Source: Candidatus Hydrogenedentota bacterium
GTDB lineage: Bacteria > Hydrogenedentota > Hydrogenedentia > Hydrogenedentales > SLHB01
Assembly (NCBI GenBank): GCA_019695095.1
Contig: JAIBAQ010000033.1
Location: 1 to 41,326 of the forward strand
Reading direction: 5' to 3'
Length of the DNA: 41,326 nucleotides
Shown: positions 1 to 41,326 of the stretch, piece by piece
Position numbering within the stretch: position 1 is the first letter of the stretch
Layout: each line of letters opens with the position of its first letter
The notes under the pieces: generated by a model
What the model saw: the letters and a program-made list of their open reading frames with translations, nothing else
What the model was told of the DNA's origin: nothing
Database searches by the model: none
Translations under genes and position numbers: made by a program

Positions 1-356
1 CAGGTAGCGAACGAAGCGACTCCAGAAACGTAGGGTAGGCCAGAACACGAAAAAGGGGGGTGCCCTTGTGCGGGAAAGGGATTTGGGCAGAGCGCCGGAG
101 TCCGGTCTTGCATGCGCTGCGGGCCGGAGGGATGCCTCTGTACTTTTGACCTTTCGTACGTCCATAATACTTGGAAATTCCGGATAGGATCCGGGATTGG
201 TGTGCGCGAAACAAAGGTAGACGCGTGACAGTAGCTGTGTTGGGGCTCCGGAAAGTACGCAATTCCGGCAGTAAGCGAGCGTGACGCGAGAATGCTTGGT
301 ATATCGTCCGCCGGTGATACCACGGCGGATCGGGTAACATGACAGAGAGGATAATC
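1..356. other. Left-edge region without a confident gene
   Basis: No gene can be supported here. A short reading frame on the minus strand is open to the left edge from about position 113, but it lacks a ribosome binding site and has no recognisable motif. A plus-strand frame ends at a TAG at 31-33 and could be the tail of a gene outside the window. A small inverted repeat (CCGGAT / ATCCGG, 180-194) lies within it. No promoter with both hexamers at good spacing was found for the gene that follows. Confidence 0.4.
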
Positions 357-2024
357 ATGGGGCGTGGTAGTGTTCTGAAGGTCATGGCGATCGCGGCATT
401 TGCGGGTATCCTCCCATTGTCGGCGTATGCTTGGGGACCAACCTCCAAGCGTGCCATCGTGGGAACTAGCTTCCAGGTGCTGGAGCAGTCCTTTAACAAC
501 CCCTTTAAGAATGTCAACGTGGACTATGAGCCGGACGTCATCCGAGGTGCGCTGGCCAATCTGGACGTGCTGGGCGGAGACGTTCCCCTGGGATCGAAGG
601 CGGAAGTCGTCAATGCGATCGGTACCCAGATTCAACTGCTTCGCGAAGCGCGTAAATTTGGCGCGGGCAGCTACTTCGCATTTCGCATGGGAGTCCTGGC
701 AGGTCTCGTTGCCGATGTCTGCCTTCCGTACGCCTACGAAAACGATGCCGCTTCGCAGCAGACGCTGGAGCTCATCGAAAAGGATATTGACGAACACATC
801 ACCGGATACACCTACCGTACGCGTCGCACGCGTCTCGAATACGTGCGAAACCCCACCTTGTACTTCACCAAGGCCGACGAACTGCACGGCGACGCGCGCA
901 CCTTAATCGCCTCGGACTACAAGCGCGGGCTGGGGTACGACGGATTCTTGAAGCAAGGCGGCCAGGTGTTCTTTAACGATGCCGTGCAGGCCGTATCCGA
1001 TGTTTGGTACACCGTGCTGCTTCCCGAAGGCGACTCGGCGGACATAAAGCCTTCCGACCAGGCGTTGACCCGCTATCTGGTCGATCAGATTGAGTATCTG
1101 CTCAAGGTCAAGAAGAACGTGAAGGAGGCCGAGCGCGTCTACGACCAGTTTGCGAAGCAGCGGTCCACCCTGCTCGGCGATTATGAGCGTATCGCGGACG
1201 CGTTCTACGCTACCGGCGACAAGAAAGGCCGTGAGCGCGGCGTGTCGGAGTGGACATCGGCGCTGCAATACAGCGGAAACGAGCGTGACCGGATTCTCAA
1301 GAAGCTATCTCAGCATTACATGAGCGAAGGCAATCGCTTGTTTCAACTGGCTTCCAACAAGGATGCGCCCAACGATACGCTTCAAAACGCTCTAGGCAAT
1401 TTCACGAAGGCCCTTGAGTTCGATCAATCGAATCAAGAAGCGGCAAAGATGATCAATAGCACGCAGGTCGCGATTACCGAGCGCGACCAGCGCTTGAAGC
1501 TCGCCATGGAAACCGTTGCCGCCGGTCAGAGCGTTATGAAGAAGGCCGAGATTGATATGACCGACAACCAGAATGAGCGGGCGCTCGCGAATTTCCGTAC
1601 GGCCATTGTGGTGTTCTCGCAGGTTGGCGACGAGTTTAAGGAACAAGAAACCAGTGCCAACGAGGGCTCGGAAGAAGCCCGCCGCATGATCAACCGCATC
1701 ATCAACAAAGTGCTCGACGAGGCGCAAGACCGTATTGACGAAGGTGACCGGCTTGTGTCTGACAACAAGTTCGATGCGGCCGTGGACGCGTATAAGGGTG
1801 TTCCAACGGTACTCAATGTTGTGCCTGATGACGCGCCGCGCACGCAGGGGCAACAGAAGGCAAAGCTCATTGAGCTTTCGCAGAACAAGGTGAAAGACGC
1901 AGAGACCGCCAAGCGCGCGTTTGAAGAGGCCGAGAAGGCACGCAAAGCCGCCGCTGAGGCCGCGAAGAATGCCCCGGCGGGTGCGGCTCCCGCAGCTCCC
2001 GCGCGGCCAGCGCCTCGCAGGTAG
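357..2024 (+). CDS. Exported protein of unknown function with TPR-like, coiled-coil C-terminal half
   Basis: Predicted secreted or periplasmic protein of 555 residues. I chose the ATG at 357 because GAGAGG at 345-350 stands 6 nt before it; the ATG at 339 has no such site. The N-terminus is a signal peptide (basic start, hydrophobic MAIAAFAGILPLSAYA) with likely cleavage before WGPTSKRAIV. That mature start loosely resembles zinc-dependent phospholipase C / S1-P1-type proteins, whose mature N-terminal Trp binds zinc, but I cannot confirm the remaining ligands. The C-terminal half is helical, with TPR-like segments such as NALGNFTKALEFDQSNQEAA and a long charged coiled coil, and ends in an Ala/Pro-rich tail. 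The gene stands alone and is closed by a strong terminator. Function unknown. Confidence 0.8.
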   Translation: MGRGSVLKVMAIAAFAGILPLSAYAWGPTSKRAIVGTSFQVLEQSFNNPFKNVNVDYEPDVIRGALANLDVLGGDVPLGSKAEVVNAIGTQIQLLREARKFGAGSYFAFRMGVLAGLVADVCLPYAYENDAASQQTLELIEKDIDEHITGYTYRTRRTRLEYVRNPTLYFTKADELHGDARTLIASDYKRGLGYDGFLKQGGQVFFNDAVQAVSDVWYTVLLPEGDSADIKPSDQALTRYLVDQIEYLLKVKKNVKEAERVYDQFAKQRSTLLGDYERIADAFYATGDKKGRERGVSEWTSALQYSGNERDRILKKLSQHYMSEGNRLFQLASNKDAPNDTLQNALGNFTKALEFDQSNQEAAKMINSTQVAITERDQRLKLAMETVAAGQSVMKKAEIDMTDNQNERALANFRTAIVVFSQVGDEFKEQETSANEGSEEARRMINRIINKVLDEAQDRIDEGDRLVSDNKFDAAVDAYKGVPTVLNVVPDDAPRTQGQQKAKLIELSQNKVKDAETAKRAFEEAEKARKAAAEAAKNAPAGAAPAAPARPAPRR

Positions 2025-2040
2025 AGCCTAACTTTTGCGC

Positions 2041-2079
2041 ATGAGGCGGGTTGTAAAGACCCGCCTCATCTGTTTTTTA
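2041..2079 (+). terminator. Strong rho-independent terminator
   Basis: A perfect 11-bp stem (ATGAGGCGGGT at 2041-2051 with ACCCGCCTCAT at 2059-2069) with a 7-nt loop is followed by CTGTTTTTTAT. It lies 16 bases after the stop codon of the exported protein and separates it from the convergent acyl-CoA synthetase. Confidence 0.93.
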
Positions 2080-2122
2080 TCAAACCAATTGCAGGGACCA
2101 AGAACACTTACGGAGTCTGCTC

Positions 2123-3655
2123 TTACGAAGGTTTCCTGCGGCTGACCAAGTCGGCGAACATCTCGGCAATTTCTGGCTTCTTGATCTTGCCTGTCGCGGT
2201 CTTCGGAAGTTCATCCATGAACTCCACGAAGCGTGGACACTTATACGTAGCCAGATGCTGACGGCAATACTCGATGACATCCTGTTCACTCAAAGCAGAG
2301 CCGTTTGCCCGCTTCACGACCGCCAACACCTCTTGCCCCCAGCGCTCTTCATGCACGCCCACAACACAGCATTCCTCAACACCCGGCATAACGGAAAGAA
2401 CATTCTCCACCTGAGCAGGGTAGATGTTCTGCCCGCCCCGGATAATCATGTCTTTCAGGCGGCCGACGATGTAGAGATAACCGTCTTCGTCGAAACGCCC
2501 CAAATCTCCGGTGTGTAACCAACCGCCTTTGAGGACTTCGGCGGTAGCCTCCGGGTCCTTGTAATACCCCTTCATCACGGTGGGGCCCGCGATGAGAATC
2601 TCGCCCACCTCGCCGACCGGAACTTCAAACCCGTCGTCGCCGACGATACGAATGGACGTGTAGCGCAGGGGCGGTCCAACACTGTCCCATCGAATCGGGT
2701 CGCGGTAGTCGGCAACCGCGCTCGCGCAGGTGGCTTCGGTCAGGCCGTATCCCATGATTAAGGGCTTCTTAAGGATTTCCTGGGTGGCGAGGTAAATGCT
2801 CTCGGGGAGTGGAGCCGCGCCCGACGCGAACAGACGAATCGAACTGATGTCTCTTGGCTCTGCCTGCATCATGCGGCACATAACCATGTAGATCGTGGGA
2901 ACAGCGCTCATTACGGTAGCGCGATACTTCTCAATGAACGGCAGAATGGAAAGCGGCGCAAACTTGCGCGTCATGATGACCGTGGCTCCAGCGGACAAGG
3001 GGACCAGTACGGACGTCAACTGAGCATTTACGTGAAAGAGAGGCAGCACCATGAGAAAACGATCGTCGGGAGCCATGGGAATCACGTGCATCAACATGCG
3101 AGTATTTGACAGATAGTTCCGGTGAGTCAGCACGACTCCCTTGGGGGTGCCCGTAGTTCCCGATGTGTAGATGATCGCCGCCTCGTCCTCGGCCGTGATG
3201 GGTATTGCCGGAAATTCGGACACCGGCTCCAGCAGCACATCAAAGCAATCCAACCCTTCCGCGCCGTCGCCGGTGATGAAGATGTGCTTGAGCCTCGGAA
3301 CCAGCTTCTTCGCGTGTTCGCACAACGGCGCGAAATCCGCGAGGGTCACGAGTGTCTCCGCGTCGCTATTGTCGAGTATGTAGGCGATTTCTTGAGGTTT
3401 CAGAAGCGGATTGACAGGAACCATCAGCGCGCCGATGCGCCCCAGTCCCAGCATCAGGTACACGAACTCGACACAGTTGCCGAGTACGATCAGTACTTTG
3501 TCGCCCTTCTTCACCCCTCTTGCGGCTAAGTTGACCGCAACGCGGTTCGCCATCTCGTTCACGAGCGTGTACGAGTATTCTTCACCGTCGCATATTAGAA
3601 AGGCCTTGTCTTTGAGCGAACACGCGCGCTCTTCCAGTAAGTGCGTGATAGTCAC
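2123..3655 (-). CDS. AMP-dependent acyl-CoA synthetase (long-chain fatty acid CoA ligase-like)
   Basis: Adenylate-forming enzyme of the ANL superfamily, 510 residues, the usual length for the family. It is expected to activate a carboxylic acid, most likely a fatty acid, with ATP and join it to coenzyme A in the cytoplasm. Visible motifs are the phosphate loop YTSGTTGTPKG (residues 163-173), GYGLTEAT, the GWLHTGDLG block, the hinge region GRLKDMIIRGGQNIYP, and the C-terminal catalytic lysine region PKTATGKIKK. The start is a GTG at 3655 preceded by a GGGGGAG ribosome binding site. Nothing around it names the substrate: the neighbours are unrelated genes. Family assignment is firm; chain-length specificity is not. 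Confidence 0.92.
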   Translation of the reverse strand: MTITHLLEERACSLKDKAFLICDGEEYSYTLVNEMANRVAVNLAARGVKKGDKVLIVLGNCVEFVYLMLGLGRIGALMVPVNPLLKPQEIAYILDNSDAETLVTLADFAPLCEHAKKLVPRLKHIFITGDGAEGLDCFDVLLEPVSEFPAIPITAEDEAAIIYTSGTTGTPKGVVLTHRNYLSNTRMLMHVIPMAPDDRFLMVLPLFHVNAQLTSVLVPLSAGATVIMTRKFAPLSILPFIEKYRATVMSAVPTIYMVMCRMMQAEPRDISSIRLFASGAAPLPESIYLATQEILKKPLIMGYGLTEATCASAVADYRDPIRWDSVGPPLRYTSIRIVGDDGFEVPVGEVGEILIAGPTVMKGYYKDPEATAEVLKGGWLHTGDLGRFDEDGYLYIVGRLKDMIIRGGQNIYPAQVENVLSVMPGVEECCVVGVHEERWGQEVLAVVKRANGSALSEQDVIEYCRQHLATYKCPRFVEFMDELPKTATGKIKKPEIAEMFADLVSRRKPS

Positions 3656-3750
3656 GGTGGTCAGTCTCCCCCTGGCTCAAGGGTCTCCGGATCGTGCACC
3701 GGATTTTCCTTGTTACGTCTATGTCAGTACGCTTCCGCGTTGATCCCGGT

Positions 3751-4470
3751 TTAAGGTTGCGCGGCTGCCGGAAACGCGCGCAGTCTCACATTTCGTATGG
3801 CACCCGTAGTCTGCCAAGTCGCGATTCCCAACGGGCACGACTTCTCGACTTCCCATCGAATGCCGATCTTCCGGCCTTCCGTCGATTCGTCAATCACGTT
3901 CTCTTCGTCAATCCATGCTTCAATCTTCTTCGGAGTGACCCGAAGACGGATGGAGTACCACTTGCCGTTCTCGAAATCCCGCCACGTGGCTGAGCCGTTT
4001 TCAGATGCGTCCATATGGTCGAAGGAGGATAGCCCCACCAACCTGCCACCCCAGCCACCGAGAATTAACGAACAGAAGTCGTCGTTGTACGGGAACGTCA
4101 AACCGCAGAAGAAATCCGAGCCTTCAACGCGCTTGGCCTCGAGTGTGATCTCGTAATTCATCTTCGCCAGCGGGCCCTTCCAGCGAATACCGGTCATGTC
4201 ATTACCCGTACCGATCACGACCGTATCGCCTTCCAACGTTACTTTGCCCTGTCCATAGAAATCGGAAGTCTCCCAAGCCTTGCCCTCTTCAAACTGCCCT
4301 TCCGGCATCGTCTTTCCGTCTTTGTCGACGTTGCACTTCATCGTGAAGTCGATGGGCACCGACTTGGGCTTCTCGTCCTTCGCATAAACCGTCATACAGC
4401 AGGTCGTCACCGCGGCCAATGCAATTACCGCCCGGCTCACCGCCCTGCTCCGATCCTGACTTGCGCGCAT
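3751..4470 (-). CDS. Secreted DUF1080-like (concanavalin-type fold) protein
   Basis: Predicted exported protein of 239 residues. The ATG at 4470 is chosen because AAGGAG lies 7 nt upstream; an in-frame ATG at 4542 would add 24 residues without a good site. The N-terminus has a signal peptide (AVIALAAVTTCCMTVYA, cleavage before KDEKP). The rest (phrases such as GKWYSIRLRVTPKKIEAWIDEENVID, and a closing IRNVRLRAF) matches the style of the DUF1080 / 3-keto-disaccharide hydrolase family, a jelly-roll fold that binds or cleaves sugars and is abundant in polysaccharide degraders. Substrate unknown. A repeat copy lies 61 nt upstream of its start codon, so the repeat may sit in its leader or promoter. 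Confidence 0.72.
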   Translation of the reverse strand: MRASQDRSRAVSRAVIALAAVTTCCMTVYAKDEKPKSVPIDFTMKCNVDKDGKTMPEGQFEEGKAWETSDFYGQGKVTLEGDTVVIGTGNDMTGIRWKGPLAKMNYEITLEAKRVEGSDFFCGLTFPYNDDFCSLILGGWGGRLVGLSSFDHMDASENGSATWRDFENGKWYSIRLRVTPKKIEAWIDEENVIDESTEGRKIGIRWEVEKSCPLGIATWQTTGAIRNVRLRAFPAAAQP

Positions 4471-4531
4471 ACTGTTCTCCTTTATGGGCGCATCCACGCT
4501 GCCGCAGAGTCCCTTAACGGCCTCCCATCCC

Positions 4532-4695
4532 GCAATTCGCACCGGCGCTAATTGCTCACGTGCAAGACTTTGAGGTTATGCCATGAGGATTCCTCACGAG
4601 CACACTCTGTCTGTGGATATCCGCTCTGTTCTTTGCTGCAAGACTCTCATTTCCACTGGTTACAGAATATGTTCACGTGTGTTCGTGAGAAATCC
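4532..4695 (+). repeat. Bipartite palindromic repeat, copy A (shortened first palindrome)
   Basis: Copy A of an intergenic repeat with four copies in this window. The first part (4532-4555) is a 24-bp version of a palindrome that is 40 bp in the other copies. A 31-nt spacer follows (4556-4586) containing CACGTGCAA and GAGGTTATGCCATGA, shared almost exactly with copies B and C. The second part (4587-4695, 109 bp) has inverted ends: GGATTCCTCACGAGCACAC at its left, and at its right a sequence whose complement begins GGATTTCTCACGAACACAC. It lies between two divergently transcribed genes. Confidence 0.85.
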
Positions 4696-4859
4696 AGACT
4701 ATGATACTCCATTCGCATTCCCCGACACACACGCGCGAAGGTGCGGCTTACGCGCAGTATATTGTGATCAGTACAGTGAGAATTGACCATCCTGTAGGTG
4801 CAACCTCAGAATGCGCTCGGTCAGGCAGGAGTGCGGCGCTGCAACACCGGAGATCAGTC
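4696..4859. other. Intergenic leader of the SGNH hydrolase gene
   Basis: Sequence between repeat copy A and the SGNH hydrolase. A TTGACC at about 4785 could serve as a -35 box, but no good -10 follows at the right distance. No gene seen. Confidence 0.35.
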
Positions 4860-5828
4860 ATGAGCGATTTGGCCAACGAATCCCGTACTCGGCGAACCTC
4901 GGCCCCCCGCATTGCCGTATTGGCCCTCGCATCCGCCGTCCTGATTGGCGGTGCGCTTGGGTATTACCATTACTATCTGTCCCGCCCAATTGGAAGTGGC
5001 CCGGCAGGGCCTTCCGTACCGCTGGAACCGTTTCAGAAGACATGGGGGGACGGCCCTGTCGTCTTGCTGGGATTGGGCGACAGCGTTACGGCGGGTTACG
5101 GCGCATCACCGGGACTCTCCTATGTTGAGCGATTGGCGAAGAATCCACCGGATGAATTCGCCGACATGCAAGGTCGTTCACTCGCGGCAGTGTTTCCAAT
5201 GCTGACGCTGCGCAACGAGTCCGTGTCCGGAAGTACTTCCATAGACTGCATCGAATCACAGATTCCAAGACTCTCGCCGTTCGACGCGAACACCAGGGGC
5301 GTGGTCGTGGTGACGACCGGCGGGAATGACCTCATCCATATGTACGGGCGCATTCCACCGCGCGAAGGGGCGATGTATGGCGCGACGATGGAGCAGGCCA
5401 AACCGTGGATTGCCAATTTCGAATCGCGCATGCACACGATTCTGGAGCGCATCACCGCACTGTTTCCGGGCGGGTGTCACATCTTTCTGGCGACCATCTA
5501 CGATCCGACCGACGGATCGGCCGATGCGCCCGCGGCGGGCTTACCGCAATGGCCGGACGGCGTGGCGATTCTCGCGGAGTACAATCGCATCATCAAGGCG
5601 TGCGCGGAGAAGTACTCCAATGTGCATGTCGTGGATATGCATGAGGCCTTTCTCGGGCACGGCGTACATTGCGCGCGGCCTTGGAAGCCCCATTACCGCA
5701 GCGACGACCCGCACTACTGGTACTACGATAATCTCGAGGACCCCAACGATCGGGGGTACGACGCAATACGCAGGTTGTTCTTAATGGAGATGGTCGAGGT
5801 GTATGCGCAGGGGACGCAACGGACGTAA
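4860..5828 (+). CDS. Membrane-anchored SGNH/GDSL-type hydrolase
   Basis: Predicted lipase/esterase-like protein of 322 residues. The ATG at 4860 is preceded by GGAGA at 4849-4853, giving a basic N-terminus and one membrane segment (about residues 18-37, VLALASAVLIGGALGYYHYY), so the enzyme is probably anchored facing the periplasm. Block I is GLGDSVTAGYG with nucleophile Ser75; the Gly/Asn oxyanion-hole block is GGND at 154-157. In block V the usual Asp-x-x-His-Pro reads LEDPNDRGY (about 292-300), with Asp where the catalytic His is expected. A DDPH at 282-285 might supply the missing His. Activity is therefore uncertain although the fold is clear. Confidence 0.82.
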   Translation: MSDLANESRTRRTSAPRIAVLALASAVLIGGALGYYHYYLSRPIGSGPAGPSVPLEPFQKTWGDGPVVLLGLGDSVTAGYGASPGLSYVERLAKNPPDEFADMQGRSLAAVFPMLTLRNESVSGSTSIDCIESQIPRLSPFDANTRGVVVVTTGGNDLIHMYGRIPPREGAMYGATMEQAKPWIANFESRMHTILERITALFPGGCHIFLATIYDPTDGSADAPAAGLPQWPDGVAILAEYNRIIKACAEKYSNVHVVDMHEAFLGHGVHCARPWKPHYRSDDPHYWYYDNLEDPNDRGYDAIRRLFLMEMVEVYAQGTQRT

Positions 5829-5873
5829 GCAGCAATTCGTCGAATACCCAGATGCAAACGACTTGGAGTCCTG

Positions 5874-8162
5874 CTATTTCTTGTTGAACTCGATAACACG
5901 GGCCTCACGTGGAGCCAGGTGGAGGTCGAGCGTATAGTCGCCGCCCTTGTAGTATCCGATGAGCGTGCGAGCCGTGCCGTCGTTGGCGAAGATATCCGCA
6001 TGACTTGGAATGGCGTAGTCTTTTTCCGGCAAGGGAATGGATACGCGAAGTTCTTGCCCCGTGATGCTCACGATAGCGACGGCTACGTCACCGTCGGGCG
6101 CGCGCCACGCTGACGCCATGACAACAGGGACGGTCTTGCGAGATTCTTTGAGATGCTCGCGTTGGCCAGCGTATATAGACAGGCGCGAAATATCGAGTTC
6201 GTCTTCAGGTGCATGAAATGAAGGGGGACGAAGGTACGCACCTCGCAAAAGGTACTTGCTCATCTCCCGGTGCATCCGCGCGAGCTTGAACACGAAGTTC
6301 ATTTCATCACCACGCGAATCGCAGAGGTCGGGGCGATAGTTCGCGATCGACGGTTGTTGTCCCCACACAAACGTGCGTGCCTGTTCAAGCATGAACTGCC
6401 GCGAAAACTTCCTGTCGAGAAGTCCCAGGGGTTCCGCGGGCGCGAATTCTGCGGGCCACAACTCGTCATAAGGCGGCATGGTAAGCGAACCGTACGTGCC
6501 GAAGAACACCGCGTGATCGTGATACACGGCGTGGAAGAACGGAACGGGCTCCCAGAGGTCGCGAGCCATGAAGCGCTCGGTGCTGACCTGAAGATTGAGC
6601 ATCAGGTCGAGGTAAGGGAGCCAGGCCTCGCCGCAACCCTCGCCAGCCAGCGCCACGGGTTTGGAAGGTTCGCACCTCGTGCGAATGTCCGCTTGCAGCA
6701 TGCGGAATCCGTTCATCCAGTACGAGCCCCCGCCCAAGGGGTGGCCGTGCGTGGAGTCGTAGCAGGCTAAGCTTGAACACGCCTGATCCATGTAGATGCC
6801 ATCGACGCCCAAATTCCGCACGGCCTTCTCCGCAATGCCTGCGTAGGTGTCGCGCCAAAAGGCTGTGCCCATGCACATCGATGCGCACGGGACGTTCATG
6901 AAGATGTTGTATACCTCGGGCCGTACGTGGCCCTCCGCGTCTTTGACGGCATACCGCTCGGCGTTCTGTGTCTTCCAGCTTTCCGTGGTCATACCCCATA
7001 GGCGCTGGTTCATGTAGACGATTGCGTGTACGCCCTTTGCCTGCGCGGCGGATAAGGCTCGCATGAAGGGCTCGTCGCCATCGCGCGGCGGCAGGTATTC
7101 GGGGAATCCCGCGTCGTAGGGGCAACCATGCCACCAGTGCCATAACACGCTGACCGGGAGTTGGGAGCGCTCGGAGAGGTCTACGGCAGGTTCCAACACC
7201 CCCGATGCTTTGCCACGGTTCCAAATCCAAATTCCAGTATCGGTGACCCACGCAGGCGTGACCCCGAGCTTTAGCCGGCTTTGCTTGGCCCAGGGCTGCT
7301 CGATGGCCCATGCGCGATACATCTCCGCGGCGGTGTACCAGTCGCCTTGGTACGCGCCAAGGATGACATCGTAGGGCATGGCATAGCGCGCGGCATCGGC
7401 CCCGCTCTCCGGGAGGTGGACGATCTCAACGCCAAGACTGCCTTTGCCATTGCCGAAAACGGCGAAGCGCTTCTGGCGCGTTTCCGAATCGTTGCAGGCC
7501 ACATAGAGCCCGGCGCCTTCCCCGTCATAGAGCGCGAGGCATTGCATGGAGAGGATGCCCGGATATCCCCACTCGTTTCGTTTGGGAGTCCCATCGGCCC
7601 CATTCATGGCTTTGCGCGGCTGGCCGGTGAGTTCGCCCATCCACATCGGGACAACAAGAGTTTCGTTCGGTTGCGGCGCAATGTTCTCGATGTGCGGAAA
7701 GTGGACAGCTTTGATAGGAATGCCGGTGGCATTCTCGATGCGGAGCCGCCAACGGCTCATCGGCTGATCCTCAGCCAGCGCAATCGACGCGACGACCCGC
7801 AGGTCCGGAGCGGAAGCCAGGCCGAAGTCGGACCAGACCCATTCGAGCGTTTGCGGATCTCCGGACGAGCGGCCTGCCCTGAACGTCTTTGCGGTATCCG
7901 CGTCGAATCCCGGGACAGTAGCGTTCAAGGTATCGACGGACCAGAGTGGCGATTTGAAGGCGAGGTCAACGAATTCATGTCCGCTGCGCGGGTCCGCAAA
8001 GCCGACAAGACGCCCATGTTCCGGGTCGGCGGCGATACGGAGCGGATCGGCGAAGGCAAGCGTTGAGGCAAGGAGTAGGGCCGCGAGTAATAGGGCAAGG
8101 TAAAGACGACGTAGCCCAGGACAATCACACCAACGATAAGGACTGTTGCATGAATAAGACAT
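5874..8162 (-). CDS. Secreted DUF6259-like glycoside hydrolase-type protein
   Basis: Large predicted exported protein, 762 residues from the ATG at 8162 (GAGG 8 nt upstream), which leaves 13 bases after the stop of the acetyltransferase gene upstream. The signal peptide is the run LALLLAALLLASTLAFA, cleavage before DPLRI. The middle resembles a TIM-barrel alpha-galactosidase-like enzyme as found in DUF6259 proteins: VLWHWWHGCPYDAGFPEYLPP, YMNQRLWG, LGVDGIYMDQACSS (a strand ending in an acidic residue typical of retaining glycosidases), and GEGCGEAWLPYLDLML. A beta-rich C-terminal domain follows. It probably acts on polysaccharide outside the cytoplasm; substrate unknown. It is likely co-transcribed with the AAC(3)-family gene. 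Confidence 0.75.
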   Translation of the reverse strand: MSYSCNSPYRWCDCPGLRRLYLALLLAALLLASTLAFADPLRIAADPEHGRLVGFADPRSGHEFVDLAFKSPLWSVDTLNATVPGFDADTAKTFRAGRSSGDPQTLEWVWSDFGLASAPDLRVVASIALAEDQPMSRWRLRIENATGIPIKAVHFPHIENIAPQPNETLVVPMWMGELTGQPRKAMNGADGTPKRNEWGYPGILSMQCLALYDGEGAGLYVACNDSETRQKRFAVFGNGKGSLGVEIVHLPESGADAARYAMPYDVILGAYQGDWYTAAEMYRAWAIEQPWAKQSRLKLGVTPAWVTDTGIWIWNRGKASGVLEPAVDLSERSQLPVSVLWHWWHGCPYDAGFPEYLPPRDGDEPFMRALSAAQAKGVHAIVYMNQRLWGMTTESWKTQNAERYAVKDAEGHVRPEVYNIFMNVPCASMCMGTAFWRDTYAGIAEKAVRNLGVDGIYMDQACSSLACYDSTHGHPLGGGSYWMNGFRMLQADIRTRCEPSKPVALAGEGCGEAWLPYLDLMLNLQVSTERFMARDLWEPVPFFHAVYHDHAVFFGTYGSLTMPPYDELWPAEFAPAEPLGLLDRKFSRQFMLEQARTFVWGQQPSIANYRPDLCDSRGDEMNFVFKLARMHREMSKYLLRGAYLRPPSFHAPEDELDISRLSIYAGQREHLKESRKTVPVVMASAWRAPDGDVAVAIVSITGQELRVSIPLPEKDYAIPSHADIFANDGTARTLIGYYKGGDYTLDLHLAPREARVIEFNKK

Positions 8163-8175
8163 TTCGCTTGCCTCG

Positions 8176-8988
8176 CTACGTCCGGTTGGCCTCGAACCAA
8201 CGAATCGCATAATCGACTAATGCGCGTTGTCGCATGAGGACCGCAGCCGCTGCTCCCGCGTTGCCAAAGACAGCCTGTCCGGTCTCGTTAAAGGCGCGGC
8301 CGAGGGAATCAAAGTCACTCGAATCGCAGTTGAGACCGTCAAAGGAGACCCACACGCGTTGGTCATCCTTGCGTATCGGAGCCCATTGAGTCACGACTCG
8401 TTTGGCTGCGTAGTCCGCTCGATGCTCCGCGAGGTGGAGCGACGTGTTGTTTTCGTGTCCCACGCCAAGGAGAAGCACCCAGCCGTCAAGCTCGTAAATG
8501 CGGGCAAGGGGAGAGCCCTCGCCAAGCCCATAGGCGAGAGAATGCTCGGAAACGACGGCCGATGCATGCGGTCCTCGCGCCGCGAACGAAACATGCGGAT
8601 GTGCGCTTCGGACCACGCCGGTTTGCTTGCGGAAACACTCCGGAATAGACCCCATGCTTCGGGTGGGCGTGAGATCGGGGTCGTATGCCGGTAGTGACTC
8701 GCGTATAACCGGCCACCATTCGCGGGGCACCGGCGGAGAACCCCACGGCGCAGGGTCCGAAAGATGTGTCGAGTGGGTTGGCATGACCAACGTGCCGGAC
8801 GGCCCCAGTGCCTCTTCGAGCGCCAGAACCACCGCCTGGGCCGCACCACACACCCACCCTATACTGCCCATCGAAGAATGGACGAGCAGCACATCGCAGC
8901 GGTCAATTCCCAGTTCACGAAAGTCGTGCGCAAGGGAATCGACGGTGTTGGGACGGTTGGAGTGAATGACGACATGCTCTTCTGACAT
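8176..8988 (-). CDS. AAC(3)-family N-acetyltransferase
   Basis: Protein of 270 residues, the normal length for the AAC(3) (Antibiotic_NAT) family, which moves an acetyl group from acetyl-CoA to an amine. Typical stretches are VLLVHSSMGSIGW, ALGPSGTLVMPTHS, SIPECFRKQTGVVRSAHPHVSFAARG and LLLGVGHENNTSLHLAEHR. The ATG at 8988 is chosen with GGGTAGG just upstream; an earlier in-frame ATG at 9012 is also possible, and longer extensions look non-coding. The name recalls aminoglycoside resistance, but in environmental bacteria many members have other or unknown amine substrates. Pairing with a secreted glycosidase-like gene suggests an amino-sugar context (inference). Confidence 0.88.
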   Translation of the reverse strand: MSEEHVVIHSNRPNTVDSLAHDFRELGIDRCDVLLVHSSMGSIGWVCGAAQAVVLALEEALGPSGTLVMPTHSTHLSDPAPWGSPPVPREWWPVIRESLPAYDPDLTPTRSMGSIPECFRKQTGVVRSAHPHVSFAARGPHASAVVSEHSLAYGLGEGSPLARIYELDGWVLLLGVGHENNTSLHLAEHRADYAAKRVVTQWAPIRKDDQRVWVSFDGLNCDSSDFDSLGRAFNETGQAVFGNAGAAAAVLMRQRALVDYAIRWFEANRT

Positions 8989-9215
8989 GGAACCTACCCC
9001 GTAAACCTCCATTGTACGCATAGTTGGACCACGTTTTGTATCGGCGAGACTTGGAGTGGGCGCAAAACGCAAGCTGCCGTTTTCGCCAATTCCGCGACTT
9101 TCATTCTGGGAAAGGATGGGGTATAGTGAATAGGGTGCGCAAATAGCGCGTCTAGTTGGATGTAATGCAAGATGGCTGTCGAGCCACCCTGTAGGTAAAG
9201 ACCATGGAGGATACG

Positions 9216-9464
9216 ATGCGAAATCACCCCACATCGCGACTGCTAGCCGGCGCGTTGCTGGTGCTTGTGGTGACCGCTCTGGGCTCGTACTGGATCGGAA
9301 GCACGGGCGGAACTCCCACGCCGATGGCCATGAATCTGGTGAAGGCCAACAGCGGTTCCGAGGTTCCTCAGCTTGCTCCGGGACAGCAAGTCGGCATGCC
9401 GCGGTTCATCGTGACGGACATTCAGACGCGGCCGTCTGCGCCCAAACCTAAACCCAAGAAATAA
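9216..9464 (+). CDS. Small exported or membrane-anchored protein, function unknown
   Basis: Short protein of 82 residues. The ATG at 9216 is favoured over the upstream in-frame ATG at 9204 because GGAGG (9206-9210) stands 5 nt before it. It has a basic start, one hydrophobic segment (LLAGALLVLVVTALGSYWIG) and a short soluble part ending in a Lys/Pro-rich tail (APKPKPKK). No domain recognised. A possible -10 box (TATAGT, 9122-9127) lies upstream with a weak -35. A terminator follows, so it is probably a single-gene unit. Confidence 0.6.
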   Translation: MRNHPTSRLLAGALLVLVVTALGSYWIGSTGGTPTPMAMNLVKANSGSEVPQLAPGQQVGMPRFIVTDIQTRPSAPKPKPKK

Positions 9465-9498
9465 CCCGGGGACTTCCCGGTAGTTTCGGAGATCTTTC

Positions 9499-9538
9499 GC
9501 GCTCGTGGACGATTCGGTTCACGGGCGCAGTTGTTTTT
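9499..9538 (+). terminator. Rho-independent terminator
   Basis: GCGCTCGTG (9499-9507) pairs with CACGGGCGC (9520-9528), one G-T pair, and is followed by AGTTGTTTTT. It lies 35 bases after the small exported protein. Confidence 0.75.
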
Positions 9539-9621
9539 GGACGAAAGTTCACATTCGGGCGCTCCTCGGGTACCATGTCCTCCTGGCGACGTTGTACCGG
9601 AGATACAAGAGGGACATATCC

Positions 9622-10137
9622 ATGGTGAACAGGCAATTGACACTTTCCCTGGTGACTGCGGTAGTCGCAGGCGCCCTTTCGGCAGTCGCAACGGTTTATC
9701 TGCTGAAGGGCTCGCCAGCCGAGGCGGCCAGCTATGGGCTGGAAGCCCCGGAGTTCCGTCTGGTGGACAACACCGGCGTGGTGCGCGGGCGAATCGGCGT
9801 GGATTCGGATGGCAATACGCGGATGACGCTACTGGATTCGAAAGGCGTGGCGCGGTTTTGGAGCGGTGTTACGGCGGATGGTACCTCCATCATCACGCTA
9901 CGCGACAAGGAAGGGAAGCCGCGGTTTTTCATGCAAGTGGACGACAAGGAGCCGCTGCTCAGCATGCGTGACGCGAACGACAAGGGACGCATCTACATTC
10001 AAATCAAAGATCAGGAACCGTTGATAACCCTTCGGGACAAGAATGACCAAGGACGCATCTTCTTGCAGGTGACGGACCAAGGGCCGGTAATGTGGTTTGC
10101 CGACGAGAAGGGGGCGCCTGCGTTCACGCAGCGGTAG
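9622..10137 (+). CDS. Exported protein built of six 22-23-residue repeats
   Basis: Predicted secreted or anchored protein of 171 residues. The ATG at 9622 has GAGGG 8 nt upstream and opens a signal-type segment ([23 protein letters not shown], followed by AEAAS). The rest is a tandem repeat with unit pattern L-x-D-x-x-G-x-x-R-hydrophobic-x-x-x-V-x-D-x-x-P-x-hydrophobic; the repeat Asp falls at residues 49, 72, 95, 117, 139 and 161, so spacing is 23, 23, 22, 22, 22. Alternating short beta strands and Asp/Gly turns suggest a small beta-solenoid or beta-sheet stack (inference). Function unknown. The prepilin-like gene begins 53 bases later and may share its transcript. Confidence 0.75.
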
Positions 10138-10190
10138 ACGCGTCTGCGGAAGGCAGGCGAGAATTTCGGAGCGGAAGGAATAGAGAGCTA

Positions 10191-11084
10191 ATGAAGGGGA
10201 AGCGAGGGTTCACGTTAATCGAATTGCTCGTGGTGATAGCCATAATTGGCATACTGGCGGCGATTTTGCTGCCGGCGCTGGCGCGCGCGCGTGAAGCGGC
10301 AAGGCGGGCGTCGTGTCAGAACAATCTGAAGCAAATGGGCCTTGCGCTGTTCATGTACGCGAGCGAACACAAGGGCCGGTTTCCGCAGCGGCAGGTGTTT
10401 CGGTACAACGGCCAGTTGCACCGCGACATGATGTTCAACGGACCCGCGATGATTCCGGAGTACATCAACGACTACAACGTGATTTGGTGTCCGTCGTGGG
10501 GCGCGAACGCGGACCCCGTTTCGCGATACGACGGCGGCAAAGGCAACGGCGACGGCGTCATCGAGCCTACGGAGATCGGTCAGGAACCGTATCACTACAC
10601 GGGGTGGTTGCTGCTGGACGATGTGAACATACTGGGGCCATTGCTGGGAACTCTCGGCACGGGCATCAATGGCCGCCACGAGGAACCCGAGTTTGTGAAT
10701 ACGCCGTGGGGCGAGTTGGCTGCGGAGAACGTCGCGACGAACGGCGCGGCAAGCGACGAGGATTTCACGGTATCGGATGCGTTTGCGGGGACTCAAGTGA
10801 ACAACGGCGATACAATCTACCGGTTGCGGGAAGGCATCGAGCGATTCCTGGTTTCGGACATCAACAATCCTGCAGCAACGTCAATGGCATCGAGCCAAAT
10901 ACCGTTGATGTGGGATCACGCCACGGTGAAGCCAATCGATTTCTCGCACGTTCCGGGCGGAGGCAACGTGCTCTATTTAGACGGACACGTGAAGTTCGTG
11001 CGGTATCCGGATACGCGGTTCCCGTTCACCATGGACAGCGCGCGCACTCTGGGGAGTTACAACAAACCGTTTGACGGAGTGTAA
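10191..11084 (+). CDS. Prepilin-like protein (type II secretion/pilin N-methylation signal, H-X9-DG type C-terminus)
   Basis: Protein of 297 residues beginning MKGKRG followed by [20 protein letters not shown], a class III prepilin signal: cleavage after Gly6 and N-methylation of the new Phe, then an amphipathic pilin helix. The next stretch, [30 protein letters not shown], and the closing [14 protein letters not shown] are the hallmarks of DUF1559-like proteins, expanded in Planctomycetes and relatives. They are thought to be pseudopilins or surface proteins; the role of individual members is unknown. I start at the ATG at 10191, as the longer frame adds a tail before the prepilin signal. 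A hairpin follows the gene. Confidence 0.88.
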
Positions 11085-11118
11085 ATCGATTCCGGCATAG
11101 AGTCGTTTGCGTTAAGCA

Positions 11119-11152
11119 ATGAGAGGCAGCCTGCGGAGGCTGCCTCTCTTCA
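11119..11152 (+). terminator. Hairpin terminator after the prepilin-like gene
   Basis: A perfect 12-bp stem (GAGAGGCAGCCT at 11121-11132 with AGGCTGCCTCTC at 11137-11148) has a four-base loop and is followed by TTCATT. The stem is very stable but the T-run is poor. It lies between two convergent genes. Confidence 0.7.
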
Positions 11153-11372
11153 TTATGGTCGTAACTTCTCATATCCGATGCAGTCGAGTTGCACTCGTAC
11201 TTCGATGCACCGGACTACAAGAGATTTGAAATCTCAGATTTGAGTTCTGAGCTTCACGAAGCCAGAAGCAATGCACCGACCATCGCGAGAATGCGATGCT
11301 CTCGCGACAGCCTGGCATCTGAGCCTCAAGTGTCGAATCTCAGACCCTAAACCCCAGACCCTAGACCCTATC
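11153..11372. repeat. Intergenic stretch with low-complexity ATTTGA / ACCCTA motifs
   Basis: No gene is seen. The stretch holds GAGATTTGAAATCTC, a small palindrome at 11221-11235, and a run of CAGACCCTA-type units at 11341-11369. Similar low-complexity material occurs at 16005-16087 and 32814-32915. Confidence 0.5.
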
Positions 11373-12752
11373 TTACAACCACGGCGCGCCCGACTTGTCT
11401 TCGGTGCAGCAACTCGAGAAGACCGCGTTCATTCGCGTCGCGAGGTCTTTACAATCGGCTGCCGAGTACCACTGGTTCAGGTTGATGTTGATTACGCGGT
11501 CGAACAGGTCATCGGCAACGGGACAATCGCCGCGGGCATATTCGACGTTGCCGCCTTTGGCCGCATAATGCGGGCAATGGAATGCGCAGCCGTGCTCCGT
11601 GGCCTTCGTCTTAAGCATGACGGGATACATGTAGCTGTAGATGTGCCAATCCGGACCCGCATTCTTGCCGCGCATACCGCAGGCAATACCAGCCTTCTGC
11701 AGGGACTTTACGAGGCGTTCGCCGAGCTCAAAGGTCTCGGGGAAGAACCGCAGCAGATAACCGATCTCGCCCTGAGGCTCGTTGGATTTCTGCGGCAGAA
11801 TCTCTCTGTAGGTCTTCAAGTACTTGGCCATATTCTTCTTCACGGCGCGGAATCGTTTGATCATCGCGGGCATCTTGCGCATCTGCACGACGTCGACGGC
11901 TGCTTCGAGTTCCGACATGCGGTAGTTGGAACCGCAATAGATTTCACCTTCGTAGCGCGGCAGCGCGAATCGTTCCGGACGCCACAGTCCGCCGCATTCG
12001 GCGAGTGCATTGGCGCGATCGAAGAGGTGCTTGTCATTTGAGATGAGGAGACCGCCTTCGCCCGCTCCGACTATCTTATACGCGGCAATGCTGAAGATGC
12101 CGATGTCGCCAATGGTGCCAACGGGCTTGCCCTTGTAGGTCGCGCCGCAGGATTGCGCGCAGTCTTCTATGACAACGAGCTTGTGCTTGCGGGCAATCTT
12201 CATGATGGGGTCCATGTCGCAGACACCGCCCATGACATGCGTGGGCGCAATGGCAACCGTGCGTGGCGTGATGAGGGCTTCAAGTTTCTTGGGGTCCATG
12301 TGCAACGAATGATCGACGTCGCAGAAGATGGGTACGCCACCGGACGTTACCACGGACGCGGACGTGGCGAAGAATCCGATCGCCGGGCAGATGACTTCCG
12401 TGCCCGGGCCAACGCCCGCGGCGACCATCGCGCTGTGCAGCGCGCCGGTGCCCGAACTCGTGCCCAGCGCAAACTTCACTTTAAAGAGTTCGCGCGCGGC
12501 CCGTTGGAAGGCTTGCACCTTCGTTTCTTTCAGAGGCGAATAGTAGTTGGCGAAGAAAGGTCCCTCGCCCCAGTCTTCTTTGGCCACAATTGCGCGAATC
12601 TGTTTCAAGGTAGATTTCGACAAACCGAATCGCTCTGCGACCGACATGAATTCCTCGACGCCGATCTTCGGCTCGCCGCGGCGCGCCACGCGCGTGGTGG
12701 CTTGTTGACTGCCTGCGAGCGCCTTCTGTTCCTTCTCGCGAACCTTCTTCAT
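11373..12752 (-). CDS. DegT/DnrJ/EryC1/StrS-family PLP-dependent aminotransferase
   Basis: Protein of 459 residues, a little longer than the usual 370-430 because of an N-terminal extension. The family transfers an amino group to keto-sugars or related intermediates in surface polysaccharide or secondary metabolite synthesis. Visible signs are LGTSSGTGALHSAMVAAGV (cofactor phosphate region), the Asp of VIEDCAQ (residue 197) and the PLP-binding Lys226 in SIAAYKIVGAGEGG. The ATG at 12752 has AGGGGGA 5 nt upstream. The final quarter is rich in Cys and His (HGCAFHCPHY, DCPVADD, SSCCTEDK), which is unusual. The gene lies 37 bases after a glycosidase-like/FGE-like gene on the same strand and may be co-transcribed. 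Substrate unknown. Confidence 0.87.
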   Translation of the reverse strand: MKKVREKEQKALAGSQQATTRVARRGEPKIGVEEFMSVAERFGLSKSTLKQIRAIVAKEDWGEGPFFANYYSPLKETKVQAFQRAARELFKVKFALGTSSGTGALHSAMVAAGVGPGTEVICPAIGFFATSASVVTSGGVPIFCDVDHSLHMDPKKLEALITPRTVAIAPTHVMGGVCDMDPIMKIARKHKLVVIEDCAQSCGATYKGKPVGTIGDIGIFSIAAYKIVGAGEGGLLISNDKHLFDRANALAECGGLWRPERFALPRYEGEIYCGSNYRMSELEAAVDVVQMRKMPAMIKRFRAVKKNMAKYLKTYREILPQKSNEPQGEIGYLLRFFPETFELGERLVKSLQKAGIACGMRGKNAGPDWHIYSYMYPVMLKTKATEHGCAFHCPHYAAKGGNVEYARGDCPVADDLFDRVININLNQWYSAADCKDLATRMNAVFSSCCTEDKSGAPWL

Positions 12753-12789
12753 CGTGTCCCCCTAGTCCGTGAGGCGCCCCCTGCGCCTT

Positions 12790-15009
12790 CTATTGCGGTT
12801 GAATGTCTTTTACACAACGGAATCCAATTGTCGCACATCGGTCGAGTCCGGGCCACATGCGGATAAACTTCGCATGAGAATCGCACGGTTGCGGACCAGA
12901 AGGAGCGTACCATCCGCTGCCCTTCGCGGTAAACCATGACCCGCCGCGCACCATAGCGAATCGCGTATGGCCGTCGTCGCGTTCGCTCTCGGTCCACTCC
13001 CACACGTTACCAGCCATGTGGTAGCAGCCGTATGGGCTGCGTCCTTCGGGCAGCGCCCGCACCGGCATGGGTCCCTTGGCGTCGCACACGCAAAACCGTG
13101 GATCGAACTCATTTCCCCACGGCCATTTTCGCCCATCCGTCCCTTGCGATGCGAGTTGCCATTCTGCTTCGGTGGGCAAACGCTTCCCGGCCCATCGTGC
13201 GTAGGCGCGAGCGTCGTCGATGTCGACATAGACCACGGGTAATTCCGCGATGTCCGCGGGAGGAGCGGCGCCGTGCCAATGCTTGAGGAAGTTCTCGCGA
13301 TGCTTGGGCGTGTAGTGTGTCGCGGCAAGAAAGGCCGCGTACTGCGCGTTGGAGACTTCAGTCTCATCAATGTAGAAGGCCCGGACCGACACGTCGCCGA
13401 AGTTGTGGGTAATCGTGCCGTCAAACGGCGACCCCCAAAGATTGTCCCGCCACTTGCCGGGTGGTGTGCCGGGATCGGGGTAGCAACCGCATTCGCGGCG
13501 TTGGTGCGTGATGGTCATGCGAAAAGCGCTTACCGGGACAAGGACCATGCCATCGGGCACTTTGTTTGCGGGCGTATACGGTGTGGTTGCGATGGGCGTG
13601 GGGTCAATCACCGAGCGCCGGGCGTTGCGCTGTGGATTGGGTGACGGTGGCGTGGGCGGGCGCGTCCATGCGGCGCGCGATTCGGGTGTCGCGTTGGCGT
13701 GAATGACGGCGACACAGCCTAGCGGGGCGACTGTGGAGATAATGTGGGCAGAAGCGGCAGCCGAGGGCGGCTGCCCCACATTCGAAGAGGTGACCACGGG
13801 CGGCTGCGCCGCATCGGAAGGAGACACTCGTGCAGGTTCGCCGTTCCATGCGTCCCAGACGGTGTCGCCTTCTTGCAGCGGCACCGCGAGCGCTGGAACA
13901 TCGGTGAGCGTTTTTCCAGGGGCGTAAAGGGTGTAGACGTCGATAGCGTCACCTTGCCAACGGTGCGCGTAGAGGCCGGGCTGGAGCGTTGGATAGAAGG
14001 GACCCCACGAATCGTTGGTGAAGACGGGCGCGTACCGTTTGAGGAGCGTTGATGCGCGCAGCCACGACGCACGGTCGGCGTCCGGCCACGGGTTGTACGT
14101 GCCGAAGACGTTCTCCCAGACGAGGACGCCGCTTCCGTTAAAGAAGGCCGTCTCGATTTCGCGCGCATGGGAGGTGTCCCAACGCCGGATTTGGTGCTGC
14201 ATGTGGCGAGGCTCGATCCATTTGAGGTGGAGCATGCCGGGCGGCACAGGATCGTCGAGCCACTGCGCCCACGATAGATTGCAGACGGAGAGTTGAGCAA
14301 TCTCCGGGTGAATCTCGGGAGCGAGAACGACACCCGGCTTGGCTGCGTCGAGAGCATTCCTCCATTCGGGACCCGCGCCGGTCATCGTATCGAGAAAGAC
14401 TCCGTCGGCTTCGATATCACGAATCAGAGCGGCGACGATGTCCTGGTCGGGCATGTTTTCGCGGTGTGTGCCGGTATCCCAAGGATTGTAATCGATGAAG
14501 ACCTTCACGCCGCGCGCACGAGCGCCGCGCACAAGGTCACGAAGGCCATCAAGTCCTCCGGGCATGTCACGGTACATATCGACTTGATTGCGGTCGTCGA
14601 AACCGAGGCGTGGATAACCCTGCCACAAGACGATGGCATCGTAGCCGCCAAACTCGCGTTGCCCGTCGCCTAGGAATGAATCAAGCGTATACGCGCCGGT
14701 ATCGGGACTGTAAAAGGAACGGTCGTACATGAATGTGAAATGGCAGGTGAACGCGGACGAGGCCCATTGGAGGTCCGGGCGGTCGTAGATGGAACGGTCG
14801 AGTGTGGCTCGAATGCTTGCACGGTAGTCGCTGAGCGCCTGCAACCACTCCTCGCGCGATTGATCGGGTAGTGGCGCGGCGATGTAGTGAGGCGATAGGC
14901 GAAGCGGCGCAGCCTCTCCGAATACGGTGAGCGCGCAGAGAAGAAGGACGGCGAAGAGAAAGAATGGATGACATGGACAAGATATACGTGGCAGGGGGCG
15001 TGGGCACAT
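12790..15009 (-). CDS. Exported fusion of a glycosidase-like TIM barrel and an FGE/sulfatase-modifying-factor-like domain
   Basis: Protein of 739 residues with a signal peptide (FFLFAVLLLCALTVFGEA). Residues from about 35 to 400 look like a TIM-barrel hydrolase: GYDAIVLWQGYPRLGFDDRNQ, ARGVKVFIDYNPWDTG, EADGVFLDTMTG and VVLAPEIHPE. A Pro/Ser/Ala-rich linker follows. From about residue 500 comes an FGE-sulfatase domain: VPDGMVLVPVSAFRMT, YIDETEVSNAQYAAFL, AYARWAGKRLPTEAEWQLASQG, MAGNVWEWTESE, VRGGSWF and IGFRCVKD. The catalytic cysteine pair after the RGGS strand is absent (WFTAKGSGWYAPS), so formylglycine formation is unlikely; the domain may bind ligand or act as a C-type-lectin-like scaffold. 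The gene lies between a Xer gene (53 bases) and a DegT gene (37 bases). Confidence 0.78.
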   Translation of the reverse strand: MCPRPLPRISCPCHPFFLFAVLLLCALTVFGEAAPLRLSPHYIAAPLPDQSREEWLQALSDYRASIRATLDRSIYDRPDLQWASSAFTCHFTFMYDRSFYSPDTGAYTLDSFLGDGQREFGGYDAIVLWQGYPRLGFDDRNQVDMYRDMPGGLDGLRDLVRGARARGVKVFIDYNPWDTGTHRENMPDQDIVAALIRDIEADGVFLDTMTGAGPEWRNALDAAKPGVVLAPEIHPEIAQLSVCNLSWAQWLDDPVPPGMLHLKWIEPRHMQHQIRRWDTSHAREIETAFFNGSGVLVWENVFGTYNPWPDADRASWLRASTLLKRYAPVFTNDSWGPFYPTLQPGLYAHRWQGDAIDVYTLYAPGKTLTDVPALAVPLQEGDTVWDAWNGEPARVSPSDAAQPPVVTSSNVGQPPSAAASAHIISTVAPLGCVAVIHANATPESRAAWTRPPTPPSPNPQRNARRSVIDPTPIATTPYTPANKVPDGMVLVPVSAFRMTITHQRRECGCYPDPGTPPGKWRDNLWGSPFDGTITHNFGDVSVRAFYIDETEVSNAQYAAFLAATHYTPKHRENFLKHWHGAAPPADIAELPVVYVDIDDARAYARWAGKRLPTEAEWQLASQGTDGRKWPWGNEFDPRFCVCDAKGPMPVRALPEGRSPYGCYHMAGNVWEWTESERDDGHTRFAMVRGGSWFTAKGSGWYAPSGPQPCDSHAKFIRMWPGLDRCATIGFRCVKDIQPQ
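13741..13782. repeat. Nested palindrome inside the linker of the fusion gene
   Basis: GGCAGCCG (13756-13763) pairs perfectly with CGGCTGCC (13768-13775) around a 4-base loop. Outside it AATGTGGGCAG pairs with CTGCCCCACATT with one bulge. It encodes the low-complexity linker in frame. A related hairpin sits in another coding tail at 32762-32781. Confidence 0.55.
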
Positions 15010-15062
15010 TGGATTGCGAAGTCCTTCAGCGGGTTTTGGCTGTCAAGGTCCTTTCAATTCTC

Positions 15063-15968
15063 TCACGCTCTCGGATGGAATTGCTTGTGGGCGCGGCTAA
15101 GCCGGTCGGTGGTGACGTGCGTGTAAATCTGCGTGGTAGAGATATCGGAATGGCCCAGCATTTCCTGGACGGAACGCAGATCGGCGCCGTTATCGAGGAG
15201 GTGCGTGGCGAAGCTGTGCCGCAGCATGTGTGGCGTGACGTTCTGCCGAATGTTGGCGGCGCGTGAATAGCGTTTGACAACCTGCCACACGCTGGAGCGG
15301 CTCATGCGCTTGCCGCTCTTTCCGAGGAAGAGCGTGTCGGCTTTCACGGGGCCTTGATTACGTATCTCGATCCACGCGCGAATACGTAAGGCGGCTTGCG
15401 ATCCGAGCGGCGCCAGCCGAACCTTGGAGCCTTTGCCTCGTACCCGCACAGCGCCTTCTTCGAGCGAGACGTTGCGCAAGGGGACGGTTGCGAGTTCGGA
15501 GATGCGCAACCCGCAGGAGTAGAACAACTCAAGGATAGCGGCGTCGCGAATGCCCTCAGGCTTCGAGAGGTCCACGGCGGCGATCATCCGCTCGATTTCG
15601 TCGTGGGAAAGCACGTGAGGCAAGGTCCGGCTCAGGCGTGGCGCATCGAAGCCTTCGGTGGGGTCAACGGTGACGATACGCTCGTCGCGCAGGAAAGCGT
15701 GGAACCGGCGGATGGCGCTCAGATGGCGCGCTGCCGATCGTGCCGATAGTCCGTTCTTTCGCAGTTCAATCAGATGGTCGAGAATCAGTTCGCGTGTGAT
15801 CGTCGTGGGGTCGTCAACAGAACGGGACGCCAAAAACGTGACGTAGGCCGACAGGTCGGCGGAATACGCGTTTAGGGTGGCCTCGGCCAGCCCCGCCTCG
15901 AAGACGATGGACTCCATAAATCGGTCGAGGAGAGGGGAGAGCGGGGATGTTGGGTCTGTGGTGGTCAT
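15063..15968 (-). CDS. xerD: Tyrosine recombinase, XerC/XerD type
   Basis: Site-specific recombinase of 301 residues, the normal Xer length. It resolves chromosome dimers at dif during cell division. An N-terminal SAM-like DNA-binding domain (about 10-95) precedes the catalytic domain, where the full set of active residues is visible: Arg155 (CGLRISE), Lys182 (GKGSKVR), His247 and Arg250 (HMLRHSF), His273 (LGHSDI) and the nucleophile Tyr282 (TTQIYTH). No flanking direct repeats, tRNA or phage genes suggest an integrase, so a housekeeping role is favoured. The symbol XerD rather than XerC is a guess based on overall likeness. It heads a possible minus-strand operon with the fusion gene. Confidence 0.9.
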   Translation of the reverse strand: MTTTDPTSPLSPLLDRFMESIVFEAGLAEATLNAYSADLSAYVTFLASRSVDDPTTITRELILDHLIELRKNGLSARSAARHLSAIRRFHAFLRDERIVTVDPTEGFDAPRLSRTLPHVLSHDEIERMIAAVDLSKPEGIRDAAILELFYSCGLRISELATVPLRNVSLEEGAVRVRGKGSKVRLAPLGSQAALRIRAWIEIRNQGPVKADTLFLGKSGKRMSRSSVWQVVKRYSRAANIRQNVTPHMLRHSFATHLLDNGADLRSVQEMLGHSDISTTQIYTHVTTDRLSRAHKQFHPRA

Positions 15969-16202
15969 GAGGTGATTTTAGCAGTATTAGGAATAGATTA
16001 CTAGGGGATTTTGGATTTTAGATTCTGGATTTTAGATTGAAGACAGGGGCCTGAGAGATTTGAAATTTCAAATCTGAGATTTGAAATTGGTGACTCACTG
16101 GACCCTCAGCGCATCGGTAAGCCGTGGAGTGAAAGCGAGTTGAGGCCGCCAGATCTCGGGCTGAAGATGGAAGATATAAGTGGAATTCCAATCGTAAACA
16201 AG
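15969..16202. repeat. Gene-less stretch with ATTTTGGATT-type repeats and a 20-bp palindrome
   Basis: No gene is seen. It contains short repeated units of the GGATTTTAGATT kind (16005-16040) and a perfect 20-bp palindrome AGATTTGAAATTTCAAATCT at 16056-16075, followed by a partial second copy. Comparable motifs occur at 11221-11245 and 32814-32915. Confidence 0.6.
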
Positions 16203-16204
16203 GA

Positions 16205-16250
16205 GTAAAAAGAAACCGCCCCGGCGAGTTGCCTCACCGGGGCGGGATGT
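16205..16250 (-). terminator. Rho-independent terminator of the OmpA-like gene
   Basis: Read on the minus strand, CCGCCCCGG pairs with CCGGGGCGG (16237-16245 with 16216-16224) and is followed by TTTCTTTTT. It lies 13 bases past the stop codon. Confidence 0.93.
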
Positions 16251-16262
16251 TTCTGCTATGCG

Positions 16263-16934
16263 CTAGTCTTTCATGGTGATGTCGAATTCGGCGCGACGAT
16301 TGAGCTTGCGGTTAGCAGCACTGTCGTTCGCAACAGCCGGCTTCGTTTCACCAAGGCTTGTGGACGTGATACGGGCTTCCGCAATACCGTTCTCCACCAT
16401 GTACTTCTTCACGGCGTCGGCGCGGCGCTGACCAAGACCCTGGTTGTACGCATCGCTTCCGAGGTCGCAGGTGTGACCCGTGATGGCGATGGTGTCATTC
16501 GGGTACTTCTTGAGTTCCGCGATGACCTTGTCCACTTCAACTTTACCTTCGGGCTTCAACACGGCCTTGTCGAAATCGAACAGGACGTTGTTGAAGAGCG
16601 TCTTCTCACGCTTCACCGGAGGAGGTGGAGGTGGAGGAGGCGGAGGAGGCGGAGGCGGAGGCGGCGTTGCCTGACACATGTTGTAGACTACGCCGCGGTT
16701 GCCCCACAGTTCCTCATCGTTGTTATTGGAAGCGGCTTCCTTGGGCCACCACCAGTAACCGGAACGCGGGCCTTTGTCGCAAATCGCCGCACCCGTGTCG
16801 GGTACAGCTTCAGGGGTTGCCCCGGTGTGACACCACCAGGACATGTCGTCCCAAACTTTGGGACCGCAGGTAGAAGCGGCTGCGCTGCCCGCGAGCAGCA
16901 TCACCGCAACTACTGCAATGGTGAGATGTTTCAT
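16263..16934 (-). CDS. OmpA-family outer-membrane/peptidoglycan-associated protein
   Basis: Protein of 223 residues with a signal peptide (MKHLTIAVVAVMLLAGSAAA, mature start STCGPKVW). The N-terminal part is short, Trp- and Cys-rich, and of unknown structure. A run of 16 prolines (about residues 91-106) then leads to an OmpA-like C-terminal domain (about 112-223): VLFDFDKAVLKPEG, ITGHTCDLGSDAYNQGLGQRRADAVKKYM and NRRAEFDI, which binds diaminopimelate in peptidoglycan. No beta-barrel is present, so it resembles Pal-type or small OmpA-domain proteins rather than OmpA itself. It has a good promoter, a GAAGGAG ribosome binding site and a strong terminator: a well-expressed single-gene unit. Confidence 0.88.
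   Translation of the reverse strand: MKHLTIAVVAVMLLAGSAAASTCGPKVWDDMSWWCHTGATPEAVPDTGAAICDKGPRSGYWWWPKEAASNNNDEELWGNRGVVYNMCQATPPPPPPPPPPPPPPPPVKREKTLFNNVLFDFDKAVLKPEGKVEVDKVIAELKKYPNDTIAITGHTCDLGSDAYNQGLGQRRADAVKKYMVENGIAEARITSTSLGETKPAVANDSAANRKLNRRAEFDITMKD
16619..16667. repeat. Triplet tract encoding polyproline
   Basis: GGA/GGT/GGC triplets on the plus strand encode 16 consecutive prolines in the OmpA-like protein on the minus strand. The mix of codons suggests selection on the protein rather than recent slippage alone, but tract length could vary between strains. Confidence 0.8.
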
Positions 16935-16979
16935 ACTGGTCTTCTCCTTCTTCCGCTAGCAGAAAACGTTGCAGCTACC

Positions 16980-17008
16980 ATTTAACCACAAAGAGGTTAC
17001 GCTGTCAA
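16980..17008 (-). promoter_or_regulatory. Sigma70-type promoter of the OmpA-like gene
   Basis: On the minus strand TTGACA (17003-17008) is followed after 17 bases by TTAAAT (16980-16985). The -35 box is perfect, the -10 matches 4 of 6. The start codon is about 45 bases downstream. Confidence 0.75.
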
Positions 17009-17216
17009 GTTTGGCTGTCAGAACTGCGAAAACAGCGGAGCTTGGCATCTATTCTTGTGGCAAAACGGTTTGGCGCGTGGCGCCTTATCCAACACCTCGA
17101 ATTTTACCATATCCACCAGCTTCGCACAAGAGCCGTCTATTGGGGAGCATAGCGCGTGCGCGTGGTTGCGCCAAGGCGTAAAGGCAGGCAATGCGGCTCG
17201 GTTTCGTGTGGAGAAT

Positions 17217-17245
17217 TTGACAACGTGCGGTATGCTCAGTAGTAT
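17217..17245 (+). promoter_or_regulatory. Sigma70-type promoter of aspS
   Basis: TTGACA (17217-17222), a 17-base spacer and TAGTAT (17240-17245). It lies 57 bases before the aspS start codon. The 208 bases between this and the divergent OmpA promoter hold no visible gene. Confidence 0.78.
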
Positions 17246-17301
17246 TCGCCGTTCAATTGTGGCGCGGAAATAAAGGCATTCTTCGCGCAGGAGACACAGC
17301 A

Positions 17302-19077
17302 ATGCACCCCTTTCGTACTCAGACGTGTGGAGAGCTACGTCCGTCCGACGTAGGTAAAGAAGTCCGGCTCGCGGGTTGGGTTCACCGGAAACGCGACCAT
17401 GGCGGCGTGATATTCATCGATTTGCGCGATCATTACGGATTGACGCAAGTTGTGGTGAATCCCGAGCAGGGATTTTTTGCGGACGCGGAGCAGGTGCGTC
17501 AGGAGAGCGTGATCATCGTAACGGGCACCGTGGTGGCGCGCACGCCGGAGACCGTGAATTCAAACCTTGCGACGGGCGCGATCGAAGTGGTTGCTTCGGG
17601 ATTCCACGTGGAGTCTCTGGCGGAACCGACGCCGTTCCCGGTCAATCAAGAGTTGGAGTATCCGGAAGAGACGCGGCTGTCGTACCGTTTCCTCGATCTG
17701 CGGCGCGAGCGGTTGCACGCGAACATCCTCTTGCGCTCGAAGACGGCGCAGTTGGTGCGCGCGCACCTCACGGAGCGCGGTTTTACGGAATACCACACGC
17801 CGATCCTGACCAGTTCGTCGCCGGAAGGCGCGCGCGACTACTTGGTGCCAAGCCGCGTGTATCCCGGGCAGTTCTACGCGTTACCGCAGGCGCCGCAACA
17901 GTTCAAGCAATTGCTGATGATCTCGGGCTTCGACAAATACTTCCAGATTGCCCCGTGTTTCCGCGATGAAGATTCGCGCGCGGACCGGAGTCCCGGCGAG
18001 TTCTACCAGATCGATATCGAAATGAGCTTCATTACGCAGGACGATCTTTTCAAAGAGATCGAAATGCTGTTGGGGCGTATCTTCGGCGAGCTATCGAACA
18101 AGCGCATTCTCGCGAACCCGTTCCCGCGCATCGCCTATCGCGATTCGATGGAGAAGTACGGTTGCGACAAGCCGGATCTGCGGTTTGGAATGGAAATGAT
18201 CGACGCGACGGACCTGTTCGGCGCGTGCGAATTGAAAGTATTCAGCGCCGCGGTGAAAGACGGCGGCGCGGTGAAGGTGATCAACGCGAAGGGCGTGGCG
18301 TCGCAACCGCGCAAGTTCTTCGACGACGCCGAAGCGTTTGCGAAGGGCGAAGGCGCGAAGGGGCTTGCGTGGATCGCATTGCGCGACGGCGAGATGAAAG
18401 GTCCGATCGTCAAGTTCCTGAGCGAATCCGAGCGCGCCGCATTGATCGAGCGGACCGGTGCGCAAGAAGGTGACGCGTTGTTCTTCGGCGCCGGCGCGCG
18501 CGACGTGACGAATGCGCTGCTGGGCAAGGTTCGCGTATATCTCGCGAACCAGCTTGGTTTGATCGACAAGAATCTCGCGGCATTCTGCTGGATCGTCGAC
18601 TTCCCGATGTTCGAGTGGAACGAGGAAGAAAAGAAGATCGATTTCTCGCACAACCCATTCTCAATGCCGCAGGGCGGGCTGGAAGCGCTGGAGACGAAGG
18701 ACCCGCTGGACATCCTGGCCTATCAGTACGATGTGGTGTGCAACGGGATCGAGTTGTCGTCGGGCGCTATTCGTAACCATCGGCCCGAGGTGATGATGAA
18801 GGCGTTCCAAATCGCCGGCTATCCGGAGGACGTGGTGAAATCGAAGTTCCCCGCCTTGTGGAAGGCTTTCCACTACGGGGCACCTCCTCACGGAGGCATC
18901 GCGCCCGGATTTGACCGCATCGTGATGTTGCTGGCCGACGAACCAAACATCCGCGAAGTGATCGCGTTCCCGCTGAACCAAAAGGCGCAGGATCTGCTGA
19001 TGGGCGCGCCAAACCAAGTGACGCAGAAACAGCTCAACGAACTGTCGCTGCAGATTAAACAGCCGCCCCAGAAGTAA
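17302..19077 (+). CDS. aspS: Aspartyl-tRNA synthetase
   Basis: Class II aminoacyl-tRNA synthetase of 591 residues, the standard bacterial length. It charges tRNA-Asp (or tRNA-Asp and tRNA-Asn if non-discriminating) with aspartate. An N-terminal OB-fold anticodon-binding domain ([26 protein letters not shown]) precedes the catalytic core with motif 2 ([10 protein letters not shown]), the block [11 protein letters not shown], a bacterial GAD insertion (about residues 290-420) and motif 3 ([13 protein letters not shown]). The ATG at 17302 is preceded by AGGAG at 17289-17293. Its own promoter and a downstream hairpin suggest a single-gene transcript. Whether it is discriminating cannot be told from this window. 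Confidence 0.97.
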
Positions 19078-19102
19078 TACCCATATTTGCATCTTCTTGT
19101 AG

Positions 19103-19130
19103 CGCCCGCCTTCCACGGCGGGCGTCTTCA
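19103..19130 (+). terminator. Probable terminator after aspS
   Basis: CGCCCGCC (19103-19110) pairs perfectly with GGCGGGCG (19117-19124), 6-base loop, followed by TCTTCATT. The T-run is weak. Confidence 0.6.
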
Positions 19131-19163
19131 TTGCTGCATGAGCGGCATGTTGCGAGGTCTCGC

Positions 19164-20093
19164 ATGAAACGGCTACTTCAGGCATTGGGACTCAAGCGGC
19201 GGCATTCGGTGATGCCGGATGCGGCTCGCTGGAAAGTGGTCGTACGCAGTTCGCTGGATAGAGCGCGGCAACCTTGCTTGTTCATCCCCGCCGCATCGAC
19301 CGAGCCGCGGCCGCTGCTGGTGTACTTGCATCCGTGGCGACACGGATACGATTTCGATTCACGGCCATGGCAAGCCGAGGCTGCGCGACGACTCTGGCAT
19401 TTCATCGCGCCGCATTTCCGAGGTCCGAACCGTCATGCGAAGGCGTGCGCCTCGCGGTATGCGCGGCAGGATGTGTTGGATGCCGTCGCGTATGCGCAGA
19501 AGGCGACGCACGTAGATGCGGCGCGCATCTACCTGGGCGGCGTGTCGGGCGGCGGACACATGACGCTGGTGATGGCAGCGGAAACGCCTCATCTGTGGGC
19601 GGCAGCATCGGCGTGGTGTCCGATTTCGGACCTGGCGGAGTTCTATCGCGAAAGCGCGGCGCGCGGGGCGAAGATCCATCGTCATATTCGACGCATTGTG
19701 GGTGGCATGCCCGGGGAATCGCGCAAAGTGGATGAAGCGCTGCGCTATCGCTCACCGGTGTATCACCTGGCGGGCGCGGCGGATGTGCCGCTGGACATCA
19801 ATCACGGCATACACGACGGTCAACCGAAGGGTGTCGGGATTCAGCACAGTGTGTGGGCGTTCAACACGCTCGCATCGAATGTGGGCGCGGAGATCGTAGC
19901 AGACGACGCGTTGGCTGCTTTGAGGCGCGGCGAATCGATCGATGGTGTGGAAGACGCGTCGTACGGACGCGCAATCCACTTGCGGCGCTGCGCGGGGTGC
20001 GCACGACTGACGATCTTCGATGGCGGCCATGAAGATTTGCCGGGCGCTGCGTGCGAGTGGCTGGCGGCGCATGCCAGGAAAGATTTGCACTGA
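19164..20093 (+). CDS. Alpha/beta hydrolase (prolyl-oligopeptidase / acyl-esterase-like)
   Basis: Protein of 309 residues from the ATG at 19164, which has GAGG 7 nt upstream; the longer frame would begin at a TTG at 19131 within the terminator region. No signal peptide is evident. The nucleophile elbow GGVSGGGHMTLVMA carries the catalytic Ser, VPLDINHGIHDG is the expected acid region, and FDGGHEDLPGA carries the catalytic His. The early LLVYLHPWRHG fits the oxyanion loop. This is the layout of peptidase S9 / PHB-depolymerase-like esterases. Substrate unknown, and neighbours give no clue. Confidence 0.82.
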   Translation: MKRLLQALGLKRRHSVMPDAARWKVVVRSSLDRARQPCLFIPAASTEPRPLLVYLHPWRHGYDFDSRPWQAEAARRLWHFIAPHFRGPNRHAKACASRYARQDVLDAVAYAQKATHVDAARIYLGGVSGGGHMTLVMAAETPHLWAAASAWCPISDLAEFYRESAARGAKIHRHIRRIVGGMPGESRKVDEALRYRSPVYHLAGAADVPLDINHGIHDGQPKGVGIQHSVWAFNTLASNVGAEIVADDALAALRRGESIDGVEDASYGRAIHLRRCAGCARLTIFDGGHEDLPGAACEWLAAHARKDLH

Positions 20094-20272
20094 GACTATT
20101 TCGCGGCGAACAGATGCCGCATCGCGTGTGTAACGGCGGGCATTGCGGCGTTGTAGTGTAGGCAAGGTGTTGATGTGGAGGTTGCGGGCATCAGGGCCTT
20201 GTTAGATAGCCGTAGGAAGTACGAACCGAGCACAGAGGTCGGTTACGGGTTTCCTCTGTTGACCGATAGACT

Positions 20273-20342
20273 GCAATTTGTGTCGGCGCGATTGAGTGCC
20301 GACACAAATTGCCCACGTGCAAGATGAGTTCGTGAGAATTCC
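20273..20342 (+). repeat. Bipartite palindromic repeat, copy D (internally deleted)
   Basis: The 40-bp palindrome is intact (20273-20312): GCAATTTGTGTCGGC pairs perfectly with GCCGACACAAATTGC. It runs into CCACGTGCAAGATGA and then directly into GTTCGTGAGAATTCC, the right end of the second part. The whole middle of the element is missing, as in a solo or deletion derivative. Confidence 0.75.
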
Positions 20343-20461
20343 GGGATAAGCATGCGACGATGCGGGGCGCGCAAATCCTTCGTGCCGAAGGAGGGCGCCA
20401 AGTATCGCGGAAGTCTGATACAGAAGGGTGCAGTATGCGCGCCCCAGTCGCATGAAGACTT

Positions 20462-20553
20462 TGTGGAGCCCGGCTCGCACCGGTGACAAATTCGAGGGAT
20501 AAACAGGTCCAGGCCCCCTGCCCTTTGTCTTGTGCGCGGAGTCGGGCTCCACA
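20462..20553. repeat. 15-bp inverted repeat (possible structured RNA)
   Basis: TGTGGAGCCCGGCTC (20462-20476) and GAGTCGGGCTCCACA (20539-20553) pair with one G-T or A-C position, and the next bases (GCAC with GTGC) can extend the stem. The 62-base interior is not obviously coding. It could be the stem of a non-coding RNA or the ends of a decayed insertion; no promoter or terminator was seen beside it. Confidence 0.35.
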
Positions 20554-20731
20554 TTAATTCCAGTTCCTTTATAAACGCACGCAACCCTTCTGTGCAACCG
20601 TGTGATTCCGCCGGCGCTGTGCACATATCCTTCTCGCACGTCATGGTGTCTTCTTGAGAACCCCTTATCGTTGCGGCTGCGGTAACTTCGCGCACTTCAC
20701 ACTTATATGGGAGCGGAATCGTGCTACGCCC

Positions 20732-20900
20732 GATTTCTCACGAACATCTCCCGCAACCCGCGCGTCCGCGAGACTTGTGGTGAAAAACAAAGCGGTTCTC
20801 CCAAAGCAGAGTGTGTTCGCGAGAAATCCTCATGACATAACCTCAACGTTTTGCACGTGAGCAATTTGCGTCGGCGCTCAATCGCGCCAGTGCAAATTGC
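20732..20900 (-). repeat. Bipartite palindromic repeat, copy B
   Basis: Full copy in minus orientation. Read on that strand: 40-bp palindrome (20861-20900, GCAATTTG...AAATTGC), a 31-nt spacer with CACGTGCAA and GAGGTTATGTCATGA (20830-20860), then a 98-bp unit with ends GGATTTCTCGCGAACACAC and, inverted, GATTTCTCACGAACA. The centre shares CAAGTCTCGC with copy C. Confidence 0.85.
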
Positions 20901-21189
20901 GGACTACACGTCGCGGCGTCCGATGGCAAGCGACCTAACGGAAGGTAAGAACTGATACCGCTGTATCGGATTCGTCGTAAACCTCGTGAATGCGGAAGTT
21001 GCGGAAGCACTCACAGGCACTTGGGATATGCCTGGACTTGACATACGCACCACGGATTTGCCAAACTCCCGATTCTAAGCCGGGCATGTAGGGATGCAAG
21101 CCTGGGGAAGTACTTCTTTTGGTCAAAACGCTGCGTGGGTTCGCCACCCTTGGCTGACACCATAGACAGGCAACCTTTTGCGGAGAACC

Positions 21190-21552
21190 GTGGAAAAGAC
21201 AGGGGCAAGCGTTAGTTCCGCCTTGTCGGCGATAGCGCAACACGAGCAGTTTCTTCTGGCCAAGCAAGATGAAGCGGATGGCCAGGCGGAAGCCATTCTA
21301 AAAGCGGCACGGATTGAGGCGGCTCGAATCGCCGAGGAATCGGCTACCTCGCTATCCGCGGAAGTCACCCGGATCCAGCGCGATGCGGAGACGCAACGCG
21401 AGGCTCAGCGCCTTCAGCGGATCAAACAAGCGCAAGAAAAACTTGAGCGCATGCGGAAGGACGCGGAAGCGAAAGCGCGCATAGCGGTTCGCAGCGTCGT
21501 TGCGCTCGTATTACCACCCACCGGACAACGAGCTGGGGACCATACCCGATGA
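21190..21552 (+). CDS. V/A-type ATPase G/H-like peripheral stalk subunit
   Basis: First gene of the V/A-ATPase operon. The protein has 120 residues and is almost entirely charged coiled coil (AEAILKAARIEAARIAEES, RDAETQREAQRLQRIKQAQEKLERMRKDAEAKA), as expected for the G/H peripheral-stalk subunit that pairs with subunit E to hold the catalytic head still. I take the GTG at 21190 as start because GGAG lies 4 bases upstream. The stop overlaps the start of the subunit I gene by 4 bases, implying coupled translation. The identification rests on operon position and composition, as these stalk subunits are poorly conserved. Confidence 0.75.
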   Translation: MEKTGASVSSALSAIAQHEQFLLAKQDEADGQAEAILKAARIEAARIAEESATSLSAEVTRIQRDAETQREAQRLQRIKQAQEKLERMRKDAEAKARIAVRSVVALVLPPTGQRAGDHTR

Positions 21553-23468
21553 TCGCCAAAATGGAACGCCTTGAGATTGTGTGCATGCGCGAAGCCATGC
21601 CCGGAGTGGTTGGATTCCTGCAGGATCAGGGCCTATTGCACGTCGAAGAAGTCCCCCTTGCGCAGGACGCCGCTCCCGGATTCCTGAAGCGCGTCGCTTT
21701 GGAGCCGTCCCAGCAGCAGAAGGCGGACGCCCTCGAGACCCAGCATCGGACCCTCAACGAGGTGATCCCGCTGCTGTCGGCAAAGCCGCTTCCTCAGTAC
21801 GTGACGGCGGCAGGAAACAGCCTTAAGTCAAAGACAGACCAAGAGTTAGAAGAAATGGCGCGGGGCTGGGTGCGCGAACTGCGCGCATTGACCCGGCGTC
21901 GTTTGAACGTGCAAGACAATCTGGAAGTCCTTTCCAGTTTCAAGAAGACCCTTGAATCGATAGCCCCGTTGTTGGGTGGCCGCCCCGTGGTGTTGGGCAA
22001 AGACGCCCGCGCGTTCGTCCTGAAGGGCGACGTGGCCCGAGGGTTGGAGCGGCTGGAAGAACGCCGCAAGGGCGAGATTGGCGCGGATAGCCGCTTGTTC
22101 AGCCACAAGGTTTCGCGGAACGTCGTGGCGGGCGTGTTGACGTACCCGGCATCGCGCAACGAAATTGTGGCGCGCATCTTCAAGGAAGAGTTGATTCCGC
22201 CCGTGGAACTCCCCGAGAAGGATCTCCGCGGGGCGTCGATCCAGGAAGTGATTCAGAAGCTCGATCTGGCGATCGCGAAGCACAAATCGAGCGGCCAGGA
22301 GTTGGAAGGCCGGCTCTTCAATTACTCGAAAGAAATAGGGGCCGAGTTGCTCGCGTACGAAGCGAAGATCTCGGATGAACTATCGCAATTGACATCGATG
22401 GGCAGTTTCGCGCAAAGCGCGATGGTCGGGGTAATCCACGGCTGGGCGCCGAGCGACATGGTCGGCACTCTCACCGCCCGCATCGAGAACAAGTTCCCGG
22501 GCCAGGTGCTAGTCAGCCACCTCCCGATAGACAAGATCGACGTGCACGAGATTCCGACATTCCTGCGGAATCATCAATTGCTCAAGCCGTTCGAGACGTT
22601 GCTGATGATCTTCAAGCCGCCTACATACGGCACCATCGACCCGACCGGGCTTGTGGCAATCTCGTTTGTGATTTTCTACGGGTTCATTCTTGGCGATGTT
22701 GGATACGCTGCTGTCGTTGCGTTGTTCGGTCTTTTCATGAAGCGCAAGTTCGGCCATATCGATATCCTAAGCAACATCGGCACCGTGGCGTATTGGATGG
22801 CCGCGTCATCCGCCGTGTTTGGTGTGGTGTTCGGCGAATACTTCGGCGACCTTGGACACAAGTTGCTTCACTTGCCGGTCTTTTTCCATCGCGGACATGA
22901 TGTGACGACGTTGATGCTCTGCGCGATAGCGTTTGGGGCAATTCACATTCCCCTCGCGCTTGTCCTCGGAATTTGGGCCGACTTCAGCCATCACCATGCG
23001 AAGCACGCCGCAGAAAAGCTTGGGTTGCTGCTCGGCCTGATTGCCATTGGCATATTCGCGATGCAGTTCTTCAAAGTGGCGCCGTTCACGGCCTTCCCCT
23101 TCACGATCGTTGCGGTCGCGCTTGTCGTCATCTTCTTGGGGCTGCTGGTATGGGCATCCGGCGCCATGGCCCCGGTTCTCGCCTTGGAAGTGGTATCCCT
23201 TCTGGGCAACGTCCTTTCCTACTGCCGTCTTATGGCGCTCGGACTGGCCGGTGTACTAATCGCGGACCTTGCCAATCAGACCGCCCACGGAGTGGGGCTG
23301 ATCATCGGGATTCCGCTGGCCCTGCTGATTCATACGTTCAATATCGGTTTGAGCATGTTTAGCCCAACGATCCACTCGTTGCGTCTGAATTATGTTGAGT
23401 TCCTGCCAAAGTTTTATCGTCCCGAAGGAAGAAGTTACCAACCGTTCAAGAAGGAGGCACTATGGTGA
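21549..23468 (+). CDS. atpI: V/A-type ATPase subunit I (a subunit)
   Basis: Membrane stator subunit of the rotary ATPase, 639 residues, normal for the family. The first ~340 residues form a cytoplasmic arm rich in coiled coil that contacts the peripheral stalks. The rest has seven or eight membrane helices that make the ion half-channels against the c-ring. Conserved landmarks are GFILGDVGYAA, FGVVFGEYFGDLG and LSYCRLMALGLAGVLIA, where Arg560 is the essential arginine facing the c-ring glutamate. The gene overlaps its upstream neighbour by 4 bases and subunit K by 7 bases. Confidence 0.95.
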   Translation: MIAKMERLEIVCMREAMPGVVGFLQDQGLLHVEEVPLAQDAAPGFLKRVALEPSQQQKADALETQHRTLNEVIPLLSAKPLPQYVTAAGNSLKSKTDQELEEMARGWVRELRALTRRRLNVQDNLEVLSSFKKTLESIAPLLGGRPVVLGKDARAFVLKGDVARGLERLEERRKGEIGADSRLFSHKVSRNVVAGVLTYPASRNEIVARIFKEELIPPVELPEKDLRGASIQEVIQKLDLAIAKHKSSGQELEGRLFNYSKEIGAELLAYEAKISDELSQLTSMGSFAQSAMVGVIHGWAPSDMVGTLTARIENKFPGQVLVSHLPIDKIDVHEIPTFLRNHQLLKPFETLLMIFKPPTYGTIDPTGLVAISFVIFYGFILGDVGYAAVVALFGLFMKRKFGHIDILSNIGTVAYWMAASSAVFGVVFGEYFGDLGHKLLHLPVFFHRGHDVTTLMLCAIAFGAIHIPLALVLGIWADFSHHHAKHAAEKLGLLLGLIAIGIFAMQFFKVAPFTAFPFTIVAVALVVIFLGLLVWASGAMAPVLALEVVSLLGNVLSYCRLMALGLAGVLIADLANQTAHGVGLIIGIPLALLIHTFNIGLSMFSPTIHSLRLNYVEFLPKFYRPEGRSYQPFKKEALW

Positions 23469-23854
23469 CGGTTCTGAAGCATAGGAGCGGAGTGAGAGTC
23501 GCACTGGCCGGGTTGGCCATCGCGGTTCTGATGTTGGCCGTTGGGCCATTGTTTATCCCGGCGCACGCGCAAGAAGGCGGCGCGGAAGGCACGACAGCGA
23601 TCGAAAAAGATCGCCAGGCCGGTAGCGTGGGCTACGGTTTGCGCGCTCTGGGTCTTGCCGTTGGCGCGGGCATCGCAATTGCCGGCGCAGGTCTCGGAAC
23701 GGGCCGTGCGCAGGCGTCGGTAGGCGCAGGCGGTACGGGCGCGATTACGGAAAAGCCCGAGCTGTTCGGTAACGTGCTGCTTCTGTTCGCGATTCCCGAA
23801 ACGATCGTCGTGTTCGGGTTCGTTATCGCGATTATGCTCCTGATGCGAATCTAG
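23462..23854 (+). CDS. atpK: V/A-type ATPase subunit K (proteolipid c subunit) with N-terminal extension
   Basis: Rotor-ring proteolipid, 130 residues. Residues 1-36 form a positively charged start plus hydrophobic segment ending AHA, like a signal peptide or an additional helix. The mature part is a single two-helix hairpin: GLRALGLAVGAGIAIAGAGLGTG and LLLFAIPETIVVFGFVIAIMLL, with Glu113 as ion-binding carboxylate. The helix-1 position that carries Gln in many Na+-binding rings appears to be Thr80, and the Tyr expected after the Glu is Phe. This gives no support for Na+ binding but does not prove H+ coupling. An AAGGAGG site at 23450-23456 precedes the ATG. Confidence 0.92.
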   Translation: MVTVLKHRSGVRVALAGLAIAVLMLAVGPLFIPAHAQEGGAEGTTAIEKDRQAGSVGYGLRALGLAVGAGIAIAGAGLGTGRAQASVGAGGTGAITEKPELFGNVLLLFAIPETIVVFGFVIAIMLLMRI

Positions 23855-23865
23855 CGTTTCATCCC

Positions 23866-24459
23866 ATGCAGCAAGCCTTGATGGATACCATGGCGCGCCT
23901 GACCGCGCAGCAGTGCGAGGATAAACTCGCCGAAGCGCGGCAGAAGGCGGACGCCATTATCGCGGACGCGAAAGCGAAAGCGGAGAGCCGTCGCACAAAA
24001 GCGTTGGAGCAGGCGCACGCGGAAGCGGAACGTCTGGCGAAACGCGCGCTGGAATTGGCGATGCGGGCCGCGGAAAACGAGACCATGACCATGGAACATG
24101 CCGTGGCCGATGAAGTATTGGTTTCCGCGGGCGTCGAGTTGGAGCGCTTGGCGAAGAGCGAGCGCTTCCCCGGTATTCTGGAAGGGATGCTGGCCGAATT
24201 GGTCGCGTACGCGCCAAAGACCGGCATTATCCTGGCGCCATCGGCGCACGTAGAGGTTTGCCAGGCGTGGATCCAAAAGCAGGGTTTGAGCGGTTTGAGC
24301 GTACAGCCCGACCCATACCTTGCCGACGGTGTCGCGTATCAAGACGCGGAGCATACGTATCGAATCACCAACTCGCTCTCGGCGCGGTTCGCCAAGGTCC
24401 AAAATGAGGCGCGGCGAATCTGTCTCGAAACGTTGTTTGGCGAAAAGGTGGGGCACTGA
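23866..24459 (+). CDS. atpE: V/A-type ATPase subunit E
   Basis: Peripheral stalk subunit of 197 residues. The N-terminal half is a charged coiled coil (AEARQKADAIIADAKAKAESRRTKALEQ), which pairs with the G/H subunit. The C-terminal half is globular and caps the catalytic head (VEVCQAWIQKQGLSGLSV; FAKVQNEARRICLETLF at the end). No strong ribosome binding site is seen before the ATG at 23866. Its stop overlaps the start codon of subunit C by one base (TGATG). Identity is from coiled-coil layout, length and operon position. Confidence 0.85.
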   Translation: MQQALMDTMARLTAQQCEDKLAEARQKADAIIADAKAKAESRRTKALEQAHAEAERLAKRALELAMRAAENETMTMEHAVADEVLVSAGVELERLAKSERFPGILEGMLAELVAYAPKTGIILAPSAHVEVCQAWIQKQGLSGLSVQPDPYLADGVAYQDAEHTYRITNSLSARFAKVQNEARRICLETLFGEKVGH

Positions 24460-25520
24460 TGGAAAACACGGACGCGCTCGCGCCCTACATGAACTCCCGC
24501 ATTTGCGGGATGCGGAGCCGGTTGCTGCCGCGCGCCGAGTTCGAGAATTTGCTCGACTTGGGCGATGCGGGCCGCGTAGCGGATGCGCTGCTGTCGGGAC
24601 CGTATCAACAGGAAATGGCGGAGGCGCTGACCCGGTATCACGGGGCCGACGCCGTGGAAGACGCCGTCACCCGCAATCTCGTGGCGACGTTTAACACGCT
24701 GTACGGCCTGACGCAGGGTTACTTGCGCGAGCTGACGCAGATCTTCCTGCTTCGATGGGACTTGATTGCGGTGAAATCGCTGCTGCGCGCGCGACGTCAC
24801 AACCTGGACGAAGCGACGGCCTCGATGGGGCTCATGCCCGGACCGAGCATGACCGTGGCAGTCCAGAAGTCGTTTCTGGCTCACGACTCCATGGAATCCT
24901 TGATTGGAGCGTTGGCTTCGTGGAAGCCGTCCTTGTGCGGCGTTCTTGAAGAGGCGCTTCCGGCGTATCAGGCGGCGAACGAGGTGACCCCTCTTGAAGA
25001 ACGGTTGGATCGCGAGTATTTCGTAACGAGCGTGAAGACGTTGCGCGCGGCGGAAGACGACGACGCGAAGATTCTGCGCACCGCGCTGCAAATGGAGATC
25101 GACCGGATCAACATGCGGACGATCTTCCAGCTTAAAGACCCGAGTCTTGGAGCGGATGCGCTCGCGGAACGGTTGCTGCCGCACGGATTGTTGCACGCGA
25201 GCACGTTGCAGAACATGGCGACGGCCCGCGACGCGCAGCACGCAGCGGAACTCCTGAGCGGAACGGCCTACAAAGAGATGGCCGACCGCTTCTTCATGTT
25301 CGTGCAGACGATGCGGTATTCGCCGCTGGAACGGTTGTTCGATTCGTTGATTATTCGCCACCTGAAACGCGAGTCGCGGGTACACGTGATGAGCATTGCG
25401 GTGCTGATGCACTACACGTGGCTGAAGTACAACGAGGTCGTGAACCTCCGGCTGATAGCGCGCGGCGAAGCGAGCAAGCTGCCGCGTGGCCGAATCCGTG
25501 AGGAGGTTGTCTATGCCTAG
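24459..25520 (+). CDS. atpC: V/A-type ATPase subunit C (AC39/d type)
   Basis: Protein of 353 residues that links the central rotor shaft to the membrane c-ring (vATP-synt_AC39 family). Typical beginnings are YMNSRICGMRSRLLPRAEFENLLDLGD, and later LRWDLIAVKSLLRARRHN and ALQMEIDRINMRTIFQLKD, the three-fold helical repeat seen in this subunit. It overlaps the E gene by one base and the F gene by 8 bases. Confidence 0.9.
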   Translation: MENTDALAPYMNSRICGMRSRLLPRAEFENLLDLGDAGRVADALLSGPYQQEMAEALTRYHGADAVEDAVTRNLVATFNTLYGLTQGYLRELTQIFLLRWDLIAVKSLLRARRHNLDEATASMGLMPGPSMTVAVQKSFLAHDSMESLIGALASWKPSLCGVLEEALPAYQAANEVTPLEERLDREYFVTSVKTLRAAEDDDAKILRTALQMEIDRINMRTIFQLKDPSLGADALAERLLPHGLLHASTLQNMATARDAQHAAELLSGTAYKEMADRFFMFVQTMRYSPLERLFDSLIIRHLKRESRVHVMSIAVLMHYTWLKYNEVVNLRLIARGEASKLPRGRIREEVVYA

Positions 25521-25833
25521 TGTAGCGGCGCTGGCGAACGGCGCGCTGGCCCTGAAGCTGACGCTTGCGGGATTGCCCGTGCAGACCGTGCAGGACGTGC
25601 AAGATGTGGAAGAAACGCTGGGCGGGCTCCTGGAGAGCGATGTCAGCGTGGTGGTGGTTCAGGAAGATTTCCGGAACCAGTTTTCAGAATGGTTCATCGA
25701 GCGGATGAAACGCCGCAAAGGCGGCCCGCTTGTTGTCTATTGTCCCGGGTTTGAAGAAGAAGAATCGGATGTGGACGCCTATTTGAACGCCGTGTTGAAA
25801 CCGGCGATAGGCTACGAAATCAGACTGGAGTGA
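25513..25833 (+). CDS. atpF: V/A-type ATPase subunit F
   Basis: Small shaft subunit of 106 residues with a Rossmann-like fold (LKLTLAGLPVQTV, SDVSVVVVQEDF, GPLVVYCPG). It regulates coupling between catalytic head and rotor. The start is the ATG at 25513, because AGGAGG at 25501-25506 is ideally placed. The reading frame is open further upstream, but that part lies inside the subunit C gene. Only 4 bases separate it from subunit A. Confidence 0.9.
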   Translation: MPSVAALANGALALKLTLAGLPVQTVQDVQDVEETLGGLLESDVSVVVVQEDFRNQFSEWFIERMKRRKGGPLVVYCPGFEEEESDVDAYLNAVLKPAIGYEIRLE

Positions 25834-25837
25834 CGAC

Positions 25838-27628
25838 ATGCCCGCAACGGAACAAAAGCAGGTTGGGTCGCTAACGCGTATTTCGGGGCCGATGGTATCG
25901 GCGAGCGGAATGCTCGGAGTGGCCATGGGCGAGATTTTGCGCGTCGGCAAGATGGGCCTCATGGGAGAGGTCATTCGAATCGACAAAGACACGATCTTCG
26001 CGCAGGTCTTCGAGGACACCCAAGGGATGTACCTGGGCGAACCCGTCGTGCCTACGGGGCGGCCCCTGTCTGTTGAATTGGGACCGGGACTGCTGGGCTC
26101 GACGTTCGACGGTATTCAACGTCCTTTGATTACCCTGCAAGAACAATCCGGCAATTTCATCGACCGCGGGTTGACCGCGGTGGCGCTGAACCGCACCAAG
26201 AAGTGGCAGTTCACACCCAAAGTGAGCGTCGGTCAAAAGGTTGTGGCCGGAGATATCCTGGGCACAGTCCCGGAGACGAGCACCATCGAACACAAAGTGC
26301 TCGTACCTCCCGGAAAATCAGGTACGATTGCCGACATCGTCGGGAAGGGTGAATACACCGTCGAAGAGACGATTGCGACGCTGGATGACGGCACAAAGCT
26401 GACGATGATGCACTACTGGCCGGTGAAGCGTCCGCGCCCCGTGTTCAAGAAGGAACCGTGCGACCGCCCGTTCCTGACCGGTCAACGCGTGCTTGACACG
26501 CTGTTCCCGATCGCACTGGGCGGTTCGGCGATTGTGCCGGGCGGGTTCGGAACGGGTAAGACCGTTGTGGAACAGACGCTCTCCAAGTACTGCAACGCCG
26601 ACATCATCATCTACGTGGGTTGCGGCGAGCGCGGTAACGAGATGGCCGACGTGCTCGACGAATTCCCGCACTTGAAGGATCCGAAAACGGGCGACTCGCT
26701 GATGAATCGCACCGTGCTGGTCGTGAATACGTCGAACATGCCCGTGGCCGCGCGCGACGCGTCGGTCTACACAGGAATCACGCTGGCCGAATACTACCGC
26801 GACCAGGGCTATGACGTGGCCCTCATGGCCGACAGTACCTCGCGCTGGGCCGAGGCGTTGCGCGAAATCTCGTCGCGTCTTGAAGAAATGCCCGGCGAAG
26901 AAGGGTATCCGACGTACCTCGCGGCGCGTATTTCCGAGTTCTACGAACGCACCGGCCGCGTGACGTGCCTGAGCTCCGATTCGGGTGGGGATCACCCGCG
27001 GCACGGTTCGCTGACGATCGTGGGCGCGGTGTCGCCTCCCGGCGGTGACATGTCGGAACCTGTGACGCAAACGTCGCAGCGCGTGGCTGGCGCCCTCTGG
27101 TCGCTGGACGCGTCGTTGGCCTACCGCCGTCACTATCCGTCGGTGAACTGGAATCGAAGCTATACGCTGTATTTCAAAGAACTCGATCCGTGGTTCGAGG
27201 CCAATGCGCCGAAGAACTGGATGAAACTGCGCCAAGGGATTCAGACGCTGTTGCAGCGCGACGGCGAATTGCAGGAAGTGGTGCAGTTGGTTGGACCGGA
27301 CGCGCTTCAGGATCAGGAACGCCTGATTCTGGAAGTGGCGCGTATGATCCGCGAAGTGTTCCTGCAGCAAAACGCGTTCTCGGACGACGATGCGCATTGC
27401 TCACTTGAGAAGGCCGGCGCGCTGATGGAAGCGTTGATCGAATTTGCGGAAGCCGCCAAGCACGTCATAGAACAGGGCGTGACGCTGAATCGCGTGTTGG
27501 AACTGCCGTCGCGCGAAGCTATCGCGCGGTTGCGCGAAGAGCCCAATGCCAAAGTAATGGCGCGCCAGAAAGTCGTATTGGAAGAGATGAGGCACGCCCT
27601 CGCCGATCTTACCTCCAGAAAAGGATAA
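25838..27628 (+). CDS. atpA: V/A-type ATPase catalytic subunit A
   Basis: Catalytic subunit of 596 residues, standard length, forming an A3B3 head with subunit B and hydrolysing or making ATP. An N-terminal beta barrel is followed by the non-homologous bulge domain (about 115-190) that separates V/A-type from F-type subunits. The Walker A is GGFGTGKT (235-242), then CGERGNEM, the Walker B region around DVALMADSTSRWAEALREIS, and PGEEGYPTYLAARISEFYERTG. A GGAG in the end of the preceding gene serves as ribosome binding site. This gene fixes the whole operon as V/A type. Confidence 0.97.
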   Translation: MPATEQKQVGSLTRISGPMVSASGMLGVAMGEILRVGKMGLMGEVIRIDKDTIFAQVFEDTQGMYLGEPVVPTGRPLSVELGPGLLGSTFDGIQRPLITLQEQSGNFIDRGLTAVALNRTKKWQFTPKVSVGQKVVAGDILGTVPETSTIEHKVLVPPGKSGTIADIVGKGEYTVEETIATLDDGTKLTMMHYWPVKRPRPVFKKEPCDRPFLTGQRVLDTLFPIALGGSAIVPGGFGTGKTVVEQTLSKYCNADIIIYVGCGERGNEMADVLDEFPHLKDPKTGDSLMNRTVLVVNTSNMPVAARDASVYTGITLAEYYRDQGYDVALMADSTSRWAEALREISSRLEEMPGEEGYPTYLAARISEFYERTGRVTCLSSDSGGDHPRHGSLTIVGAVSPPGGDMSEPVTQTSQRVAGALWSLDASLAYRRHYPSVNWNRSYTLYFKELDPWFEANAPKNWMKLRQGIQTLLQRDGELQEVVQLVGPDALQDQERLILEVARMIREVFLQQNAFSDDDAHCSLEKAGALMEALIEFAEAAKHVIEQGVTLNRVLELPSREAIARLREEPNAKVMARQKVVLEEMRHALADLTSRKG

Positions 27629-27634
27629 CGAGGC

Positions 27635-29062
27635 ATGGAAACGACGACGAAGAGTCCTGCAGCCAACCCCAATATGCTCCACAAGGAGTTTTGGGATCTC
27701 AATTACATTTCGGGACCGCTGGTGTTCCTGGGCAACGGCGACCGTTTCCCGACCGGCGCCATCCTCGACTTGGTCATGGAAGACGGTTCGTCTCGCCAGG
27801 GCCAGGTGCTGGAAGCCAGCAAGAAGCATGCGGTCGTGCAGGTGCTGCAGGGAACGCAGGGCCTCGACATCAAAGGCGTCTCGGTGTCCTTGAAGAAGGA
27901 ATCCGCGCGCGTTGGTGTGGCAAAAGACATGATTGGGCGTTCGTTCAACGGAACGGGCGATCCCATCGACGGTCTGCCCCCGGTGATCGCGGACAAGGAA
28001 CTGGATATTACCGGTACGGCTATCAATCCCGTGTCGCGTGATAAACCAAACGATTTCATCGAAACGGGCATCTCGACCATCGACGGGTTCAATACGCTCG
28101 TGCGCGGCCAGAAGCTGCCGATCTTTTTCGGCGCCGGTCTGCCCGCAAACGAAGTCGCGAACATGATCGTGCAGCAGTCGTCGACGAAGGGCGACAGCGA
28201 AGAGTTCGTGGTGGTGTTCGGCGCGATGGGGTTGACCGAGCGCGAAGTGGGTTACTTCCTCCGGTCGTTCCAGGAAGGCGGACAAGGCTCCCGCGTGGTG
28301 TCGTTCATCAACAAGGCGAGCGACCCGGCCATCGAACGTATCTTCACGCCGCGTTGCGCACTGACCGTTGCGGAGTACCTGGCCTTCGAGCATGACTACC
28401 AGGTGTTGGTCGTGCTGACGGACATGACCAGCTACTGCGAAGCGTTGCGCCAGATTTCGAGCGCACGTGAAGAAATCCCCGGCCGCCGCGGTTATCCCGG
28501 TTACATGTACACCGACTTGTCGACGATCTACGAGCGCGCTGGGCGTATCCGCGGGAAAAAAGGCTCGGTGACGCAAGTACCGATGCTGACCATGCCGGAC
28601 GACGACATGACGCACCCGATTCCCGACTTGACGGGGTACATCACCGAAGGGCAGATCGTGTTGTCGCGCGGACTGCACCGCCAGGGTGTGTTCCCGCCGG
28701 TCGACTTGCTGCCGTGCCTGTCGCGATTGATGAACAACGGTATCGGCGAAGGCCGCACGCGCAAGGATCACCGCGCGCTCGCGAACCAGCTCTATTCGTG
28801 CTACGCGCAGGGTTGCGACGTGCGCAAGCTGATGGCCATCGTCGGTGAAGACGCGTTGAGCGAAATGGATAAGAAGTATCTGCGGTTCGCGAACCAGTTC
28901 GAAGCGCGCATGATCGGCCAGCGGGAAACGCGGCGCACGATCGAAGAGACGCTTGGACTGGGCTGGGAACTGCTTGGATATCTTCCGAAAGAAGAACTCA
29001 CGCGCGTGTCCCGCGAGTTCATCGAAATGTATTATCCGAAGAACGCGGAAGCGTCCGCCTGA
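27635..29062 (+). CDS. atpB: V/A-type ATPase regulatory subunit B
   Basis: Non-catalytic head subunit of 475 residues, partner of subunit A. It has a nucleotide-binding-like fold without a functional P-loop (FFGAGLPANEVANMIVQQ in place of it), as normal for B subunits. PGRRGYPGYMYTDLSTIYERAG and QVPMLTMPDDDMTHPIPDLTGYITEGQI are family signatures. It starts 6 bases after subunit A, and 64 bases lie between it and subunit D. Confidence 0.96.
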   Translation: METTTKSPAANPNMLHKEFWDLNYISGPLVFLGNGDRFPTGAILDLVMEDGSSRQGQVLEASKKHAVVQVLQGTQGLDIKGVSVSLKKESARVGVAKDMIGRSFNGTGDPIDGLPPVIADKELDITGTAINPVSRDKPNDFIETGISTIDGFNTLVRGQKLPIFFGAGLPANEVANMIVQQSSTKGDSEEFVVVFGAMGLTEREVGYFLRSFQEGGQGSRVVSFINKASDPAIERIFTPRCALTVAEYLAFEHDYQVLVVLTDMTSYCEALRQISSAREEIPGRRGYPGYMYTDLSTIYERAGRIRGKKGSVTQVPMLTMPDDDMTHPIPDLTGYITEGQIVLSRGLHRQGVFPPVDLLPCLSRLMNNGIGEGRTRKDHRALANQLYSCYAQGCDVRKLMAIVGEDALSEMDKKYLRFANQFEARMIGQRETRRTIEETLGLGWELLGYLPKEELTRVSREFIEMYYPKNAEASA

Positions 29063-29126
29063 TTTCGCGGTACAATTGAGTTAACGGATATCGGTCAGTT
29101 GCCGGTAAAAAGGAATACGGAATCCC

Positions 29127-29792
29127 ATGGGCCTTGACAACGTATCCCCAACCCGAATGAACTTGCTGGCGCGTAAAGCCCAGATCAAGCTGGCAGCGGG
29201 CGGCGTGGCGTTGCTTGAGGGCAAGCGCGAGGCGCTGCTCAAGGAGCTGATTGCGCGGGCGCGCGAGTTGCGAGCGTTGCGCAAGCAGCTACATACCCGC
29301 GGACGCGCCGCAGTCGCCGCGGTAGCGATGGCGCGCGCCGTGCGCGGCACCCCGGAAGTCTATAGCGCGGGCTATGCGGGACGGCGCGCCGTTCAGTTGA
29401 GCGTCAAGACGGAAAAGGTGTGGGGCCTGCGTTTGGGCGGCATCGACCAGACCAACGTCGTGCGTACGCCCCAGGAAAGAGGCCTGGGCCTTCTGGACAC
29501 CTCGTCGCTGATCGTCGAAGCTTCGGAATCGTGCGAAAAGATGCTGGAACACCTGTTGGTGTGCGCTCCTAAAGAGCAGAACCTGCAAATTATCGGCGAA
29601 GAAGTGCGCACGGTGAGCCGTCGTATCAACGCCCTGACCGAATACCTGTTGCCGAAGCTGCGCGAAGAAATGCGCATGATTGCGCGCGTGTTGGATGAAC
29701 GCGAACGCGAGGATACGTTCCGGTTGAAGCGCATCAAGAAAAAGATGGCTGATATGAAGGCGGCGGAAGAAGAGGCGGGAGTGTCCGTATAA
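29127..29792 (+). CDS. atpD: V/A-type ATPase subunit D (central shaft)
   Basis: Shaft subunit of 221 residues that turns inside the A3B3 head. Two long helices at both ends are typical: PTRMNLLARKAQIKLAAGGVALLEGKREALLKE at the start (shown here in part by its family motif) and VSRRINALTEYLLPKL...EREDTFRLKRIKKKM at the end. Its stop TAA shares one base with the ATG of the EIIA gene (TAATG), so translation of the two is probably coupled. Confidence 0.94.
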   Translation: MGLDNVSPTRMNLLARKAQIKLAAGGVALLEGKREALLKELIARARELRALRKQLHTRGRAAVAAVAMARAVRGTPEVYSAGYAGRRAVQLSVKTEKVWGLRLGGIDQTNVVRTPQERGLGLLDTSSLIVEASESCEKMLEHLLVCAPKEQNLQIIGEEVRTVSRRINALTEYLLPKLREEMRMIARVLDEREREDTFRLKRIKKKMADMKAAEEEAGVSV

Positions 29793-30274
29793 TGCGCCTG
29801 GGCGAATTGCTTCACGAAGACGTCGTCAAGTTGCACCTGCAAGCGAGCACCAAGCAGGAAGCCATCGAGGAATTGGTGGACGTCTTGATTGACGCGCACG
29901 AGATTCCCTTCTCGATGCGGAGTCACATCCTTGAAGTGATCACCGAGCGCGAGGATCAAGCGAGCACGGGCATGGAGCACGGCGTCGCGATTCCGCACGG
30001 CGCGTCAGACCGCATTGAAGACACGATTGCCGCGCTGGGGATATCGCCCGAGGGCATCCCGTTCAACAGTCTGGATGGGGTGAGTGCGCGTATCGTGGTG
30101 CTGTTGATCACGCCTCGGCGCAACTACCAGGGGCAGGTGGCGACATTGGGGGGGATTGCCCACCTTTTCCAGAACGCGAAGTTGCGCGAGCAGTTGCGCG
30201 CTGCGCCCGACACCGATTCGGTGCTGCGGGTCATTCGTTGGGAAGAGAGCAAGGGCGGCGTGCCCAGCATGTGA
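29792..30274 (+). CDS. PTS EIIA (fructose/mannitol type) domain protein
   Basis: Stand-alone EIIA type-2 domain of 160 residues, of the kind found in fructose/mannitol PTS and in PtsN. The phosphorylation site is His69 in GVAIPHGASD, and the fold signature ITEREDQASTGMEHG precedes it. In transport systems it passes phosphate from HPr to a sugar permease; PtsN-like versions instead regulate ion transport. No permease, HPr or enzyme I gene is visible here. It is fused by a one-base overlap to the V/A-ATPase operon, which suggests a regulatory task linked to ion or energy balance (inference). Confidence 0.88.
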   Translation: MRLGELLHEDVVKLHLQASTKQEAIEELVDVLIDAHEIPFSMRSHILEVITEREDQASTGMEHGVAIPHGASDRIEDTIAALGISPEGIPFNSLDGVSARIVVLLITPRRNYQGQVATLGGIAHLFQNAKLREQLRAAPDTDSVLRVIRWEESKGGVPSM

Positions 30275-30388
30275 GTTGGCGTTGGCGGTCTGAACCGCTG
30301 TGCCACTTCCGATCCAATGGGGGCCGATCCCGCTTACAGACGGTGAGCGCCCGCGTCTCCCGTTGGGATTCGAATCTTCAATCTTTCC

Positions 30389-30417
30389 TTGATCCGAGCC
30401 GTGTTAGTATCTACACT
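30389..30417 (+). promoter_or_regulatory. Probable promoter before the beta-CASP gene
   Basis: TTGATC (30389-30394), 17-base spacer, TACACT (30412-30417). It lies 29 bases before the proposed TTG start, consistent with separate transcription from the ATPase operon. Confidence 0.5.
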
Positions 30418-30446
30418 AATTGCCCGCGAATTCATTGGAGCATATC

Positions 30447-31814
30447 TTGAGTACGGTGACATTTACGGCGATCGGCGGCGGTTCGGAGATCGGCGCGAAC
30501 AGCTACGCGATTGCGGTGGACAATCAAACGATTTTGCTTGATTGCGGCATGCATCCCAAGAAGGAAGGCTTGGAGGCATTGCCGGAGTTTGGCATTCTGC
30601 GGAAGTCCCCCGAAGCGGTCATCGTATCGCATGCCCATATCGATCACTGCGGTGCAGTGCCCTACCTTCTCAAAGAGCATCCGTCCGCTTTCTGCTATGC
30701 GACCCAACCGACGGTCAACATCATGGATCGCATGCTGCACAACAGCGTGTCGGTGATGACGACCATGGCAATCGAGCGGGGGATTTCGGAGTATCCGCTT
30801 TACGGACACGCAGACGTTGACTACGCGATTCGGCGCTCCTACGGGCTGGCCTACGAACAGGAATTCGAACTGGGTCCAAGCAGTCCGTTTCGAGCAAGCT
30901 TGCACCACTCCGGTCACGTACTGGGTGGCGCGTGCATCTTGTTGAATGCGGCGGGTCACACGCTCTTCTATACCGGCGACGTGTGCATGTCGCACCAGGA
31001 ACTCATGGGCGGACTGACGCTGCTCGACGAATCCATCACCGTGGATACGTTGATTATCGAGAGCACGCGCGGGACGCATGAGAACGGGCATACGATTTCG
31101 TTCGAAGCCGAAGTTGAACGGTTCGGAGAGGAAATTCGAAAAGTCCTGGAACGTGGCGGTTCTGTATTGGTGCCGTCGTTCGCGCTGGGGCGCACCCAGG
31201 AATTGCTCAACATCATCTCGCGCTTGCAGGAGTCCGGAATGGTGCCCGACGCGCCGGTCTACGCATCGGGACTCGGACGAGCCGTATACGAAGTCTACAA
31301 CAAGTATTCGCACTACCTGCGGCCCGACAAGACGCTGCGGCCGTTGTGCGAGTACCGGCGCATCGGCGACGTCTGGGAACGGGACGTGCGGCGTCAGTTG
31401 CTGGATAGTCCGGGCATCATCGTGGCAACGTCGGGCATGATGATCGAAAACACGCCCTCAAGCCTGATTGCAATGGAAATGGCGGCGCACACACACCACG
31501 GGATCTTCTTCGTGGGGTACTTGGACCCCGATACGCTAGGTTACAAATTGCTGCGCGCGGAAAAAGGCGACCGGCTTACCTTTGAGTTGAAAGGGCCTCA
31601 AGTGCCCGTGCGCCTCGAGAACAGGCAGAGTTTCAGTTTCAGCGCCCACGCGACGCGAGAGGATCTGTGCAAGCTGGTGGATCATGTCACGCCGAAGAAC
31701 ATCATCTTCGTGCATGGCGATGCCGATGCAATTTCCTGGATGCACGAAAACACGGCCAGCGTGTTTCGCAAACACGTACCCGCCATCGGCCGCCCCATCG
31801 AATTGAAGGATTAA
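30447..31814 (+). CDS. MBL-fold beta-CASP nuclease-like protein (RNase J / CPSF73-type)
   Basis: Protein of 455 residues. The metal site HAHIDHCG (62-69) and GHVLGGACILL are those of zinc-dependent metallo-beta-lactamase-fold hydrolases. The beta-CASP insert is present (VLVPSFALGRTQELLNIISRLQ), followed by SGMM and a final IIFVHGDADA that supplies the last metal-binding His. Such proteins cut or trim RNA. I take the TTG at 30447 because GGAG lies 7 bases upstream and the fold starts just after; a TTG at 30420 in the same frame has no ribosome binding site. Only 6 bases separate it from the acyltransferase gene. Confidence 0.88.
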   Translation: MSTVTFTAIGGGSEIGANSYAIAVDNQTILLDCGMHPKKEGLEALPEFGILRKSPEAVIVSHAHIDHCGAVPYLLKEHPSAFCYATQPTVNIMDRMLHNSVSVMTTMAIERGISEYPLYGHADVDYAIRRSYGLAYEQEFELGPSSPFRASLHHSGHVLGGACILLNAAGHTLFYTGDVCMSHQELMGGLTLLDESITVDTLIIESTRGTHENGHTISFEAEVERFGEEIRKVLERGGSVLVPSFALGRTQELLNIISRLQESGMVPDAPVYASGLGRAVYEVYNKYSHYLRPDKTLRPLCEYRRIGDVWERDVRRQLLDSPGIIVATSGMMIENTPSSLIAMEMAAHTHHGIFFVGYLDPDTLGYKLLRAEKGDRLTFELKGPQVPVRLENRQSFSFSAHATREDLCKLVDHVTPKNIIFVHGDADAISWMHENTASVFRKHVPAIGRPIELKD

Positions 31815-31820
31815 GGCGGC

Positions 31821-32813
31821 ATGGCCAGGAGTCGCAATGCGGTCGTAGAGTGGTTTCTCACGACCGCAGGGATCGCGCTTTCCAGCCTCACCCGCATCCT
31901 TCCCCTATCCACGTGCCGAGTATTGGGCCGATTGGCGGGCCGAATGGCCTATGTGCTGGTGCCGCGCGTGCGCAAGGTGACGATGGAAAACCTCACATTG
32001 GCATACGGCGACACGCTGTCGAAAAAAGAGAAGCGGCGCATTGCATTGGCGGCCGCGGAAAACGTGGGAATCGTCGGTGCGGAGTTCTCGCGCATACAGG
32101 ATTTGTCGAATGAAACGATAGCGGAGTGGGTGCGGATAGAAGGACTGGAGCATCTCCCGCGTAACCAGGGCGCCCTCATCATTGGCGCACACCTGGGCAA
32201 CTGGGAGTGGATGGCGTCCGTGCTCTCGTGTCTGGGCTTCAGGATGGCGGAAATTGTTCGCCCCTTGGACGATCCGCGCATGAACCGATATGTGGTAAAG
32301 GTGCGCGAATCGCGCGGCGTACGCACAGTGCCGAAGACTCGCGCAGGAAAAGAACTGATCCGCTTGTTGAAAGAAGGTTGGGTGGTCGGCGTGTTGATCG
32401 ACCAAGCTCCGAGAGACAGCGCAGTCCCCGTGACGTTTTTCGGGCAGCCGTGTTGGGCCACGATTGCGCCTGCATTGGTTGCGGCGCGAGCAAAAGTGCC
32501 GATAGTCAGATTGACTTTCGTGCGCGATACTTCGGGAACGTACACGTTAAACCTATCCCCGCCAATCGAATTGACTTCCTTCGACGAAAAGAAGGTCGAC
32601 TTCGCGGCGATTTCCCAGCAGTGCCAAGACCTGGTTGAGCAAGCGATTCGTGCGCACCCGGAGCAGTGGTTGTGGTTGCACCGCCGCTGGAAGAAACGAC
32701 CCAGATTGGAGCAGGAGTGGGCCGCGCGGATGGAAAAGAAGGGGGCAGCAGATACCTCGGCGACAGCGGAGGCCGGCTGTCCCACTGATGAGAGCACCGG
32801 GAGCCAGGTCTGA
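31821..32813 (+). CDS. Lysophospholipid / lipid A acyltransferase (LpxL/HtrB-like)
   Basis: Membrane-associated acyltransferase of 330 residues. The HX4E catalytic motif is His124-Leu-Gly-Asn-Trp-Glu129 in IIGAHLGNWEW. Further landmarks are GVRTVPKTRAGKELIRLLKEGWVVGVLIDQAP and PVTFFGQPCWATIAPALVAARA, and the HPEQWLWLHRRWKKRP end block, all typical of LpxL/LpxM. It adds a secondary acyl chain to lipid A or a related glycolipid at the inner face of the inner membrane. The last ~30 residues (AADTSATAEAGCPTDES) are low-complexity and coincide with a small palindrome at 32762-32781. It is consistent with the LpxH-like enzyme further on. Confidence 0.88.
   Translation: MARSRNAVVEWFLTTAGIALSSLTRILPLSTCRVLGRLAGRMAYVLVPRVRKVTMENLTLAYGDTLSKKEKRRIALAAAENVGIVGAEFSRIQDLSNETIAEWVRIEGLEHLPRNQGALIIGAHLGNWEWMASVLSCLGFRMAEIVRPLDDPRMNRYVVKVRESRGVRTVPKTRAGKELIRLLKEGWVVGVLIDQAPRDSAVPVTFFGQPCWATIAPALVAARAKVPIVRLTFVRDTSGTYTLNLSPPIELTSFDEKKVDFAAISQQCQDLVEQAIRAHPEQWLWLHRRWKKRPRLEQEWAARMEKKGAADTSATAEAGCPTDESTGSQV
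32762..32781. repeat. Palindrome in the tail of the acyltransferase gene
   Basis: GACAGC (32762-32767) pairs with GCTGTC (32776-32781), with a GC-rich 8-base centre, followed by CCAC. It resembles the palindrome in the fusion gene linker at 13756-13775 (GCAGCCGAGGGCGGCTGC) and likewise encodes a disordered segment. Confidence 0.4.
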
Positions 32814-32910
32814 AGAATCTCAATTTGAAATCCCGGATGCAATCCGTCCCCCGCCAATAGACGATGCTTTTTCTGTCAGCGATCCAAAATCCGAAATCCA
32901 GACCCAAATC
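32814..32910. other. Intergenic gap with CAAAATCC-type motifs
   Basis: Short region between convergent genes. It holds degenerate units such as CCAAAATCCGAAATCCAGA and CCCAAATCCTAGA, the complement of the GGATTTTAGATT units at 16005-16040. No terminator hairpin with a T-run was recognised. Confidence 0.45.
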
Positions 32911-33879
32911 CTAGATCGGATCGCCGGGCTTCCATTCGAAGATCTTCTCCGGATGGTCCACGTAATCGCGCATGTAGTCGGCGAAGGGGAAGATGTCGCC
33001 ACCGTCGAGTGCGCGATGGTCGAAGGACACGCACACATTCATGCAGTGCCGAGGCATTAGTTGCCCGTTGATATACCTTGGCAATATGCGCGTATGACCA
33101 AGGCCCCACATGAACACGGACGGATGGGGGACGACTGTCACCGTTTGCCACCCTTTGACCGCACTGCCGATATTGGCGACGACGCTCGTAAAGCCGACGA
33201 CTTCCTCCGGCTGGAGGCGTTGTTCGACGGGGACTTCCAGAAGCTCGGGATCGATGGGTTCGGGCCACAGCATCGATTTCAAGTAGAGGAATCCAATACT
33301 GAACGAAGACGGATCGAGTTCCCTGGCGGCCAGGCCGAGATACTTTCGCGCGCACCGCCGGTAAAGCTCGTTCATGTCGGTGCGGCGGGCCTTGCGCGTC
33401 AGGTCGCGCATTTCGTTCGCAATGCTGAAAATATCCTTATGGTGCGCGTTGCGCATGCCGGGGGTCATGACGCCGCGTTTCGTGTGGACGGTGAATCCGA
33501 GGTTGATGTCCTCGGCCTCGTAAAAAATGCCGCCGTTGCGGAACGGGGTCCATTCAAGGAACCCGTTCAGACACGGCACGTGGTATATCACGTGGGAAAT
33601 GGTCTTGAGGTAGAACGCGGAAAGGTTCTTGTGCAAGGCCATGGTCGTAAGCTGTTCCGGGGTCAGCTTACCGGAGGAAGCTTTGATTTCCTTGATTCTG
33701 CGTTCGCCATATTCCACAACGGGGGTGATGTCGATTTCGATGTTTCCGGCGGCGTGAGGTATAAGGCGCGCGGACTTGGAAAGTACGTAGGCAACCCCCT
33801 GCCTCTGAAACGTCAGGGGACGAATGCGACGCAGTTTAATGTGTTTCTTGGCAAACGCGATGTTGAAATCTCGAAACAT
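32911..33879 (-). CDS. Stand-alone E2 acyltransferase core of a 2-oxo acid dehydrogenase type
   Basis: Protein of 322 residues consisting only of the chloramphenicol-acetyltransferase-like catalytic domain of dihydrolipoyl acyltransferases. The active site is SFDHRALDGGD (His288 and Asp292), with a preceding GLGHTRILPRYINGQLMPRHCMNVCVSFDHR type strand. There is no lipoyl domain or E1/E3-binding domain, which normal E2 proteins carry N-terminally, and no E1 or E3 gene in the window. It may transfer acyl groups between CoA and a small or unknown carrier. The ATG at 33879 has a weak GAGTAAG upstream. A perfect 18-bp palindrome lies 88 bases upstream. Confidence 0.82.
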   Translation of the reverse strand: MFRDFNIAFAKKHIKLRRIRPLTFQRQGVAYVLSKSARLIPHAAGNIEIDITPVVEYGERRIKEIKASSGKLTPEQLTTMALHKNLSAFYLKTISHVIYHVPCLNGFLEWTPFRNGGIFYEAEDINLGFTVHTKRGVMTPGMRNAHHKDIFSIANEMRDLTRKARRTDMNELYRRCARKYLGLAARELDPSSFSIGFLYLKSMLWPEPIDPELLEVPVEQRLQPEEVVGFTSVVANIGSAVKGWQTVTVVPHPSVFMWGLGHTRILPRYINGQLMPRHCMNVCVSFDHRALDGGDIFPFADYMRDYVDHPEKIFEWKPGDPI

Positions 33880-33966
33880 GACTTACTCAATACCCGTTGA
33901 AAGCCGTTCCATTACCGAATACTCCTTGGCAAGAGGGAATTCTCAACCTAGCAAAACACCCTTTCC

Positions 33967-33984
33967 ATTGGACTATAGTCCAAT
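33967..33984. promoter_or_regulatory. Perfect 18-bp palindrome, candidate operator
   Basis: ATTGGACTATAGTCCAAT is a perfect inverted repeat in the 124-base gap between the oxidoreductase stop and the E2-like start. On the minus strand its centre contains TATAGT, a fair -10 box. A dimeric repressor or activator binding here could control the E2-like gene. No regulator gene lies beside it. Confidence 0.55.
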
Positions 33985-34003
33985 CGTCCTGGTTTCAGAT
34001 AAG

Positions 34004-35068
34004 TCAGCGTCGTTTAAGGACTTCCCCGACCGCAATCGCCCGGCCAATCTTGCCGGACTTGTAGACGGCCACCGCGACGTCCACGGCATGGCGTGCGCTC
34101 GACAAGGGGATGGCAGGCTCCGTACCGGTTCGGATGGCCCTGACCAAATCCTCAATGAGTAAGGTATGCCCATCCGCGCTGAGCGCCATGGGGTCCTTGG
34201 CTGTAGAGTCCGCTTTCGCCTTCCCGCCAAAGCGCGCCATCATGCGCGCGCGTTCGGAGGAGGTACCCATTTCATAGGATTCTAGAAGTTGCGCATTCCG
34301 GATGAAACTCCCCTTGGTGCCAAACATGTAAATGCGCTGGGCGCGCTCGGGCACGGCGCAGGTAGTCGTAAACAGAGTGCCCAGGGCGCCCCTTTCGAAT
34401 TGGAGTATCGCCACCGTCTGGTCCTCGGCTTCGATGGCATGATTGTGCACCTTGTAGAACCCGGCGACGCTCTGAACGGGCCCGGCAAACCAGCACATGA
34501 GGTCAAGTGTGTGAATGCCCTGGTTCATGAGGCTGCCTCCGCCATCCCAACGCCACGTGCCGCGCCAGACGCCATGTACGCCCGCAAAGTAGCTGTCAAG
34601 CCGCAGCCAGGGAAGCTGAGCGTGCACCCCGATAACCGTCCCCATCTTTCCCGCGAGAACAGCCTTGCGCAGTTGGGCGTTACAGGGGTCCATGCGCGCC
34701 TGAAAGATGCATCCGCATTTGATGCCTGTGCGGGCCGCGGCGCGCTCAAGCTTGGAAATGCGTTGCGGGGTCACGTCGACGGGTTTTTCCATGAGTATGT
34801 GCTTACCCGCGTTCGCGGCTTCGATGCCGAAATCGGCGTGAGTACCGCTTTCCGTAACGATACTTACGGCGTCGATCGTCGAGTCGCGCAAGACGTCGCG
34901 CCAACGCGGATAGGGCTTCACGTCGAATTCCCTTACGGCCTCCTGAAGGCGTTCGGGATCGTGGTCGCACACGCCCGCGAGTTCCGCGTTCTTTGTGTTG
35001 AGCATAGCGCGGCAGTGGTGAATTCCCATGCCGAGTCCGACGACGACAAATCGAAGTTTGCGTGCCAC
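34004..35068 (-). CDS. Gfo/Idh/MocA-family oxidoreductase
   Basis: NAD(P)-dependent sugar or polyol dehydrogenase-like protein of 354 residues, normal length. The N-terminal Rossmann fold shows VVVGLGMGIHHC (8-19), then SIVTESGTHADFGIEAANAGKHILMEKPVDV with the catalytic-region Lys95 in EKP. The C-terminal half is the mixed sheet that binds substrate (WRWDGGGSLMNQGIHTLDLMCWFAG). The start is a GTG at 35068 with GGGGAG about 10 bases upstream. Repeat copy C begins 33 bases upstream of this start, so its palindrome may fall within the leader. Substrate unknown. Confidence 0.9.
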   Translation of the reverse strand: MARKLRFVVVGLGMGIHHCRAMLNTKNAELAGVCDHDPERLQEAVREFDVKPYPRWRDVLRDSTIDAVSIVTESGTHADFGIEAANAGKHILMEKPVDVTPQRISKLERAAARTGIKCGCIFQARMDPCNAQLRKAVLAGKMGTVIGVHAQLPWLRLDSYFAGVHGVWRGTWRWDGGGSLMNQGIHTLDLMCWFAGPVQSVAGFYKVHNHAIEAEDQTVAILQFERGALGTLFTTTCAVPERAQRIYMFGTKGSFIRNAQLLESYEMGTSSERARMMARFGGKAKADSTAKDPMALSADGHTLLIEDLVRAIRTGTEPAIPLSSARHAVDVAVAVYKSGKIGRAIAVGEVLKRR

Positions 35069-35101
35069 GGTTGCGCACTCCCCTCTTGAAGAGCTTATCC
35101 C

Positions 35102-35281
35102 GCAATTTGCTCCGGCGCATTTGGGCGCCGGCGTAAATTGCCTACGTGCAATACCTCGAGGTTATGCCATGAGGATTTCTCACGAACACACTCTGTTTAC
35201 AGAGAGTTGCCTCCTTATTCGCCGCAAGTTTCGCAAATGCAACTGCTACGAAAGAGTCTCCAGTGTGTTCGTGAGAAATCC
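35102..35281 (+). repeat. Bipartite palindromic repeat, copy C (most complete)
   Basis: First palindrome 35102-35141 (40 bp; 15 of 17 positions pair, 6-base centre), a 31-nt spacer 35142-35172 with TACGTGCAA and GAGGTTATGCCATGA, and a second part 35173-35281 (109 bp). Its inverted ends, GGATTTCTCACGAACACACT at the left and CAGTGTGTTCGTGAGAAATCC at the right, match at 19-20 positions. It lies between two divergent genes, like copy A. Confidence 0.9.
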
Positions 35282-35421
35282 GGACCATCCCCCCGAAACG
35301 GATGACCCATGATAAGACTTCTATGTGACGAACGCGAATGATATGGGCAGTCAATTCGGCACGAGCTAAAGCGCGCGACTCCCCGGCAAGCACCTTTCCC
35401 TATGCAACGCGCCGTCGAAAA

Positions 35422-35451
35422 TTGCCCCCAACCCTCGGCAGCCGCTACAAT
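35422..35451 (+). promoter_or_regulatory. Probable promoter of the J-like gene
   Basis: TTGCCC (35422-35427), an 18-base spacer and TACAAT (35446-35451), 35 bases before the start codon. It lies outside repeat copy C. The bases between 35282 and 35421 hold no other feature I can name. Confidence 0.55.
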
Positions 35452-35486
35452 GACGAGCTTGACGGAATTCCAGAGGTGATAGTTAG

Positions 35487-36071
35487 ATGGCAGACAAACC
35501 TGGTTATGTGAACTACTTCGAGGTCCTCGAATTGCCGGAAGACGCGAAGCCGGGCGAGGTGCGCAAGAACTACAAGCGCAAGATGAAGGACCTGTTGTTC
35601 GAGATCGGCGGCGTGGAGATTACGGAAGAGAAACGCGCTCGTTATCTTCTCGAAATGGCGAAGCTAAATGCCGCGTTGTGCGTATTGCGCGAAAACGACG
35701 TGCGCGATGAGTATTGGAGCGCGCGAAACGATCTCATGGCGTTGGAGGATCGGTGGGCGGGCGCCGTCGCCGAGAAAGCTCCGAATGCGGAAGACCTCCG
35801 GAAAGAGTATGACACGAAGATCCGCGATTTCCTCGCCAAGTACGTCGAAGAATTGATGCTCGCGGCGGGCCGCGACAAGGAATGCGTGGAGGCGAGTCAG
35901 TGGGACTCCAACCACGAACGCCACGCCTCTCGAATCTTGAGGCATTACCGCCATGTGCTATACCACCAGATTCTGGAGCGTCTACCCTTTACAGAGGTGA
36001 CACCGCCCCATGTCGATTGGACGGAGCGCGGTAAGTTCGTTAAATCGGTCTTGGCAGGGGAGGTGCGCTAA
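35487..36071 (+). CDS. J-domain-like protein lacking HPD, function unknown
   Basis: Cytoplasmic protein of 194 residues with AGAGGTG upstream of its ATG. Residues 8-80 read like a degenerate DnaJ J-domain: NYFEVLELPEDAKPGEVRKNY, a basic helix, then LEMAKLNAALCVLRENDVRDEYWSAR, which matches J-domain helices I, II, III and IV. The HPD loop that activates Hsp70 is absent; LLFEIGGVEITEEK stands in its place, so it cannot be a normal Hsp70 cofactor. The rest is helical and not recognised. The next gene starts 2 bases after its stop and probably works with it. Confidence 0.7.
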   Translation: MADKPGYVNYFEVLELPEDAKPGEVRKNYKRKMKDLLFEIGGVEITEEKRARYLLEMAKLNAALCVLRENDVRDEYWSARNDLMALEDRWAGAVAEKAPNAEDLRKEYDTKIRDFLAKYVEELMLAAGRDKECVEASQWDSNHERHASRILRHYRHVLYHQILERLPFTEVTPPHVDWTERGKFVKSVLAGEVR

Positions 36072-36073
36072 TC

Positions 36074-37186
36074 GTGGGACTGTTTCGTAAGAAAGCCGTA
36101 ACCGCTCATAAGGTGGTTGACTACGAAAAGCTGGCGAAGGCCTTGGCAAAGGCCGTTTACGACGGCGATATCGTGAACTTTCGCCTGCTGTTCCTGCCAT
36201 TCTCGCCCGCGCGCGAGGAATCGAGTGAGCGGTTCGAGTCCGAGAAGTACGCCTATCTTCTTCCGGATGCGGACACGGAAGGAACGCGCGCGTTCAGGGA
36301 CGTGCTTGCGCTCGTCAAGCAGGACAAGATCTGGAGTCATATCCTGAGCGAACTCAAGGCTAACCGGCCCGCGCAGATGCCGTGGGAGTTGATTCTCGCG
36401 CTGGGCGACAATGCCGTCCGCACGGGAAAGTACACCAGCGCCGCGCAATGCTACGAGATGTTGCGTGTCCGGCCGAAGCTCCAAGAAGAGTTCTTTGTCC
36501 AGGCAGACGAGTCTCTTGAAGCAGGCAAGATCGACAAGGCCGTGTCCGGCTACGTCGTCGCAACCGGGCTCGAGTACAACTACGCGGCTTTCCCCGAACC
36601 CCTGCCAATGGTATTGAACTTCCAAACGCATGCGCTGATGCTCCACGGAGTTTATCCGGAGAAACCCGAAGACTGCGTCGCGTTGCAGGAACCCGAGTCG
36701 TTTGTCCGGACTGCGCTGACATACTTGCTGGGCGACAGCAGGGCGGCCGCCAGGCTGGAAGGCCGGCCGCTCAACACACGGCTGGCGTTCCTGGAGCAGC
36801 TTGTTCGCTACCGCGACCCAAACTGGCCGGACTTCGTTCATCGCTATCGCGAAGCCTGTAAGAAAATGACCGAATTCGACAAGCGCATTTCTCAGGCGAA
36901 GTCTGAAGCGGGACGGGGTGCGAGTCTTGCAGATGAGATTGCGGAACTTCTGGGTGACGACCCGAGTACAATTCCCGCGATGCTCCTGGGCCGCAGTATT
37001 CCGTCCGGGGAATGGTGGCAGTACATAAAAGAGTTAGCTTTTGTGCACCCGCCGTCCGTGTTGTTTGTGTCCCGGCAGCTTATCGGCCCCAAAGAGATTG
37101 TTGTTCCCCGGTACCGCGGCGATTCCCCGGTACCGCGGACGCTGGGTCTGCTGGCCGGTCCGGATGGGAAACCGACTCTGTCCTAA
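36074..37186 (+). CDS. Protein of unknown function with a central helical-repeat (TPR-like) part
   Basis: Protein of 370 residues starting at a GTG with GGGGAGG inside the end of the preceding gene. I do not recognise its family. No signal peptide or membrane segment is seen. Residues ~105-180 have TPR-like spacing (ELILALGDNAVRTGKYTSAAQCYEMLRVRP and QADESLEAGKIDKAVSGYVVATGL), and the end is a basic/coil region followed by a Pro/Gly-rich tail. Its near overlap with the J-like gene suggests a shared role, possibly as a protein-protein scaffold (inference). Confidence 0.72.
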   Translation: MGLFRKKAVTAHKVVDYEKLAKALAKAVYDGDIVNFRLLFLPFSPAREESSERFESEKYAYLLPDADTEGTRAFRDVLALVKQDKIWSHILSELKANRPAQMPWELILALGDNAVRTGKYTSAAQCYEMLRVRPKLQEEFFVQADESLEAGKIDKAVSGYVVATGLEYNYAAFPEPLPMVLNFQTHALMLHGVYPEKPEDCVALQEPESFVRTALTYLLGDSRAAARLEGRPLNTRLAFLEQLVRYRDPNWPDFVHRYREACKKMTEFDKRISQAKSEAGRGASLADEIAELLGDDPSTIPAMLLGRSIPSGEWWQYIKELAFVHPPSVLFVSRQLIGPKEIVVPRYRGDSPVPRTLGLLAGPDGKPTLS

Positions 37187-37215
37187 CTCCTTGGTGAAAT
37201 TGGAGAAACACGCTC

Positions 37216-37842
37216 TTGGCGCTGCTCATAGACCTGCACCTCCACACGAGCCGCTATTCCCGTTGCAGCGTCATTCCGCCCGAACGGCTAATCGACCAGG
37301 CCGTAAATGCCGGCTTGGATGGGGCCGTAATCACCGAGCATCATGTACAATGGAGCTTGGACGAGTTGGAAGAACTGCGAAAAGCATCCAGCCATCCGGG
37401 ATTTCTGTTGCTGGCGGGATTCGAGTACACGTCCCGCAAGGGAGATCTGCTCATTTATGGCGTGGATGCCCAGGAGGTAAGCCGGTTCGAGCCGTGCTGG
37501 CCACCGGAGCAGGCCGTAGCGCTGGCAACCGAACTGGGTGGCGTGTGCATCGCGGCGCATCCGACGCGGGCCGGACTTGGTTTCGACACGGGTATCGCCC
37601 AATTGCAGTTGGCGGCACTTGAGGTGCGTAGCGTAAACCTGCAACCGCATGAGCAACGGATGGCGGTGAAATTGGCGGAAGCCATTGGAGCGAGACAAGT
37701 TGCGTGCAGCGACGCACACACCATCCAGGATGTCGGGCGTTTTGCGACCGAATTTGATATGGTTATACGGGACATAACGGATTTGCGTACTGCGTTGACG
37801 CATGGTAGATTTCGAGTGGCGGAACATCGCGTGTCCGCATAA
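37216..37842 (+). CDS. PHP-domain metal-dependent phosphoesterase
   Basis: Protein of 208 residues, near the usual size for small PHP phosphoesterases. The metal ligands are visible in DLHLHTSRYS (His8, His10), VITEHH, GFEYTSRKGD, CIAAHPTRAG and CSDAHT. Members hydrolyse phosphate esters such as nucleoside or sugar phosphates; the exact substrate cannot be read from sequence. It starts at a TTG at 37216 with GGAG about 11 bases upstream. It sits 29 bases after the unknown gene and 14 before the first signal peptidase. Confidence 0.88.
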   Translation: MALLIDLHLHTSRYSRCSVIPPERLIDQAVNAGLDGAVITEHHVQWSLDELEELRKASSHPGFLLLAGFEYTSRKGDLLIYGVDAQEVSRFEPCWPPEQAVALATELGGVCIAAHPTRAGLGFDTGIAQLQLAALEVRSVNLQPHEQRMAVKLAEAIGARQVACSDAHTIQDVGRFATEFDMVIRDITDLRTALTHGRFRVAEHRVSA

Positions 37843-37856
37843 AGGATGGAATCAGC

Positions 37857-38534
37857 GTGAGTGCAAGCGACCCTAGGGACGGGGCTGCTGCTCCGGTTCA
37901 GCCGCAACAGACGGCATCTCAGGAAGTGAAACGCGAGGTCGTCGAATTCGTCAAGACGGTCGCGTGGTTTTTGCTTCTCTTTTTTCTTCTCAAGAGCTAT
38001 GTGATTGAAGGCTATGAAGTGCAAGGGCCTTCCATGGAACCTACGCTCATCAATCAAGAACGAATCCTCGTCTTGAAGTTTCCGCATTGGTTGAGTCAGA
38101 AGAGTTGGTTCAGCGGAATCGATGCGATCAAGCCCGGTGATATCGTCGTGTTCGACAGCACCGATGAGGCGCACAAGCGGTATGTGAAACGTGTAGTAGC
38201 CGAAGGCCCGAAATACGACGTCGGCAACACGGTCATCGCAAGCAAGGAAGGGGACAGCCCTGGCGAGACTGTGCCCGTCCAAATCAAGACAGGTCAGTTG
38301 TTTGTCAACAACCGGCGTGTGGATGAAACCTACCTGCCCAGAGAAATCGGCGAACCGTTTCAGTCGACCGAACGCGACGAGGTGAAGTTACGCGCTGGCG
38401 AATATTACGTTCTTGGCGATAACCGAAGAATCAGCAAAGATAGCCGTAACTTCGGGCCAATAGACGACCGGCGCGTCATCGGCAAAGCGATCCTGCGTTT
38501 TTGGCCTCTCAGCAAGTTCGGCCTCCTGAATTAG
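37857..38534 (+). CDS. lepB: Signal peptidase I (first of two tandem copies)
   Basis: Inner-membrane serine peptidase that removes signal peptides from exported proteins; 225 residues. One N-terminal membrane helix (about residues 33-47, TVAWFLLLFFLLKSY) is followed by the catalytic domain with nucleophile Ser59 (QGPSMEPTL) and general base Lys111 (RYVKRVV). Box D/E are present: GEYYVLGDNRRISKDSRNFGP and VIGKAILRFWPLSKFG. Start is GTG at 37857 with AAGGATGGA upstream. The copy at 38789 is close in sequence over the whole catalytic domain, so the pair arose by gene duplication. Confidence 0.95.
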   Translation: MSASDPRDGAAAPVQPQQTASQEVKREVVEFVKTVAWFLLLFFLLKSYVIEGYEVQGPSMEPTLINQERILVLKFPHWLSQKSWFSGIDAIKPGDIVVFDSTDEAHKRYVKRVVAEGPKYDVGNTVIASKEGDSPGETVPVQIKTGQLFVNNRRVDETYLPREIGEPFQSTERDEVKLRAGEYYVLGDNRRISKDSRNFGPIDDRRVIGKAILRFWPLSKFGLLN

Positions 38535-38788
38535 TCCGTGATGTGAACCGGAAAAACTGAGCGCCAGCGCAAAGTCCGGTTCGGCTATTTTCAAGTACTT
38601 ACCCACGGGCATGCGGTTCCATTTCGGTCCCGACTCGGGCTCGGTGCCTCCAAATCCCACGCCCGAGAGGCGTTTTCAGGTGGAATATGATATGGTACTC
38701 CGCACAGGTACCAATTTGCGCCCTATGCCGCTTTTGATGTTGGCAGTCCAGCGCAAACCAATACGTGTGAAATAGGACGATTTCCAGA
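38535..38788. other. 254-base spacer between the two signal peptidase genes
   Basis: A hairpin GAACCGGA/TCCGGTTC (about 38545-38582) with an interior GCGC pair lies early in the spacer, but no T-run follows. No promoter is clear and no reading frame is convincing. It is longer than other gaps in this gene series. Confidence 0.35.
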
Positions 38789-39457
38789 GTGACTCCCACT
38801 AACCCTCTGCCCGAAGCTTCCGCTCCCCATCTGCCCGCTTCTTCGGAAGCCAAGCGAGAGGCCGTGGCGTTCGTCAAGACAGTCGCCGGTTTCCTGTTGT
38901 TGTTCTTTGTGCTTAGGACCTTTGTAATCGATAGCTACGAGGTTCAGGGCGCTTCGATGGAACCAACGTTGACGAACGGTGAGAGCATCCTCGTGCTTAA
39001 GCTTCCTCATGTTTTGAGTCACAGCGGTTGGTTCGATGGAATCGAGGCACTCAAGCCCGGCGATATCGTAGTTTTCAAGAGTAAATACGATGCCGACGCG
39101 CGCTATGTGAAGCGCGTGGTCGCGAAAGGCCCCAAACTCGACGCAAGCAACACCGTCATCGCAGGAGTAAAGGGTGAGTCTTCCGGCGAGCAGGTCTCCG
39201 TGGCCATCAAGACACAACAGCTTTTCGTCAATAACCGGCTTGTCGAAGAAGACTATCTTCCGTCTGAAGTTCACGAACGATTCCTCGCAACAGACCGTGA
39301 CGAAACCAACTTGCGCGCCGGCGAATACTACGTGCTTGGCGACAATCGCTGCCCGAGCAAAGACAGTCGCAGCTTCGGTCCCGTCGACGATCAAGAAGTG
39401 ATCGGCAAAGCCATCCTGCGGTTCTGGCCGCTGAGTAAGTTCGGCGTGCTCAAGTGA
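38789..39457 (+). CDS. lepB2: Signal peptidase I (second tandem copy)
   Basis: Paralog of the preceding enzyme, 222 residues, same architecture: membrane helix (about 31-45, TVAGFLLLFFVLRTF), Ser56 (QGASMEPTL), Lys108 (RYVKRVV) and the GEYYVLGDNRCPSKDSRSFGP / ILRFWPLSKFGVLK end. Differences lie mostly in the exposed region between boxes, for example KSKYDADARY against DSTDEAHKRY, and a Pro-to-Ala change next to the catalytic Ser. Both keep all catalytic residues. The GTG start has AGGA upstream. Its stop overlaps the start of the next gene by 4 bases. Confidence 0.94.
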   Translation: MTPTNPLPEASAPHLPASSEAKREAVAFVKTVAGFLLLFFVLRTFVIDSYEVQGASMEPTLTNGESILVLKLPHVLSHSGWFDGIEALKPGDIVVFKSKYDADARYVKRVVAKGPKLDASNTVIAGVKGESSGEQVSVAIKTQQLFVNNRLVEEDYLPSEVHERFLATDRDETNLRAGEYYVLGDNRCPSKDSRSFGPVDDQEVIGKAILRFWPLSKFGVLK

Positions 39458-40260
39458 ACACGATCTTCTTCTCCGACGTTCACCTCAATGTCGCTGAGGA
39501 CGGTAGGGAACGAATGGCGCAGTTTGCGCGGTTTCTTCGCCGTATTGATCCCGCGTGCACCGAACGTGTGGTGGTTGTGGGCGATTTGTTCGACTTCTGG
39601 TTCGAGTATGAGCACGTCATCTTCTCGGGATACTTCGATGTTCTCCGCGCGTTTGCCGATCTTGCGGATGCGGGCGTCGAACTGTACTTCTGCTGTGGCA
39701 ATCACGATTTCTGGGCGGGCCGCTTCCTAAGGAACCATCTCAAGTTCTCTATTCACACCAGTCCGCTAACCCTTCAACTGGGTCCGCATCGCGTTCAATT
39801 GGTGCACGGAGATGGAATCGATCCCAAGGACCGGGGTTACCGCGTCTATAAATGGATCGCGAGGGCGCGGCCGGTGGTGTGGCTGTTCAGTCTGCTGCAT
39901 CCCGATTGGGCCATGGCGCTGGCACAGGCAGTGGCGCGCGGCAGCCGGCACATGTTCAAGGCGGACGACGTCAGCCAGGGATCGCAGGTCAGACCGCTGC
40001 AAGCCTACGCGAAGGCGACGCTTGCCAAGGGCGATGCGGACGTCGTGATGTGCGGGCACTCGCACTATCCCGTCATGGAAGAACACCCAACACCCTCAGG
40101 CGCGGGACTCTACATCAACACAGGGGATTGGCTCTTCCACCGCTCCTACGTGGAGTGGGATGGCGAACGGTTTTCGATTCGTTCATTTGAAGAAGGGGAA
40201 GGTTCCCTTGGCCCACCACGCGCCGCCCGTGAAACACAACACGCCGTAGAGCAGCACTAG
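39454..40260 (+). CDS. lpxH: LpxH-like UDP-2,3-diacylglucosamine hydrolase (metallophosphoesterase)
   Basis: Calcineurin-like phosphoesterase of 268 residues. Metal-binding motifs are SDVHLN (7-12), GDLFDFWF (43-50), GNHDFW (82-87), VHGDGID and CGHSHYP, in LpxH order. LpxH cleaves UDP-2,3-diacylglucosamine to lipid X in lipid A synthesis at the inner membrane. The FDFWFEY and HGDGID neighbourhood supports LpxH/LpxH2 over general phosphoesterases. Its start GTG overlaps the signal peptidase stop by 4 bases (GTGA). Its last 26 codons overlap the convergent PP2C gene. Confidence 0.85.
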   Translation: MNTIFFSDVHLNVAEDGRERMAQFARFLRRIDPACTERVVVVGDLFDFWFEYEHVIFSGYFDVLRAFADLADAGVELYFCCGNHDFWAGRFLRNHLKFSIHTSPLTLQLGPHRVQLVHGDGIDPKDRGYRVYKWIARARPVVWLFSLLHPDWAMALAQAVARGSRHMFKADDVSQGSQVRPLQAYAKATLAKGDADVVMCGHSHYPVMEEHPTPSGAGLYINTGDWLFHRSYVEWDGERFSIRSFEEGEGSLGPPRAARETQHAVEQH

Positions 40261-41112
40261 GAAGAACCAGAACAGATTCGCTCCGCGCTTCTTGGAGAAG
40301 GCGAGCAACCTGCGGCGGATCACGGTCAATAAGCTGGGAGATATATCAGCGACAATCACCGTGATGTTGTCGCGGCCGCCATTGTCGTTGGCAAGATCTA
40401 TCAAGCGGTGCGCGATATCCGCCGGGGCGCTCCCGTTGGCGAAGACGTTGAGGATTTCAGAATCCTTCGCCATGTTGATAAGACCGTCGGTGCACACAAG
40501 CAGGGTATCGCCAGGCACGACGTGCCAAATATACGTGTCGATATCGACTGCGGGGTGCGTGCCTATGCTTCGAGTGACCACATGGCGCCGCATGTCGGAC
40601 TCCGCTTCGGCCTTGGTCATGAGCCCCTGCTTCACCTGTTCGTCGACCCAGGAATGGTCTTCAGTCTTGGCGATGATTTCGCCGTCACGCAGGTGATAGC
40701 ACCGGGAATCGCCGACAGTGCCAATGTAGACTTTTCTAGGCGTGACCACTGCGGCAATCAGGGTTGTGCCCATGGGCCGCCCTGATGTGATGAGATCCTG
40801 ATTGGTGCGGAAAATGGTCTCGTTTGCCCTGCGAATGCCTTCGCGAATGACGGGGAGCAATCCCTGGTCTTCTTCCGCGTCTGCGGCCGGAGCGGGAGGA
40901 ACCTCCTTCAGGATGTCCTTGATAACGGACACGGCGAGCTTGCTGGCGATCTCACCACCCTCATGACCGCCGAGTCCGTCGGCGACGCACAGGAGCGCCC
41001 CGTCTCGAAACAACTGTAACCCCGGCGTGTCTTCGCGAAACACGCCGTAGAAGTCTTCGTTGTTGCGCTTACGCTTTCCGATATCCGTCTGGGCTGCTAT
41101 GTCAATTCGCAT
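40183..41112 (-). CDS. PP2C-family Ser/Thr protein phosphatase with C-terminal membrane anchor
   Basis: Metal-dependent protein phosphatase of 309 residues (PrpC/Stp type). Catalytic acids are in NNEDFYGVF (Asp20), CVADGLGGHEGGE (Asp45), CTDG and DNITVIVADIS. After the ~260-residue domain a membrane helix (NLFWFFLVLLYGVLCFTGGAWW) ends the protein, so the phosphatase faces the cytoplasm from the membrane. It reverses Ser/Thr phosphorylation by Hanks-type kinases; no kinase gene is in the window. The ATG at 41112 has GGGGAC upstream. The 3' end overlaps the LpxH-like gene on the other strand by 78 bp. Confidence 0.92.
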   Translation of the reverse strand: MRIDIAAQTDIGKRKRNNEDFYGVFREDTPGLQLFRDGALLCVADGLGGHEGGEIASKLAVSVIKDILKEVPPAPAADAEEDQGLLPVIREGIRRANETIFRTNQDLITSGRPMGTTLIAAVVTPRKVYIGTVGDSRCYHLRDGEIIAKTEDHSWVDEQVKQGLMTKAEAESDMRRHVVTRSIGTHPAVDIDTYIWHVVPGDTLLVCTDGLINMAKDSEILNVFANGSAPADIAHRLIDLANDNGGRDNITVIVADISPSLLTVIRRRLLAFSKKRGANLFWFFLVLLYGVLCFTGGAWWAKGTFPFFK

Positions 41113-41326
41113 GGATGTCCCCGCGACCTACGAGCGAACGATACCAAAGCGGCCCGGTGTGTGGCAACCCCCATACAGCATGCTAATGCACCCAAGCGGC
41201 GAATCCTGCACAGACGAGGGGAGAAGGACGGATGCGCTGGCTTAGGAAGACCGGTACTCTTTTGTGGGCGCTCGCTTGAAACTGACCGCCGCGGAAACAC
41301 GGTTGATACGAAATTGGCCTAAACGG
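41113..41326. other. Right-edge region, no gene recognised
   Basis: The promoter of the phosphatase gene should lie here on the minus strand. No well-spaced hexamers, hairpin or coding frame with a recognisable product was seen. Confidence 0.35.

Follow-up and report, generated by a model that had tools for sequence, protein, structure and literature searches.

Does a bacterial protein that keeps the fold of a J domain after losing the HPD motif still serve Hsp70, or has the fold been retained for another job, shared with the product of the next gene? This question is raised by two adjacent genes on the forward strand (positions 35487-37186) of a 41,326-nucleotide stretch of DNA, hereafter the window, which represents positions 1 to 41,326 of contig JAIBAQ010000033.1 in the assembly of a Candidatus Hydrogenedentota bacterium (GCA_019695095.1; 6.77 Mb in 405 contigs, 95% complete). 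A preliminary description of the window had reported a J-like gene followed 2 bases later by a second gene, and the coordinates and frames that it gave are right.

Organization of the J-B locus

The first gene of the pair, ORF1 (35487..36071), starts with ATG and encodes the J protein of 194 amino acids; the second, ORF2 (36074..37186), starts with GTG 2 bases past the TAA of ORF1 and encodes a protein of 370 amino acids, here called partner protein B. Both are clearly real genes, with orthologues of each across the phylum. A likely promoter of the J-partner operon, with the sigma-70-like arrangement TTGCCC-18-TACAAT, is located at 35422..35451 on the same strand and ends 35 bases before ORF1. 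Its match to the consensus is no better than chance within the window alone; among the 61 J loci, 30 carry a TACAAT-type -10 box no more than 80 bases upstream of the J start, compared with a mean of 2.6 and a maximum of 7 loci in 200 mononucleotide shuffles. Because this box is common before the J gene, ORF1 is probably the first gene of the operon. A likely ribosome-binding site of the B gene, AGGGGAGG (36056..36063, forward strand), can be read within the last codons of J and precedes the GTG start of ORF2 by 10 bases, a position that would fit translational coupling of J and B.

On the same strand, the pair is followed by genes for a PHP-domain protein (37216-37842) and two copies of signal peptidase I (37857-38534 and 38789-39457), all assigned with Pfam/NCBIfam, and for an LpxH-like metallophosphoesterase (39454..40260), with which the downstream block ends. 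The last of these matches the NCBIfam model for UDP-2,3-diacylglucosamine diphosphatase at an E value of 7.7e-29 and 100.5 bits, i.e. under the cut-off of 134. Among the 38 loci that leave room for 3.5 kb or more downstream, signal peptidase I and LpxH-like genes occur after J-B in 24 and are absent as a block in 14, and a PHP gene is located downstream in 17. This frequent neighbourhood hints weakly at the cell envelope. The two tandem signal peptidase I genes of the window are 66% identical, and another genome (locus L099) also has two.

A predicted J fold without the HPD motif

AF2 modelling on the 61 ORF1 orthologues yielded a model with a pLDDT of 92.3, in which residues 7-86 (35505..35744) match solved J domains, e.g. 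4wb7_A (Z 7.7, rmsd 1.9, 72 aligned) and 2och (Z 6.7, rmsd 1.8, 65 aligned). By themselves, Z values of this size can be frequent among helical proteins. The structural match is credible because J domains dominate the list of matches and the sequence profiles agree. The Pfam DnaJ model matches the window copy weakly (E 0.0037, under the curated cut-off, residues 9-34 only) and matches 50 of the 61 orthologues at E<=0.1 (best 3.5e-7); sequence searches of the PDB returned no more than weak J-domain matches, and J domains stand at the top of the PDB profile list. A Foldseek search with the model gave no PDB match at E<=0.001. ORF1 is thus confidently predicted to have a J fold, as the J-domain helix pattern in the preliminary description had suggested. 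The J fold is followed by a C-terminal helical region (residues 101-189; 35787..36053), delimited by conservation and by the helices of the model, in which the aligned orthologues share near-invariant charged residues, W139, and C133.

The HPD-equivalent position was set by a gapless alignment of helix II with relatives from a second phylum, which read NPD and RPE there. It corresponds to residues 37-39 of ORF1 (LFE; 35595..35603) and lies within a lengthened helix II, which spans residues 22-42 of the model and runs through the HPD position. The segment LLFEIGGVEI, which had been noted at the expected HPD site, comprises residues 36-45 and does cover it. HPD is found in none of the 61 orthologues: the first of the three columns is mostly V, L, or I, the second is variable, and the third is E in 52 and D in 3 of the 61 sequences. 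By comparison, HPD is kept in all 19 other distinct J-domain proteins that were read in the window's genome and in genomes outside the phylum. Of the features of a functional Hsp40, ORF1 has the J fold (helices I-IV) and lacks HPD between helices II and III; its recognisable J domain with a non-conservatively replaced HPD is that of a type IV J-domain protein as defined in PMC13254874.

The conserved acidic residue at position 39 would be in keeping with an active co-chaperone whose domain stimulates an Hsp70 through other residues, and a designed J analogue without HPD stimulates Hsc70 according to a review (PMC13254874, in part). We regard this explanation as highly improbable: replacement of either H or D abolishes stimulation of Hsp70 in the systems tested (PMC8215388, in part), and the sole tolerated natural change named in the section of PMC13254874 consulted is HPE, whereas the window protein has neither H nor P at this position.

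Partner protein B

The AF2 model of B (pLDDT 92.9) is mostly helical. Neither Pfam nor NCBIfam, TPR models included, matched the window copy, and NCBIfam likewise gave no match to 21 wider members of the family. No J-domain match was found in B, either with Pfam/NCBIfam on the window copy or with family models on the orthologues. In the alignment of 54 complete orthologues, TPR_16 matches 19 sequences at E<=0.5 (best E 1.4e-4); these weak matches and the structural matches, with Z values mostly of 4-5 and 5.9 at most, delimit a TPR-like middle region (residues 102-224; 36377..36745). B thus resembles TPR proteins weakly and in its middle only, and the rest lies outside the TPR matches. This remainder includes a C-terminal part (37010..37111) that is conserved across three phylum-level lineages, carries the motif EWW.Y.KELA..HP...LFV.RQ...EI..PR, and is modelled as a helix followed by a beta-hairpin. 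The earlier designation of B as an unknown helical-repeat protein was therefore about right.

Sequence searches of the PDB gave no convincing match to B, and Foldseek gave none at E<=0.001. The structural comparisons hardly reach into the C-terminal part of ORF1 or the two termini of B, so that no new fold is claimed. The anti-phage models of PADLOC gave no match at E<=0.05 to J, B, and two B relatives. Within the searches made, B looks like a new protein family, present in three phylum-level lineages.

Conservation of the pair within the phylum

Orthologues of ORF1 (42-66% identical) and of B (38-64% identical) are spread through the phylum. J was identified in 61 and B in 63 of the 68 phylum genomes searched, and both are present in all 38 good-quality genomes (completeness of 90% or more, contamination of 5% or less). 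In the two genomes with B only (G020 and G045), the contig end cuts B on the J side, and the five genomes with neither gene are 63-90% complete. J and B lie on one contig in 60 of the 61 loci examined; in the exception (G019), they are located near the ends of two separate contigs. In all 60 loci that contain both, they are adjacent, on one strand, and in constant order, with a gap of -10 to +7 bases in 58 loci and of 70 and 83 bases in the remaining two. The pair is thus strongly conserved, and neither of the two outcomes that the preliminary description had named as refuting its proposal, a predicted structure lacking the J fold and a lack of conservation, was observed. Since the J fold is kept, HPD is lost, and the linkage to B is conserved, ORF1 is read as a type IV (HPD-less) J protein that is itself conserved and belongs with a new family of partners, most likely as a J fold that does not stimulate Hsp70 and works with B.

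J and B also stay together at the loci that lack the signal peptidase/LpxH block, and this persistence of their adjacency where downstream genes drop out counts for a functional link between the two. A mirror-tree analysis of 31 loci gave a partial r of 0.31 for J-B and 0.37 for B-LpxH, i.e. no excess for J-B over other pairs. Gene linkage is the one line of evidence that supports the 'two-component assembly' proposed earlier, on which the mirror-tree result is uninformative.

The pair and B in other phyla

Profile searches outside the phylum (386 and 385 genomes) revealed clear B relatives in two further phylum-level groups only. The second phylum, to which G091 and G376 belong, has the J-B pair in two of three genomes. 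J lies directly upstream of B there, at a distance of 4 bases in L122 and 286 bases in L123, and the neighbours are different ones, i.e. PCMT and MFS or methyltransferase genes. At the HPD position, these J proteins read RPE and NPD, and the J protein of L122 scores above the Pfam DnaJ cut-off (29.0 vs 27.8 bits). When HHalign was used to compare these two proteins with the J profile of the window's phylum, the alignment was confined to the J domain (83 columns, E 1.7e-4, probability 49) and thus does not establish homology over the full length, including the C-terminal parts; the profile search that recovered both proteins had these two rows in its profile. The A1 profile gave weak matches, again restricted to the J domain, in two outside genomes (G103 and G382).

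In the third phylum (the group of G202), B is present in seven of eight genomes, and no HPD-less J was found in this group; B can thus act without an HPD-less J. In two annotated third-phylum loci (L124, 3767-8064, and L140, 830-5348), B is located behind a uridine-kinase-like gene, a DUF4416 gene, and an Acetyltransf_2 gene, and carries a long insertion ahead of the conserved C-terminus. Four other B candidates (in G080, G006, G323, and G026) showed weak matches of short coverage within longer frames and were excluded from the counts.

These distributions bear on another explanation, namely that the J-B order reflects co-transcribed housekeeping genes with separate functions in a slowly rearranging phylum. 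In its favour, the signal peptidase and LpxH-like genes tend to accompany the pair as well, the mirror-tree does not set J-B apart, and third-phylum B occurs without J beside DUF4416 and uridine-kinase-like genes. We nevertheless consider a merely shared operon improbable, because J and B are never split in the 60 loci with both although the downstream genes are missing from 14 of 38, and because the pair recurs in the second phylum among different neighbours. The finding is in this respect stronger than the window alone could show, being phylum-wide and seen again in a second phylum.

Relationship to Hsp70

One full DnaK is encoded in the window's genome; its gene lies on contig C155, next to that of a DnaJ with HPD, and the genome also encodes a second, small J protein with HPD. 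Ordinary Hsp70 work falls to this separate dnaK-dnaJ pair, a point in favour of a different role for ORF1. A partial second Hsp70-family match lies in a 345-amino-acid frame of the same genome (G000:C14:14492-14794).

In DnaJ, the placement of the J domain on DnaK is set by R22, K26, and R27 (PMC8215388, in part). The equivalent positions are basic in 53, 61, and 54 of the 61 ORF1 orthologues, respectively, and all three are basic in 46. As these docking positions are mostly kept in the window's phylum, ORF1 may still dock DnaK without stimulating it, and the earlier statement that the pair is not linked to Hsp70 is unproven. Such docking, for which the basic residues are a real argument, is the core of an alternative modelled on the regulation of Pam18 by Pam16: the J-like domain would bind DnaK via its basic helix II without triggering ATP hydrolysis and so compete with genuine J proteins or modulate them, while B would bring it to a site or client. 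A DnaK is available for docking in the genome, and there is a precedent in yeast, where Pam16 restrains Pam18 and, itself without HPD, blocks Pam18 stimulation in vitro (PMC12953747, in part). We consider this regulator unlikely, though the least unlikely of the alternatives, because the second phylum keeps the pair although the K26 and R27 positions of its J proteins are not basic, and because the modelled helix II crosses the HPD position, so that the site meeting the DnaK linker is altered. As the pair outlasts the docking residues there, it can be argued that the task shared by J and B does not need Hsp70.

Comparison with known systems

Recognisable J domains with non-conservatively replaced HPD are also found in other type IV J-domain proteins (pseudo-JDPs: Pam16/Tim16, DnaJB13, and plant J-like proteins), some of which form stable complexes with a partner. 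Unlike these examples, which are eukaryotic, ORF1 is a bacterial protein found across a phylum; it carries a C-terminal helical region of its own, and its operon partner is no J protein. CbpA-CbpM and Thermus DnaJ2-DafA likewise tie a bacterial J protein to a dedicated partner, but both of those J domains have retained HPD and cooperate with Hsp70. Their partners CbpM and DafA are small proteins of other folds, whereas B has 370 amino acids and matched no Pfam or NCBIfam model. Work without an Hsp70 has been considered before, i.e. the J-like Pam16/Pam18 proteins of Trypanosoma are thought to act without mtHsp70 (PMC11349236, in part). A search of the openly accessible literature returned no bacterial HPD-less J protein paired with a B-like partner. 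HPD-less J proteins are already known; what looks new, as far as these searches reach, is the operon-linked pair in bacteria and the family of B.

A possible function of the J-B pair

The presence of the pair wherever both genes are visible in the phylum, together with the second-phylum pair, suggests that the altered J fold is kept for a different job. The explanation that we favour, and hold as likely to be right as wrong, is that the HPD-less J fold is made together with B as a scaffold or adaptor without an Hsp70 cycle. The Hsp70 trigger would have been lost no later than in the phylum's ancestor. J and B would be made from one operon, a step supported by the conserved order, the near-zero spacing, and the conserved promoter box. 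By binding to B, J would then most likely yield a small scaffold or adaptor in the cytosol, with one surface provided by the J fold and the C-terminal helical region of ORF1 and the other by B through its TPR-like middle and its C-terminal hairpin. The complex might hold or position a client or a larger assembly and would drive no Hsp70 ATPase cycle. Counting against this explanation are the mirror-tree result, the basic helix-II residues kept in the window's phylum, the occurrence of B without an HPD-less J in the third phylum, and the wide J-B spacing in L123.

Somewhat more doubtful is the further claim that J-B is an Hsp70-independent two-protein machine, in which selection stripped HPD from a bacterial J domain and fixed this domain, with its dedicated partner family, throughout one phylum and in a second. 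If true, it would provide bacterial evidence of HPD loss as a selected change of function, not decay. The absence of HPD throughout a phylum beside one partner, together with the intermediate-looking NPD and RPE of the second phylum, makes the question testable.

Short repeat elements in the window

Three elements of about 100-109 bases (35173-35281, 4587-4695, and about 20732-20829) share a 19-20 base inverted repeat (GGATTTCTCACGAACACAC) at their ends; their interiors are unlike. The element at 35173-35281 is located a short distance before the J gene. No match to these elements was found in 60 loci of related genomes. In the window, the element ends account for six matches against none expected, and the elements are MITE- or REP-like.
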